Shown piece by piece: positions 1-64,000 of a DNA stretch of 64,000 bases. The DNA comes from Polaromonas sp. AET17H-212. GTDB lineage: Bacteria; Pseudomonadota; Gammaproteobacteria; Burkholderiales; Burkholderiaceae_C. How positions within the stretch are numbered: position 1 is the first letter of the stretch; each line of letters starts with the position of its first letter. The stretch spans positions 186,001 to 250,000 of the forward strand of contig NZ_NBZW01000001.1 in the NCBI RefSeq assembly GCF_002379085.1, read 5' to 3'. The position numbers and the translations under genes are program-made. Under the pieces are notes generated by a model that ran no database searches, was not told where the DNA came from, and worked only from the letters and a program-made list of their open reading frames with translations.

Positions 1-110
1 TTGGCAGCACGACGGTGGCCAGTGCCGCGCCCGGCGCCCGGCAAAACGGTCTTTCCAGCAACCAGCAGATCGTGGTGCTCAAGGGCGATCTCGTGAACAT
101 CTGCAAGTAA
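1..110 (+). CDS. C-terminal end of an unidentified protein (5' end outside window)
   Basis: An open frame enters from the left edge (codons in phase with position 3) and stops at TAA 108-110, giving about 35 residues ending in VVLKGDLVNICK. The piece is rich in Ser, Ala, Gln and Asn and carries one Cys near the end. I do not recognise the family. It lies 88 bp upstream of a CsgG-like lipoprotein gene on the same strand, so it may belong to the same export or envelope operon, but that is inference from position only. Confidence 0.45.
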   Translation, partial: GSTTVASAAPGARQNGLSSNQQIVVLKGDLVNICK

Positions 111-198
111 CCGTGACCTTTGCCGCGGGGCAGACCAAGCGTGTCTTCAGGCCGTCATCTCAGAAAATTTTCATATCCGTCGTCGTGAGGAGAACAAC

Positions 199-1932
199 AT
201 GAAACCATCCATCCGGCTTGCGCCTGTCAGGTCACGCTTCACTTCACTGGCCACCATGCTGGGCCTTGCGGGGGCCGTCCTGCTGGCCGGCTGCGCGACG
301 CCGGCCGATCCGCGCGACGATGCAAAATTCCAGTCCTATGCCAGCGCGACCAACCGGCCCGTGGTGCGGCCGGTGCGATCGGTCTCGAGCTTCTCCGAAT
401 CGCTGATGTGCATGGACTACCTGTTCCGCGAGGCGGAGATCTCCACCACGCTGATCACCAGCAAGCAGATCCCCGATTTCTCGACCCGCGTGCCTGTAGC
501 CACGAAAGACATGATCATCACGGCCCTCTCGCAGATGTCCCGGCTCAGCAATGCCTTCCGTTACGTCGACTATGAGGTTGACATTGCCCGCCAGGACACG
601 GTGCAGAACCTGACCACCATCCTGCTCAACAACAACCAGATCCAGCTGCAGCGCCCTGCCCTCTATTTCTCCGGCGCGATCGCGTTTGTCGACCAGAATG
701 TGATCAACAACCGTTTCGAAGTGGGCACCGCGGCGTCGCGGCTGGACACCGGCTACAGCAAGAACCGCAACGCCACCATCATCGGGCTGGAGCTGCACAT
801 CGGCGACTTCCGTTCGCGCACCCTGATCCCCGGGCTCGACTCGGCCAACGAAGTCATCATCGCTTCCGGCGGACAGGGCCTGGACCTGGCCGGCCGGATC
901 GGCAGCTATGGCGTGCAGTTCAATGTGGGCCGCGACTATGCGCAGGGGGCCGGTGCGGCCATCCGGACGCTGGTGGAGCTCGCCACCATCGAACTGGTCG
1001 GCAAATGGGCGCGTGTGCCGTACTGGCAGTGCCTGACCCTGGAGCAGACCCACCCCGACTTCCAGCGGCAACTGCGCGACTGGTACGACCAGGGTTCGCC
1101 GTTGCTGCACAACAAGCTGGTGCAGCGCTCGCTCATCAGCCATGGCTATCTGGGAAACAACGGGACGCAGCTCGATGAGAACAGCCCGGAGTTCCGCACG
1201 GCACTGGGGCGCTTTCAGGCCGATACCGGCATGGTGGTGTCCGGGCGAGTGGATTTCCCCACCTACGAGCGCGCCCTGCGCCATTTCGTCTCGCTGGGCA
1301 AGGACGGAAAACTTGTGCAGATCGGCTGGTCCTCCACCAGCGAGGCGCCAACGGCCAACGCGGCAGACTACCAGCGCCCGGGCGGCACGAGCCCCTACGG
1401 CCCCGCCGCCTATGGCAGCGCGGCACCCCCGCGAAGGATCAGCCTGCAGATCGAAAACGTGCTGGTGGGGCGTTCCGCCTTCGAGGTGGGCGAACAGGTC
1501 TTCCTGTCGGCGAGCCTGTCACGCGCGTCCTACATGTACTGCTTCCTGCATGAGGCGGGCGGCAAGGTGATGCGCCTGCTGCCCAATGCCACAAATCCGA
1601 ACGCCTTGCTGAGCGCCAACCAGGCGATCCGCATCCCGGACTGGATGAGCCCCACGCCCGGCTTCATCATGGATTCAACCAGCGCAGGCACCGAGCGCGT
1701 GGGCTGTTTTGCGACCGATACCGACGTGGCCGGAAAACTGCCACAGTACCTGCAGGCCCCGGCGCTGGCACCGCTGCGGCAGACGGCCAGCCTCGATGAA
1801 ATCAACAAGGCGTTTGCCAGCAGCCTGGGGGCAGATGGCTATACCTTTGCCGGTGTCCAGTGGCAGGTCGGGCCCAAGCGCGCAGTTGCGCCGGCGGCCG
1901 CCGCCGCGGCGCCGCCTGCAGCCGCGCGTTAG
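199..1932 (+). CDS. CsgG/HfaB-like lipoprotein with peptidoglycan-binding and DUF4384-like domains
   Basis: 577 residues. The N-terminus is a lipoprotein signal with lipobox LLAGC and Cys32. Residues about 60-280 resemble the CsgG/HfaB family, which forms outer-membrane pores for curli or holdfast subunits. Residues about 305-362 look like a peptidoglycan-binding domain (QRSLISHGYLG, FQADTGMVVSGRVD). Residues about 413-500 resemble DUF4384 (GEQVFLSASLS, LLPNATNPN). The tail is Ala/Pro-rich. The start is fixed by a GAGGAG ribosome-binding site 5-10 nt upstream. The plain CsgG of E. coli lacks both extra domains, so this is an anchored, multidomain relative. It probably acts in the outer membrane with the Sel1-repeat protein that follows 20 bp later. 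The exported substrate is unknown. Confidence 0.7.
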   Translation: MKPSIRLAPVRSRFTSLATMLGLAGAVLLAGCATPADPRDDAKFQSYASATNRPVVRPVRSVSSFSESLMCMDYLFREAEISTTLITSKQIPDFSTRVPVATKDMIITALSQMSRLSNAFRYVDYEVDIARQDTVQNLTTILLNNNQIQLQRPALYFSGAIAFVDQNVINNRFEVGTAASRLDTGYSKNRNATIIGLELHIGDFRSRTLIPGLDSANEVIIASGGQGLDLAGRIGSYGVQFNVGRDYAQGAGAAIRTLVELATIELVGKWARVPYWQCLTLEQTHPDFQRQLRDWYDQGSPLLHNKLVQRSLISHGYLGNNGTQLDENSPEFRTALGRFQADTGMVVSGRVDFPTYERALRHFVSLGKDGKLVQIGWSSTSEAPTANAADYQRPGGTSPYGPAAYGSAAPPRRISLQIENVLVGRSAFEVGEQVFLSASLSRASYMYCFLHEAGGKVMRLLPNATNPNALLSANQAIRIPDWMSPTPGFIMDSTSAGTERVGCFATDTDVAGKLPQYLQAPALAPLRQTASLDEINKAFASSLGADGYTFAGVQWQVGPKRAVAPAAAAAAPPAAAR

Positions 1933-1952
1933 TCCGCTGCAGGAAGCCGGCC

Positions 1953-3071
1953 ATGCTGCGGTTCATTTCCCGTGTCATCTGTTGCTGCCTGTGGCTGGGG
2001 TCGGTCCAGGCTGCCGGCAGCGTCCAGCCGGAGCCGGCGTTCGACGGATCGCCGCCGCCACCGGCACCGCTGCGCGCGGCGGACCCGACGCCCGAGACGC
2101 TCAGCGCCACCCAATTGCCGCCTGCCCCGCTGCAGGCCAGGGAGCAGCCCTCGGCACTGGAGGCGGAGGTGTCGCGCCTGCGCTCACGGGCCCTGTCGGT
2201 GGACCCGCAACCGGGCCGCGTCGCGCGAGAGCAGGCCCGCGCCGCCTGGCTGCTCGGCCTGCTGTACCTGCACGGCCTCGGCGTGACAGCCAGCCCGAGT
2301 GAAGCCGCCGTGTGGTTTGAGCGCGCGCGTGCGCTGGGTGAGCCGCTGGCCGCCGCTGGTCTGGCCTGGTGCGAGATCGATGGCTGCCGCACGGCACCCA
2401 ACCCCGCGGCGGCGCAACGCTGGATCACGCTGCTGCGCCGGGTGGACCTGCCGCGCGCCCAGTACCTGCAGTGGCTGGCTGACGAACGGCTGTCGCCGCT
2501 GCAGCTGGCAACACCGGGCTTGCGCGGCGAACCTGCCCCCGCGAAGCCCGCGTCGGACCGGCAACTGCTGCTGAGCGCGGCGCGGGGCGGCAACGTGCAT
2601 GCCCGGATAGAGCTGGGCTTCGAAAGTATCAGTGCCAACCGGCCCGCGGAAGCGCTGGAGCATTTTCGCGCCGCCGCACCCAGGTCGGAAGCGGCTTCTG
2701 CCAACGCGGCACTGCTGTCGGAACGACTGCGCGTCACGCCACCCGCCCGCAGTTCCGCCTCCGCCGCTGACACTTTTGCACGGGCGCAACGCAACCACCG
2801 CGGCGAAGGCCAGCCGGCCAATTTCGTGGAGGCCATCCGCCTCTACCGCCTGGCACAAAACCAGGGCAGCGAGCCGGCCAGGAGGATGCTGGAGCTGATC
2901 TTTTCCCGGCCCGGCCCTGACGGCCAGGTTGATATCGCCTGGATGCAGCAGCTGGCCTACCTGAACCTGTCTGGCGGCGCGCCGGCGCTGGACAGCACCA
3001 CGGTTCGCCGCGCGCTGCGCCGCGAGCCGACACCGCTGTTTGACATGCTGCCCGCCTACCTTCGCAAGTAG
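1953..3071 (+). CDS. Secreted Sel1/TPR-like repeat protein
   Basis: 372 residues from ATG 1953, chosen because it gives a signal peptide (MLRFISRVICCCLWLGSVQA) and has an AGGAAG site upstream; the frame stays open further upstream into the preceding gene. After a Pro-rich linker, residues about 90-145 form Sel1-like helical pairs (AAWLLGLLYLHGLGV, AAVWFERARALGEPLAAAGLAW), and a second unit lies near residues 285-320 (FVEAIRLYRLAQNQGSEPARRMLE). Sel1 repeats are protein-binding scaffolds. The gene follows the CsgG-like gene by 20 bp and is probably co-transcribed. A periplasmic adaptor for that lipoprotein is a reasonable inference, not shown. Confidence 0.65.
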   Translation: MLRFISRVICCCLWLGSVQAAGSVQPEPAFDGSPPPPAPLRAADPTPETLSATQLPPAPLQAREQPSALEAEVSRLRSRALSVDPQPGRVAREQARAAWLLGLLYLHGLGVTASPSEAAVWFERARALGEPLAAAGLAWCEIDGCRTAPNPAAAQRWITLLRRVDLPRAQYLQWLADERLSPLQLATPGLRGEPAPAKPASDRQLLLSAARGGNVHARIELGFESISANRPAEALEHFRAAAPRSEAASANAALLSERLRVTPPARSSASAADTFARAQRNHRGEGQPANFVEAIRLYRLAQNQGSEPARRMLELIFSRPGPDGQVDIAWMQQLAYLNLSGGAPALDSTTVRRALRREPTPLFDMLPAYLRK

Positions 3072-3187
3072 CCAGGAAGGGAGGCAAAGAGGCAGGCTGG
3101 CCAGACGGTGTGTCTGTCTTGTTGCGCAGCCAAACTCCGCTACCATCCTGAGCATCAGCCCCCGCGGGGCGCGTCCACGGGAATGTG

Positions 3188-5068
3188 ATGGCAGTTGAAC
3201 AAGGCAGTGAGCTGGTCAAGGTGGTGGTGTTGCTGGCCGCGGGCGTGCTGGCCGTGCCACTGTTCAAGCGGCTGGGCCTGGGCTCGGTGCTGGGTTACCT
3301 GGCAGCCGGCCTGGCCATCGGTCCCTTCGGCCTGGGCCTGTTTCGCGAGGCCGGCACCATCTTGCACCTGGCCGAACTTGGCGTGGTGATGTTCCTGTTT
3401 GTCATCGGGCTGGAGATGCAGCCGACCCGGCTCTGGACGCTGCGGCGCCAGATCTTCGGCCTGGGCCTGGCGCAGGTGGTGGTCTGCGGCGCCCTGCTCA
3501 CGGCGCTGGGCATGGGCGCCGGGCTGAAACCGGTGGTGGCGTTCATCGCAGCCATGGGTTTTGTGCTGTCCTCCACCGCCATCGTCATGCAGTTGCTCGA
3601 AGAGCGCGGCGACACCTCCACACCACGTGGCCAGCGCATGGTGTCCATCCTGCTGCTCGAAGACCTCGCCATCGTGCCCTTGCTGGCGATCGTGGCTTTT
3701 CTGGCGCCGGAATCGAACGACGGTGCGGGTGTGTCGCGCTGGGTCAGCATTGGCGTGGCGCTGGCGGCCATCATCGGCCTGGTGGCGGTGAGCCGCTGGC
3801 TGCTCAACCCGCTGTTTCGCGTGCTGGCCAAGGCCAAAGCACGCGAGGTGATGACGGCGGCCGCCCTGCTGGTGGTGCTGGGCGCCGCCCTGGCCATGCA
3901 GTGGGGCGGCCTGTCAATGGCGCTCGGTGCGTTTGCCGCGGGTGTGATGCTGTCCGAATCCACCTTCCGCCACCAGCTGGAAGCCGACATTGAGCCCTTC
4001 CGCGGCATTTTGCTCGGCCTGTTTTTCATGGGTGTGGGCATGTCGCTGGACCTCAAGCTGGTGCTGGCCGACTGGCCGCTGATTCTTGGTGGCGTGCTGG
4101 CCTACATGGCGTTCAAGGGCTTGGGCATTTACAGCGTTGCCCGCATCACCAAGTCCAGCCATGGCGATGCCCTGCAACGCGCCGCCATGATGGCCCAAGG
4201 GGGCGAATTTGCCTTTGTGCTGTATTCGGCTGCAGCCACGGCCGGCATTGTGGAGGCCAGTGTCAACGCCGTGCTGACGGCTGCCATCATCATCTCGATG
4301 GCGCTGACGCCGCTGGCCGTATTTGCGCTGCGCTGGGTCATGCCGGACAAGCCAGAGCAGGACATGGACGGCGTGGAGAGCGTGGAGGAGGCGCAGGGCC
4401 TCAAGGGAAGCGTACTCATCATCGGTTTCGGCCGATTCGGGCAGATCGCGAGCCAGTCGCTGCTGGCGCGCGGCATCGACATCGCCCTCATCGAAAACGA
4501 TACCGACATGATCCGCGCGGCGGCCCAGTTCGGCTTCAAGGTGAATTACGGCGATGGCACGCGGCTGGACGTGCTGCACGCCAGCGGCGCCGGCCATGCC
4601 CGTGCCATCCTGGTCTGCGTTGACAAGAAAGAGGCGACCAGCCGCATCGTGGCGCTGGCCAAGCATGAGTTCCCCTTGACACCGGTGCTGGCCCGCGCCT
4701 ATGACCGCCAGCACGCGATCGAGCTGATCCATCTGGGGGTGGATTACCAGCTGCGCGAAACCCTGGAGTCGGCCCTGGCCTTCAGCAGCGCGGCGCTTCG
4801 GCAACTGGGCGTGCAGGAGGCCGAGGTCGCCGAAATCGCCGAAGACATCCGCCGCCGCGATGCCGAACGGCTGCAGCTTCAGCTGTGCGGCGACATCAGC
4901 AGCGGCATTGACCTGATGCATGGCGGGCGCTGGACGCCAGCGCCGCTGACCAGGCCCAAGCAGTCCGGCAAGGCGCTCAACGAGCAAGCCGCCGAAGCGC
5001 TGGAACCGGCCGGTGCGGGCGCTGCGGGCGGGGCAAAACCGGCCGGACACCACGCGCAACCCGACTGA
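3188..5068 (+). CDS. Kef-type monovalent cation:proton antiporter with RCK/TrkA-N domain
   Basis: 626 residues. Residues 1 to about 385 are a CPA2-type exchanger with many hydrophobic helices (LGSVLGYLAAGLAIGPFGLG, ELGVVMFLFVIGLEM, SSTAIVMQLLEERG). Residues from about 405 form a cytoplasmic Rossmann RCK domain with the nucleotide motif GFGRFG and acidic E/D residues after it (ALIENDTDMI). This is the architecture of KefB/KefC, glutathione-gated K+ efflux systems of the inner membrane. ATG 3188 was chosen; a GTG sits one codon earlier and no strong ribosome-binding site is visible. No KefF/KefG-like oxidoreductase gene is adjacent, so the exact substrate and gating are not decided by the sequence. 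Confidence 0.85.
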   Translation: MAVEQGSELVKVVVLLAAGVLAVPLFKRLGLGSVLGYLAAGLAIGPFGLGLFREAGTILHLAELGVVMFLFVIGLEMQPTRLWTLRRQIFGLGLAQVVVCGALLTALGMGAGLKPVVAFIAAMGFVLSSTAIVMQLLEERGDTSTPRGQRMVSILLLEDLAIVPLLAIVAFLAPESNDGAGVSRWVSIGVALAAIIGLVAVSRWLLNPLFRVLAKAKAREVMTAAALLVVLGAALAMQWGGLSMALGAFAAGVMLSESTFRHQLEADIEPFRGILLGLFFMGVGMSLDLKLVLADWPLILGGVLAYMAFKGLGIYSVARITKSSHGDALQRAAMMAQGGEFAFVLYSAAATAGIVEASVNAVLTAAIIISMALTPLAVFALRWVMPDKPEQDMDGVESVEEAQGLKGSVLIIGFGRFGQIASQSLLARGIDIALIENDTDMIRAAAQFGFKVNYGDGTRLDVLHASGAGHARAILVCVDKKEATSRIVALAKHEFPLTPVLARAYDRQHAIELIHLGVDYQLRETLESALAFSSAALRQLGVQEAEVAEIAEDIRRRDAERLQLQLCGDISSGIDLMHGGRWTPAPLTRPKQSGKALNEQAAEALEPAGAGAAGGAKPAGHHAQPD

Positions 5069-5164
5069 GCACGGGCTTCCCGGCGCACGCGGACAGGCCT
5101 TTTTCCTACAGACAGGCCTTCCAGCGGCCACCATGATCAGGACTTCAATTCCTGGAGCCTGAAC

Positions 5165-5680
5165 ATGCGTATCCGAACCATTGTGTTGATCGTCGCCATT
5201 GTGCTGATGGCCGGTTTTGCCGCGCTCAATCTCGACGAGTTCAGCCGACCCTACGTGCTGAGCCTGGGCTTCACCACCGTGCAGGCGCCGCTGGGCCTGG
5301 TCATGCTGGTGCTGCTTGCCGCCGTGCTGCTGGTATTTCTGGCCACCACGCTGTACATCCAGAGCACCCACCTGCTGGAAATGCGACAGTCCACCCGGGC
5401 GCTGACCGCCCAGCGTGAGCTTGCCGACAAGGCCGAAGCTTCGCGGTTCACGGAGCTGCGCCAGTACCTCGAAGCCCAGGCTGTAGCAGCCCAGCAGCGC
5501 GAGGCCGCCCACGGCACGGTGCTGGCGGAACGGCTGGCCCAGACCCAGCAGGTGCTGATCGGCAAGATCGAGCAGTCCGGCAACACACTGGCCGCCTATA
5601 TCGGCGAGCTGGAAGACCGCCTCGAAACCCGCGACAGCGGGCCGCGTCCAACGCGTGCGGATACACCTTCCCTGCTTTGA
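5165..5680 (+). CDS. Small membrane protein with two helices and a coiled-coil tail (LapA-like)
   Basis: 171 residues. Two hydrophobic segments (about 5-21 and 43-66) are separated by a short loop in the style of the LapA/DUF1049 family. A long charged, Gln/Glu-rich helical region follows (about 70-160, e.g. LTAQRELADKAEASRFTELR), probably a coiled coil in the cytoplasm. The start is ATG 5165, with GGAG about 10 nt upstream. It stands 96 bp after the Kef-type gene on the same strand. LapA-family proteins in other bacteria are linked to envelope assembly. I would not assign a specific role here. Confidence 0.6.
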   Translation: MRIRTIVLIVAIVLMAGFAALNLDEFSRPYVLSLGFTTVQAPLGLVMLVLLAAVLLVFLATTLYIQSTHLLEMRQSTRALTAQRELADKAEASRFTELRQYLEAQAVAAQQREAAHGTVLAERLAQTQQVLIGKIEQSGNTLAAYIGELEDRLETRDSGPRPTRADTPSLL

Positions 5681-5792
5681 GCCTGATGAGGGCCTGTCCT
5701 GCCTGAGGGACATCCGGCGCCGCCAAGAACCCGGGCGGTTGCACGAGCAACAGGGGGTCTCCGTTTGACACGGCCCCCGTCATGGCTCTCTT

Positions 5793-5848
5793 TACTCCAA
5801 AATTCATAGCATCTTGCGCTTTATGGACGGGGGCTACAGCCACATTTG
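5793..5848 (+). repeat. Dispersed repeat family A, copy 1 (intergenic)
   Basis: About 56 bp matching the family-A pattern: an AT-rich core ending ATAGC, then CTTGCGCT, then GGGCTACAG, then ATTTG. It lies at the left edge of the decayed DUF1223 gene and may mark the deletion breakpoint. Other copies are near 22220, 24154, 38853, 45051, 48215, 56006 and 61736. Confidence 0.6.
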
Positions 5849-5870
5849 GCATGCAAGCCCGGTGCGCGGC

Positions 5871-6005
5871 GGGTTCTGGGGCTGGGTGGACCGTTTCGCC
5901 GCGCACACCCACACTCACAGGCGGCGCGAGCGGGCCAGCAAGAACCGGCTGCGCAGCATTTACACCCCGCAAGTGGTGCGCAACGGCCGCGACTGGCTTC
6001 AATGG
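5871..6005 (+). pseudogene. Remnant of a DUF1223 family gene
   Basis: About 45 codons in one frame read GFWGWVDRFA ... RRRERASKNRLRS-IYTPQVVRNGRDW-LQW. This is recognisable as the centre of DUF1223 (thioredoxin-like secreted proteins), where GW.DRFA, the RQR..A segment and YTPQVV..GRD are conserved. The N-terminal half with the CxxC active site (…GCSSCPP) is absent upstream, and similarity fades after position 6005. The frame stays open to 6185 but runs into the 3' end of the oppositely oriented iclR-like gene. No start or ribosome-binding site is credible. I read this as a truncated, dead gene. Confidence 0.6.
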
Positions 6006-6093
6006 ACCGGTGCGGAATCACGCATCAGCGTTAGCCCGGAAACTGCCCGCGTCCACCCACGGTGCTGGTCTGGTGGCCTGGATCCCGGGTTGG

Positions 6094-6864
6094 CTACGGA
6101 TGCCAGGTCGCTGCACCGCCAGTACGGGTCGGCGGCTTGTGGCCCCCTGCCAACGCGTACGACAGCTGATTGGCCGCCCGGATGACGGTTTGCGCCAGTT
6201 CCAGCAAACGCGTCTCGGACAAGCGCGATGTGGGCCCGGAAATGCACACCGAGCCCAGCAGCCGCCAATGCATGCCGAACACCGGCGCCGACACGCTCGA
6301 CACCTCGGCTTCGCGCTCCCCTTGCGAGAGGTGGTAGCCGCGCTGGCGAATCGTTTCATAAGGCTCGCCGGGCTCGCCTGAGAAAGCCAGAATCACGCGC
6401 CCAGGCGCCCCCAGTTCCAAGGGCAAGCCGATGCCCACACGCACATGGTGGCGGATGGTGCGGGGGCCGTCCACACGCGCCAGGCAGGTGCGCTGGTTAC
6501 CCTCGCGCACATAAAACGAGGCGCTCTCCCCGGTCTCGATGGCGAGCTCACGCAACACAGGCTCGACCACGTCATGCGCATTGAAGGTGGCCTGGTAACA
6601 CGCGCCCAGCCAGCCTGCCGCCCGACCCAGGCGCCAGCTGCTGTCTTCCTTCTGCACCAGATAGTGATCCGCCGCCAACGTGCGCGCGAGACGCAGCGCC
6701 GTGGTTTTGTGCATGCCGGTGCGGCGGCTCAATTCGGCCAGGGTCAGCTGGGCATCGGTCATGCCAAACGCTTCCAGCAAGCGCAATGCGCGCGTCACGG
6801 CAATCACGCCACCGGGCTCGTCGGTCCCGGGCAGCGCTTCAGATGCGGGGATTGATGGGTTCAT
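6094..6864 (-). CDS. IclR-family transcriptional regulator
   Basis: 256 residues. Residues about 18-80 form a winged helix-turn-helix (VIAVTRALRLLEAFG, LAELSRRTGMHKTTALRLARTL). Residues about 95-240 are the IclR effector domain (ETGESASFYVREGNQRTCLARVDG, LGAPGRVILAFSG, SAPVFGMHWRLLGSVCISGP). It is divergent from the Bug receptor / RraA-like / dehydrogenase cluster that starts at 6960. IclR proteins commonly control such catabolic clusters and bind small organic acids. The 95-bp divergent gap contains two TGCGTT elements (6873 and 6898) that could belong to its operator. The ligand is unknown. Confidence 0.9.
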   Translation of the reverse strand: MNPSIPASEALPGTDEPGGVIAVTRALRLLEAFGMTDAQLTLAELSRRTGMHKTTALRLARTLAADHYLVQKEDSSWRLGRAAGWLGACYQATFNAHDVVEPVLRELAIETGESASFYVREGNQRTCLARVDGPRTIRHHVRVGIGLPLELGAPGRVILAFSGEPGEPYETIRQRGYHLSQGEREAEVSSVSAPVFGMHWRLLGSVCISGPTSRLSETRLLELAQTVIRAANQLSYALAGGHKPPTRTGGAATWHP

Positions 6865-6959
6865 AAATGAAATGCGTTGCGACTGATGAAACTATATTGC
6901 GTTAAATGGAACAGGACAAGAAAATTCACGCCATCAGCACAACAACTCGGAGACTTTTC

Positions 6960-7931
6960 ATGAAATTGTTACGTCGCGGCCTGCTGGCTGCCCTTCTCTT
7001 TGCCACCTTGGCGGCTCCAGCCCTGGCCCAGGGCTATCCCAACAAAGCCATCCGCGTACTCGTGCCGTTCCCGGCGGGGGGCGGCACCGACATCATTGCG
7101 CGCGTCGTCACCAACAAGCTGACGGCCACGCTGGGCTGGAGTTTCGTGGTCGAGAACAAGCCCGGCAGCGGCGGCAACCTCGGCGTGGATGCGGCCGCCA
7201 AGGCCCCCGCAGACGGCTACACGGTGGCGCTGGGGCAGACCAGCAACCTGGCCATCAATCCGACGCTCTACAGCAAGATGCCTTACGACTCGGTCAAGGA
7301 TCTTGCCCCGGTGGGCCTGGTGGCCAGCGCACCACTCGTGATGGTGGTGGCGGCCGATTCACCCTACAAGACGCTGGCCGACGTGGTCAACGCGAGCAAG
7401 GCCAAACCGGCGTCCATCAACTTTGCCTCGCCGGGCAACGGCACGGTGGCGCACCTGGCCAGCGAGCTGTTCCAGAAAACCGCGGGCGTCAAGTTCACCC
7501 ATGTGCCGTACAAGGGCTCAGCCCAGGCGGCAACGGACCTGATTGGCGGGCAGGTGCAGTTGTACATGTCGTCCGTGCCGACGCTGATCGGTCACATCAA
7601 GAACGGCAAGATGCGCGCGATTGCCGTCACCTCGCTGAAACGCGTGGACGACCTGGCGCAAGTGCCCACGGTGGCCGAATCGGGCTACAAAGGCTTTGAG
7701 GCGGTTACGTGGTTCGGCTTTGTGGCCCCTGCGGCCGTGCCCAAAGACATCGTGGTGCGTCTGAACGCTGAAGTCAACAAGGCGCTGCAGGCCGCCGACG
7801 TCCAGAAGAAACTCGAAGACCAGGGCGCCGACGTGCTGGGGGGATCGCCTGAGCAGTTTGGTGCGCTGATCAAGTCCGACATCTCGCGTTGGGCGCCCAT
7901 CATCAAAGAGTCCGGCGCCAGGCTGGACTGA
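6960..7931 (+). CDS. Bug-family (TctC-like) periplasmic solute-binding receptor
   Basis: 323 residues from ATG 6960, chosen over an upstream in-frame ATG (6906) because GGAG at 6949-6952 precedes it and the protein then begins with a clean signal peptide (LLRRGLLAALLFATLAAPALAQ). The mature protein shows Bug motifs: YPNKAIRVLVPFPAGGGTDIIAR, LGVDAAAKAPADGYTVALGQ, INPTLYSKMPYDSVKDLAPVG. Bug proteins bind carboxylates in the periplasm and are expanded in Burkholderiales, often without a transporter next door. No TctA/TctB gene is present here. The following enzymes suggest an alpha-hydroxy or keto acid ligand. A weak 4-bp hairpin plus T5 (7934-7949) separates it from the next gene. Confidence 0.9.
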   Translation: MKLLRRGLLAALLFATLAAPALAQGYPNKAIRVLVPFPAGGGTDIIARVVTNKLTATLGWSFVVENKPGSGGNLGVDAAAKAPADGYTVALGQTSNLAINPTLYSKMPYDSVKDLAPVGLVASAPLVMVVAADSPYKTLADVVNASKAKPASINFASPGNGTVAHLASELFQKTAGVKFTHVPYKGSAQAATDLIGGQVQLYMSSVPTLIGHIKNGKMRAIAVTSLKRVDDLAQVPTVAESGYKGFEAVTWFGFVAPAAVPKDIVVRLNAEVNKALQAADVQKKLEDQGADVLGGSPEQFGALIKSDISRWAPIIKESGARLD

Positions 7932-7974
7932 GCGGGCGTGCCCGTTTTTCCAACTTTCCATCCAGGACTCTTTC

Positions 7975-8658
7975 ATGAATCTGCCCGACATCATCCAGAC
8001 CTTTGAGCGCGTGCCCGCCGACATCGTTGCGCAGGCTGCGCAGTACCAACCCGCCATCCTGGCCGACGTGGCCGGCCGCCGTGGCGCGCTGCACGGCCGC
8101 ATCACGGCGCTGCGTCCGCGCATGAAGCTGGCCGGTCCGGCCTTCACGGTGGAAGTACGCCCCGGTGACAACCTGATGATCCACGCGGCCATGGCCCTGG
8201 CCCAGCCTGGCGACGTGCTGGTGATCGACGGCCAGGGCAACCAGACTGCGGCGTTGATGGGCACCATCATGATGACGGCGTGCAAACAACTCGGCCTCGC
8301 GGGTGTGGTGATTGACGGCGCGGTGCGCGACAGCCTGGAAATCGACGAAATGGACTACCCGGTGTTCTCGGTGGGCACCAACCCCAATGGACCGACCAAG
8401 CAGGTGGGTGGGCGCATCGGCCATCCGGTGTCGGTGGGAGGCGTGACGGTGCACCCCGGTGATTTCATCATTGGCGACGGCGATGGCGTGGTCGTGGTGG
8501 AGCGCGAGAAGATTGAGTCGCTGCTGCCGATGGCTGCGCACAAGGTGACCGCCGAGGCCACGCGCATCGCCCAGATCAAGGAAGGCAAGACCAGCGCGCC
8601 ATGGCTGACCGCGTCGCTGGTGGCGGCCGGCGTGCTGAAAGAGGGAGAACGCCTGTGA
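7975..8658 (+). CDS. RraA-like / HMG-type aldolase family protein
   Basis: 227 residues. It carries the hallmarks of the RraA / 4-hydroxy-4-methyl-2-oxoglutarate aldolase fold: PGDNLMIHAAMALAQPGDVLVIDGQGN, then GVVIDGAVRDSLEID with Arg-Asp, then VHPGDFIIGDGDGVVVVERE. Family members split 4-hydroxy-2-oxo acids to pyruvate or decarboxylate oxaloacetate with a divalent metal. Annotation pipelines often mislabel them as menaquinone methyltransferase or RNase E inhibitor. Its stop overlaps the GTG start of the D-2-hydroxyacid dehydrogenase, so the two are translationally coupled and probably act in one pathway. Confidence 0.85.
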   Translation: MNLPDIIQTFERVPADIVAQAAQYQPAILADVAGRRGALHGRITALRPRMKLAGPAFTVEVRPGDNLMIHAAMALAQPGDVLVIDGQGNQTAALMGTIMMTACKQLGLAGVVIDGAVRDSLEIDEMDYPVFSVGTNPNGPTKQVGGRIGHPVSVGGVTVHPGDFIIGDGDGVVVVEREKIESLLPMAAHKVTAEATRIAQIKEGKTSAPWLTASLVAAGVLKEGERL

Positions 8659-9617
8659 GTGCTGCGCATTCAACGCCAAACACCAAGGCGGTGATCATTG
8701 TCACCGCCGCGGATCTGGCACCCCAGGCGGTGGAACTGCTGCAAGATTACGAACTGGTCTACGCGGGCAAGACGCCGCAAGTGCCCGACCTGATCGCGCT
8801 GGCCAGACGCCATGACCCGGTCGCCTACATCGTGCGCTACAGCAGCATCACCGCCGAGCTGATGGACGCCTCGCCGTCACTGAAGGTGATCTCCAAACAC
8901 GGCAGCGGCACCGACACCATTGACAAGCCGGCCGCCGCCGCGCGTGGCATCGAAGTCACGGCTGCCGTTGGCGCGAATGCCGCGGCGGTTGCTGAACAGG
9001 CGCTGGCGCTGCTGCTGGCCTGTGCCAAGGCGGTGGTGCAGCTCAACGCACGCATGCACGCGGGGCACTGGGACAAAGCGACCCACAAAAGCCTGGAACT
9101 CGGTGGCAGGACGGTCGGCCTGATCGGCCTGGGTGCGATCGGCCAGCGTTTTTCGAAGATGTGCGATGCCATCGGCATGCGCGTGATCGGCTTCGATCCG
9201 TTTGCGAAAAACCTGCCCTCGTACATCCAGTCCGTTGATCTTGCCACGCTCTGGCGCGAGTCCGACGCCATTTCGCTGCACTGCCCACTGACGGCCGACA
9301 ACAGGCAGATGCTCAATGCCGCCACGCTGGCGCAGTGCAAACAGGGTGTGATGGTGGTGAACACGGCGCGCGGCGGCCTGATCGACGAACCCGCGCTGCT
9401 GGCAGCGGTGCAGTCGGGTCAGGTCAGCATGGCCGGCCTGGACAGCTTTGCGGTCGAACCGATGGCCGCGCCGCACATCTTCCATCACCAGCCCGGCTTC
9501 ATCCTGAGTCCACACATCGGTGGCGTGACCAGCGATGCCTACGTCAACATGGGCGTGACCTCCGCGCGAAATACCTTGGCCGTGTTGCAGAAAACCCGGT
9601 CAGCAGTCCCGGCCTGA
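8655..9617 (+). CDS. D-isomer-specific 2-hydroxyacid dehydrogenase
   Basis: 320 residues from GTG 8655, which overlaps the previous stop (GTGA) and has GAGGGAG about 10 nt upstream. The NAD-binding Rossmann motif is GLIGLGAIGQRF. Catalytic landmarks are NTARGGLIDEPAL (Arg), an acidic residue before the final block (SFAVEP, Glu) and LSPHIGGVT (His). The family reduces 2-keto acids to D-2-hydroxy acids, or the reverse, with NAD(P)H in the cytoplasm. It is the last gene of the Bug / RraA-like cluster and faces the LysR gene tail to tail. Together they suggest uptake and oxidation of a hydroxy acid followed by aldol cleavage. Confidence 0.9.
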   Translation: MSAAHSTPNTKAVIIVTAADLAPQAVELLQDYELVYAGKTPQVPDLIALARRHDPVAYIVRYSSITAELMDASPSLKVISKHGSGTDTIDKPAAAARGIEVTAAVGANAAAVAEQALALLLACAKAVVQLNARMHAGHWDKATHKSLELGGRTVGLIGLGAIGQRFSKMCDAIGMRVIGFDPFAKNLPSYIQSVDLATLWRESDAISLHCPLTADNRQMLNAATLAQCKQGVMVVNTARGGLIDEPALLAAVQSGQVSMAGLDSFAVEPMAAPHIFHHQPGFILSPHIGGVTSDAYVNMGVTSARNTLAVLQKTRSAVPA

Positions 9618-9647
9618 TGCGCGGTTGCGGAGTGCCCAAACGTTGAC

Positions 9648-10628
9648 TCAGGTGGCTGACGCAGGTTCAGCAACTTTGGCCATTTCAGCCTCGGCCATCA
9701 GCCAGCGCACGAAATCCTGGGCGTCAGGGTTGCCTGCGGCGCGCGGAGACATGTTCACGAAGTAGCCCATGCGGGATGCCACGCCGCTGAAGGGCGCGAC
9801 CAGCCGGCCGTCACGCAGCAGCTCGGCCAGCATGGGCAGGCGGCCGATCGCCACGCCCTGCCCCGCCACGGCCGCCGCCACCACATCGGAATACTGCGAA
9901 AAGCGCAGCGTGTTTTTCATGCGCACTTCTGGCAGCCCCATGACCTTGAACCAGGGCTCCCAGTCGATGGTGAGCGGCTGGCCTTGCGGCATGTCGGTGG
10001 CCAGCAGGGTGTGGCCGGCCAGGTCGGCCGGTTTTTTCAAAGGCAGCGCACGGTTCTTCAGCAACTGCGGCGCACACACGGGCAACACCGTTTCCTCGAA
10101 CAGCGTGCTGCCCACGCCATGGCTGGTCAGGCTCAGGCGCACCGACACATCGATGCCGCTGCGTTCAAGGTCCAGCAGTTCCAGCGTGGCGGAAATCCGC
10201 ACATCCACCCCGGGGTGGCTGGCCGTGAAACGGGCCAACCGCGGAATCAGCCAGAGCGAGGCAAACCCCGGCGTGGTCGTGATCGCCACCTGCCGCGCCG
10301 GCGTGCTGGCGCGCACGCTGGCGGTGGCATCGCGCAGCCGCTCCAGGCAGTCGCTGACAGCGCGCTGCATGAGCTTGCCGGCGTCGGTCAGCGCCAGCGC
10401 GCGATGGCGACGCTCGAACAGCGCGGTGCCCAGGTCGGCTTCAATCTGCTGGATCTGCCGGCTGACGGCCGACTGCGTGAGAAACAGTTCGGCGGCAGCC
10501 CGCGTGAAACTCAGCGTGCGTGCGGCGGCCTCGAAGCTGTGAAGGAGGTCCAGGCGTGGCAGTTCGCTGCGGCGAAAGCCCTGGGCCAGGACCACGGGCG
10601 AAGCTGGTTTCACATTCCTTGAATGCAT
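9648..10628 (-). CDS. LysR-family transcriptional regulator (GcvA-like)
   Basis: 326 residues from ATG 10628; the frame extends upstream, but this start gives the expected length. Residues about 20-80 form the winged HTH (LHSFEAAARTLSFTRAAAELFLTQSAVSRQIQQ). The remainder is the periplasmic-binding-like effector domain (TTPGFASLWLIPRLARF, AAAVAGQGVAIGRLPMLAELLRDGRL), closest to the GcvA subgroup. It is divergent from the DUF2917 gene, with an inverted repeat at 10640-10653 and an ATTC-N11-GAAT box at 10677-10695 between them. Control of that gene and autoregulation are inferred. Confidence 0.9.
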   Translation of the reverse strand: MHSRNVKPASPVVLAQGFRRSELPRLDLLHSFEAAARTLSFTRAAAELFLTQSAVSRQIQQIEADLGTALFERRHRALALTDAGKLMQRAVSDCLERLRDATASVRASTPARQVAITTTPGFASLWLIPRLARFTASHPGVDVRISATLELLDLERSGIDVSVRLSLTSHGVGSTLFEETVLPVCAPQLLKNRALPLKKPADLAGHTLLATDMPQGQPLTIDWEPWFKVMGLPEVRMKNTLRFSQYSDVVAAAVAGQGVAIGRLPMLAELLRDGRLVAPFSGVASRMGYFVNMSPRAAGNPDAQDFVRWLMAEAEMAKVAEPASAT

Positions 10629-10639
10629 GCAAAGGATTC

Positions 10640-10695
10640 CAAATGACCATTTGAACGCTCTGGGGCTGGCCAGTATATTCATTTCCACACCGAAT
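10640..10695. promoter_or_regulatory. Putative LysR operator region
   Basis: Two dyads lie between the divergent lysR-type and DUF2917 genes. One is CAAATG-AC-CATTTG at 10640-10653 (6-bp arms). The other is ATTC-N11-GAAT at 10677-10695, which fits the T-N11-A rule for LysR proteins and ends 14 nt before the DUF2917 start. Binding is inferred. Confidence 0.45.
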
Positions 10696-10709
10696 GTGAA
10701 AGGAGTGCC

Positions 10710-11024
10710 ATGATGACCGACTCAAGCCCCCTGGACCTGACCCTTGCCCACCAGGCGATGTTCAGCGTGTCCGACGCCGCAGGCGTACAGGTCACCTGCC
10801 ACGAAGGCAGTTTGTGGGTCACGCTCGATGACGATCCGCGCGATATCGTGCTGGACGCCGGCGGCAGCTTCCTGACGACGGAGCATCGCCGCGCGCTGAT
10901 TTACGCGATGAAGCCATCGTCGCTGAGCCTGCTGGTGGCCACCGCTGGCGCACGCACACGCCGCGCCGGGCGCACGGCGGCAGCAGCCGACATCAAGGTG
11001 ACGTTTGCACTGCAGCCGGCCTGA
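10710..11024 (+). CDS. DUF2917 family protein
   Basis: 104 residues. The start has an excellent AGGAG 5-9 nt before the first of two tandem ATGs (10710 and 10713). The conserved core is VTCHEGSLWVTLDDDPRDIVLDAGGSF, then a Leu/Ala-rich stretch, typical of DUF2917, a small cupin-like beta-rich family found mostly in Burkholderiales. No signal peptide or membrane helix is visible. It is divergent from, and probably controlled by, the LysR gene, an arrangement I have commonly seen for this family. Function unknown. Confidence 0.75.
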   Translation: MMTDSSPLDLTLAHQAMFSVSDAAGVQVTCHEGSLWVTLDDDPRDIVLDAGGSFLTTEHRRALIYAMKPSSLSLLVATAGARTRRAGRTAAAADIKVTFALQPA

Positions 11025-11519
11025 ACCTCGCCGCAAAACAAGCATCCGCCGCCCGGGCGAAACACGCCCGGCCATCCAGACGCCCGCTGCAGGGCGTTCG
11101 CCGGGCCGTTCCTGCTGCTGACTGGTGATGCACCGGTTGATCGGGACTGCAACCGGTCGGCGGGACCAGCGCCTGCCAGCTTTGCCGGACACTTTGCTCC
11201 GCTGTTTTTTTTAATACGACCGGTTACCGGCTTTACACCTCGCCATGGAGGCGCTGGCGCGCCCTGCGCTTCTCAAAAAAATGTCGCCTTCTCCAAGCTG
11301 GGCCTGATGAATCCGGATGCCGCCTGCATTCAACCCAGCGTCAAGTGGGCAGACGGGGCTACCTCATTGAAGGGATTGGCAGACCAGCCGCAGGCGATGA
11401 AACTGACTTCCGATAACGCAGGCCAATGAAGCCCTGTCTCAAGGACCGCTTCGTAGCCACGCGATGTCGAGCAGACGGGTGATGCTGGATTCATCCGACA
11501 GCGAGGGGAGAAAAAAATC
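11025..11519. other. 495-bp non-coding region upstream of the fap operon
   Basis: No convincing gene. Near the left end a perfect 7-bp hairpin (arms CCGGGCG/CGCCCGG, 11053-11071, loop AAACA) could close the DUF2917 transcript, but it lacks a T-run. A T8 tract followed by TAATACG lies at 11205-11218. Two weak GG-N10-GC (sigma-54-type) matches lie at 11255-11270 and 11377-11392; the second (TGGCA ... GCA) is the better. The fap promoter must lie in this region, but I cannot fix it. Confidence 0.5.
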
Positions 11520-12011
11520 ATGTTTCAAAATCCAGAAAGATGGGCTTGCGCTGGTGTGCTGATGGTGGGTCAATTCGCCTTTGCCGCGCAGGTGTTTGCC
11601 GGCGATGGCTTCCTGGTCATCACCCGGGATGTGCCTTACCAGTCCGCAGCGGGCCCGCGCCATACCGGGCAGGTCACCGGCGTCCGCACCGCGCCAGATG
11701 TCCCGATGTTGGGTGCCGGATCAGCGGTCCGCGCAGGCGCAGTCACTGAGTTGACGGATCAAGAGTCGGCAGCGATCGCGGGACGCGTGCAGGGCCACAT
11801 GGGCAGCGTCGCGGCCACCGTGCAGGCGGCAACGGCACAGACGGGCCTGGCGTCTGGAAAATTCACGGGTACAGGGGGCGATGGCTTTGCGCCCGCAGGC
11901 GGGCTGGGGTCGCTGGCTGGCGGCTTCGGCGTGCAGGCGGGAAGCACTGTCGGGCGCGCCACCGGCGCAATGGGTCAGGCCCTGAGCGGCGCCCTCACCG
12001 GCACCAGGTAG
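11520..12011 (+). CDS. fapA: FapA-like amyloid accessory protein
   Basis: 163 residues. The start is supported by GAGGGGAG about 9 nt upstream. The N-terminus looks like a signal peptide (ACAGVLMVGQFAFAAQVFA). The mature part is small, Gly/Ala-rich and without Cys, with a helical segment VQGHMGSVAATVQAATAQTG and a Gly-rich tail. Sequence alone is weakly diagnostic. The call rests on position: first gene of a six-gene set whose sizes and order match Pseudomonas fapABCDEF. FapA there influences fibre composition. The gene is followed 10 bp later by fapB. Confidence 0.6.
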   Translation: MFQNPERWACAGVLMVGQFAFAAQVFAGDGFLVITRDVPYQSAAGPRHTGQVTGVRTAPDVPMLGAGSAVRAGAVTELTDQESAAIAGRVQGHMGSVAATVQAATAQTGLASGKFTGTGGDGFAPAGGLGSLAGGFGVQAGSTVGRATGAMGQALSGALTGTR

Positions 12012-12021
12012 GGGGACGGCC

Positions 12022-12651
12022 ATGTTGCAGATTCGACCCACGTCATACACGGTTCTGGCGCTGGCCTGGCTGGCCTCGTTGCCCTGCTGGAGTCAGGTCG
12101 CCGGACCGGAGTTGCCGGGCTATGTCACGCGCAGCGTGATCGACGGCAATGCGCTGAGCAATGTTCGCGGGCGATTCGCCGTGAACATGGCAGCAGGAGA
12201 TTCAAATGCCCAGACGAATGCGGGCGCCATGGCCATTGGCCTGGACGGCGGCACTGCCGCAGCCTTGGTCGGTGTGCACCAGGCGACAGGATGGATTCGC
12301 GCTACCGCGCCGGATCTGTCCATCGCAGTGATCGGGGGCCGTGCCTTTGCAAACAGCTCGGGCGCAGTCTCTGTGAACCAGACCAGCGGCGTGGGGAACA
12401 CCCAGGCCAACGGCATGGCGGTTGCGGTGGGCTTTGATGTGGAAGCAGCTTCAGAGAGCGTGCTCGCTGCGACTGCTTCCGGTGTTGGGCTGGCTGGTCC
12501 GGCCAGGGGCGCAAACATGAAGGCAGTATCGATCTCCGATGCAGCCTTTCGCGGCTCGCGCGGCCTGGTCCAGATCAACCAGTCTGCGGGGTCGGGCAAC
12601 AGCACGGCCAACAACTTCGCCTTCCAGCTTCAGCTGGGGACGAAACCTTAA
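12022..12651 (+). CDS. fapB: FapB-like minor amyloid subunit (three imperfect repeats)
   Basis: 209 residues with a signal peptide (VLALAWLASLPCWSQ). Three imperfect repeats lie at about 39-73, 105-137 and 172-206, each of the form G.A..N..G...VN...G..N.Q.N. Examples are GNALSNVRG followed by GDSNAQTNAGA, and SSGAVSVNQ followed by GVGNTQANGMA. This Gln/Asn/Gly repeat with short linkers is the hallmark of Fap subunits. In Pseudomonas FapB is the minor subunit or nucleator. No Cys remains in the mature protein. It is translated from a start 10 bp after fapA and 30 bp before fapC. Confidence 0.8.
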   Translation: MLQIRPTSYTVLALAWLASLPCWSQVAGPELPGYVTRSVIDGNALSNVRGRFAVNMAAGDSNAQTNAGAMAIGLDGGTAAALVGVHQATGWIRATAPDLSIAVIGGRAFANSSGAVSVNQTSGVGNTQANGMAVAVGFDVEAASESVLAATASGVGLAGPARGANMKAVSISDAAFRGSRGLVQINQSAGSGNSTANNFAFQLQLGTKP

Positions 12652-12681
12652 GACAGTACTTAACTTTTTGGAGATCATGCC

Positions 12682-13887
12682 ATGAAAACACGCAAAATGA
12701 AGTCCGCTCCCCTGGCTCTGGCCGTGGCCGCATTGTTCGCCGCTCCGCTGGCTTTTTCGCAAGAGGACACCCGGGACAGCAAGACCACGTCGGCAACCAG
12801 TGTCAGTACGGACACCAGTTCCACGGAGAACAGCACCAGGGTCAACATCGAGAAAGACCTGCGTTACCGGCAGAATGTCAGCGTCGGCGGCAGAGTGCAT
12901 GTCACTGGTCACATCGACGTCAACTCGAGCTCCGCAGCCGTGGTGGACGACAAGCAGATCAACTACCTCAACCAGGTCAACAACGACGAAGTCACGAACT
13001 CGTCGGTGGTCAATGGCAACGCCCTGCAGAACGCAGCCGGCAACATCGGCCTGAACGTCACGGCCGGCGACAACAACCAGCAGGCGAATTCTGCCGCGCT
13101 GGCCGCGTCCGATGCCAGCTTCCTGTTTGGTTCGTCCGATGCTGAAATCTTTGCACGCCAGGATGTCCAGGCCAACCGGGCTGTCAACTACGGCAACACC
13201 AACACGGCATCACTGGCCGGCAATGCGTTGCAGAATGCGACCGGCAACATCGGGGTCAACATCTCCGCCGGCAACAGCAACCAGCAGAAAAACGATCTGG
13301 CGGCTTCTGTCGCGGTCGCACGCATGGCCACGGCGACGGTGGCGGTCAAGCAGATGAACGACCACAACGTCACGTCCAACACGCCCAAGCAGCAGGAAGT
13401 CGTGACCCTGGTCCCGGTGAACCTGGCCTTCCAGTCCCGCGGCATCTATGCCGGCATCTCCGACCAGAAGGGTGACCAGTACCCCGACACCTGGACCGGC
13501 AACAGCCACCCGGGCGGCAGCCAGACCGGGCACATCGACCTCGACAGTGCTGTGCAAGGCGCGCAGAGTCGCCAGGCCTCGTCCGGCCTGAACGCCAACG
13601 GCACGCCCAACGGCGACTCCAGCGCCGGTGGCGCCCTGAGCTTCAATGAGCAGGGCGACATTGCCCTGAGCGGCTCAATCACCGGCTCGATCCCCGTCGT
13701 GACACGTGTCAGCCTGGCCACGACCAACACGTCTTCGCTGGGCGGCAACGCCTTGATGGGCGCGGCGGGCAATATCGGCGTGAACATCGCTTCGGGCACC
13801 AACAACCAGCAATACAACGGCATGGCTGTGTCGGCAACCCAAGCTGGTGGCAGCAACGGCGGTGGCGGCGAGGCACTCCGTCGCTGA
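12682..13887 (+). CDS. fapC: FapC-like major functional amyloid subunit
   Basis: 401 residues with a signal peptide (LALAVAALFAAPLAFS). Three repeats R1 (108-142), R2 (176-210) and R3 (351-386) contain the near-identical core GNALQNAAGNIGLNV / GNALQNATGNIGVNI / GNALMGAAGNIGVNI, followed by .AG.(N/S)NQQ.N. The linker between R1 and R2 is about 33 residues; between R2 and R3 it is about 140, Gly/Ser/Asn-rich. This R1-L1-R2-L2-R3 plan is that of Pseudomonas FapC, the main fibre protein secreted to the cell surface in biofilms. The whole protein contains no cysteine. A GGAG site precedes the ATG. A strong hairpin follows immediately (13907-13937). Confidence 0.88.
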   Translation: MKTRKMKSAPLALAVAALFAAPLAFSQEDTRDSKTTSATSVSTDTSSTENSTRVNIEKDLRYRQNVSVGGRVHVTGHIDVNSSSAAVVDDKQINYLNQVNNDEVTNSSVVNGNALQNAAGNIGLNVTAGDNNQQANSAALAASDASFLFGSSDAEIFARQDVQANRAVNYGNTNTASLAGNALQNATGNIGVNISAGNSNQQKNDLAASVAVARMATATVAVKQMNDHNVTSNTPKQQEVVTLVPVNLAFQSRGIYAGISDQKGDQYPDTWTGNSHPGGSQTGHIDLDSAVQGAQSRQASSGLNANGTPNGDSSAGGALSFNEQGDIALSGSITGSIPVVTRVSLATTNTSSLGGNALMGAAGNIGVNIASGTNNQQYNGMAVSATQAGGSNGGGGEALRR

Positions 13888-13906
13888 AGTTCCGCTGCTG
13901 GATCAA

Positions 13907-13937
13907 CCTTCGGCCGCCCTCCCCCGGCGGCCGAAGG
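13907..13937 (+). terminator. Strong intercistronic hairpin after fapC
   Basis: Perfect 12-bp stem, arms CCTTCGGCCGCC (13907-13918) and GGCGGCCGAAGG (13926-13937), with a 7-nt loop, followed by CTTTC. The T-run is short, so it is more likely a leaky terminator or a 3'-end stabiliser than a full stop. It sits 20 bp after the fapC stop and 28 bp before the fapD start. Confidence 0.75.
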
Positions 13938-13964
13938 CTTTCAGCGGGGCACAGATGAACTGTC

Positions 13965-14681
13965 ATGAGCACGCAAAAACACAGATGGATCCGGTCGGCG
14001 GCGTGGCTGTTGGGTCATGCTGCTGCATTCCTGCCATGGGCGGGTCATGCCGGCGCGATCGGCCTCGGCGGCGTGATCCCCGGCGCGGGCGCCATCCAGA
14101 AGAACATCCTGAGCATGCGGGAAATGCGGTATGTGGACATGGTTCCACAAAAAACCGACTTCAGCTGCGGCGCGGCAGCACTTGCCACCATCCTCAATTA
14201 CGCCTATGGTCAGAAGCTGACGGAAGACGAAGTCATCCAGGGACTGCTTCAGGTCAGTGATCCCGCCATCGTCAGGGAGAAGGGATTTTCCCTGCTCGAC
14301 CTGAAAAATTACGTGCAGGCCAGGGGCATGCGCGGACGTGGCTACAACATGTCGCCGGAGATGCTGGACAAAGTCAAGGTTCCTACCATTGTGTTGCTCG
14401 ATATCCGGGGGTACAAACATTTTGTGGTGCTCAAGAAGACGACACCGGACAAGGTCTACCTTGCCGATCCTGCACTGGGCAACCGGGTGGTTGCCAGGGA
14501 GGATTTTATGAAAGGCTGGAACCGGGTGGTGTTCGCCGTGATCGGTCAGGGCTTTGAGCGTGACACCGTGCTGTTGCGACCCAAAGAGCCGCTGACCGCG
14601 CGCAGCACCATCGACACCTGGCGGCCACTGACGGATGCCCAGTTGCTGGAGTTCGGGTTCTCCAGCGCAGAGCTTTTCTGA
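13965..14681 (+). CDS. fapD: FapD-like C39-type cysteine peptidase
   Basis: 238 residues. A hydrophobic N-terminal segment (SAAWLLGHAAAFLPWAGHAGA) suggests export or membrane anchoring. The C39 peptidase domain spans about 55-200: QKTDFSCGAAALATIL carries the nucleophile Cys68 after the usual Gln, GYKHFVVL carries His152 and YLADPALG carries Asp168. All three triad residues are present. The domain stands alone, without the ABC transporter parts of bacteriocin exporters, as in Pseudomonas FapD, which is needed for fibre formation. No strong ribosome-binding site is visible, and an intergenic hairpin precedes the gene, so expression may be lower than fapC. Confidence 0.85.
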   Translation: MSTQKHRWIRSAAWLLGHAAAFLPWAGHAGAIGLGGVIPGAGAIQKNILSMREMRYVDMVPQKTDFSCGAAALATILNYAYGQKLTEDEVIQGLLQVSDPAIVREKGFSLLDLKNYVQARGMRGRGYNMSPEMLDKVKVPTIVLLDIRGYKHFVVLKKTTPDKVYLADPALGNRVVAREDFMKGWNRVVFAVIGQGFERDTVLLRPKEPLTARSTIDTWRPLTDAQLLEFGFSSAELF

Positions 14682-14749
14682 GGCGTTGTGCAATGGATCC
14701 GCAGCGCCCGATGAATCACCAGATGCGCAAGCTGATGGTCTTCAGTTGA

Positions 14750-14767
14750 CGGACAGCCTGCTGTCCG
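14750..14767 (+). other. Short hairpin between fapD and fapE
   Basis: Arms CGGACAG and CTGTCCG with a CCTG loop, 22 bp before the fapE ATG and just upstream of its AGGGGA ribosome-binding site. There is no T-run. It could affect mRNA stability or fapE initiation. Confidence 0.4.
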
Positions 14768-14788
14768 GACAGTTTGAGGGGAAATGTG

Positions 14789-15673
14789 ATGACACGAACC
14801 ATTTATTCACTGGCGCTTGCCGCGGCGCAACAGGAAAAACCGTGGCACGGCAAGCCGCTGCGCCCTGCGGGCGGCTGCAGGTCATGGCAGCAGCGTGCGC
14901 TGGTTGCAGCGTTGGCAGGCGCTTTGGCTACCCTGCCCCTGGCACGCGCCGCGCTGCCGCCCGACCTGAATGTGTTTGATCATGCGTCCGAGATTCCTGA
15001 CGGTGAGCTCGGCCACATGCGCGGCAAATTCGTGGCGGCCGGACAAGTCATGTACTTCGGCGTCGAAATGGTGACGCAGTGGCTCGCGTCCTCGGGACAG
15101 TCGATTACCGCCTCCGGCGTGTTGCAGATCAGTCTGGCCGGCAACACGCCGCAGGTCAGCTTTATACCAACCATCACCGTCGAGCAAAAAGCCGCCATGG
15201 GCGGTACTGCCAGCCAGGGGTCCGCCGTGGCAAGCGGCGGTGGCGGGCTGCAGGACGTCACTGGCGTGGTGCAGAACATCCAGGTGGCGGGCGCCTCGAA
15301 CGGAATCACCAACACCATAGGCATCAACGTCCAGAACGCGTCGGGGCCAACGGCGCTGCAGTCCCAGCCCCAGGGGGCGCTCTCGGCATCCACCACCACA
15401 GCCAGCGGCAGCGTGGCCTCCGTCGGCCTCGGCGGCAACGGCATGAGTGTCGCCGTCGCCGTGCCGGACCAGGGCCGGGCGATGCAACAGATTCGCCAGG
15501 TGGGCATGGGCGGGGGGCAGGTGTTGCAGTCGGTACAGCTGGGCGGTGACGTCAACCAGATTCACAACCGGATCAACCTCAATGTCCAGATGAATTCCGC
15601 GTCCGGTCCGGCATCCCCGTCGGGCAACCTGTTGCTGGGGATGAAGCTCATGCCGCAAAGCGGTACTTTTTAA
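14789..15673 (+). CDS. fapE: FapE-like amyloid-associated secreted protein
   Basis: 294 residues from ATG 14789, supported by AGGGGA at 14777-14782; GTG 14786 is an alternative. The N-region is unusually long (about 35 residues) before the hydrophobic core ALVAALAGALATLP and a likely cleavage after LARA. The mature part contains MRGKF near residues 77-81, resembling VRGRF in FapB. Gln/Asn segments include NQIHNRINLNVQMNSAS and ITNTIGINVQNASG. In Pseudomonas FapE is a minor, fibre-associated secreted component. The assignment rests on its place between fapD and fapF and on composition. There are no clear three-fold repeats. Confidence 0.7.
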   Translation: MTRTIYSLALAAAQQEKPWHGKPLRPAGGCRSWQQRALVAALAGALATLPLARAALPPDLNVFDHASEIPDGELGHMRGKFVAAGQVMYFGVEMVTQWLASSGQSITASGVLQISLAGNTPQVSFIPTITVEQKAAMGGTASQGSAVASGGGGLQDVTGVVQNIQVAGASNGITNTIGINVQNASGPTALQSQPQGALSASTTTASGSVASVGLGGNGMSVAVAVPDQGRAMQQIRQVGMGGGQVLQSVQLGGDVNQIHNRINLNVQMNSASGPASPSGNLLLGMKLMPQSGTF

Positions 15674-15678
15674 GTCGC

Positions 15679-15703
15679 CGGACGGGCCAGCCGCGCCCGT
15701 CCG
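15679..15703 (+). other. Hairpin between fapE and fapF
   Basis: Perfect 9-bp stem, arms CGGACGGGC (15679-15687) and GCCCGTCCG (15695-15703), 7-nt loop, six bases after the fapE stop, with no T-run. Probably an mRNA processing or stability element rather than a terminator, because fapF follows with its own GAGGGAG site. Confidence 0.45.
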
Positions 15704-15799
15704 TCACAGATTCGGGGCCGCACAGGGCGCTGAAAAGGGGAGCGCCGCCTTGTAGCGGACAGCAAATTTGGCAATCGAAAAACTGATGAGGGAGATCTT

Positions 15800-17065
15800 A
15801 TGCGACGTTTTTTTCCGCTGCGGCCCCTGGTGTTGATGATGGCAGCCGGCCTCCCCCTGGCTTGCTTGGCAGACAACGATGACGAAGTAGCCGACCTGCG
15901 CCGGCAGGTACAGGCGTTGACCCAGCGTGTTGACACGCAGCAGTCGTCTCTGCGAGTGCTGGCCGCGCGCTTGCAGCAGCTTGAGGCGGCAGGCCCTGGC
16001 CAGGCGCGCATGGTGAGAACGGTCGATGCCGCCCAGCCCGATGGGTCCGCAGGCCAGGAGCCTGCCTCCGCAGAGGGTAGCGGTGCAGAGAAGGTCGTCC
16101 GGGAGGCACCGCCTTCGCGCAGTGCCGAGGCGGTGTACCGGGAACAGAGCGCCATGTTCGACCGCAAGTTCACCCTGGAAACCGGCGTGAGTTATTCGCA
16201 CTCGAACCGGCGGGACCTTTTCCTCAATGGTTTTCTGGCGCTGGATGCGATCTTTCTCGGGCAGATCAATCTTGACCGCATCAAGGCCGACACCCTGACC
16301 TTTGACGTGACGGGGCGATATGCGCCCACGGACCGGCTCCAGTTCGATCTCAACGTGCCCTACCTGTACCGCTATTCCGCCTTTTCGTCGGTCGGCGCGG
16401 GTTTCAGTACCTCTGCCGTGGCCGAGAGAAATGTCTCGAACGGCGATGTGGGCGACGTCAGTGCCGGCGTGTTCTACCGCCTGATCCAGGAAAGTGCAGA
16501 CAGCCCCGACACCGTGCTCAACTTCCGCGTCAAGGCGCCGACCGGAACCAGCCCCTATGGCATCAAGTTCGCGGATACGCCGGATTCTGGCGGCAACCTG
16601 AAGGTTCCCGCGAAGTTGCCAACCGGCAATGGCGTGTGGGCCGCCTCGGCCGGGTTGAGCTTCATCAAGACGGTGGATCCGGCCATCCTGTTCGCCAACC
16701 TGGGCTACACGCACCACTTTGACCGCAGCTTCAACGACATCAGTTCGGACCCGAACACGCGAACACCGGGCAGCGTCAGGCTTGGCGACCAGTTTTCGCT
16801 GGGGGCGGGTTTCGCCTTTGCGCTCAACGAACGCATGAGCCTGAGCACCTCGTACTCGCACCGCTTTGCCAGAAAAGCGAAAATCCGCCAGGAGGGCCAA
16901 GGCTGGCAAACCGTCAATGGCAGCGACTCCAGCGCCGGTGTGCTCAACTTCGGCGTGACCTATGCCTTGTCGGACCGGCGGTCCATGGTGTTCAACCTCG
17001 GCATCGGCGTCACCGCCGACGCGCCGGACGTCACCATCGGGGTCAAGTTCCCCTTCAGCTTCTGA
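15800..17065 (+). CDS. fapF: FapF-like outer-membrane amyloid secretion channel
   Basis: 421 residues. A signal peptide (LVLMMAAGLPLACLA) is followed by a short heptad-rich coiled coil at about 28-65 (DDEVADLRRQVQALTQRV, LRVLAARLQQLE), then a linker, then a beta-barrel from about 115 to the end. The barrel shows alternating strands (FTLETGVSYSHSNR, LTFDVTGRYAPTDRLQFDLN) and ends in an aromatic residue (GVKFPFSF), the usual outer-membrane assembly signal. In Pseudomonas FapF is a trimeric barrel plugged by such a coiled coil, through which FapB/C/E leave the cell. It is the last gene of the operon and is convergent with an SDR gene. Confidence 0.88.
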   Translation: MRRFFPLRPLVLMMAAGLPLACLADNDDEVADLRRQVQALTQRVDTQQSSLRVLAARLQQLEAAGPGQARMVRTVDAAQPDGSAGQEPASAEGSGAEKVVREAPPSRSAEAVYREQSAMFDRKFTLETGVSYSHSNRRDLFLNGFLALDAIFLGQINLDRIKADTLTFDVTGRYAPTDRLQFDLNVPYLYRYSAFSSVGAGFSTSAVAERNVSNGDVGDVSAGVFYRLIQESADSPDTVLNFRVKAPTGTSPYGIKFADTPDSGGNLKVPAKLPTGNGVWAASAGLSFIKTVDPAILFANLGYTHHFDRSFNDISSDPNTRTPGSVRLGDQFSLGAGFAFALNERMSLSTSYSHRFARKAKIRQEGQGWQTVNGSDSSAGVLNFGVTYALSDRRSMVFNLGIGVTADAPDVTIGVKFPFSF

Positions 17066-17084
17066 GCGTAGCCAGGCTCCGTGC

Positions 17085-17990
17085 CTAGGCTTCGCGAAGG
17101 GCTTTTTTCAGCTGCTCGCCGATTTCCGGCTTGTGCGCAAACGGGTTGGTCGGGTTGCGCGCCTGCAGGATGTCCTCCAGCCGCGTCTGCACCGAGCCAA
17201 TCGCCTTGGGGTGGCTGTAGATGTAGAACTGGTTGGCGGCGATCGCGTCGAACACCTTCTGCGCCACGTCGGCCGCCGTTACCTTGCCGGAGCCAACCGC
17301 CTTGTCGCTCATGGCCTGGCCGATCAGCTGGCTTTTGGTCGGCTTGGCGGCAGGCAGATCATCGGGCCGGTTGCGCTGGCTCTGGCTGATGCCGGTGGGC
17401 ACGAAGAAGGGGCACAGCACCGAGGCACTGATCTGGTCGGTCACCAGCGCCAGGTCCTGGTACAGGGTTTCACTGAGGCTGACCACCGCATGTTTGCTGA
17501 CGTTGTAAATGCCCATGTTGGGAGCATTAAGCAGCCCGGCCATGCTCGCGGTATTGACGATGTGGCCCTGCCAGGCCGGGTCTTTTCCGGCGGCTTCCAG
17601 CATCATCGGCGTGAACACACGCACGCCGTGCGCCACGCCCATGAGGTTCACGCCGATGACCCATTCCCAGTCCTTCAGCGTGTTCTCCCAGATCAGTCCC
17701 CCTGCCCCGACACCGGCGTTGTTGAAGACAAAATGCGGCGCGCCGAAACGTGCCAGCACAGCGGCGCCGAGCGCTTCGACCTCGGCGGCCTTTGACACGT
17801 CGAGGCGGAAAGCCAGCACCTGCGCGCCGGCGGCCGTCATTTCAGCGGCAGCCTTGTCGAGCGCATCCTGCTGCACATCGGCAAGCACGAGGTTCATGCC
17901 GAGCCGGGCGCCTATGCGTGCGCACTCGAGGCCGAAGCCCGAGCCGGCACCGGTGAGAACGGCGGTTTTGCCTTTGAAATCCGTGATCAT
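17085..17990 (-). CDS. Short-chain dehydrogenase/reductase
   Basis: 301 residues. Classical SDR motifs are present: TGAGSGFG (13-20) for NAD(P), NNAG (90-93), Ser149, and YNVSK with Tyr162 and Lys166. The C-terminal 40 residues are longer than in the shortest family members (FDAIAANQFYIYSHPKAIGSVQTRLEDIL), as in a group of SDRs often found near fatty-acid genes. The start codon overlaps the stop of the upstream GNAT gene by one base (TGATG), so it is translationally coupled. The substrate is not evident. Confidence 0.88.
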   Translation of the reverse strand: MITDFKGKTAVLTGAGSGFGLECARIGARLGMNLVLADVQQDALDKAAAEMTAAGAQVLAFRLDVSKAAEVEALGAAVLARFGAPHFVFNNAGVGAGGLIWENTLKDWEWVIGVNLMGVAHGVRVFTPMMLEAAGKDPAWQGHIVNTASMAGLLNAPNMGIYNVSKHAVVSLSETLYQDLALVTDQISASVLCPFFVPTGISQSQRNRPDDLPAAKPTKSQLIGQAMSDKAVGSGKVTAADVAQKVFDAIAANQFYIYSHPKAIGSVQTRLEDILQARNPTNPFAHKPEIGEQLKKALREA

Positions 17991-18454
17991 CAGTAACTCC
18001 TTGAATGGGTGCGCAGCATCTCAACGTGGGGAATGCCGTCTTCGATGTACGGCGTGCCGGCGGTCAAAAAACCGTGCTGTAGATAAAACTTTTCAAGCCG
18101 CGCTTGCGCGCCTATGCGGATGGGCTGCGCACCCCACTGCCCGAAAACACAGGCGATGGCCTGCCGCATGAGTTCATGCCCCATGCCGCTTCCACGCAGC
18201 ATCTCGCGGGTGATCACCCGCCCTATGCTGGCTTCGGCAAACTTGACGCCGGCCGGGAAGCAGCGTGCATAAGCCACGAGTTGGCCCTCGGATACGCCAA
18301 GAACATGCACGGCCGCGTGGTCGGAGCCGTCCATGTCCTGATAGATGCCGGCCTGCTCCATCACGAAAACCTCCGTGCGAAGCTGCAGGACGTCATAAAG
18401 CTCGGGGGTGGTCAACGCAGCAAATGGGACGGCCCGCCAGGCGATCCCGCTCAT
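17990..18454 (-). CDS. GNAT N-acetyltransferase, ElaA-like
   Basis: 154 residues with the ElaA pattern: LYDVLQLRTEVFVMEQ near the N-terminus, GRVITREMLRGSGMGHELM as the acetyl-CoA loop (R..G.G), and FYLQHGF near the C-terminus. Acceptor unknown. It overlaps the GST-like gene by four bases (ATGA) and the SDR gene by one, so three genes are tightly coupled on the minus strand. Confidence 0.85.
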   Translation of the reverse strand: MSGIAWRAVPFAALTTPELYDVLQLRTEVFVMEQAGIYQDMDGSDHAAVHVLGVSEGQLVAYARCFPAGVKFAEASIGRVITREMLRGSGMGHELMRQAIACVFGQWGAQPIRIGAQARLEKFYLQHGFLTAGTPYIEDGIPHVEMLRTHSRSY

Positions 18455-19404
18455 GCCTGGGCGACTGCCTTCATTGCATACCCGATGCGCGGGAAATGCA
18501 CATGCACGGTGCCGGCTCTCTCGTCGGTGCGGCTCAAGGTGTAGTGCGTGCGGGTGGCGGCGATCAGCTCGCCTTCGGTGGGCTCGGGCCCGAAACTTTC
18601 GGCCGTGATGCTGACGCGGCTGCCCAGCGGGATGCCGTGTTCATCCTGAAAGGTGCTGTCAGTCAACAGGCCGTGGCCGACCGGCATGGGGTCGGCGGCT
18701 GCCGCTGCGGCGATGGCCTGGGCCGCATCGAATTTTTCCATGGTGCCGTGACCGATGGCGCTCATGCGGTCCATCCAGTCGAGCACGGCCGGTGTGAGCT
18801 GCAGGATGTCGGACACCACGGGCGTGCGCACCCGCGTGAACCACAGCGGGTGGTAGGCGGAAAAGTCGGCAATGCAGGGCACCTGGCCCAGCAGGAAAGG
18901 CTGTTCATCGAGCATGTCCGACAGGCGGCGCAGATACGACTTGTAGGCCGCGGCCGCGTCGGCCGGACGCAGGCGCACCATGCCGGCACTCATGGCCTTG
19001 CGGTCCTCGCTGAAGGCTTTTGCGGCTTCGGGCGGTGCACCGGCAAACATGTGGGCCGCGCCCCGGGGGCCCAGGTTGTGCGCCATGGCGGTCCAGAACA
19101 ACGTGCTGTCGGCCCACTGCGCCAGCGTGCGCGCCAGGCCCTTGCCCGGCTCGGGGTAAAGGGAGGGCACGGGCTGCAGGTGCTCGAGCACATCGGCGAT
19201 CAGCGCACTGTCGCAATAGATGTCGGCGCCAACCTGCAGGAAGGGTGTCTTGCGGTAGCCGCCGGTCAGCGCCAGCACGTCGGGCTTGGGCATGATGCCG
19301 GGAATGATCACCGACTTCCAGGCCAGCTGCTTGTAGCCGAGGATCAATCGGACCTTCTCGGAAAACGGTGAGGTCGGGTAGTGGTGAAGAATCAGGTCGG
19401 CCAT
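18451..19404 (-). CDS. Glutathione S-transferase-like protein
   Basis: 317 residues. The N-terminal thioredoxin-like domain starts LILHHYPTSPFSEKVRLIL, with YRKTPFLQVG and DSALIADVLE in the glutathione-binding positions. The helical C-terminal domain (about 95-220) contains LLGQVPCIADFSAYHPLWF. The last ~80 residues (HGLLTDSTFQDEHGIPLGSRVSITAESFGP) are an extra beta-rich extension not found in ordinary GSTs of 200-220 residues. Substrate unknown. It is the head of a three-gene coupled set, preceded by an inverted-repeat pair at 19422-19492 that separates it from aidB. Confidence 0.85.
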   Translation of the reverse strand: MADLILHHYPTSPFSEKVRLILGYKQLAWKSVIIPGIMPKPDVLALTGGYRKTPFLQVGADIYCDSALIADVLEHLQPVPSLYPEPGKGLARTLAQWADSTLFWTAMAHNLGPRGAAHMFAGAPPEAAKAFSEDRKAMSAGMVRLRPADAAAAYKSYLRRLSDMLDEQPFLLGQVPCIADFSAYHPLWFTRVRTPVVSDILQLTPAVLDWMDRMSAIGHGTMEKFDAAQAIAAAAAADPMPVGHGLLTDSTFQDEHGIPLGSRVSITAESFGPEPTEGELIAATRTHYTLSRTDERAGTVHVHFPRIGYAMKAVAQA

Positions 19405-19421
19405 GGGAGCTCCAGTTGACC

Positions 19422-19492
19422 GTCATCCCGGGCTTGACCCGGGATCCATGACGGCGTGCCAGGGAGGGATTGCGGATCAAGTCCGCAATGAC
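19422..19492. repeat. Inverted pair of palindromic repeats (family D, REP-like doublet)
   Basis: Two hairpins face each other. The first has arms ATCCCGGG/CCCGGGAT around loop CTTGA (19425-19445). The second has arms ATTGCGGA/TCCGCAAT around loop TCAAG (19469-19489). The loops are reverse complements, and the flanks GTCAT...GGATCC / GGATTG...ATGAC also mirror each other, so two copies of one repeat are inverted with about 19 bp between them. The doublet occupies the whole aidB to GST-like gap and may stop or stabilise the aidB transcript. Confidence 0.75.
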
Positions 19493-19504
19493 AAGAACAG
19501 GTGT

Positions 19505-21145
19505 TCATCGCGGCATGGCGCGGGTGATCAGGGCGTCGAAGTCCACATCGGCGCCCAGGGTGCCGAAAGCCTGGCCCCAGTCGCCGCCCAGCCGTGAATC
19601 GCAGAAAGCCTCGAACACGGCCGCGGGGGCGCTCTGATACAGCAACGCGGCCTGCACGGCCAGCGCCACGTCCTGCGCCAGCCGCCGGGCCTCCATTTCG
19701 TTGGCCATCTCCTCGACTCGGGTCGGCAAGGCCGCAGCCAGCCGGTCCAGCGCCGGGTGTGCACCTTGGGCGGGTGCCAGTTCCTGCGCCAGCGCGGCGG
19801 GCGCATCGGCCTTGCGCAAGGCGCGCAGCAGGTCCAGCGCCATGATGTTGCCGGCGCCCTCCCAGATCGAGTTGAGCGGCATCTCGCGGTAGATGCGGGC
19901 CATGATGCCTTCGCCGCCCTCCTCCACATACCCATTGCCGCCCAGGCACTCCATGGCTTCCTGCGCAAAGTGACTGCCGCGTTTGCAGATCCAGAACTTG
20001 GCGACCGGCGTGAGCAGGCGCGCCATCGCCTGCTCGTGCGGGTCGGCACTGTTGTCAAAGGCCCGGGCCAGCCGGATGGACAGCGCGGTGGCGGCTTCGG
20101 ATTCGAGCGCGAGATCGGCCAGCACGTTGCGCATCAGCGGCTGGTCAATCAGCGGCCTGCCGAAGGCCTCGCGTTGGGCGCAATGGTTGAGCGCAATGCT
20201 GAGCGCCTGGCGCATCAGGCCGCTGGTGCCGAGTGCGCAGTCCAGCCGTGTCATGGTGCCCATCTCGAGGATTTGCGGCACGCCGCGGCCTTCCTCGCCG
20301 ATCAGCCAGGCGGTGGCGCTGTCGAACTCGACTTCAGAGCTCGCATTGGCCTTGTTGCCGAGTTTGTCTTTCAGGCGCTGGATGTGGATCGCGTTGAGGC
20401 TCTTGTCGGGAAGAACGCGCGGAATGAAGAAGCAGCTCAAGCCCGCGGGCGCCTGGGCCAACACCAGGAAGGCGTCGCACATGGGCGCCGAGAAGAACCA
20501 CTTGTGGCCGGTCAGGCGAAAGCGCCGGCCCCAACCGTCGCTGCCATCGGGCACGGCCTGCGTCGTGTTGGCGCGCACGTCGGAGCCGCCCTGCTTCTCG
20601 GTCATGCCCATGCCCATGGTCACACCGGTTTTTTCCGAGAACAGCTTGAGCGCCGGATCGTAGGCGCGGCTCGTGAGTCTTGGCGCCCAGTCGGCGTGGA
20701 TGGCGGCGTTGTCGCGCAGCGCCGGCGTGACCGCGTAAGTCATGGAGATCGGGCAGAGGATGGAGGGTTCCAGCTCCGTGAACAGCATGAAACCGGCAGC
20801 CCTGCGCACGTGCGGCGATGGCCCTTCGCCGTTCCACGGCGTGCCATGCAGTCCGGCCCTGGTTGCGGCATCCATGAGCACGTGATAACTCGGGTGAAAC
20901 TCCACCTGGTCCACCCGCCGGCCGAAGCGGTCGTGGCTGTGCAGCTGCGGCGTGTGGGTGTTGGCCAGCCGCGCATGGGTTTGCATGGCGGTGCTGCCAA
21001 GGCTTGCCCCCAGCGCACTCAGTTCCGCCGTGGCCAACTGCGGCGCATTGAACTTCAACGCGTCGCGCAGGCCCTGGTTGGTGTCGAACAGGTTGTAGTC
21101 GGCCAGCGGCGCGGGCTGGTTGAAGACCTCATGGGTGGCGTTCAT
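19505..21145 (-). CDS. aidB: AidB-like acyl-CoA dehydrogenase family protein
   Basis: 546 residues, the size of E. coli AidB (541). It shares the AidB-specific blocks VFNQPAPLADYNL at the start, RLANTHTPQL, FHPSYHVLMDA, GMGMTEKQGGSDVRANTT, GHKWFFSAPMCDAFLVLAQ, LSCFFIPR, RLKDKLGNKANASSEVEF, KRGSHFAQEAMECLGGNGY and REMPLNSIWEGAGNIM. AidB is a tetrameric flavoprotein of the adaptive response to alkylating agents, with weak isovaleryl-CoA dehydrogenase activity and DNA binding. No ada gene is adjacent. Here it lies within a beta-oxidation neighbourhood, so a metabolic role is also possible. Confidence 0.88.
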   Translation of the reverse strand: MNATHEVFNQPAPLADYNLFDTNQGLRDALKFNAPQLATAELSALGASLGSTAMQTHARLANTHTPQLHSHDRFGRRVDQVEFHPSYHVLMDAATRAGLHGTPWNGEGPSPHVRRAAGFMLFTELEPSILCPISMTYAVTPALRDNAAIHADWAPRLTSRAYDPALKLFSEKTGVTMGMGMTEKQGGSDVRANTTQAVPDGSDGWGRRFRLTGHKWFFSAPMCDAFLVLAQAPAGLSCFFIPRVLPDKSLNAIHIQRLKDKLGNKANASSEVEFDSATAWLIGEEGRGVPQILEMGTMTRLDCALGTSGLMRQALSIALNHCAQREAFGRPLIDQPLMRNVLADLALESEAATALSIRLARAFDNSADPHEQAMARLLTPVAKFWICKRGSHFAQEAMECLGGNGYVEEGGEGIMARIYREMPLNSIWEGAGNIMALDLLRALRKADAPAALAQELAPAQGAHPALDRLAAALPTRVEEMANEMEARRLAQDVALAVQAALLYQSAPAAVFEAFCDSRLGGDWGQAFGTLGADVDFDALITRAMPR

Positions 21146-21178
21146 GGCATCCCTTTCAGCGGCGAAAAAACTGCCGTG

Positions 21179-22195
21179 TCAGATCAGTTTGACCAGTTGT
21201 TTGCCAAAGTTTTTGCCTTTGAGCAAACCCAGGAAGGATTCCGGCGCAGCCGCAATGCCCTGCGCAATGGTTTCGCGCGGCTTGAGCTTGCCGGTGGCGA
21301 CCAGGGTGCCGAGTTCCTTCAGGGCCTCGGGCCAGACTTCCATGTGTTCGCTGACGATGAAACCCTGGATCTTCAGGCGATTGGTCAGGATCAGCTGCGG
21401 ATAGGTCATGGGCAGCGGCTGGCCGTCATAACCGGCAATCATGCCGCACAGCGCGATGCGGCCGAAAGCGTTCATGCGTGAGAGTACGGCGTCCAGGACC
21501 ATGCCACCGACGTTCTCGAAGTAGCCGTCGATGCCGTTGGGGCAGGCTTCCTTGAGCGCTTTCGACAGCGACGCCGCGTCCTTGTGCTGCTTGTAGTCGA
21601 TGCAGGCGTCAAAGCCGAGCTCTTCCACCGCGTATCTGCATTTGTCCGGTCCGCCGGCAATGCCGACCGCGCGGCAGCCGCGCGCCTTGGCCAGGGCGCC
21701 AAAAGCGCTGCCCACGGCACCGGTAGCTGCGCTGACCACCAACGTCTCGCCGGCTTTGGGTTCAATGATTTTCACCAGGCCGTACCAGGCGGTGACACCC
21801 GGCATGCCCACGGCACCCAGGTAATGCGACAGCGGCACATGGGTGGTGTCCACCTTGCGCAGCGCGCCGGGCTGGGTCGCATCAACAACGCTGTACTCCT
21901 GCCAGCCGCCCATGCCGACCACCTTGTCACCGACGGCGAACTTCGGGTTTTTCGACTCGACCACCTCGCCGGCCGTGCCGCCGCCCATGACCTGGCCCAG
22001 CGCCTGTGGCTGGGCATAACTCTTGGCGTCGTTCATGCGGCCGCGCATGTAGGGGTCCAGGCTCAGGTAATGGTGGCGCACCAGCACCTGGCCGTCCTGC
22101 AGCGGCGGCGTGTCGCTGCTGACCAGCTTGAAGTTGCTGGCGACGGCTTCGCCGGTGGGACGGTTGTCGAGAAGGATTTGCTGGTTGAGTGGCAT
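21179..22195 (-). CDS. Zinc-independent MDR-family NADP-dependent oxidoreductase (CurA-like)
   Basis: 338 residues from ATG 22195, which has AGGAGA about 8 nt upstream; the frame stays open further 5'. The start MPLNQQILLDNRPTGEAV and the motifs YLSLDPYMRGRMND, GMPGVTAWYGL, VVSAATGAVGSAFGALAKARGCR (nucleotide site AATGAVGS), FENVGGMVLDAVL and YPQLILTNRLKIQGFIV are those of the prostaglandin-reductase/CurA branch. These enzymes reduce alpha,beta-unsaturated carbonyls with NADPH. It follows the thioesterase gene on the minus strand, with a family-A repeat in the gap. Confidence 0.88.
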   Translation of the reverse strand: MPLNQQILLDNRPTGEAVASNFKLVSSDTPPLQDGQVLVRHHYLSLDPYMRGRMNDAKSYAQPQALGQVMGGGTAGEVVESKNPKFAVGDKVVGMGGWQEYSVVDATQPGALRKVDTTHVPLSHYLGAVGMPGVTAWYGLVKIIEPKAGETLVVSAATGAVGSAFGALAKARGCRAVGIAGGPDKCRYAVEELGFDACIDYKQHKDAASLSKALKEACPNGIDGYFENVGGMVLDAVLSRMNAFGRIALCGMIAGYDGQPLPMTYPQLILTNRLKIQGFIVSEHMEVWPEALKELGTLVATGKLKPRETIAQGIAAAPESFLGLLKGKNFGKQLVKLI

Positions 22196-22219
22196 GTGGT
22201 GTCTCCTGGGGAAATGAGG

Positions 22220-22277
22220 TTTGCTATTGATTTGAGAGCTACTGGCGCCCGAGGAATAAGGGCTGGAGCACGATTTG
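22220..22277 (+). repeat. Dispersed repeat family A, copy 2 (intergenic)
   Basis: Full-length copy: TTGCTATTGATTTGAGAGCT, then CTGGCGCCCGA, then AAGGGCTGGAG, then GATTTG. It sits between the thioesterase stop and the CurA-like start. Confidence 0.7.
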
Positions 22278-22301
22278 TCTTGCAAAAATACGTTCTGCCC
22301 A

Positions 22302-22748
22302 CTAGTCCGTCGAAATGACGGCCTGGAGGGCATTCACCCCTTTTGGGCCCACCGCCAGGCGTTTGACGTACTTGAAGGTGCCGGTGGCATGCGAACAGAT
22401 GCGACCCTGGTCGTCGTACACCGAGCCTTCGGTGAAGGCCATGGTCGCCGTGCGGTGGATCAGCCGACCCTTGGCCGTCAGCTTGCTGCCGTCGCCAGGC
22501 GCCGGACGCATGAAGCTGGTTTTCATTTCGATGGTGACCACGCCCATGTCCTGCTGCACGCTGCGCGCCGCTGTCGCCATGACCACGTCCTGCAGCGTCA
22601 TCAGTGCGCCGCCGTGCGTGACGTGAAACGAGTTCAGGTGCTCGGCCCGGGGCGTGTAGTCGATCTGCGAGGCCCCGCCTTCGAACAGCACGAGCTCGAA
22701 ACCGAGGTGGTTGACAAAGGGAATCTCGACGCCGAAGCTCATAGACAT
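22302..22748 (-). CDS. PaaI-type hotdog-fold thioesterase
   Basis: 148 residues. The hotdog signature is clear: HLNSFHVTHGGALMTLQDVVMATAA, with the HGG turn and an acidic residue in the following helix (Asp54), then VVTIEMKTSFMRPAPG and LTAKGRLIHRTATMAFTEGSVYDDQGRICSHATGTF. The family hydrolyses acyl-CoA thioesters in the cytoplasm and often clears stalled intermediates of ring or fatty-acid degradation. Two Met codons compete for the start (22748 and 22742). It lies between an SDR and a CurA-like reductase on the same strand. Confidence 0.88.
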   Translation of the reverse strand: MSMSFGVEIPFVNHLGFELVLFEGGASQIDYTPRAEHLNSFHVTHGGALMTLQDVVMATAARSVQQDMGVVTIEMKTSFMRPAPGDGSKLTAKGRLIHRTATMAFTEGSVYDDQGRICSHATGTFKYVKRLAVGPKGVNALQAVISTD

Positions 22749-22792
22749 ATCGCCAGTGGGGGCAGTGCAGCACGCAAAGCCATAAGGGTGGG

Positions 22793-22917
22793 AGCTCCCT
22801 CCTGACCAGCCGGGGCCGCGGAACCGGCTTTGCCGGGCCGCAGGCGCAGCGCCCCCTTACCAGTGCAAGGGGCAGAGAGCCGCCGCAGGCTCGAAGCGAG
22901 CGAACGTGGGGGCTTCA
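22793..22917 (-). repeat. Dispersed repeat family B, copy 1 (after the SDR gene)
   Basis: Read on the minus strand it begins GAAGCCCCCACGTTCGCTCG just after the SDR stop. It continues with a C/G-rich dyad region, GCGCTGCGCCTGCGGCCCGG, CAAAGCCGGTTCCGCGG and CCCCGGCTGG. Sister copies lie after crp, msrB and dapD, in sense orientation in every case. Confidence 0.75.
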
Positions 22918-22920
22918 TTT

Positions 22921-23712
22921 CTAACCACCTGTTACCGAAGACACGCCGCCGTCCACGGCCATCCATTGCGCTGTGATGTGTTTGCCGGCGTCCGACGCGT
23001 ACAGCACACACAGGCCCTTGAGGTCTTCGTCGTCGCCCAGTCGCTGCAGCGGTGCGTGGGCGGCCAGTTTTTCCTCGCCCAGGGCCTTGAGCGTGCCCAT
23101 GGTCATCTTGCTCGGGAAAAAACCGGGGCAGATGGCGTTGACGGTGATGTTGTACTTGCCCCATTCGCAGCCCAGCGCGCGCGTGAAGTTGATCACCGCG
23201 CCCTTGGACGTGTTGTAGGCCACGGTGGTCATCTCGGGTGGATTGCCGCCCAGGCCGGCGATGGAGGCGATATTGATGATGCGGCCGGAACGGCGCGCAA
23301 TCATGCTGTGTTTGGCAATGTGCTGGCTCAGGATGAAGTAGCCGCGGATGTTCAGGTTCATGACCTTGTCCCAGGCTTCGACCGGGTGGTCTTCGGCCGG
23401 CGCGCCCCAGGCGGCGCCCGCGTTGTTGACGAGGATGTCCACATGGCCGAAGCGCTTGATGGTTTCATCGGCCAGCGCGCGGATGTCCGCTTCTTTCGAA
23501 CAATCGGCAGCGATCCAGTCGACGTCGATGCCGGCGGCCTTGAGTTCGGCCGCAGACTCCTGCAGGTCTTCGGCCTTGCGCGAGCTCAGCATGATTTTGG
23601 CGCCGGCTTCGCCCAGCGCCTGCGCCAGCTGCAGGCCCAAGCCGCGCGAACCGCCGGTGACGAGGGCGGTCTTGCCGGTGAGATCGAACAGCTGCTGGAT
23701 GGTACGGGTCAT
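22921..23712 (-). CDS. Short-chain dehydrogenase/reductase
   Basis: 263 residues from ATG 23712 (AAGGAA upstream). Motifs: TGGSRGLG (19-26), NNAG (96-99), Ser150, YNTSK with Tyr166 and Lys170, and PGFFPSKMT. This fits the FabG/gluconate-dehydrogenase branch with NADP preference. It is located between a small membrane-protein gene and a thioesterase on the same strand as the acyl-CoA genes, so it probably acts on an acyl or alcohol intermediate. The exact substrate cannot be read. Confidence 0.88.
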   Translation of the reverse strand: MTRTIQQLFDLTGKTALVTGGSRGLGLQLAQALGEAGAKIMLSSRKAEDLQESAAELKAAGIDVDWIAADCSKEADIRALADETIKRFGHVDILVNNAGAAWGAPAEDHPVEAWDKVMNLNIRGYFILSQHIAKHSMIARRSGRIINIASIAGLGGNPPEMTTVAYNTSKGAVINFTRALGCEWGKYNITVNAICPGFFPSKMTMGTLKALGEEKLAAHAPLQRLGDDEDLKGLCVLYASDAGKHITAQWMAVDGGVSSVTGG

Positions 23713-23793
23713 GAGGGGTTCCTTGTTGTTGGGGGGAAGATGGGAACGAGTGTCGCGCAAAGCGCGCCTGCCGGCTGTCGCAGGGCGGACCGG

Positions 23794-24024
23794 TCAGTCG
23801 CTGCTGGTGAGGCGGGAGCGCACGTAGATCAGCACAAAACCGATGGCCGCCACGACGCCGCCGCCGACCACCATGGACCAGCCGAGGGCGTCATCCCTGC
23901 GCTGCACCGACAGGCCCAGCACCAGCGTGAGCAGCCCGCCGTAGATCAGGATCCAGATCAGTTGCTGCAGCCGGGCAATCGACTTGCTCGACGTGGTACT
24001 GCCTGATTCCTTGAAAAAACCCAT
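23794..24024 (-). CDS. Small two-helix membrane protein
   Basis: 76 residues. Two hydrophobic helices (about 21-39 and 49-67) are separated by a charged loop (VQRRDDALG). The N-terminus is polar and Ser-rich, and the C-terminus is RSRLTSSD. The start overlaps the stop of the acyl-CoA dehydrogenase gene by one base (TGATG), so it is translationally coupled to that enzyme. I do not recognise a family. A membrane anchor or partner for the dehydrogenase is possible. Confidence 0.65.
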   Translation of the reverse strand: MGFFKESGSTTSSKSIARLQQLIWILIYGGLLTLVLGLSVQRRDDALGWSMVVGGGVVAAIGFVLIYVRSRLTSSD

Positions 24025-25874
24025 CAGAACGCCTCCTCCGGCAAGTCGGCGCAGGTCAGGTCGCGGGCCGCGACCACCTGGAGCCAGGCGTCGATTTTAG
24101 GCAATTCGTAGTGATAAAAGTAGCGGACCGCGCCCAATTTACCGGCGGTAACAGCTATTGATTTTGTAGCATCGGCCTGCAGCGCGGCCAACGCCACATC
24201 CAGCCAGATCCAGGCCAGCACGGTGTGGCCGAAGCCCTGCATGTAGGGCACGGCATTGGCCAGCGCATCCTGCGGGTTGCCGGTGGCCCAGGCGGCCTGG
24301 GTGGTCGCCCCGACCTGCTGCAGCGCCTGGCCCAGCGCCTTGGCATAGGCCGCGAGTTCCGGCACCTGGCTCGCCCGCTCCATCGTGCTGCTGATGCGCG
24401 CCGCCAGCAGCTGCAGGCCCTTGCCGCCCTCCATCAGCACCTTGCGGCCCAGCAGGTCGGTGGCCTGGATGCCGTGCGTGCCCTCGTGGATCATGTTCAG
24501 GCGGTTGTCGCGCCAGTACTGCTCAACCGGGAAGTCGCGGGTGTAGCCGTAGCCGCCGTGGATCTGGATCGCCAGCGAGTTGGCTTCCAGGCACCATTCG
24601 CTGGGCCAGCTTTTGGCAATCGGTGTCAGCACCTCCAGCAGCAGGCGGGCATCGTCCGCCGCACCGGCCTCGGCCGTGTGTTGCTCGTCCACCAGCCGCG
24701 CGCAGTACAACTCCAGCGCCAGCGCACCTTCGCAATAGGCTTTCTGCGCCAGCAGCATGCGTTTGACGTCGGCGTGTTCGATGATGCGCACCTGCGGCCG
24801 GGCCGAATCCTTGCCCGCCGGTCCGACCGGCCTGCCCTGCGGCCGGTTTTTCGCATAGTCGAGCGAGGCGTAATAACCGGCCATGCCCAGCATGACGGCC
24901 GCCGTGCCCACGCCAATGCGGGCCTCGTTCATCATGTGGAACATGCAGCGCAGGCCTTCGTGCGGCTTACCGACGAGGTAGCCGATGGCCCCTGCAACCG
25001 GTCGTCCTGAGCCTGTCGAAGGGACCGGGTATTTGCCTTCGCCGAAGTTCAGCAGCGTGTTGGTGGTGCCGCGCCAGCCCAGCTTGTGGTTCAGCCCGGC
25101 CAGCGCCACGTCATTGCGCTCACCGGTGAGCAGGCCATCGGCGCCCACCATTTTCTTGGGCACGATGAACAGCGAGATGCCGCGCGTGCCGGGGATCAGC
25201 TTGCCGTCCGGCCCGGGGATCTTGGCCAGCACCAGGTGGATGATGTTTTCGGTCAGCTCGTGCTCGCCGGCCGAGATCCACATCTTGTTGCCCTTGAGCC
25301 TGTAGCGCGGGCCCAGCGGCTCGGCGTCGAAGTCGTCACCGTCCGGCACGGCGCGTGTCGTGATGTCGCTTAGCGAGGAACCGGCCTGCGGCTCGCTCAG
25401 GCACATGGTGCCGAAAAAACGCCCGGCGAACTCGTTGCGCGCAAACACCTCTTTCTGCGCTTCGGTGCCGTGCACCAGCAGCAGGTTGGCATTGCCCTTG
25501 GTCAGCAGGCTGGAGCCTATGCTGACCGAGGCCATGGCAAAAAAGCAGTTGGCCGCCGCCTCGATGGTGTAAGGCAGCTGCATGCCGCCTTCGTCGTAGT
25601 CCTGAGCGGCGCTGAGCATGCCCGAGCCGGCGTAGGCCTTGTGCGCCTCGTGTGTGGCCTGCGGCAGGATGACTTTTTCACCGTCGAACTGCGGCTCCTG
25701 GGTGTCGACCAGGCGGTTGAAAGGCGCGTATTTTTCGCGCGCGATGCGTTCGCAGGTGTCGAACACCGCGTCGAAGGTTTCGCGCGAATGGTCGGCAAAA
25801 CGTTCGCGCTGGTTCAGCGACTCGGCGCCCAGCCACTGGTAGAGCAGGAAATCAAGCGTGGGTCGAAGGCTCAT
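24024..25874 (-). CDS. Acyl-CoA dehydrogenase (long form, DmdC/FadE5-like)
   Basis: 616 residues, the long form with an extra C-terminal domain. FAD/substrate landmarks include FGTMCLSEPQAGSSLSDITTRA, YRLKGNKMWISAGEHEL, FHMMNEARIGVGTAAVMLG and AIQIHGGYGYTRDFPVEQYWRDNRL. The family covers 3-methylmercaptopropionyl-CoA and fatty acyl-CoA dehydrogenases that oxidise the CoA ester to an enoyl-CoA and reduce ETF. Two dispersed repeats lie in the frame: a family-C element encoding PVPSTGSGRPV near residue 285, and a partial family-A element encoding ATKSIA near residue 570. It is downstream of the thiolase, with a terminator between. Confidence 0.9.
   Translation of the reverse strand: MSLRPTLDFLLYQWLGAESLNQRERFADHSRETFDAVFDTCERIAREKYAPFNRLVDTQEPQFDGEKVILPQATHEAHKAYAGSGMLSAAQDYDEGGMQLPYTIEAAANCFFAMASVSIGSSLLTKGNANLLLVHGTEAQKEVFARNEFAGRFFGTMCLSEPQAGSSLSDITTRAVPDGDDFDAEPLGPRYRLKGNKMWISAGEHELTENIIHLVLAKIPGPDGKLIPGTRGISLFIVPKKMVGADGLLTGERNDVALAGLNHKLGWRGTTNTLLNFGEGKYPVPSTGSGRPVAGAIGYLVGKPHEGLRCMFHMMNEARIGVGTAAVMLGMAGYYASLDYAKNRPQGRPVGPAGKDSARPQVRIIEHADVKRMLLAQKAYCEGALALELYCARLVDEQHTAEAGAADDARLLLEVLTPIAKSWPSEWCLEANSLAIQIHGGYGYTRDFPVEQYWRDNRLNMIHEGTHGIQATDLLGRKVLMEGGKGLQLLAARISSTMERASQVPELAAYAKALGQALQQVGATTQAAWATGNPQDALANAVPYMQGFGHTVLAWIWLDVALAALQADATKSIAVTAGKLGAVRYFYHYELPKIDAWLQVVAARDLTCADLPEEAF
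24154..24174 (+). repeat. Partial family-A repeat inside the acyl-CoA dehydrogenase gene
   Basis: GCTATTGATTTTGTAGCA plus a few bases matches the palindromic left half of family A; the right half is missing. It is read through in frame on the minus strand. Because only the half with the stem is present, chance cannot be excluded. Confidence 0.4.
24998..25028 (-). repeat. Family-C palindromic repeat inserted in frame in an acyl-CoA dehydrogenase gene
   Basis: A 31-bp element with ends CCGGTC...GACCGG and core CCTGAGCCTGTCGAAGG. The same core (CCTGAGCTTGTCGAAGG) lies between genes at 37552-37568. It is known to me as a common intergenic repeat in proteobacteria. Here it is translated as PVPSTGSGRPV. 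Confidence 0.75.
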
Positions 25875-25899
25875 GGTGCTTCACCGGAAACGGGGAACG

Positions 25900-25958
25900 A
25901 AAAAAAACAGGGGCTGAGCCATGTGTCCGTTTTTCACTGGACGACTGCTCAGCCCCTG
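25900..25958 (-). terminator. Rho-independent terminator after the thiolase gene
   Basis: On the minus strand an 11-bp perfect stem (CAGGGGCTGAG at 25958-25948 pairing with CTCAGCCCCTG at 25918-25908) is followed by eight T (25907-25900). An inner GTCC/GGAC pair extends it. It lies between the thiolase and acyl-CoA dehydrogenase genes, so the downstream genes either need their own promoter or depend on read-through. Confidence 0.88.
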
Positions 25959-25985
25959 ATCGATGCTTGCGCTCGAAAAATCGGC

Positions 25986-27161
25986 TCAGAGCACTTCAAA
26001 AATACCCGCAGCACCCATGCCGCCGCCGATACACATGGTCACGCAAACACGTTTGGCGCCGCGGCGCTTGCCTTCGATCAGCGCGTGGCCGGTCAGGCGC
26101 TGGCCGCTGACGCCGTAGGGGTGGCCCACGGCAATCGCACCGCCGTTGACATTGAGCTTGTCCATCGGAATGCCCAGCTTGTCGCGGCAGTAAATCACCT
26201 GCACGGCAAAGGCTTCGTTGAGTTCCCACAGGTCGATGTCGCTGACCTTCAGGCCCAGACGGGCCAGCACCTTGGGGATGGCGTAGACGGGGCCGATGCC
26301 CATTTCGTCCGGCTCGCAGCCGGCAACCGCAAAACCGAGAAAACGGCCCAGCGGCGCCAGGCCTTTTTTCTCGGCCACTTTTTCATCCATCACCACGACC
26401 GCGCCGCCGCCGTCGGAGAACTGGCTGGCATTGCCGGCCGAAATCACGCCGCCGGGAATGGCCGGCTTGATGCCGCTGATGCCTTCCTTGGTCGTGCCTT
26501 CGCGAATGCCTTCGTCCTTGCTGACCGTGACCTGCTTGGTGGTCAGGCCCATCACGGCGTCGGCCACACCCATGGTGACGGTGATCGGTGCAATCTCGGC
26601 GTCGAACAGGCCGGCAGCCAGGGCAGCCGAGGCTTTTTGCTGGCTGGCGGCACCGTATTCGTCCATCTGCTCGCGCGTGATGCCATAACGCTTGGCGACC
26701 TGCTCGGCCGTCTGCAGCATGTTCCAGTAGATCTCGGGCTTGTTCTTGACCAGCCAAGGGTCGGCCAGCATGTGGGTGTTCATTTCCTGTTGCACGCAGG
26801 AAATGCTTTCCACACCACCGGCCACATAAATGTCGGCTTCACCGGCAATGATGCGTTGCGCGGCCAGGGCAATGGTCTGCAGGCCGGACGAGCAGAAACG
26901 GTTGACGGTCATGCCCGACACGGTGATGGGGCAGCCGGCGCGCAGCGCGATCTGGCGCGCAATATTGGCGCCGGTCGCGCCTTCGGGGTTGGCGCAGCCC
27001 ATGATCACGTCCTCGACCTCGCCAGCCTCGATGCCGGCGCGCTTGATCGCGTGTTCAACCGCGTGGCCGCCGAGGGTGGCGCCGTGGGTCATGTTGAAAG
27101 AGCCCTTCCAGCTTTTGGCCAGGGGGGTGCGGGCGGTGGAAACGATTACAGCTGAAGTCAT
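25986..27161 (-). CDS. Acetyl-CoA C-acyltransferase (thiolase)
   Basis: 391 residues. The catalytic set is complete: Cys90 in [10 protein letters not shown], His347 in GHPYGVSG and Cys377 in [15 protein letters not shown] replaces the commoner GHPIGASG and marks a particular acyltransferase subgroup. It performs the last step of beta-oxidation, splitting 3-ketoacyl-CoA into acetyl-CoA and a shortened acyl-CoA. It lies 15 bp downstream of the FadB-type gene on the same strand, and the two should form the trifunctional beta-oxidation complex. A strong terminator follows. Confidence 0.93.
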
Positions 27162-27176
27162 GAAAATCTCCGTGAA

Positions 27177-29276
27177 TTAATTGAACGTCTTGCCTTCGGC
27201 GGCCAGCTTGGCCAGCAGCGGCGCCGGTTGCCAGAACTTGGCGTCGTCCAGCGGGTTCTGGGCAAAACGCTTCATGCTCTGCACCACGTTGAACAGGCCC
27301 ACCTGGTCGGCGTAATTCATGGGGCCACCGCGGTAGATCGGAAAGCCATAACCCATGAGGTAGACCATGTCGATGTCGCTGGCCCGGGAGGCAATGCCCT
27401 CTTCCAAAATGTGCGCCGCTTCATTGACCAGCGCGTAAACCAGGCGCTGGACGATTTCCTCGTCGGAGATCTTGCGCGGCGTGATGCCCAGCGATGCGCG
27501 GTGGTCTTCAATCATCTTCACCACTTCGGCGTTTGGAATCGCGTCGCGCTTGCCGGGCACGTAGTCGTACCAGCCGGCGCCGGTTTTCTGGCCGAAACGG
27601 CCCTTCTCGCACAGCAGATCCGCGGTCTTGCTGTACTTCATGTCCGGCTTTTCCTGGTAGCGGCGCTTGCGGATGGCCCAGCCGATGTCGTTGCCCGCCA
27701 GGTCGCCCATGCGGAACGGGCCCATGGCCATGCCGAACTTCTCCATCGCCTTGTCGACCTGCGCCGGCGTGCAGCCTTCGTCGAGCAGGAAGCCGCCCTG
27801 GCGGCCGTACTGCTCGATCATGCGGTTGCCGATGAAGCCGTCGCAAACGCCGGACACGACGGCGGTTTTCTTGATCTTCTTGCTGACCGCCATCACCGTG
27901 GCGAGCACGTCCTTGGCGGTTTTTTCCCCGCGAATGACTTCAAGCAGCTTCATCACGTTGGCCGGGCTGAAGAAATGCATGCCGACCACGTCCTGGGGAC
28001 GCTTGGTGAAGGCTGCGATCTTGTTGACATCCAGCGTCGAGGTGTTGGAGGCCAGGATGGCGCCCGGTTTCATCACGCGGTCGAGTTCCTTGAACACTTT
28101 TTCCTTGACGCCCATTTCCTCGAACACGGCCTCGATCACCAGGTCGGCGTCTTTCAGGTCGTCATAGCTCAGGGTGGTGCTGAGCAGGCCCATGCGCTGC
28201 TCGTACTTGTCCTGCTTGAGCTTGCCCTTCTTGACCTGGGCTTCGTAGTTCTTGCGGATGGTGGCAAGGCCCTTGTCCAGCGCCTCCTGCTTCATCTCGA
28301 GCATCTTGACCGGGATGCCGGCGTTCAGGAAGTTCATGGCAATGCCGCCGCCCATGGTGCCGGCGCCAATCACGGCGACCGACTGGATCTCGCGCTTGGG
28401 CGTGTCTTCCGGCACGTCCGGAATCTTGGACGCGGCGCGCTCGGCGGCGAAAATATGCCGCAGCGCCTTGCTTTCCGGGGTCCACATCAGGTTGATGAAG
28501 ATCTCGCGCTCAAAGGCCATGCCTTCGTCGAATTTCTTCTTGGTCGCGGCTTCGACGGCATCCACGCACTTGACGGGGGCCGGGAAATTCTTCGCCATGC
28601 CCTTGACCATGTTGCGCGCAAACTGGAAGTAGGCGTCGCCATTCGGGTGTTTGCAAGGCAGGTTGCGCACCAGCGGCAAGGGGCGCGTGTCGGACACGGC
28701 CTGGGCAAAGGCCAGCGCCTCCTGGGCCAGTGATTCTGCGGACGCGGCCATCTTGTCAAACAGCTTCTGGCCCGGGATCTGCGCCAGCAATTCGCTCTTG
28801 ACGGGCTCTCCGCTCACGATCATGTTCAGTGCGGGTTCGACACCGAGCGCGCGCGGCAGCCGCTGCGTGCCGCCGGCACCGGGGATCAGGCCGAGCTTGA
28901 CTTCAGGCAGGGCCACGCTGCAGCCAGGCGCTGCAATGCGGTAGTGGCAGCCCAGCGCGAGCTCCAGCCCACCGCCCATGCAGACCGAATGAACCGCCGC
29001 AACCACAGGCTTGGAAGAGTTCTCAAGCGCAAGAATCACGCTCAGCAGGTTGGGCTCGGCCAGCGCTTTCGGTGTGCCGAATTCCTTGATGTCGGCACCG
29101 CCGGAAAAGGCCCTGCCGGCACCGGTGAGCACAATGGATTTGACGGCCGCATCGGCATTGGCTTTTTGCAGGCTGTCGGTGATGCCGACCCGGGTGGCAT
29201 GACCCAGGCCGTTGACCGGGGGGTTGTCCAGTGTGATCACCGCGACACTGCCGTGGACTTCGTATTTGGCTGTCAT
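27177..29276 (-). CDS. Bifunctional enoyl-CoA hydratase / 3-hydroxyacyl-CoA dehydrogenase (FadB/FadJ type)
   Basis: 699 residues. Residues 1 to about 190 are the crotonase domain: SGGADIKEF, VCMGGGLELALGCHYRIA for the oxyanion hole, and PEVKLGLIPGAGGTQRLPR with the catalytic Glu. Near residue 305 the NAD-binding motif VIGAGTMGGGIAMNF starts the dehydrogenase part, with the catalytic His in GMHFFSPANVMKLLEVI. A C-terminal repeat domain follows (YGFPIYRGGPMNYADQVG). It hydrates and oxidises enoyl-CoA to 3-ketoacyl-CoA. It heads the minus-strand beta-oxidation genes; a TetR-type palindrome lies about 78 bp upstream of its start. Confidence 0.93.
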   Translation of the reverse strand: MTAKYEVHGSVAVITLDNPPVNGLGHATRVGITDSLQKANADAAVKSIVLTGAGRAFSGGADIKEFGTPKALAEPNLLSVILALENSSKPVVAAVHSVCMGGGLELALGCHYRIAAPGCSVALPEVKLGLIPGAGGTQRLPRALGVEPALNMIVSGEPVKSELLAQIPGQKLFDKMAASAESLAQEALAFAQAVSDTRPLPLVRNLPCKHPNGDAYFQFARNMVKGMAKNFPAPVKCVDAVEAATKKKFDEGMAFEREIFINLMWTPESKALRHIFAAERAASKIPDVPEDTPKREIQSVAVIGAGTMGGGIAMNFLNAGIPVKMLEMKQEALDKGLATIRKNYEAQVKKGKLKQDKYEQRMGLLSTTLSYDDLKDADLVIEAVFEEMGVKEKVFKELDRVMKPGAILASNTSTLDVNKIAAFTKRPQDVVGMHFFSPANVMKLLEVIRGEKTAKDVLATVMAVSKKIKKTAVVSGVCDGFIGNRMIEQYGRQGGFLLDEGCTPAQVDKAMEKFGMAMGPFRMGDLAGNDIGWAIRKRRYQEKPDMKYSKTADLLCEKGRFGQKTGAGWYDYVPGKRDAIPNAEVVKMIEDHRASLGITPRKISDEEIVQRLVYALVNEAAHILEEGIASRASDIDMVYLMGYGFPIYRGGPMNYADQVGLFNVVQSMKRFAQNPLDDAKFWQPAPLLAKLAAEGKTFN

Positions 29277-29351
29277 TTGCTTTTCCTTTGTTGCGTGTTA
29301 CCCGGCCATCGGCGGGATCAGGTGATGATTCTCAAACGGCTGGGCGTCCAA

Positions 29352-29373
29352 AAATAGTACGACCGTTCTATTT
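29352..29373. promoter_or_regulatory. TetR-type operator palindrome upstream of the fadB-like gene
   Basis: Half-sites ATAGTACG and CGTTCTAT flank a central AC; seven of eight positions pair, with two further A-T pairs outside. AACG/CGTT-cored palindromes of this kind are typical of TetR-family repressors. It lies between livF and the fadB-like gene, 76-97 bp from the latter's start. No tetR gene is in the window, so the regulator would be encoded elsewhere. Confidence 0.6.
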
Positions 29374-29448
29374 GCCATTGTAGAAGGCTGGCGGGGCACT
29401 GCAAGCCTGACCGGCGCCGCCCTTGTCCCTGTCGTGACAAAGTCTGCC

Positions 29449-30144
29449 TCAGACTTCCAGCCACTCCTTGCGGGTGTAGGCGTCGGCGCGCAGGCTCTCC
29501 GGCGTCCCCTCAAACACGATGCTGCCATGACCCATGACCAGTGCCCGGTCAGAAATTGCCATGGCAATGGTCAGTTTCTGCTCGATCAGCAGCACCGAGA
29601 TTCCCTTGGCCTTCAGGGTCTGCAGGTACTGGCCCACCAGTTCGACGATCTTGGGCGCCAGCCCTTCGGTCGGCTCGTCGATGATGATCAGGTCCGGGTC
29701 GCCCATCAGTGCGCGGCACAGCGTAAGCATTTGCTGCTCGCCGCCGGACAGCACGCCGGCTTCGGTGTGCTGCCTTTCCCTCAGGCGTGGAAACATCTGG
29801 TACATGTCTTCAAACGACCAGCGGCTGCCTTTGCCCTTGCCTTTTTGCCCGAGCATGAGGTTCTGGTGCACGGTGAGCGTCGGGAAGATGTCGCGGTTTT
29901 CCGGCACATAACCAATGCCCAGGTGCGCGATCTCGTAGGCCTTCTGCCCGGTGATGCGCCGGCCTTTCCACTGGATGTCGCCCTCGCATTCCACCAGGCC
30001 CATGATGGCCTTGGCCGTGGTCGACCGACCCGAGCCGTTGCGTCCCAGCAGGGCGACGATTTCCCCGGGCTGGACCTCAAAGTGGACCCCGTGCAGAACG
30101 TGGCTCTTGCCGTAGTAGGCGTGGAGGTTTTCTATTTTCAGCAT
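29449..30144 (-). CDS. livF: Branched-chain amino acid/amide ABC transporter ATPase, LivF type
   Basis: 231 residues. Walker A is GRNGSGRSTTAKAI, where the usual Lys of GxxGxGKST is replaced by Arg (S-G-R-S). The signature is LSGGEQQMLTLCRAL and Walker B is LIIIDEPTEGLAP, followed by the switch-region element VLLIEQKL. The rest is standard LivF. The Lys to Arg change at the phosphate-binding position is unusual and deserves checking. The gene is 2 bp after livG and is the last of the transporter operon. Confidence 0.92.
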   Translation of the reverse strand: MLKIENLHAYYGKSHVLHGVHFEVQPGEIVALLGRNGSGRSTTAKAIMGLVECEGDIQWKGRRITGQKAYEIAHLGIGYVPENRDIFPTLTVHQNLMLGQKGKGKGSRWSFEDMYQMFPRLRERQHTEAGVLSGGEQQMLTLCRALMGDPDLIIIDEPTEGLAPKIVELVGQYLQTLKAKGISVLLIEQKLTIAMAISDRALVMGHGSIVFEGTPESLRADAYTRKEWLEV

Positions 30145-30146
30145 GT

Positions 30147-30920
30147 TCAGTGTCCTCCCGCCTGGGAATCGGCCACAGCAGAGCCCAGGTAGGCCTCCTG
30201 CACACGCGGGTTCGCGCGTACCGCTTCGGGCACGTCAAAGGCCAGCACTTCGCCGTAGACCACCACCGCGATCTTGTCGGCCAGTCCGAACACCACCCCC
30301 ATGTCGTGCTCCACCGTGAGCAAGGTCTTGCCCGTCGTGACCTCCTTGATCAGGCTGATGAAGCGGCTGGTTTCGCTGCGGCTCATGCCGGCGGTCGGCT
30401 CGTCGAGCAGGATGACGTTGGCACCGCCGGCAATGGTGATGCCGATCTCCAGCGCCCTCTGCTCCGCGTAGGTCAGGTTGATGGCCAGCACGTCGCGCTT
30501 TTTGTCGAGCTTGATCATCTGCATGAGTTCGTCGGCGCGCTGGTTCGCATCATCGAGGTCGGCCAGGAACTTCAGGAAGGTGTACTTGTAGCCCAGGCTC
30601 CACAGCACGCCGCAGCGCAGGTTCTCGAAGACACTGAGCTTGGGGAAGATGTTGGTGATCTGGAAGCTGCGCGACAGGCCGGCCCGGTTGATCTCGAACG
30701 GCTTCTTGCCGTCAATGCGCTGGCCGTTGAGCAACACCTCGCCGCTGGTGGGCGCGAAGCGTCCGCTGATCAGGTTGAACAACGTGGATTTACCGGCACC
30801 GTTGGGGCCGATGATGCCGACCCGCTCGCCGGCGGTCACTGCAAGGTTGACGCCGCGGATGATTTCGGTCTTGCCGAAACTCTTGCGCAGGTCTTTGAGC
30901 TCTAAAGCGTAGCTCGACAT
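30147..30920 (-). CDS. livG: Branched-chain amino acid/amide ABC transporter ATPase, LivG type
   Basis: 257 residues from ATG 30920, overlapping the LivM stop by one base (TGATG); a GTG one codon earlier is an alternative. Walker A GPNGAGKSTLFNLI, signature-region LTYAEQRALEIGITI, Walker B VILLDEPTAGMS and H-loop VEHDM are all present. LivG ATPases carry a longer helical region between Walker A and signature, seen here (LRCGVLWSLGYKYTFLKFL). It partners LivF in energising import. Confidence 0.94.
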   Translation of the reverse strand: MSSYALELKDLRKSFGKTEIIRGVNLAVTAGERVGIIGPNGAGKSTLFNLISGRFAPTSGEVLLNGQRIDGKKPFEINRAGLSRSFQITNIFPKLSVFENLRCGVLWSLGYKYTFLKFLADLDDANQRADELMQMIKLDKKRDVLAINLTYAEQRALEIGITIAGGANVILLDEPTAGMSRSETSRFISLIKEVTTGKTLLTVEHDMGVVFGLADKIAVVVYGEVLAFDVPEAVRANPRVQEAYLGSAVADSQAGGH

Positions 30921-32209
30921 CACATGGCCTCCCTGCGCTTGATTTCTTTTTCAATGTATTCCTGGATCTCGCCCCACTCATGCAGGAACTGCCGGCGCGT
31001 GACCTCGAACAGGCCCAGTCCGGTCAGCATGACAAGTCCCGCGCCGAACCAGCTGTTGACGCTCTTGGCGTCCAGCGCCACGCCCAGGAACTCCAGCTTG
31101 GACCCCAGCGTGGTGTTGAGTTGCAGGTGGTAGACCATTTCGATCATGGCGCCGGCGCCCAGCAGCAGGACCAGCGCGGTGACCGCCAGCGCCAGGTAGC
31201 TGACCCACAGCTGCCTGAGCTTGCCGTACAGCGCCACGCGCAGGTTCATCATGATCAGGCTGGCAATGCCGCCGGGGGCGTACATGACCATGAACAGGAA
31301 AATCAGGCCCAGGTAAAGCAGCCAGGCCTTGGTGAACTCGGACAGCAGCACAAAGGCCAGCACCATCAGGATGGCCCCAATGATGGGCCCGAAGAAGAAG
31401 GTGGCGCCGCCCAGGAAGGTGAACAGCAGGTAGGCCCCCGAGCGGGCGGCGCCGACCACTTCCGCGGTGACGATCTCGAAATTGAGCGCTGCCAGCCCGC
31501 CCGAGATGCCGGCAAAAAAGCCGGCAATGATAAAGGCGATATAGCGGACCTTCTGGGTGTCGTAGCCCACAAACTCCACGCGTTCCGGGTTGTCGCGCAC
31601 GGCATTGAGCATGCGGCCCAGCGGCGTTCGGGTGAAGGCGAACATGGCCGCGACCGCGACGAAGGTGTAGGCGGCGATCAGGTAATACACCTGGATCTGC
31701 GGACCGAAGGTGATGCCCATCCTGGCACTGCCGGTCACCCGATTGCCCGCCACGCCACCCTCCCCGCCAAAAAATTCCGGGATCATCAGCGACAGCGCAA
31801 AGACAAGTTCACCCAGTCCCAGCGTGATCATGGCAAAGGTGGTGCCGGACTTGCGGGTGGTGACATAACCGAACAGCACCGCAAAACCCACGCCGGCCAG
31901 TCCGCCCACCATGGGCACCAGCGACACCGGCAGCGACAGGGAGCCGGCGCCGACGCTGTTGAGCGCATGAATGGCCAGGAACGAGCCGAGGCCGGTGTAC
32001 ACCGCATGGCCGAAACTCAGCATGCCGCCCTGCCCCAGCAACATGTTGTAGGACAGGCAGGCGATGATGGCAATGCCCATCTGGGACAGCACGGTCATGG
32101 CCAGCCCGCTGCCAAACATCAGCGGCGCGACGGCCAGTACCAGGGCGAACAGCCCCCAGGTGAGCCAGCGACCGATGTTGAGCGGCGCAAATTGGTAGTG
32201 TTTTTTCAT
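30920..32209 (-). CDS. livM: Branched-chain amino acid/amide ABC transporter permease, LivM type
   Basis: 429 residues, longer than typical LivM (about 320-360), with a C-terminal extension (WGEIQEYIEKEIKRREAM). About ten hydrophobic helices are seen. Family segments include YNMLLGQGGMLSFGHAVYTGLGSF, TRKSGTTFAMITLGLGELVFA, FVGYDTQKVRYIAFIIAGFFAGISGGLAALNFEIV and GGATFFFGPIIGAILMVL, which contains the EAA-like coupling region. It forms the membrane channel with LivH, 3 bp upstream. Confidence 0.93.
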   Translation of the reverse strand: MKKHYQFAPLNIGRWLTWGLFALVLAVAPLMFGSGLAMTVLSQMGIAIIACLSYNMLLGQGGMLSFGHAVYTGLGSFLAIHALNSVGAGSLSLPVSLVPMVGGLAGVGFAVLFGYVTTRKSGTTFAMITLGLGELVFALSLMIPEFFGGEGGVAGNRVTGSARMGITFGPQIQVYYLIAAYTFVAVAAMFAFTRTPLGRMLNAVRDNPERVEFVGYDTQKVRYIAFIIAGFFAGISGGLAALNFEIVTAEVVGAARSGAYLLFTFLGGATFFFGPIIGAILMVLAFVLLSEFTKAWLLYLGLIFLFMVMYAPGGIASLIMMNLRVALYGKLRQLWVSYLALAVTALVLLLGAGAMIEMVYHLQLNTTLGSKLEFLGVALDAKSVNSWFGAGLVMLTGLGLFEVTRRQFLHEWGEIQEYIEKEIKRREAM

Positions 32210-32212
32210 GAA

Positions 32213-33247
32213 TCAGCCCTCCCGCTTGCCCAGCAGGCCGCGGGGCCTGAAGATCAGGATGAGCACCAGGAACAGGTAGGGAAGAATGGGCGCCACCTGC
32301 GACAGCGTGAGCTTGATGTAGGAGTTGTTGGCCATGCCCGCACTGAGCGGCAAGCCGATCTGTTGCGCCAGGGTCGCCAGCGAATAGTCAAACGCCACGG
32401 CGAAGGTCTGGATGACACCGATCAGCAGGGACGCCACGAACGCCCCCGACAGGGAACCCATGCCGCCGACCACGACGACCACGAAGATGACGGAGCCCAC
32501 GGTGGCAGCCATGGCCGGTTCCGTGAGAAAGGTGCTGCCGCCGATCACGCCCGCCAGCCCTGCCAGCGCGGAGCCCGCGCCGAACACCATCATGAACACG
32601 CGGGGAACGTTGTGGCCCAGGGACTCCACCGCTTCCGGGTGAGTCAGCGCGGCCTGGATCACCATGCCGATACGGGTGCGCGTCAGCAGCAGCCAGACGG
32701 AAGCCAGCATCACCAGCGCGACCAGCATCATGAAGCCCCGGGTCGCGGGAAACGGCGAGCAGACGATGCGCACGGCGGCATCGGCCGCGCTGCAAAGCTC
32801 CGCAGGCGCGGTGCCCCAGACCATGCTCAGGCCCTTGACGGAGTCGTTGATCAGGGTGAAGACCGGCCCCTGCAGCGCGGCGGGCGGGTGGAACTCGACG
32901 GCAATGCGGCCCCAGATCAGCTGCACCAACTCGACAATCACATACGACAGGCCGAAGGTGATCAGCAACTCGGGAACGTGCCCGAACTTGTGCACCTTGC
33001 GCAAAAACTGGCGCTCAAACAGGGCACCCAGCGCGCCGACGACCAGGGGCGCGGCGACCAGTGCCGGCCAGAAGCCAACGAACTGGGCCACGGTGTAGCC
33101 CACATAGGCGCCCAGCATGTAAAAGCTGGCGTGCGCAAAATTCAGGACGCCCATCATGCTGAAAATCAGCGTGAGCCCGGAACTCAGCATGAACAGCAAA
33201 AGCCCGTAGCTCAGCCCGTTCAGCATCGAGATGATGAAAAACTCCAT
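32213..33247 (-). CDS. livH: Branched-chain amino acid/amide ABC transporter permease, LivH type
   Basis: 344 residues, slightly longer than typical LivH (about 290-310). Conserved parts are NGLSYGLLLFMLSSGLTLIFSMMGVLNFAHASFYMLGAYVGY at the N-terminus, TFGLSYVIVELVQLIWG, TRTRIGMVIQAALTHPEAVESLGHNV and GSVIFVVVVVGGMGSLSGAFVASLLIGV. It is the second permease of the system. A hairpin terminator lies between it and the receptor gene upstream, so expression relative to LivK is probably reduced. Confidence 0.93.
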   Translation of the reverse strand: MEFFIISMLNGLSYGLLLFMLSSGLTLIFSMMGVLNFAHASFYMLGAYVGYTVAQFVGFWPALVAAPLVVGALGALFERQFLRKVHKFGHVPELLITFGLSYVIVELVQLIWGRIAVEFHPPAALQGPVFTLINDSVKGLSMVWGTAPAELCSAADAAVRIVCSPFPATRGFMMLVALVMLASVWLLLTRTRIGMVIQAALTHPEAVESLGHNVPRVFMMVFGAGSALAGLAGVIGGSTFLTEPAMAATVGSVIFVVVVVGGMGSLSGAFVASLLIGVIQTFAVAFDYSLATLAQQIGLPLSAGMANNSYIKLTLSQVAPILPYLFLVLILIFRPRGLLGKREG

Positions 33248-33270
33248 TCCTGTCGACCTTCCTCATCGGT

Positions 33271-33310
33271 AAAAATAAAAGAGCCCGATACGGCAGACCC
33301 GCTCGGGCTC
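33271..33310 (-). terminator. Leaky terminator between livK and livH
   Basis: On the minus strand, arms GAGCCCGA (33310-33303) and TCGGGCTC (33288-33281) form an 8-bp stem followed by TTTTATTTTT. It sits just after the receptor stop. Attenuation here would give an excess of binding protein over permease and ATPase. Confidence 0.75.
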
Positions 33311-33329
33311 CTGGTTCAGGATTTCTCGC

Positions 33330-34562
33330 TTACGGACGTTTCATCTGGCAGCTGGTCGGCGTGCTCGAGACATAGTTGGGGTATTCCTTCAGCGGAGCCA
33401 TCGTCATGCCGGTCTTCTCGGGGCTGTAGGGATACTTGGCATCGGCCTTCTGCCAGACCGACATGTACAGCGGTTGCTGCAACTGGTGGTCGGTCTTGCG
33501 CATTTCGACTTCACCGTTGAAGCTCTTGACCCTCAGGCCTTCCATCGCGGCGGCCACCTTCACCGGATCGGTGGATTTGGCCTTGGCCATGGCAGCACCG
33601 AGCATCTCGAAGATGCGGATGGTCGAGCCGGTGTAGAAGTCGTCGTTGTACTTGGCGTTGAACTCTTTCATCCACTTGTCCATCTGCCCACCCATGTTGT
33701 AGTGGTTGTAGGCGATCTGGTAGACGCGGCCGGCACCATTGGTGCCCAACGCTGTGGGGGTGCCCGTGACGCCCGCGTAGTAAGTGAAGAACTTGCCGGT
33801 GTAGCCGTTTTCATTGGCCGCCTTGATCAGCAGCGACAGGTCGGAGCCCCAGTTGCCGGTGATCACGGTGTCGGCGCCCGAGGCCTTGATCTTGGCGATG
33901 TACGGTGCGAAGTCACGCGTCTGTGCCAGCGGATGCAGGTCTTCGCCCACGATCTGGATATCAGGACGCTTGCGCGCCAGGGATTCCTTGGCGTATTTGG
34001 CGACCTGGTGGCCATGGGAGTAATTCTGGTTCAGCAGGTAGACTTTTTTGATGTCTTTCTGGTCGGCCATGAAGCTGGACATGGCTTCCATTTTCATCGA
34101 CGTGTCGGCATCAAACCGGAAGTGCCAGTAGCTGCATTTGCTGTTGGTCAGGTCCGGGTCCACAGCCGAGTCGTTGAGATAAAGCACTTCCTTGCCGGGA
34201 TTGCGTTCATTGTGTTTGGTGACGGCATCCGTCAGGGCCATGGCGACCGAGGAACCGTTGCCCTGGATGATGTAACGCGCGCCCTGGTCGATGGCTGCTT
34301 TCAGCGCGTTCAGGCTTTCTGCGGGGCTGAGCTTGTTGTCGATAGGGGTGACTTCAAACTTCACGCCAGCCGGGTTGCCCGCGCCGCTGAACTTCTCGGC
34401 AAAAAACTGGTAGCCCTTGATCTGGCTGACACCCACCGGTCCCAGCAAGCCGGTCAGAGGGTCAATGCGGACCATCTTGACGGTTTCGCCTTTCTGGGCG
34501 AAGGACACACCGGCAGCCATCATCATGGCCGTCGCTGCAACAATTTTCATGGTCAATTTCAT
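33330..34562 (-). CDS. livK: Branched-chain amino acid/amide ABC transporter substrate-binding protein, LivK type
   Basis: 410 residues from ATG 34562 (GGAGAC upstream); upstream codons in the frame are not credible. A signal peptide (KIVAATAMMMAAGVSFA) is followed by a type-I periplasmic binding fold: VKMVRIDPLTGLLGPVG, GARYIIQGNGSSVAMALTDAV, KKVYLLNQNYSHGHQVAKYAKES, IKASGADTVITGNWGSDLSLLIKAA. Ligands of the family include Leu/Ile/Val, amides and some aromatic acids; the sequence does not decide which. It is the first gene of the livKHMGF set, close to an acyl-CoA synthetase gene. Confidence 0.92.
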   Translation of the reverse strand: MKLTMKIVAATAMMMAAGVSFAQKGETVKMVRIDPLTGLLGPVGVSQIKGYQFFAEKFSGAGNPAGVKFEVTPIDNKLSPAESLNALKAAIDQGARYIIQGNGSSVAMALTDAVTKHNERNPGKEVLYLNDSAVDPDLTNSKCSYWHFRFDADTSMKMEAMSSFMADQKDIKKVYLLNQNYSHGHQVAKYAKESLARKRPDIQIVGEDLHPLAQTRDFAPYIAKIKASGADTVITGNWGSDLSLLIKAANENGYTGKFFTYYAGVTGTPTALGTNGAGRVYQIAYNHYNMGGQMDKWMKEFNAKYNDDFYTGSTIRIFEMLGAAMAKAKSTDPVKVAAAMEGLRVKSFNGEVEMRKTDHQLQQPLYMSVWQKADAKYPYSPEKTGMTMAPLKEYPNYVSSTPTSCQMKRP

Positions 34563-34679
34563 CAAATGTCTCCTTGTTAACTGATAAGGGCAGAGTACAA
34601 GTTTTTGTGCGCTGCAGCGTAGGGGATTGCCCGTAAAAACCGGCCTGGCTATCGCGCAGGTGACAAAGTACCGTGGCAG

Positions 34680-34728
34680 AAAAATCCGGGCATTCCGCAG
34701 CGCGGAATGAACCGCGCTGCCATGCCCG
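34680..34728 (-). terminator. Terminator after the acyl-CoA synthetase gene
   Basis: On the minus strand a two-part stem forms: CGGGCAT with ATGCCCG, and inside it GCAGCGCGG with CCGCGCTGC (9 bp, loop TTCATT). It is followed by GATTTTT. It separates the synthetase from livK, so livK should have its own promoter in 34563-34679. Confidence 0.8.
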
Positions 34729-34752
34729 TTGCCGGCCACGGCAAGGTTGGCA

Positions 34753-36381
34753 TCACAGGCCGGGCAAGGTGTAGTCCTTGAGCTGCTCGCGCAGGCGTGT
34801 CTTGAGCATTTTTCCGGTCGCGCCCAGGGGAATCGCATCGACAAACACGACGTCGTCGGGAATCTGCCACTTGGCCGTCTTGCCTTCGTAGAAACGGAGC
34901 AATTCCTCGCGGGTGACTTCGGCGCCCGGCTTTTTCACCACCGCGATGATGGGGCGCTCGTCCCACTTGGGATGCCGCACGCCAATGCAGGCCGCCATGG
35001 CCACGGCGGGATGCGCCACAGCGATGTTTTCGATGTCGATGGAGCTGATCCACTCGCCGCCCGACTTGATCACGTCCTTGCTGCGGTCGGTGATCTGCAT
35101 GTAGCCATCGGGGTCGATGGTGGCGACGTCGCCGGTCGGAAACCAGCCGTCCACCAGCGGGTTGCCGCCCTCGCCCTTGAAGTACTCGGCAATGATCCAC
35201 GGGCCCTTCACATGCAGGTCGCCGAAGGCCTTGCCGTCCCAGGCGAGCTCCTTGCCCTCGGGGTCGACAATTTTCATGTCCACGCCGTAGATCGCCCGCC
35301 CCTGCTTGAGCCGGATCTTCATCTGCTCGTCCCTGGACATGGCCAGGTGCTTGTTCTTCAGCGTACACAGCGTGCCCAGCGGCGACATCTCGGTCATGCC
35401 CCAGGCATGCAGCACCTCGACGCCATAGTCTTCCTGGAAGGCGTGGATCATCGCGGGGGGACAGGCCGAACCGCCAATGACCGTGCGCTTGAGCGTGGAG
35501 AATTTGAGGCCGGCGGGCTTCATGTGGCCCAGCATCATCTGCCAGACGGTGGGCACGCCGGCGGCATAGGACACCTTCTCGGCTTCGATCAGTTCATAAA
35601 TCGACTTGCCGTCCAGTGCCGGGCCGGGAAACACCAGCTTGGCGCCCGTCAGCGCGGCCGAGTACGGGATACCCCAGGCGTTGACGTGGAACATGGGCAC
35701 CACAGGCAGGATGGAATCGCGTGCACTCAGGCACATCACGTCGGGCAGCGCCGCGGCGTAAGCATGCAGGATGGTCGAGCGGTGGCTGTACAGCGCCGCT
35801 TTCGGGTTGCCCGTGGTGCCGCTGGTGTAACACATGCTCGAGGCCGAGTTTTCGTCGAAGCTGGGCCACTTGTAATCGGCCGAATGCGGGGCGATCCAGG
35901 CTTCGTAGCTGCTCAGATTGGGGATGCCGCTGTCGGTGGGCAGCTTGTCCGCATCACACAGCGCGATGTAGTGCTTGATGGTGGTGCATTTCGCATGGAA
36001 GGCCTGGACCAGCGGGAGGAAGGACATGTCAAAAAACAGCACCTGGTCTTCCGCATGATTGGCGATCCAGGCGACCAGGTCGGGGTGCAGGCGCGGGTTC
36101 AACGTGTGCAGCACGCGGCCGGAGCCGCTGACGCCGAAATACAGCTCAAGGTGGCGGTAGCCGTTCCAGGCCAGCGTGGCGACCCGGTCGCTGAACTGCA
36201 GCTTGAGCGCGTCCAGTGCGCCGGCCACCTGGCGCGAGCGGCGCGCCACGTCCCGGTAGGTGTAGCGGTGGATGTCGCCTTCCACACGGCGCGAAACAAT
36301 CTCGGCATCGCCATGGTGGCGCTCCGCAAAATCGATCAGCGATGAAATCAGCAGTGGCTGGTTTTGCATCAAACCCAACAT
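34753..36381 (-). CDS. Fatty-acyl-CoA synthetase (AMP-forming, AlkK-like medium-chain type)
   Basis: 542 residues from ATG 36381 (AGGAAAC upstream). The adenylate-forming motifs are present: P-loop YTSGTTGNPKAALYSHRS, AWGMTEMSPLGT, GWFPTGDVATIDPDGYMQITDRSKDVIKSGGEWIS and a C-terminal Lys in PLGATGKMLKTRLRE. It activates a carboxylic acid to its CoA thioester with ATP. The sequence fits the medium-chain AlkK group. Proximity to liv genes and a full beta-oxidation set supports acyl activation. It is divergent from the Crp-like gene; a direct repeat TGGTAAC with an 11-bp period lies at 36432-36449, 50 bp upstream. Confidence 0.9.
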   Translation of the reverse strand: MLGLMQNQPLLISSLIDFAERHHGDAEIVSRRVEGDIHRYTYRDVARRSRQVAGALDALKLQFSDRVATLAWNGYRHLELYFGVSGSGRVLHTLNPRLHPDLVAWIANHAEDQVLFFDMSFLPLVQAFHAKCTTIKHYIALCDADKLPTDSGIPNLSSYEAWIAPHSADYKWPSFDENSASSMCYTSGTTGNPKAALYSHRSTILHAYAAALPDVMCLSARDSILPVVPMFHVNAWGIPYSAALTGAKLVFPGPALDGKSIYELIEAEKVSYAAGVPTVWQMMLGHMKPAGLKFSTLKRTVIGGSACPPAMIHAFQEDYGVEVLHAWGMTEMSPLGTLCTLKNKHLAMSRDEQMKIRLKQGRAIYGVDMKIVDPEGKELAWDGKAFGDLHVKGPWIIAEYFKGEGGNPLVDGWFPTGDVATIDPDGYMQITDRSKDVIKSGGEWISSIDIENIAVAHPAVAMAACIGVRHPKWDERPIIAVVKKPGAEVTREELLRFYEGKTAKWQIPDDVVFVDAIPLGATGKMLKTRLREQLKDYTLPGL

Positions 36382-36730
36382 GGTCTTGTTTCCTTTTTTG
36401 TCCGGTAAAAATTCTGTGCCGTTCGGCAGCCTGGTAACCGCATGGTAACGCCCGTGAAGCGAGCTCTGGAAGCACCAGCGCCTCAATCAGCACCTTGGCG
36501 ACAGCGCAGGGACGGTGTCTTGGTTTTTGTTGACGTGCATCACGGTCGGCCAGGTACCGCGCCCGCAACCCGAATTGCCATGCCGCACTGTGCACGGCTG
36601 TGCCCGGGGCCGGCAAGAGATGTCGCTGCTCCGACAGTTCCTAGGTACAAACCCCATGACACTCCCCGTGGCGCTCGGACATTCCAGACCGGCCAGGTCA
36701 TGCCCCGCGGCTGCGGAGACAATCGCTCCC
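36382..36730. other. 349-bp divergent intergenic region (acyl-CoA synthetase / Crp-like)
   Basis: No gene is supported, although frames stay open. It holds the direct repeat TGGTAAC-CGCA-TGGTAAC (36432-36449) on the synthetase side and the GACAAT -10 element of the Crp-like gene at 36718-36723. Nothing else stands out. Confidence 0.5.
36718..36730 (+). promoter_or_regulatory. -10 element abutting the Crp-like start (leaderless mRNA)
   Basis: GACAAT at 36718-36723 ends 7 nt before ATG 36731, which places the transcription start at or next to the A of ATG. No Shine-Dalgarno sequence is seen. Confidence 0.5.
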
Positions 36731-37420
36731 ATGTCCCTTGAAGAAGCCGTTTTCCCGCACCACCGCTTTCTGCGCGGCCAGCCATGGTTTGCCGCCCTGC
36801 CCGCCGACACCCAGACCCGACTGCTGGAGCGCACCCTCACGCTGTCGGGCCGCAAAGGCGAGGTCATGCTGGCGGCGGGTTCGCCGGTCAAGGGCTGGTA
36901 TGCCGTGTTGTCGGGGCTGGTCAAGCTGCAAAGCACCTCCTGCACCGGTCGGGTGTCGGCTTTTCTCGGGGTGCCGGACGGCGAGTGGTTTGGCGAGGGC
37001 TCGGTCCTGAAAACCGAGCCGCGCCGTTATGACGTGATTGCCCTGCGCGACACCTTGCTGCTGTGCCTGCCGCGCGCCCAGTTCGATGAATTGCTGGCCC
37101 ACAGCCTGCCCTTCAACCACTTCCTGGTGGCGCACCTGAACCGGCGCCTGGGCCAGGCCATGACCATCATCGAGGCGGAACGCCTGCGCTCCCCCGAGCA
37201 GCGTGTGGCCCTGTACCTGACCCGCGTGTTCTGGCAGGGCCGGCGCCGGCTGGTGCTGTCGCAGGAAGAACTCGGCCACCTGGCCGGGCTGTCGCGGCAG
37301 ACGGTCAACCGCGCCCTCAAGACGCTGGAGCAAGAAGGCCTGGTGTCGCTGGAGTTTGGCCGCGTCGCCATGCTCGACGAACAGGCCCTCGCCGCGTATG
37401 CGGTCCGGCCCGAGGGATAA
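36731..37420 (+). CDS. Crp/Fnr-family transcriptional regulator
   Basis: 229 residues from ATG 36731. Residues about 15-130 form a cyclic-nucleotide-binding-like beta barrel (AAGSPVKGWYAVLSGLVKLQS, GEWFGEGSVLKTEPRRYDVIALRDTLLLCLPR). Residues about 155-225 form the Crp-type HTH (LVLSQEELGHLAGLSRQTVNRALKTLEQEGLVSLEFGRVAMLD). The Arg/Ser signature for cAMP is not evident, and no Fnr-type Cys cluster is present, so the effector is unknown. It is divergent from the acyl-CoA synthetase gene. A family-B repeat follows the stop. Confidence 0.9.
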   Translation: MSLEEAVFPHHRFLRGQPWFAALPADTQTRLLERTLTLSGRKGEVMLAAGSPVKGWYAVLSGLVKLQSTSCTGRVSAFLGVPDGEWFGEGSVLKTEPRRYDVIALRDTLLLCLPRAQFDELLAHSLPFNHFLVAHLNRRLGQAMTIIEAERLRSPEQRVALYLTRVFWQGRRRLVLSQEELGHLAGLSRQTVNRALKTLEQEGLVSLEFGRVAMLDEQALAAYAVRPEG

Positions 37421-37421
37421 G

Positions 37422-37518
37422 GCCCCCACGGTCGCTCACTGCGTGCAGCTCCCGGCCCCCCGAGGGGGCCGCTGCGCCTGCGGCCCGGCAAAGCCGGTTC
37501 CGCGGCCCCGGCTGGTCT
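37422..37518 (+). repeat. Dispersed repeat family B, copy 2 (after crp-like gene)
   Basis: Starts 2 nt after the stop: GCCCCCACGGTCGCTCACTG, then a CCCCCCGAGGGGG-type dyad, then GCTGCGCCTGCGGCCCGG, CAAAGCCGGTTCCGCGG and CCCCGGCTGG. The dyad could act as the terminator. Confidence 0.75.
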
Positions 37519-37545
37519 GGATCGAAGTCCAAGTTCGCGCAATTC

Positions 37546-37572
37546 CGCTCGCCCTGAGCTTGTCGAAGGATG
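37546..37572 (+). repeat. Family-C repeat, intergenic copy
   Basis: CGCTCGCCCTGAGCTTGTCG plus AAGGATG, the sister of the copy inside the acyl-CoA dehydrogenase gene at 24998-25028. Confidence 0.7.
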
Positions 37573-37620
37573 CCCCGACGCGGCTTTAACCCCACCAGCA
37601 CGGGGCTGCTTGTGCCATAG

Positions 37621-37632
37621 GACAATGATCTC
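37621..37632 (+). promoter_or_regulatory. -10 element abutting the selO start (leaderless mRNA)
   Basis: GACAAT at 37621-37626 ends 6 nt before ATG 37633. No Shine-Dalgarno sequence is present. Confidence 0.5.
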
Positions 37633-39111
37633 ATGAACTCTGTCATCGGCGAGCCGCTTGCTGCGATTCCGGGCCTGAAATGGGCCAACCGCTTTGCCCA
37701 ATTGGGTACGGATTTTTACACCGACCGCCTTCCCAGCCCCCTGCCTGCCCCGTATTGGGTCAGCCGCAACCAGGCCCTGGCCCGCGAGTTGGGTCTGGAC
37801 CAGGCCTGGTTTGAATCGCAGGAAGCGCTGGCGCTGTTCACCGGCAACCAGCTAGCCCAGGGCTTGCAGCCGCTGGCCAGCGTCTACAGCGGCCACCAGT
37901 TCGGCCAGTGGGCCGGTCAGCTCGGTGACGGCCGCGCCATCCTGCTGGGCGAGATTGCCACCCCCGGCGGGCCGCAGGAAGTGCAGCTCAAGGGCGCCGG
38001 CATGACGCCTTACTCCCGCATGGGTGATGGTCGCGCCGTGCTGCGCAGCTCGATCCGCGAGTATCTCTGCTCCGAGGCCATGCACGGCCTGGGCATCCCG
38101 ACCACACGCGCCCTGTGTGTCACCGGGTCTGACGCCAGGGTCCGCCGGGAGGAGATCGAAACGGCTGCCGTGGTGACACGCACCTCGCCGAGTTTCATCC
38201 GCTTCGGGCACTTCGAGCATTTCAGCTACAGCGACCAACACGCGCAGCTCAAGGTGCTGGCCGATTTCGTGATCGACCACTTTTACCCCGCCTGCCGCGA
38301 GAGCAGCCAGCCGTATGCCGCCCTGCTGCAGGCCGTCAGCGAACGCACCGCCCGCCTGATGGCGGCCTGGCAGGCCACCGGCTTTTGCCACGGCGTGATG
38401 AACACCGACAACATGAGCATCCTGGGCCTGACCATCGACTATGGCCCTTTCCAGTTCCTCGATGCGTTTGACCCCGGCCACGTCTGCAACCACTCGGACA
38501 CCCAGGGCCGCTACGCCTACAACAAGCAGCCGAACATTGCCTACTGGAACCTGTTTTGCCTGGGGCAGGCCCTGCTGCCGCTGATCGAGGTGCAGGACCA
38601 GGCACTGGCCGCGCTGGAGTCCTACAAGACCGTGTTTCCCGAGGCGCTCGAGGCCCGCATGCGCGCCAAGCTGGGCCTGCCGGATGCCCGGCCGGAAGAC
38701 AAGGCGCTGATCGAAGCCACCTTCAAGCTGCTGGCCGCGGACAAGGTCGACTACACCATCTTCTGGCGCCGCCTGTGCCATTTCGGCACGCCGCCGGGGC
38801 AGGAAGCGGTGCGCGACCTGTTTCTGGACCGGGCCGGCTTCGATGCCTGGGCGCTACAGTATTCAGAGCGCCTGGCGCACGCAGATATTGGGCCGGCGGC
38901 TGATTTGATGCTGAAGACCAATCCGAAATATGTGTTGCGCAACCATCTCGGCGAACAGGCGATCCAGGCCGCGAAACTAAAAGATTTTTCCGGGGTCAAC
39001 ACCTTGCTGACCCTGCTTCAGGCCCCATTTGAAGAACACCCGGAGCACGACAGCCATGCCGGTTTTCCGCCCGACTGGGCGGCCTCCATAGAAATCAGCT
39101 GCAGTTCGTAA
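37633..39111 (+). CDS. selO: Protein adenylyltransferase SelO (YdiU/UPF0061 family)
   Basis: 492 residues, the family length. Pseudokinase-fold landmarks: [77 protein letters not shown] with the inverted catalytic and metal residues N and D, then [10 protein letters not shown]. It ends in ISCSS, with Cys where eukaryotic SelO has selenocysteine. SelO transfers AMP to Ser/Thr/Tyr of proteins, with a role in redox homeostasis; its neighbour msrB fits that. The stretch [19 protein letters not shown] overlaps a family-A-like repeat (38853-38907). Confidence 0.93.
38853..38907 (+). repeat. Family-A-like repeat inside selO
   Basis: GCTACAGTATTCAGAGC, CTGGCGCACG, GGGCCGGCGGC and TGATTTG follow the family-A order and spacing, and are read through in frame. 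Similarity is moderate and the protein is not obviously longer here, so replacement or chance are both possible. Confidence 0.4.
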
Positions 39112-39145
39112 GCAGACTCAAGAAGTCATTTCAAAAGGTAAAGCC

Positions 39146-39556
39146 ATGCCCCCGAAGATCCAGAAAACCGATGCCGAGTGGCAAGCCCTGCTCGCCGCCA
39201 AAGGGGCCGAACCCGGCGCTTTCCAGGTGACGCGCCAGGCGGCCACCGAACGCGCCTTCACCGGCAAGTACGACAAGAATTTTGCACCGGGCACTTACCG
39301 CTGCATCTGCTGCGACGCCGAACTGTTCGACGCCTCGTCCAAGTTTGACGCGGGCTGCGGCTGGCCCAGCTTCTCGCAGGAAGTGCGGGAAGGCGCGATC
39401 GAAGAACATGTGGACCGCGCCTACGGCATGACCCGCACCGAAACCGTCTGCGCCAACTGCGGCGCCCACCTGGGCCATGTGTTCCCGGATGGCCCCACAC
39501 CCACCGGCCTGCGCTACTGCATGAACTCCGCCTCGCTGGATTTCAAGCCTGAATAG
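39146..39556 (+). CDS. msrB: Peptide-methionine (R)-S-oxide reductase MsrB
   Basis: 136 residues. Zinc ligands are Cys53/Cys56 (CICC) and Cys102/Cys105 (CANC). The catalytic Cys125 is in RYCMNS, and GCGWPSF and GHVFPDGP are conserved. It reduces the R-epimer of methionine sulfoxide in proteins in the cytoplasm. It lies 34 bp after selO. A family-B repeat follows the stop, so it probably ends the transcript. Confidence 0.95.
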
Positions 39557-39562
39557 CTTGTT

Positions 39563-39660
39563 GGCCCCCACGTTCGCTCACTTTGTGTGCTCTCTGCCCC
39601 CCGAGGGGGCGCTGCGTCTGCGGTCTGGCGAAGCCAGTCCCGCGGTCCCTGCTTGCAGGT
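39563..39660 (+). repeat. Dispersed repeat family B, copy 3 (after msrB)
   Basis: Starts 7 nt after the stop: GGCCCCCACGTTCGCTCACT, then CCCCCCGAGGGGG, GCGCTGCGTCTGCGG and CGAAGCCAGTCCCGCGG. It is more diverged at the 3' end than the other copies. Confidence 0.7.
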
Positions 39661-39708
39661 CGGTGGCCATAAAGTCAAGCCAGCTCTTTTTGTTACTTTT
39701 TGCTCCGC

Positions 39709-39720
39709 GATAATCAGTCC
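39709..39720 (+). promoter_or_regulatory. -10 element abutting the yciB start (leaderless mRNA)
   Basis: GATAAT at 39709-39714 ends 6 nt before ATG 39721. No Shine-Dalgarno sequence is present, and an AT-rich stretch with TTGTTA lies upstream. Confidence 0.55.
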
Positions 39721-40341
39721 ATGAAAATTCTGTTCGATTTCCTGCCCATTGTTCTTTTCTTCGGCATGTTCAAGTACGCCGAGGCCAACACCGCCTGGTC
39801 GGCCCAGACGGCGACCGACTGGCTCGGCTTCATGGTCTCCGGCGGCGTGGTGGGCATCGCCGAGGCGCCGGTGCTGCTGGCGACGGTGGTGGTGATCCTG
39901 GCCACCCTGGGGCAGATCCTCTGGCTGGTGGCACGCGGCCGCAAGATAGACACCATGCTCTGGGTCAGCCTGGGGCTGGTGACCCTGCTCGGCGGTGCCA
40001 CGATTTATTTCCACAGCGACAGCTTCATCAAGTGGAAGCCCACCGTGCTCTACTGGGTCATGGGTGGCGCACTGCTGGTCGGGCAGCTGGTGTTCGGCAA
40101 AAACGGCATCCAGTCGCTGATGGGCGCGCAGATGACCCTGCCCGATGCGGTCTGGCGCAAGGTCAACTACAGCTGGATCGCGTTTTTCGCGGTCATGGGT
40201 GTGCTCAACCTGTGGGTGGCGTTTAACTTCCCGACGGCCACCTGGGTTAACTTCAAGCTGTTCGGCGGCCTGGGCCTGATGCTGGTTTTTGTGCTGGCGC
40301 AGGCGGTTTTCCTGAACAAACACGTCAAGACCGAGCCATGA
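39721..40341 (+). CDS. yciB: Inner-membrane septation protein A (YciB/IspZ family)
   Basis: 206 residues, five to six membrane helices. Family blocks: FDFLPIVLFFGMFKY at the start, FIKWKPTVLYWVMGGALL, and WRKVNYSWIAFFAVMGVLNLWVAF near the end. YciB is needed for normal cell envelope synthesis and septation in several Gram-negatives. The start is ATG 39721. Its stop overlaps the bolA-like start, so the two are coupled. Confidence 0.92.
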   Translation: MKILFDFLPIVLFFGMFKYAEANTAWSAQTATDWLGFMVSGGVVGIAEAPVLLATVVVILATLGQILWLVARGRKIDTMLWVSLGLVTLLGGATIYFHSDSFIKWKPTVLYWVMGGALLVGQLVFGKNGIQSLMGAQMTLPDAVWRKVNYSWIAFFAVMGVLNLWVAFNFPTATWVNFKLFGGLGLMLVFVLAQAVFLNKHVKTEP

Positions 40342-40643
40342 TGCCCTCCACCCCATCTACCCCCTCCACCGTCCTGCCCGTCCACGCGGCCCGGATCGAG
40401 GAACAGCTGCGTCAGCGCCTGAGCCCGAGCCTGCTGGAAGTAATCGACGAAAGCGCGGCGCATGCCGGCCACGCCGGCGCCAATGCCCAGGGTTTCGGCA
40501 GCCATTTCCGCGTGCGGATTGCGAGCCCCGCCTTCGCGGGCAAGAGCCGCGTCGCGTGCCACCGGCTTGTGTATGATGCACTGCAAAATTTCATTGATCA
40601 GGGCCTGCACGCGCTGGCCATTGAAATCCTTCCAACCTCCTGA
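40338..40643 (+). CDS. BolA family protein
   Basis: 101 residues. After a Thr/Pro-rich leader (residues 1-15) the BolA fold follows: RIEEQLRQRLSPSLLEVIDESAAHAGH, then HFRVRIASPAFAGKSRVACHRLVYDAL, ending HALAIEILP. The His residues used for Fe-S binding with monothiol glutaredoxins are present (SHFRV, ACHRL). The gene overlaps yciB by four bases (ATGATG). BolA proteins link iron-sulfur status to envelope and shape genes. Confidence 0.9.
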   Translation: MMPSTPSTPSTVLPVHAARIEEQLRQRLSPSLLEVIDESAAHAGHAGANAQGFGSHFRVRIASPAFAGKSRVACHRLVYDALQNFIDQGLHALAIEILPTS

Positions 40644-40702
40644 TTTTCGGCCCACGCCTACAGCGGCGCCGTTCTTCCATCAACGACTACCCAAGGAACC
40701 CC

Positions 40703-41488
40703 ATGAAAAAGCAAGTCTTACTGGCAAGCGCCCTCACCGGCCTGATGGCGCTGGGCGCATCGGGTGCCTTTGCCCAGAACATTGCCATCGTCAACGGCAA
40801 GGCCGTGCCCAAGGCCCGCGTTGACGCGCTGGCGCAGCAGCTGGCACGCTCCGGCCGTCCGGTCACCCCCGAAATGCAGGGCCAGATCAAGGAAGAAGTC
40901 ATCGCCCGCGAAGTGTTCATGCAGGAAGCCGAGAAACGCGGACTGTCGGCCGGCGACGACTTCAAGACGCAGATGGAACTGGCCCGCCAGGCCATCCTGA
41001 TCCGCGAGCTGTTCGCCGATTTCCAGAAGAAAAACCCGGTGACCGATGCCGAGCTCAAGGGCGAGTACGACAAGTTTGTTGCAGCCAACGGCGGCAAGGA
41101 ATACAAGGCGCGCCACATCCTGGTGGAAAAGGAAGACGAAGCCAAAGCCATCATTGCCAGCCTGAAAAAAGGCGGCAAGTTTGAAGACATCGCCAAGAAG
41201 TCCTCCAAGGACGCCGGCTCTGGCGCCAACGGCGGCGACCTGGACTGGGCCAACCCGAGCAGCTATGTGCCCGAGTTCGCCGAAGCCATGACCAAGATGA
41301 ACAAAGGCCAGCTGACGGACGTGCCGGTGAAAACCCAGTTCGGCTACCACGTGATCCGCGTCGACGACATCCGCACCGCCCAGCTGCCACCGTTTGAAGA
41401 ACTCAAGCCGCAGATCGCGCAGCAGATGCAACAGCAAAAACTCGGCGCCTTCCAGCAAGGGCTGCGCGAAAAGGCCAAGGTCGAGTGA
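40703..41488 (+). CDS. Periplasmic parvulin-type peptidyl-prolyl isomerase
   Basis: 261 residues with a signal peptide (LLASALTGLMALGASGAFA). An N-terminal SurA-like helical region (EVIAREVFMQEAEKRGLS) precedes a rotamase domain at about 130-225: YKARHILVEKEDEAKAII, GGDLDWANPSSYVPEFAEAM and TQFGYHVIRVDD. It helps outer-membrane proteins fold in the periplasm. The gene has AAGGAA before the ATG and ends at a strong terminator. Confidence 0.93.
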   Translation: MKKQVLLASALTGLMALGASGAFAQNIAIVNGKAVPKARVDALAQQLARSGRPVTPEMQGQIKEEVIAREVFMQEAEKRGLSAGDDFKTQMELARQAILIRELFADFQKKNPVTDAELKGEYDKFVAANGGKEYKARHILVEKEDEAKAIIASLKKGGKFEDIAKKSSKDAGSGANGGDLDWANPSSYVPEFAEAMTKMNKGQLTDVPVKTQFGYHVIRVDDIRTAQLPPFEELKPQIAQQMQQQKLGAFQQGLREKAKVE

Positions 41489-41520
41489 TCGCCGTGGCGG
41501 GTTGAAAAGCCTGTTGCATC

Positions 41521-41553
41521 AAAAAAAAAAAGCGGCTCTTGAGCCGCTTTTTT
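41521..41553. terminator. Rho-independent terminator after the parvulin gene
   Basis: GCGGCTCTTGAGCCGC is a perfect palindrome flanked by A11 and T6, so it is bidirectional. It lies 32 bp after the parvulin stop. Confidence 0.92.
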
Positions 41554-41888
41554 GTTCTTCAAACCCTGGACCGCGTGAGTTTCCCGGTTGCCGAACGCCG
41601 TCACCGCCCTGTTTCTGGCGGACAGGCTCGAGGTGGCCGCCGCGCTGGCACGCCACGGGGTTGAAGGCTCGGCGGTGGCGCCCGCCGCGCGCCGAGTCCC
41701 GGCGGGTGGGCTGAGCGTAGAAGACCCCGCTTGATGCCGCTCAAGTGCGGCCCGGTTTTCGCTGACGGTCACCGGGCCTGCCAGCCCGGCCTGTGATAGA
41801 TTGAAACCGTAGGACCGGCCGCTCCGGACGCTTGCGCCATGGGAGTCACGGTCCTGTGTGTCCAACAGCATCGCGTCTGGAGGTCTAC
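41554..41888. other. Non-coding stretch with a possible gene remnant before nfeD
   Basis: The gap between the terminator and the NfeD gene. A short frame 41588-41734 (TTG to TGA, 48 residues, LFLADRLEVAAALARHGVEG) has coding-like composition but no credible start, so it may be the tail of a lost gene. A dyad CCCGGT...ACCGGG lies at 41751-41776, and TGTGATAGAT at 41791-41800 could be an extended -10 for nfeD. Confidence 0.35.
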
Positions 41889-43349
41889 ATGTGGTCAGTC
41901 CCTGTGTTGTCGGGCCTTTTTTCTCTCACCATGCGCCGGCTTGAGTGCATGCGTTTCAGGGTGGGGCTGGCCGGCGCGCTCGCCGCTGTCCTGCTTTGCG
42001 GCTACACCCTGTCGCAGGCGGCGGCTGCCCCGGTGTTGGTGCTGGAAGTGCGCGATGCCATCGGTCCGGCCAGCGCCGACTACCTGATTCGTGGCATCGG
42101 GAAAGCAAAGGACGCGGCTGCGCCGCTGGTGGTGATCCGGCTGGACACGCCGGGCGGCCTGGACACTTCCATGCGGCAGATCATCCAGGCCATTCTTGCA
42201 TCGCCCGTGCCGGTTGCGGTGTATGTCAGTCCCGAGGGCGCACGCGCCGCCAGTGCCGGCACCTATATCCTGTACGCCGCCCACATCGCCGCCATGGCGC
42301 CGGCCACCACATTGGGCGCGGCCACGCCGGTGGCCATCGGCATGCCAGGCATGGACCGCAAGCCGCCCGCAGAGCGCAGGAGCGACAGCCCGGACCAGGG
42401 CGGGCGCGACAAGGCGAACGGTAAAAGAGCCGACCCGCCGCCTGTGGACATGGCCGACGTCATGACCGCCAAGCAGGTTCACGATGCATCGGCCTTTATC
42501 CGCGGGCTGGCCCAGCAGCGCGGGCGCAATGCCGAATGGGCCGAGCGTGCGGTGCGCGAGGCGGTCAGCCTGACGTCCGCGGAGGCGCTGCGGGAGAAGG
42601 TGATTGACGTGGTCGCCAGGGATGTGCCTGACCTGCTGGCGCAAATTGACGGCCGCACAGTCCGCGTGCCGACGGGCGATGTCAGGCTCGCCACGCGGGG
42701 ACTGGGCCAGCAGGTCGTGTTGCCTGACTGGCGGCAGCGGCTGCTGTCGGTGATTGCCAACCCGAGCTTTGCGCTGATCCTGCTGATGATAGGCATCTAC
42801 GGCCTGATGTTCGAGTTCTCGTCGCCGGGCTTCGGCGTGGCCGGGGTGACCGGCGCCATCTGCCTGTTGCTGGCGCTGTTTGCGCTGCAGATGCTGCCGG
42901 TCAACTATGCCGGGCTGGCGCTGATTTTGCTGGGCATGGCGCTGTTTGCCGCGGAACTCCTGACACCGGCGTTTGGCGTGCTTGGCGTGGGCGGCGCTGT
43001 CGCCTTCATCGCCGGTGGGCTGCTGCTGTTCGACCGCGATGTTCCGGGCCTGGGCCTGCCGCTGCCGCTCATCTTCGGGCTGACCGCCAGTTCTGCCGCG
43101 TTGGTGCTGCTGGGTGGCGGCATGGCCCTGCGCGCGCGGCGCCGTCCTGTGGTCAGTGGGCAGGAACAAATGGTAGGCGCGACCGCGCAGGTGCTGGCCG
43201 TCGGCGAAGACGGCGCCTGGGCCCTGGTCCATGGCGAACGCTGGAAGGTGCAGGGGCCTCAAGCCTTGCGGCCGGGGCAACGGGTCCGCGTGGTGGCGGT
43301 CAACGGCCTGACGCTGGAAGTGCGCCCCGACGATTTGGCAGAGATGTAA
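41889..43349 (+). CDS. NfeD-family membrane serine protease (long form)
   Basis: 486 residues from ATG 41889 (GGAGG upstream). A signal/anchor (LAGALAAVLLCGYTLSQAAA) is followed by a ClpP-like serine protease domain: IRLDTPGGLDTSMRQII, nucleophile Ser122 in GARAASAGTYILYA, and a likely Lys195 in TAKQVHDA. Four membrane helices follow (about 295-420), then a soluble C-terminal OB-fold (MVGATAQVLAVGEDGAWALVHGERWKV). Long NfeD proteins cleave or partner stomatins, and the slipin gene follows 21 bp later. Confidence 0.9.
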   Translation: MWSVPVLSGLFSLTMRRLECMRFRVGLAGALAAVLLCGYTLSQAAAAPVLVLEVRDAIGPASADYLIRGIGKAKDAAAPLVVIRLDTPGGLDTSMRQIIQAILASPVPVAVYVSPEGARAASAGTYILYAAHIAAMAPATTLGAATPVAIGMPGMDRKPPAERRSDSPDQGGRDKANGKRADPPPVDMADVMTAKQVHDASAFIRGLAQQRGRNAEWAERAVREAVSLTSAEALREKVIDVVARDVPDLLAQIDGRTVRVPTGDVRLATRGLGQQVVLPDWRQRLLSVIANPSFALILLMIGIYGLMFEFSSPGFGVAGVTGAICLLLALFALQMLPVNYAGLALILLGMALFAAELLTPAFGVLGVGGAVAFIAGGLLLFDRDVPGLGLPLPLIFGLTASSAALVLLGGGMALRARRRPVVSGQEQMVGATAQVLAVGEDGAWALVHGERWKVQGPQALRPGQRVRVVAVNGLTLEVRPDDLAEM

Positions 43350-43370
43350 CCCTGAAAGGAGAACGTCATC

Positions 43371-44150
43371 ATGTTCTGGGACTTCAACTTGGGACTCGGC
43401 AGTGTGTTGTTGCCGCTGCTGCTGCTGCTTGCCTTCAGCTCGTTTCGCGTGCTGCGCGAATACCAGCGCGGCGTGGTTTTCCAGCTGGGGCGTTTCTGGC
43501 GCGTCAAGGGCCCGGGGCTGGTGCTGGTGATTCCAGGCATCCAGCAGATGGTGCGCGTTGACCTGCGGGTGGTGACCATGGACGTGCCGCCGCAAGACGT
43601 GATCTCGCGCGACAACGTCTCGGTCAAGGTCAATGCCGTGGTTTTTTTTCGCGTGGTCGATCCGCAGAAGGCCATCATCCAGGTGGAAGACTACCTGATG
43701 GCCACCAGCCAGCTGGCGCAGACGACGTTGCGCGTGGTGCTGGGCAAACATGAACTCGACGAAATGCTGGCCGAACGGGAACGGCTGAACCTGGACGTGC
43801 AGCAGATCCTGGACGCGCAGACCGACGCCTGGGGCATCAAGGTCACCAATGTGGAAATCAAACACATCGACCTGAACGAATCCATGGTGCGCGCCATCGC
43901 GCGCCAGGCTGAAGCGGAACGCGAACGCCGCGCCAAGGTCATCCACGCCGAGGGGGAAAAGCAAGCCGCGGTGGCGCTGCTGGAGGCCGCGCAGATGCTG
44001 GCGCAGCAGCCCGAAGCGATGCAGCTGCGTTACCTGCAGACCATGACGCAGGTGGCCGGCGACCGCGCGTCCACCATTGTTTTTCCGCTGCCGATGGATT
44101 TGCTGGCACGGGTGCTCGACAAGGGCAAACCCGGGGCTGGGGCCTCTTAA
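43371..44150 (+). CDS. Slipin (stomatin/prohibitin SPFH-domain protein)
   Basis: 259 residues. One N-terminal membrane helix ([16 protein letters not shown]) is followed by the SPFH domain ([89 protein letters not shown]). A coiled-coil tail ([25 protein letters not shown]) drives oligomerisation in membrane microdomains. A GAAAGGAG site precedes the ATG. It forms the classic NfeD-slipin pair. Its last four bases overlap the convergent DUF2189 gene. Confidence 0.93.
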
Positions 44151-44977
44151 TCCCCCGGTGCTGGCACCGGCGACTGCCAAGTGAAGCTGCCGCGGTAGGC
44201 ATGCCAGCTCGCGTGGCCCAGCCAGGGGCCGACCAGCAGCAGACCCAGCGCCCAGGGCAGCAGCATGGCCCCGAGGACCAGCAGCACGATCAACGCGCCC
44301 CAGACCAGCATGGGGCCGGTGCGCCCCGCCACCACCTGGATGCTGGCGATACCAGCGGTGATGGCATCGGTGTCGCGGTCCAGGATCATCGGGATGGACA
44401 CCACGCAGGTGGAAAACACCAGGCCGGCGAAAATGCCGCCGACCACGGTGTACACCGCGATGAATTGCCAGTTCTGGGGATTGAAAATGGCCTTCAACAC
44501 GCCGGCCGTGCTCGGCATGCCGGTGTTGAAGAACACGGCGAACACCACCAGCGAGGCGCGGCCCCACAGCAGCTCGAGCAGCATCACCACCAGCACCAGC
44601 ATGCCCATGCTGCCCAGGTGGCTGTCCCAGCAGGTCAGCGAGGCGCCCAGGCTTTGCGGCAGCCCCTGCTCGCGCCGCCGGCTGGCCTCATACAGCCCCA
44701 TGGCCAGGAAGGGGCCGACCAGAAAGCAGCCCGACACAAAGGACATGGTGTACTGCGGCAGGTTGCGGAACACCGCGCCCAGCACCACGGCCATGAGCCA
44801 GAAACAGATGCCATAAAACAGGGCAATGCCGCGCGCCACCATCAGGTCGTGCCAGCCGGCGCGCAGCCAGCGCAGGGGGTCGCCCAGCCGCAGCGGCTGC
44901 AACACGCGCACCTGCGGCGCTGACGGCGCGACAAGGGCGGTGGTGGTGGACTCGGGGGGATGGGCAGAGGCGTTCAT
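44147..44977 (-). CDS. DUF2189 family integral membrane protein
   Basis: 276 residues from ATG 44977; an alternative start is 44998. The Pro-rich N-terminus is followed by the family segment [22 protein letters not shown] and about six membrane helices, with [21 protein letters not shown] in the first half and a second gene-internal repeat of helices near the C-terminus ([18 protein letters not shown]). Typical of DUF2189, an alphaproteobacterial and betaproteobacterial membrane family of unknown function. Convergent with the slipin gene, overlapping by four bases. Confidence 0.8.
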
Positions 44978-45050
44978 GCGGCATTGAACCGCGTGCACCG
45001 CCTCCGCGCATCAGGACCAACCCGGGGCGAACCTGGTGCGGCCGGTCTGA

Positions 45051-45100
45051 CTGCTATCTTTTAAATAGCTATCAGCGCATGTTTAACAAGGGTTACAGGC

Positions 45101-45109
<9 letters not shown>
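45051..45109 (+). repeat. Dispersed repeat family A, copy 5, overlapping the purL stop codon
   Basis: CTGCTATCTTTTAAATAGCT, ATCAGCGCATG, AAGGGTTACAGG and CCTATTTGA. The purL stop (TAG on the minus strand, 45103-45101) and its last Lys codon lie inside the right end of the repeat. Confidence 0.75.
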
Positions 45110-49144
<4,035 letters not shown>

Positions 49145-49247
49145 GGTGGCGGTGGCCTTGTAGTGGGAGGTGGGCAGCTCACAAGCTGTTTTGGGGTTTA
49201 ACACCGCCTGCAGGCGCAGAGGGCTGGAGGAGTCGCGTCAACCCGCA

Positions 49248-49253
49248 ATTTTA
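49248..49253 (-). promoter_or_regulatory. Likely purL -10 element
   Basis: TAAAAT on the minus strand, preceded by GA, 44 bp before GTG 49204 and 104 bp before GTG 49144. No convincing -35. Confidence 0.35.
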
Positions 49254-49340
49254 TCAGTGAGTCGGCGCCGGGCCGCGACCAGCCGAGCCCGCCAGAGACC
49301 CGGCGGGGAGGGGTGCCATGCAGGGCCGGTGTGGCAGTGG

Positions 49341-49352
49341 GATAATCACCGC
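49341..49352 (+). promoter_or_regulatory. -10 element abutting the map start (leaderless mRNA)
   Basis: GATAAT at 49341-49346 ends 6 nt before ATG 49353. No Shine-Dalgarno sequence is present. Confidence 0.55.
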
Positions 49353-50225
49353 ATGAGTATTACGTACAAAGACGCAGCCGGCATCGAGGGCATGCGGGTC
49401 GCCTGCAAACTGGCTTCCGAGGTGCTGGACTACCTGACGCCCTTCGTGAAGGCCGGGGTCACCACCCGGGAAATCGACAAGCTTGCCAACGACTACATGG
49501 TCAATGTGCAGGGCACCGTGTCGGCCACGCTGGGTTACCAGCCGCCCGGTTACCCGCCCTACCCGGCCTCGCTGTGCACCTCGCTGAACCACGTGGTCTG
49601 CCATGGCATTCCCAATGACAAGCCCCTGAAAAAGGGCGACATCATGAACATCGATGTCACCGTCATCACCAAGGACGGCTGGTTCGGCGACAACAGCCGC
49701 ATGTACCTGATTGGCGACGTCTCGATTGCGGCCCGGCGCCTGTGCCATGTCACCTACGAAGCCATGTGGCACGGCATCATGCGCGTCAAACCCGGCGCCC
49801 GGCTCGGCGACATCGGCCATGCGATCCAGACCTTTGCGGAAAAACAGGGCTTCACCATCGTGCGCGAGTTCTGCGGCCACGGCATCGGCAAGCGTTTCCA
49901 CGAAGAGCCGCAGGTGCTGCATTACGGCCGGCCCGGCACGCTCGAAGAGCTCAAGCCCGGCATGACCTTCACGATCGAGCCCATGATCAACGCCGGCAAG
50001 CGCGACATCAAGGACGGCCCCGAAAAAGACGGCTGGACCATCGTGACGCGCGACCACTCGCTGTCGGCGCAGTGGGAGCACACGATCCTGGTGACCGAAA
50101 CCGGCTACGAAGTGCTGACGCTGTCGGCCGGCAGCCCGGCCATCCCGGACTTTGTGCCACAGTCGGCGCCGCAGGCGGCCACGGCGAAGGCCGAGACCCC
50201 CTCGACCGCCGACTCGGCCGCCTGA
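49353..50225 (+). CDS. map: Methionine aminopeptidase, type I
   Basis: 290 residues from ATG 49353. The two-metal site is complete: Asp pair in NIDVTVITKDGWFGDNSRM, His in FCGHGIGKRFHEEPQV, Glu in FTIEPMINAGKRD and Glu in QWEHTILVTE. It removes the initiator methionine from nascent proteins. The last ~25 residues (PQAATAKAETPSTADSAA) are an Ala/Thr-rich tail beyond the usual ~265 residues. It is divergent from purL and 48 bp upstream of glnD. If the mRNA is leaderless, the enzyme's own synthesis bypasses normal initiation. Confidence 0.95.
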   Translation: MSITYKDAAGIEGMRVACKLASEVLDYLTPFVKAGVTTREIDKLANDYMVNVQGTVSATLGYQPPGYPPYPASLCTSLNHVVCHGIPNDKPLKKGDIMNIDVTVITKDGWFGDNSRMYLIGDVSIAARRLCHVTYEAMWHGIMRVKPGARLGDIGHAIQTFAEKQGFTIVREFCGHGIGKRFHEEPQVLHYGRPGTLEELKPGMTFTIEPMINAGKRDIKDGPEKDGWTIVTRDHSLSAQWEHTILVTETGYEVLTLSAGSPAIPDFVPQSAPQAATAKAETPSTADSAA

Positions 50226-50273
50226 GTCGGCTCTCCGCCCCGCGCCATCCTGCGCCCACAGCGCCTGCTGCCC

Positions 50274-52916
50274 ATGCTTTCCGCGCTGCCTCCCGTTTCG
50301 TTGCCCCCCACCGAACCGGCCCAGTTGCGCGAGCAGTACAAGGCCGGCAAAAATGCACTGCTGACCTCGCTGGCCGGCAGCGGCGCGTCCACACGCGGCA
50401 TCCGCAGCCTGCTGCGCAAGCTGGCCCGGCACACCGACGACACCTTGCGCCAGCTCTGGCAACGCGCCGGATTCCCGGCCGACTTCTGCCTGGTGGCGGT
50501 CGGCGGGTTTGGTCGGGGTGAGCTGTTTCCGCATTCCGATGTCGACGTGCTGCTGCTGCTGCCCGACGACGCCCGGGTGGACAGCGATGCGGCGCTGAAG
50601 TCCCGGATCGAGCACTTCATCGGCAGTTGCTGGGACACGGGGCTGGAGATCGGCTCCAGCGTGCGCTCGGTCGGCGACTGTGTCGAGGAAGCCGCCAAGG
50701 ACGTGACGGTGCAGACCTCGCTGCTTGAAGCGCGCCTGCTGGCGGGCTCCAGAAGCATGTTTGCCGACCTGCTGACGCAACTCGAAGGCGTGCTGGACCC
50801 GCAGGCCTTTTTCGTGGCCAAGACGCTGGAGCAGCGCCAGCGCCACAACAAGTTTGAAGACACGCCCTACTCCCTGGAGCCCAACTGCAAGGAGTCCCCG
50901 GGCGGCCTGCGCGACCTGCAGGTCATCCTCTGGGTGGCGCGCGCGGCGGGGTTGGGCAAGTCCTGGGACGACCTGGCGCGCAATGGGCTGGCCACGGCCT
51001 TCGAGGTCCGCCAGATCAAGGCCAACGAAGCCCTGCTGAGCCTGATACGTGCCCGCCTGCACCTGCTGGCCGGCCGGCGCGAGGACCGCCTGGTGTTCGA
51101 CCTGCAGACCGTGGTGGCCGAGTCCTTCGGTTATGCGACGGTGACCCACAGCGACACCGGACGCGTGGTTTCGCGTGCGAGCGAAGCCCTGATGAAGCGC
51201 TTTTACTGGACCGCCAAGGCGGTGACCCAGCTCAACCAGATTCTGCTGCTCAACATCGAGGAGCGGCTCCACCCCAGCGGGCAGGCGCCGCAGCCGATCA
51301 ACGAACGCTTCCTGAACAAGGCCGGCATGATCGAGGTGGCCAGCGACGACCTCTACCTGACCAACCCGCACGCCATCCTCGAGACCTTTCTGGTCTACCA
51401 GACCACGGTGGGCGTCAAGGGCCTGTCGGCCCGCACCCTGCGCGCGCTGTACAACGCACGCGGCGTGATGGACGCGCGCTTCAGGCGCGACCCGGTCAAC
51501 CGCGACACCTTCCGCCGCATCCTGCAGCAGCCTACCGGCATTACCCACGCGATGCGCCTGATGAACCAGACCTCGGTGCTGGGCCGCTACCTGTGGGTGT
51601 TCCGCCAGATCGTCGGGCAGATGCAGCACGACCTGTTCCACGTTTACACGGTGGACCAGCACATCCTGATGGTGCTGCGCAATGTGCGGCGCTTTTTCAT
51701 GGCCGAACACGCGCACGAATACCCGGCGTGTTCGCAACTGGCCGCCGGCTGGGACAAGCCCTGGATCCTGTACGTCGCGGCCCTGTTCCACGACATTGCC
51801 AAGGGCCGCGGCGGCGACCATTCCGAGCTCGGCCGCAAGGACGTGCGGGTGTTTTGCCGGCAGCACGGCATTGCCACCGAAGACGCCAAACTGATCGAGT
51901 TCCTGGTCGGCGAACACCTGACCATGAGCCGCATTGCCCAGAAGGAAGACCTCAGCGATCCGCAGGTCATCGCCGGTTTTGCCAAACGCGTCGGCAACGA
52001 GCGCTACCTGACCGCGCTTTACCTGCTCACGGTGGCCGACATCCGCGGCACCAGCCCCAAGGTGTGGAATGCCTGGAAAGGCAAGCTGCTCGAAGACCTC
52101 TACCGCTACACGCTGCGGGTGCTGGGCGGGCGGGCGCCCGATGCGGACGCCGAGGTCGAGGCCCGCAAACGCGAGGCCCTGACCATCCTGGCCCTGCATG
52201 CCGAACCCTTCGAGGCGCACAAGGCCCTGTGGGACTCGCTGGACGTCAGTTATTTCATGCGCCATGAGGCCGGCGACATTGCCTGGCATGCGCGCCACCT
52301 GTCACGCCATGTGGGCACGGCCAAATGTATTGTGCGGGCGCGCCGCTCGGCCGCTGGTGAAGGCCTGCAGGTGCTGGTGTACACGCCTGACGCGCCCGAC
52401 CTGTTTGCCCGCATCTGCGGTTATTTCGAGGAAGCCGGTTTCAGCATTCTGGACGCCAAGATCCACACGGCCAAGCCCGCCAAAGGCTCTCCCGGTTACG
52501 CGCTGGACACCTTCCAGGTGGTCAGCCCGACACTGGCCGACCACTACCGCGAACTCGTGGCCATGGTCGAAGCCGAACTGGCCCGGGCCATTGAAGAAAA
52601 CGGCCCGCTGCCGCCGCCGGGCAAAGGCCGGGTGTCGCGCCGCGTCAAGAGCTTCCCGGTCACGCCGCGCGTGGACCTGCGGCCCGACGAAAAAGCCCAG
52701 CGCTGGCTGCTCAGCGTCTCGGCCAGCGACCGCGTCGGCCTGCTGTATTCGATCGCCCGCGTGCTGGCCCGCCACCGGATCAACCTGCAACTGGCCAAGG
52801 TCACCACCCTGGGTGAACGGGTGGAAGACACCTTCCTGATCGACGGGCCGGAGCTGCAGCACAACAAGGCGCAGATCGCCATCGAGACCGAACTGCTCGA
52901 AGCCCTCGCGGCCTGA
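50274..52916 (+). CDS. glnD: [Protein-PII] uridylyltransferase / uridylyl-removing enzyme
   Basis: 880 residues. The nucleotidyltransferase motif [15 protein letters not shown] lies at 77-91. An HD domain for UMP removal lies near 505-520 ([17 protein letters not shown]). Two ACT domains sense glutamine near 700 ([25 protein letters not shown]) and near 812 ([29 protein letters not shown]). It uridylylates PII proteins under nitrogen limitation and reverses this when glutamine is high. It is probably co-transcribed with map. Confidence 0.95.
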
Positions 52917-53150
52917 ACGCCAGCCGCCACCGGCCGGGGACCGGTCGCTCCCCGTCAGTTCGCAGGCTCAAAAAAATATATTTACTTATTTAAATCAATA
53001 AGTTAAACGGCTTTCTTGATGTTACACATGATCACTGTTTGAGGCTTGTGATGGGCTGCCAGAAGCAGACAATGAACGAACTGCGGATTGGCAACCAGGA
53101 AGAAATGGCGGCCGGTCCGGCCACCGGACATTTCACCCAAGGAGCTTGCC
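52917..53150. other. AT-rich leader upstream of the OmpA-like gene
   Basis: 234 bp. An unusually AT-rich tract for this genome lies at 52970-53010 (ATATATTTACTTATTTAAAT and following). It is likely to hold the promoter of the downstream gene. No gene or clear terminator is seen. Confidence 0.4.
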
Positions 53151-53681
53151 ATGCATGCCCAGACACAAACCCTGTTGACCCGTGAGCAGCAGTTGCACGC
53201 CTCGGGCGAATGCGACGACGACGGCCGGCCCTTGGCCCGCCAGGTCTTTTTTGAACCCGACAACTGGCTGGTGCCCGAGGGTTATGGCGACCTGCTGGCC
53301 GCCCATGCGGCCTGGTTGGCCGACCGGCCCGAGCAGCGGGTGCTGGTGTCCGGCCACAGCTACGGCACCGGCAGCCACCGCTTTTTCTGGTTGATGGGCG
53401 ACCGCCGTGCCATGGCCGTACGCTCGGCGCTGATCAAGGCCGGCGCCGGGCGCAAGCAGGTGCTGATCCAGAGCCGGGGCGCGGCCCGGCCGCTGATCGA
53501 GCTGGCCGGTGAAGAGGTCGCGCAATACCGCCGCCGTGTCACGCTGGACTACCTGGACGCCCGGATCGAGACCACACCGCCGGTGCCGCCCGACGGTTCT
53601 GCCGCCTGGTGGCACTCGGTGTTCGGTTCCGGTGGCAAGGCGCGCCTGCCGGCGGACCGCCCGGGGGCCCAGGCCGGCTGA
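53151..53681 (+). CDS. OmpA-C-like domain protein without signal peptide
   Basis: 176 residues from ATG 53151 (AAGGAG upstream). The middle follows the OmpA/MotB peptidoglycan-binding pattern: FEPDNWLVPEGYGDLLAAHAAWL, RVLVSGHSYGTG, GDRRAMAVRSALIKAGAGRKQVLIQSRGAARPL. The diaminopimelate-binding Asp of the usual GHTD motif is Tyr here (GHSYGTG), while the paired Arg is kept (GDRRA). There is no signal peptide, lipobox or membrane helix. Either the protein is cytosolic with a repurposed domain, or it is exported by an unknown route. It stands alone between glnD and def. Confidence 0.65.
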   Translation: MHAQTQTLLTREQQLHASGECDDDGRPLARQVFFEPDNWLVPEGYGDLLAAHAAWLADRPEQRVLVSGHSYGTGSHRFFWLMGDRRAMAVRSALIKAGAGRKQVLIQSRGAARPLIELAGEEVAQYRRRVTLDYLDARIETTPPVPPDGSAAWWHSVFGSGGKARLPADRPGAQAG

Positions 53682-53699
53682 AACCGCGTACGGGCGGAC

Positions 53700-54239
53700 T
53701 CAATCGTCTTCAGACGCATCCAGGCCCGGGAACAGCACCTCGGTGTAGCCGAACTGGGTGAAGTCCCGGATGCGCATCGGGTACAGCACACCCATCAGGT
53801 GGTCACACTCGTGCTGCACCACACGGGCGTGAAAGCCGTCCACCGTGCGATCGATCGGATCGCCGTAAGGATCGAAGCCGGTGTAGCGGATGCGTGAGAA
53901 GCGCGGCACCACGCCGCGCAGGCCGGGCACCGAGAGGCAACCCTCCCAGCCGTTTTCCTCGTCGTCCGACAAGGGCGTGATGACCGGGTTCAGCAGCACC
54001 GTGCGCGGCACCAGGGGCGCATCGGGGTAACGCGGGTTCACCGCATCCGTGCCGAAAATCACCAGCTGCAGGTCCACGCCGATCTGCGGCGCGGCCAGGC
54101 CGGCACCGTTGACGGCGCGCATGGTCTCGAACATGTCGGCCACCAGCAGGTGCAGTTCATCGGTGTCGAAGCCGGTCACGGGCGGGGCCACCCGCAGCAG
54201 GCGCGGGTCCCCCATTTTGAGAATGTCGCGTACGCTCAT
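53700..54239 (-). CDS. def: Peptide deformylase
   Basis: 179 residues from ATG 54239; the frame is open far upstream but that part overlaps the divergent DUF454 gene. Motif 1 [10 protein letters not shown] (45-54), motif 2 EGCLSVPG with the metal-binding Cys, and motif 3 QHECDHLMG with the two His and catalytic Glu are intact. It removes the formyl group from nascent proteins, the step before Map. Likely a second deformylase, since it is not next to fmt. Convergent with the OmpA-like gene. Confidence 0.94.
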
Positions 54240-54323
54240 GGAAATCCTGTCTGCTCTGTCGTCAAACCATCGAGCATACAGAAACAGAACGCAGGCGGGG
54301 CGGTCATGCCGCCTGCGGCACGG

Positions 54324-54335
54324 CAAAATGGGGGC
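54324..54335 (+). promoter_or_regulatory. -10-like element abutting the DUF454 start (leaderless mRNA)
   Basis: CAAAAT at 54324-54329 ends 6 nt before ATG 54336. The hexamer is weaker than the other cases, and no Shine-Dalgarno sequence is present. Confidence 0.35.
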
Positions 54336-54785
54336 ATGTCCGCGCCCTCCTTCCGCCCGCCTGAGCCTCCCGCCGAGCCGGCCGCCCCGCTGCCCCTGGT
54401 GACGCGCTGGGCGCTGCTGGTTCTGGCGCTGCTGAGCCTGGCCTTGGGCGTGATAGGCATCTTTGTGCCGGTGATGCCCACCGTGCCCTTTATCCTGCTG
54501 TCGGCCTGGGCGGCGGCCCGCAGCTCGCCGCGTCTGCTGGCCTGGCTGGAAAGCCACACCTCCTTTGGGCCCATGCTGGTCGAGTGGCGCCGCGGCGGCG
54601 TGGTGCGCCGGCGCGCCAAATGGACCGCCACGGCGGTCATGGGTGGGAGCGCCGCCTTCATGCTGGTGATGGTGCCAACCCGCTGGGTGGCCTTGCTCGC
54701 CATCGGCTGCATGGCCGGCGTGCTGGCTTGGCTGTGGCGCCGGCCGGAACACCTCAGCGACGAAGCTGCGCCGCCGGAAACTTGA
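54336..54785 (+). CDS. DUF454 (YbaN-like) inner-membrane protein
   Basis: 149 residues from ATG 54336. The Pro-rich N-terminus is followed by the YbaN/DUF454 core: [47 protein letters not shown], then [29 protein letters not shown] and a last helix. Four membrane helices are likely. Function unknown. It is divergent from def and convergent with ligA, ending 5 bp from the ligA stop. Confidence 0.85.
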
Positions 54786-54790
54786 AGGTG

Positions 54791-57969
<3,179 letters not shown>

Positions 57970-57975
57970 CTTTAT

Positions 57976-61509
<3,534 letters not shown>

Positions 61510-61735
61510 GGCGGACCCTGTTTTTTTCCTGGCGCTGGGGAACCTTTGAAGCTAAGCAGTTGATTTGTATGGCATTTTTCTGGAATGCCCGGCTTGCTTC
61601 AGGCAATGCACAGGCCGCAATGTTACCCGAGCCCGACGCCCGGACCGCTGTAAAAAATGGTGACCGGCGCCGCGCGGGCCATGGTGGCGGTGGTGGCGCG
61701 CCCTTCCGTGGCCGGTTCCTCCCCGAATTCATGCA

Positions 61736-61795
61736 TCAAAATGGCCTCCAGCCCTTGTCTGTCGTGCGCAAGAAGCTATCTTTTTCATAGCAAAG
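61736..61795 (-). repeat. Dispersed repeat family A, copy 8 (intergenic, minus orientation)
   Basis: On the minus strand: TTTGCTATGAAAAAGATAGC, TTCTTGCGCACGACAG, ACAAGGGCTGGAGGCC, ATTTTGAT. This is the most complete copy, with GCTAT...ATAGC forming a short stem. Confidence 0.75.
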
Positions 61796-61841
61796 CAGCT
61801 TTGGAGACTGGCCGGCCGCCACCCGCGCGGTGTTCACACGG

Positions 61842-61854
61842 GATAATCCGGGCG
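61842..61854 (+). promoter_or_regulatory. -10 element abutting the dapC start (leaderless mRNA)
   Basis: GATAAT at 61842-61847 ends 7 nt before ATG 61855. No Shine-Dalgarno sequence is present. Confidence 0.55.
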
Positions 61855-63054
61855 ATGAATCCATTGTTGAAACGCCTGCAGCCCTACCCCTTCGAGCGGC
61901 TGCGCCAGCTCCACGCCGACGTCACGCCCAACCCGGCCTACCGCCCCATCAGCCTGGGCATTGGCGAACCCCGGCATGCGACGCCGGAACTGATCAAGAC
62001 CGCCCTGAGCGCCAGCCTGGCTGGCCTGGCCAGCTACCCGGCCACCGCCGGCGAACCCAAACTGCGGCAGGCCATGGCCGACTGGCTGCAGCGCCGTTAC
62101 GGCCTGGCGCTGGACCCGGCCACGCAGATCCTGCCGGTCAACGGCTCGCGCGAGGCGCTGTTTGCGCTGGCGCAGACCGTGATCGACCCGACGCAGCCCG
62201 GCGCGACAGTGGTCAGCCCGAACCCGTTTTACCAAATCTACGAAGGCGCGGCGCTGCTGGCCGGTGCCGACACCTGGTTCGCGCCCAGCGACCCGGCGCG
62301 CAATTTTGCGGTGGACTGGGCCGCTGTGCCGCAAGAGGTCTGGGCAAAAACGCAGCTGCTGTTTGTCTGCTCGCCGGGCAACCCGACCGGTGCGGTCATG
62401 GGCCTGGACGAGTGGAGGCTGCTGTTTGAACTGAGCGACCGGTACGGCTTTGTGATTGCCTCGGACGAGTGTTACAGCGAGATCTATTTCCGTGAGGAGC
62501 CGCCGCTGGGCTCGCTGCAGGCCGCGGCGCAGCTGGGCCGGCATGACTTCAAAAACATCATCGCGCTGACCAGCCTGTCCAAACGCAGCAACGTGCCGGG
62601 CCTGCGCAGCGGCTTTGTTGCCGGTGACGCGGCGCTGATCAAACCTTTTCTGCTGTACCGCACCTACCACGGCAGCGCCATGAGCCCCATCGTGCAGGCG
62701 GCCAGCATCGCCGCCTGGAACGACGAGAAACATGTGGTGGAGAACCGCGCGCTGTACCGCGAAAAGTTTGCCCAGGTCACCCCCCTGCTCGCCCGCGTCA
62801 TGGACGTGGCCCTGCCCGACGCCGGGTTTTACCTGTGGGCGCAGATTCCGGCGCGTTTTGACAACAACGACCCTGCGTTTTCGCGCGAACTGCTCGCTCT
62901 TTACAATGTGGTGGTGTTGCCCGGCAGTTACCTTGCCCGCGAAGCCCGGGGCCACAACCCCGGTACCGGGCGCATCCGCATGGCGCTGGTGGCTGAAACC
63001 GCTGAATGTGTGGAAGCTGCCGAAAGAATCGTTCAATTTATCCAATCCACCTGA
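61855..63054 (+). CDS. dapC: N-succinyldiaminopimelate aminotransferase
   Basis: 399 residues from ATG 61855; the frame is open further upstream across a repeat. Class-I PLP aminotransferase signs: PISLGIGEPRHATPELI, NGSREALFALAQ, VVSPNPFYQIYEGAALLAG, FVCSPGNPTGAVM, and the PLP Lys in TSLSKRSNVPGLRSGFVAGD. The final Arg-containing block is GTGRIRMALVAE. Next to dapD, it is the DapC of the succinylase lysine/diaminopimelate pathway. The gap to dapD is 11 bp. Confidence 0.92.
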   Translation: MNPLLKRLQPYPFERLRQLHADVTPNPAYRPISLGIGEPRHATPELIKTALSASLAGLASYPATAGEPKLRQAMADWLQRRYGLALDPATQILPVNGSREALFALAQTVIDPTQPGATVVSPNPFYQIYEGAALLAGADTWFAPSDPARNFAVDWAAVPQEVWAKTQLLFVCSPGNPTGAVMGLDEWRLLFELSDRYGFVIASDECYSEIYFREEPPLGSLQAAAQLGRHDFKNIIALTSLSKRSNVPGLRSGFVAGDAALIKPFLLYRTYHGSAMSPIVQAASIAAWNDEKHVVENRALYREKFAQVTPLLARVMDVALPDAGFYLWAQIPARFDNNDPAFSRELLALYNVVVLPGSYLAREARGHNPGTGRIRMALVAETAECVEAAERIVQFIQST

Positions 63055-63065
63055 TCTGAAAAAAA

Positions 63066-63893
63066 ATGAATCAAGACCAACTTCAAAGCATCATCAACGC
63101 CGCCTGGGAAGACCGCGCCAACCTCTCGCCGCAGGCTGCGTCCAAAGAGATCCAGGATGCGGTCGAGCACACGATTTCCGAACTGAACGGCGGCCGCCTG
63201 CGCGTCGCCACGCGCCAGGGTGTGGGCCAGTGGACCACGCACCAGTGGATCAAGAAAGCCGTGCTGCTGAGCTTTCGCCTGAAAGACAACGTGCTGATGC
63301 GCGCCGGCGACCTGGGCTTTTATGACAAGGTGCCGACCAAGTTCTCGCACCTGAGCGAGCAGGAAATGAAGGAAAGCGGCGTGCGTGTGGTGCCGCCGGC
63401 CGTGGCGCGCCGCGGCAGCTACATCGCCAAGGGCGCGATCCTGATGCCGAGCTACGTGAACATCGGCGCTTATGTGGACGAAGGCACCATGGTGGACGCC
63501 TGGGCCACGGTCGGCAGCTGCGCGCAGGTCGGAAAAAACGTGCACCTGTCCGGCGGCGTCGGCCTGGGCGGCGTGCTCGAACCCCTGCAGGCCAACCCGA
63601 CCATCATTGAAGACAACTGCTTCATCGGTGCGCGCTCCGAGGTGGTGGAAGGCGTGATCGTCGAGGAAAACTCCGTCATTTCCATGGGTGTCTACATCGG
63701 CCAGAGCACACCGATTTATGACCGCGAGGCGGATACCGTGACCTATGGCCGCATTCCGGCCGGTTCTGTGGTCGTGTCGGGCAACCTGCCCAAGGCCGGC
63801 GGCAAATACAGCCTGTACTGCGCCGTGATCGTCAAGAAGGTGGACGCCAAGACCCGCGCCACGACCAGCCTGAACGACCTGCTGCGGGATTGA
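63066..63893 (+). CDS. dapD: 2,3,4,5-tetrahydropyridine-2,6-dicarboxylate N-succinyltransferase
   Basis: 275 residues, the family length. The N-terminal helical domain ([36 protein letters not shown]) is followed by a left-handed beta-helix of hexapeptide repeats ([55 protein letters not shown]), then [29 protein letters not shown]. It succinylates tetrahydrodipicolinate in lysine and peptidoglycan precursor synthesis. No clear Shine-Dalgarno is seen. A family-B repeat starts directly after the stop. Confidence 0.96.
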
Positions 63894-63990
63894 TGGCCCC
63901 CACGCTCGCCACTGCGTGTGCTCCGCTACCGCCCGAGGGGGGCGCTGCGACTGCGGCCCCGGCTGGTGCAGATGGAGCCGTCGCGGCTTG
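63894..63990 (+). repeat. Dispersed repeat family B, copy 4 (after dapD)
   Basis: Begins at the base after the stop: TGGCCCCCACGCTCGCCACT, a CCGCCCGAGGGGGGC dyad, GCTGCGACTGCGG and CCCCGGCTGGTG. The tail differs from the other copies. The window ends just after it. Confidence 0.72.
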
Positions 63991-64000
63991 TTCCTTGTGT

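Follow-up and report, generated by a model that had tools for sequence, protein, structure and literature searches.

A fapABCDEF-type functional amyloid operon in Polaromonas and a leader-like motif in its FapE protein

Genes and products of the fap operon

The gene content of a 64,000-nucleotide stretch of the Polaromonas sp. AET17H-212 genome (hereafter the window) was analyzed around positions 11520-17065. The initial annotation had placed there six same-strand genes with the order and domain content of Pseudomonas fapABCDEF. Six intact open reading frames of 163, 209, 401, 238, 294 and 421 residues are indeed present on the + strand. They are distributed as follows:

11520..12011, + strand: fapA, 163 aa, likely periplasmic chaperone of FapB and FapC, identified with a FapA profile of our own
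12022..12651, + strand: fapB, 209 aa, minor (nucleating) amyloid subunit, NCBIfam NF058557 (7.4e-28)
12145..12612, + strand: three FapB repeats with their linkers (residues 42-66, 106-130 and 173-197), from a pattern scan
12682..13887, + strand: fapC, 401 aa, major amyloid subunit, NCBIfam NF058558 (2.3e-55; 188.5 bits against a cut-off of 195)
13015..13818, + strand: three FapC repeats with their linkers (residues 112-136, 180-204 and 355-379), from a pattern scan
13965..14681, + strand: fapD, 238 aa, C39 cysteine peptidase, NCBIfam NF058616 (1.6e-83) and Pfam PF03412 (2.2e-22)
14789..15673, + strand: fapE, 294 aa, fibre-associated subunit, NCBIfam NF058559 (1.5e-33)
15800..17065, + strand: fapF, 421 aa, outer-membrane secretion barrel, NCBIfam NF058560 (1.5e-147)

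The genes fapBCDEF are adjacent on one strand in canonical order with fapA in front, an ABCDEF arrangement found in 81 of the 102 fap loci compared. The start of fapE is placed at ATG 14789 (294 aa); an alternative TTG at 14774 would give 299 aa. Sec signal peptides, read by eye, are apparent on all six proteins.

The order and domain content claimed for the operon were confirmed by profile searches for FapB to FapF and by the separate profile for FapA, and the proposed HMM check returned FapD for gene 4 (1.6e-83) and FapF for gene 6 (1.5e-147). The NCBIfam matches of FapB to FapF are strong but each lies below the curated cut-off (in gene order 97.4/190, 188.5/195, 279.3/330, 116.1/250 and 491.8/700 bits). 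FapE likewise scores below its cut-off in 14 of the 21 matching genomes of our phylum sample, the window genome among them; these cut-offs are a naming threshold, not a defining feature of Fap. For gene 1, Pfam and NCBIfam gave no match. It was recognized as FapA with a profile of 85 FapA sequences built without Polaromonas (45.4 bits, the best of 2000 shuffles reaching 8.0), and still scores 27.3 bits when the nearest clades are also removed (best of 2000 shuffles 6.1). The expectation that automatic annotation would leave such genes unnamed fits both results.

The three repeats of one type announced for each of two genes were found in FapB and FapC. None of 2000 shuffles of FapC gave even one repeat; many other FapC escape so strict a pattern, which finds no repeat in 57 of 101. 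The C39 peptidase with Cys68, His152 and Asp168 was verified by a residue check and by the profile matches of FapD: these residues are present, plus Gln62, and the three are invariant among five aligned FapD. FapF aligns with the solved FapF structure (PDB 5o65, 8.1e-101). Its AlphaFold model (mean pLDDT 72.6, from 10 sequences) shows an N-terminal helix followed by a coiled coil (residues 27-64, predicted with low confidence), and a beta-barrel with a plug helix (residues 108-121). The best Foldseek matches of this model are FapF chains, with a TM score of 0.93 by target length for 5o65. The description of the last gene as a coiled coil followed by a beta-barrel agrees with the model, a predicted plugged FapF barrel.

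The operon shares with Pseudomonas fapABCDEF (strains UK4 and PAO1) the gene order, the six families, the three repeats of FapB and FapC, the C39 triad and the plugged coiled-coil barrel. It differs in sequence: the window FapD is 44-54% identical to Pseudomonas records, and the window FapF 46% identical to that of a genome of a Pseudomonas-like family (f15). FapC of the window is without any cysteine and lacks a C-terminal CxxC. This absence was considered as a distinguishing trait and rejected: 40 of 68 Pseudomonas-like FapC (a group set by locus number, which includes a few records with other names) also have no CxxC in their last 60 residues. In the available part of a published comparison, the motif is limited to some Pseudomonas and absent in P. 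putida and P. entomophila (PMC3684753). A C-terminal CxxC is not a defining feature of Fap, and the operon in Polaromonas is a further example of an already known kind.

A leader-like motif in FapE and the substrate of FapD

Secretion of FapC depends on the active-site Cys of FapD, according to the parts available of PMC5557850. In the same text, mass spectrometry detected peptides of FapA to FapD throughout their length and no FapE peptides in the first ~70 residues, and GG/GA sites of the FapF linker were proposed as FapD targets. As far as the accessible text of two other papers goes, the FapD substrate 'is yet to be determined' (PMC6173800), and FapD is 'thought to process' the FapE N-terminus and the FapF periplasmic region (PMC12822426). 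We examined two segments of the window proteins in this respect:

14990..15031, + strand: FapE leader-like motif, residues 68-81, EIPDGELGHMRGK|F, identified by conservation, with a putative FapD cut at K80|F81
11748..11789, + strand: leader-like segment of FapA, residues 77-90, ELTDQESAAIAGRV, the best site for the FapE motif in FapA (0 of 1000 shuffles as good)

The motif [LIV]xDxE[LM]xx[LM]RG[RK][YF], closely followed, stands behind the signal peptide in all 100 position-checked FapE (FapE directly behind FapD; of 102 loci, two with their best match elsewhere were left out), in a set that is Pseudomonas-heavy (68 of the 101 loci with FapC). The weakest row, L073, keeps it in part. Among 62 distinct motifs, G at -2 and R or K at -1 occur in 62/62. 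The other positions are almost as constant: D at -10 in 60, E at -8 in 51, L or M at -7 in 62, L, M or I at -4 in 59, R at -3 in 57 and Y or F at +1 in 59.

C39 peptidases cut double-glycine leaders with the consensus LSxxELxxIxGG. Set in register with this consensus, the FapE motif agrees in its hydrophobic positions (-12 and -4), in the E-L pair at -8 and -7 and in the G at -2, while -11 varies and -1 differs. The Fap case is unlike the C39 bacteriocin ABC-transporter leaders in three respects: the enzyme is periplasmic, the leader is a second one behind a Sec signal peptide, and position -1 of FapE is R or K. No published description of the FapE motif was found in the open-licence literature, in so far as its text was available (including PMC5557850, PMC6173800, PMC5135000, PMC6173795, PMC3684753 and PMC12822426).

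From this conservation we propose that FapD cuts FapE at K80|F81 and thereby licenses export, a proposal to which we give about even odds. Some observations count against the cut. Characterized leaders have G or A at -1, cleavage falling just behind GG/GA (PMC10233263, available part), whereas the FapE motif has R or K. In a Pseudomonas-type FapE (L035) residue 40 is the last of the motif and the published FapE peptides begin at ~70, so that one long hydrophobic tryptic peptide would have to go unseen. Finally, the front half of the motif is shared by FapA, of which peptides covering the whole length were nevertheless detected (PMC5557850, available part).

The alternative is that the FapE motif is an uncut docking or structural element, which binds FapD or FapF, and that the true substrate of FapD is the FapF linker, trimming of which opens or closes the pore. 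Binding without cutting occurs in some C39 domains, the half-motif is common to FapA in spite of the peptides just mentioned, the linker sites already have a published proposal behind them (PMC5557850, available part), and the FapF linkers of the other three Polaromonas do contain GG. These sites are nevertheless far less constant than the FapE motif, which is present in 100/100 loci: among 94 FapF linkers GG occurs in 43, GG or GA in 74 and neither in 20, the window FapF having one GA and no GG. Moreover, the motif is found beside related C39 peptidases, in neighbouring proteins that often have a true GG (next section). We regard the docking alternative as unlikely, though not to be neglected, and retain cleavage of FapE as the working proposal.

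FapA was also considered as a second FapD substrate. The front half-motif recurs at the same place in 51 of 89 FapA (shuffle p<=0.005) but likewise in 21 of 101 FapB, and the candidate was not retained; the recurrence stays suggestive because related sequences are not independent. That the leader-like segment of FapA is a processing signal is suggestive only, because published data oppose FapA processing. In FapF, too, the full FapE motif scores well (59 of 94 at p<=0.01), probably on account of the FapF coiled coil.

Two side observations concern similar segments elsewhere. The opening segment of FapB's first repeat (12136-12177, VIDGNALSNVRGRF) resembles the FapE motif, with 0 of 1000 shuffles as good; such a segment is absent from several other FapB, and the resemblance may reflect chance or a shared origin. 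One locus with two tandem fap operons (L062, G563:C78:1000-20000) also encodes small proteins of 144 and 147 aa with a leader-like motif (LGDRDLERVVGRY and LEDGDLASIRGRF), and a similar small protein of 114 aa is found at L064.

Related C39 and FapF-type loci

According to the available part of a published survey, fapD and fapF also occur as pairs in five more phyla (PMC6173800). The FapC-less loci of this type that we examined, together with Acinetobacter FilB/FilC, resemble fap in having a C39 peptidase, a FapF-like barrel and exported-looking neighbours with a leader-like motif. They differ in their presumed substrates, a glycine-rich protein or FilA in place of proteins with FapB/FapC repeats, and in position -1, which is mostly G or Q.

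One such locus was observed in the genome of the window strain itself, outside the window (L014, G000:C17:34000-40000). It comprises a glycine-rich protein with the conserved C-terminus SLVQQSVNVQANL, a 126-aa RGG protein, a C39 peptidase, a FapE-like RGG protein and a divergent FapF-like barrel; a further gene presumably encodes an NtrC-type activator. A glycine-rich gene of this kind is present in 9 of 12 such loci, and its product in L014 may be an unnamed exported fibre.

Lower-grade FapF-like matches occur in 23 of 87 genomes of the genus, two of them partial. Among 13 such loci read (12 in Polaromonas, one in Cupriavidus) 12 have a C39 gene, and in all 12 both proteins beside it carry L-x-x-x-R-G-G. 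The downstream RGG protein aligns with FapE over the motif and the FG segment after it (hhalign probability 79%, E 1.5e-5, 44 columns). Two alphaproteobacterial plasmid loci show the same order and signal (ITDYELATMRGG and LSEEVLARQRGG), and Acinetobacter FilA bears MDDAALSAATGQ. By the same inspection no C39 gene was seen at L191, L192 and L193, which are uninformative either way.

We then considered the phylum sample of 398 genomes, in which 49 places were found, 22 of them Fap-type by score and 27 others. The latter reduce to 25 loci, the second locus of the window genome being left out and two places lying in one region. The rule for the signal was set before these 25 loci were read, but after FapE, the second loci of Polaromonas, Cupriavidus, the two alphaproteobacterial loci and FilA had been seen; Q at -1 was allowed because of FilA. 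The signal is present within the first 115 residues of a neighbouring ORF in 16 of the 25 loci, whose FapD-like peptidases are more distant. Counted by ORF, 17 of the 97 neighbours have it, compared with 7 of the 617 remaining ORFs of these loci and 1.4% of shuffles; the corresponding Fisher p of 8e-11 is an overstatement, because several of the 25 loci are near relatives. The 17 matches end in GG (10 cases), GQ (6) or GR (1). Of the nine loci without the signal, five have RGG or RGR in a looser, post hoc look, by which nothing was seen at L239, L241, L242 and L250.

These results suggest a wider scheme, which we would judge as apt to prove wrong as right. FapD would be a member of a widespread periplasmic family of C39 leader peptidases, whose substrates cross the inner membrane by Sec and then present a second, leader-like signal, [LIV]xDxE[LM]xx[LM]RG[RKGQ], to be cut beside a FapF-type barrel, which would license the passage of fibre subunits, amyloid or other, across the outer membrane. 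The fap substrate would be FapE, cut at K80|F81, and elsewhere the signal would mark unnamed glycine-rich or Fil-type neighbours.

Distribution, genomic site and origin

The 'Comamonadaceae-like' genome of the initial annotation was a correct call: the organism is a Polaromonas, and so are the other three carriers in the genus. The fap operon is present in 4 of 87 genomes of the genus (FapF near 490 bits), namely the window genome, G012, G013 and G053. In the latter three each protein is kept at 78-97% identity, FapD being 89% identical in a search of the named genomes. FapE was found in one of 399 sampled genomes of the family, the window genome alone, and in 21 of 398 genomes of the phylum sample, the window genome included. 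A published screen of GTDB v226 reports 1,602 fap gene clusters, more than 90% in canonical order (PMC12822426, available part).

The operon occupies one site in all four carriers, bordered on the left by lysR plus a 104-aa gene and on the right by an SDR gene. The flanking genes in the window are:

10710..11024, + strand: 104-aa gene on the left flank, which relatives retain next to the empty site
17085..17990, - strand: right-flank gene, which we take to be an SDR oxidoreductase, present in relatives without fap

The empty site was read in six relatives without fap. In G051 and G052, whose SDR gene is 97% identical, it has the plain order lysR - 104-aa gene - VOC-like - AraC-like - SDR (the names lysR, VOC-like and AraC-like being our assumed assignments). 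G010 and G023 have the same genes with further genes between them, and the part of G057 and of G060 that was read did not include the 104-aa gene. G012, unlike the window, has the VOC and AraC genes between fapF and SDR. Beside them, right after fapF, it carries a partial second copy of the lysR/104-aa region (L016:10065-10314, 76-78% identity to the matching stretches), a possible trace of the arrival of the operon.

A tree of FapD and FapF from 44 loci groups Polaromonas with Methylophaga (support 100/99) and then with Methylotenera (100/98); its root was not inferred, and some of its branches are long, none of them in this group. Methylophaga and Methylotenera, together with a Hydrogenophilus MAG, have the closest FapD outside the genus (58-69%), and FapA is present in their operons. 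Methylotenera differs in that FapF is upstream of fapA, not behind fapE, in its two full loci. As a separate observation, a Paucimonas MAG labelled Burkholderiaceae (L132) has a fap operon inside the Pseudomonas group of the tree, which is either a mis-binned contig or a recent transfer.

The simplest reading is a probable lateral gain, in which one branch of the genus acquired the operon from relatives of Methylophaga and Methylotenera. An operon ancestral to Polaromonas and lost in most species would also produce its presence in 4 of 87 genomes at one site, a pattern which on presence and absence alone fits gain or loss. This second history is improbable in view of the single FapE among 399 genomes of the family, of nearest tree kin in Methylophaga, a gammaproteobacterium, and of a site that is undisturbed in two of the six relatives read. 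In the available part of an earlier survey, fap is described in three proteobacterial classes and lateral transfer thought minor (PMC3792158).

Promoter scans gave little. No sigma-54-like site (<=2 mismatches) lies between 8993 and 12410; the 33 matches in the window compare with a shuffle mean of 47, none is near fapA, and a sigma-54 promoter was not retained. Between 11000 and fapA no sigma-70-like site was seen, and the sigma-70 and terminator scans remained at chance level. A decayed or silent remnant making no fibre, to which the want of a recognizable promoter in the 500 bp upstream might point, is very improbable given six intact frames, conserved catalytic residues and repeats, and a set kept in four genomes.

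We favour, with a confidence of about 87%, a complete fapABCDEF functional-amyloid operon with Pseudomonas-like roles, FapD licensing most likely through FapE and a probable lateral gain. By homology, the organism would secrete an amyloid of the FapC type. With roles carried over from Pseudomonas work, periplasmic FapA would keep FapB and FapC unfolded, and the plugged coiled-coil barrel FapF (a trimer in Pseudomonas) would export FapB, FapC and FapE. The fibre would be seeded by FapB and built by FapC, FapE joining it. The periplasmic C39 peptidase FapD would license this secretion, most likely by cutting FapE at K80|F81, past the leader-like motif.

The operon adds Polaromonas to the genera with a known amyloid system, in comparison with the available parts of the surveys, and is a case of probable lateral transfer, a process judged minor in the 2013 survey as far as its available text goes. 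The question of the FapD substrate gets one residue-level candidate answer, which could be tested by one mutant or by N-terminal sequencing. For the many unnamed FapD/FapF-type loci, the leader-like motif may further serve to search for the substrates they export.
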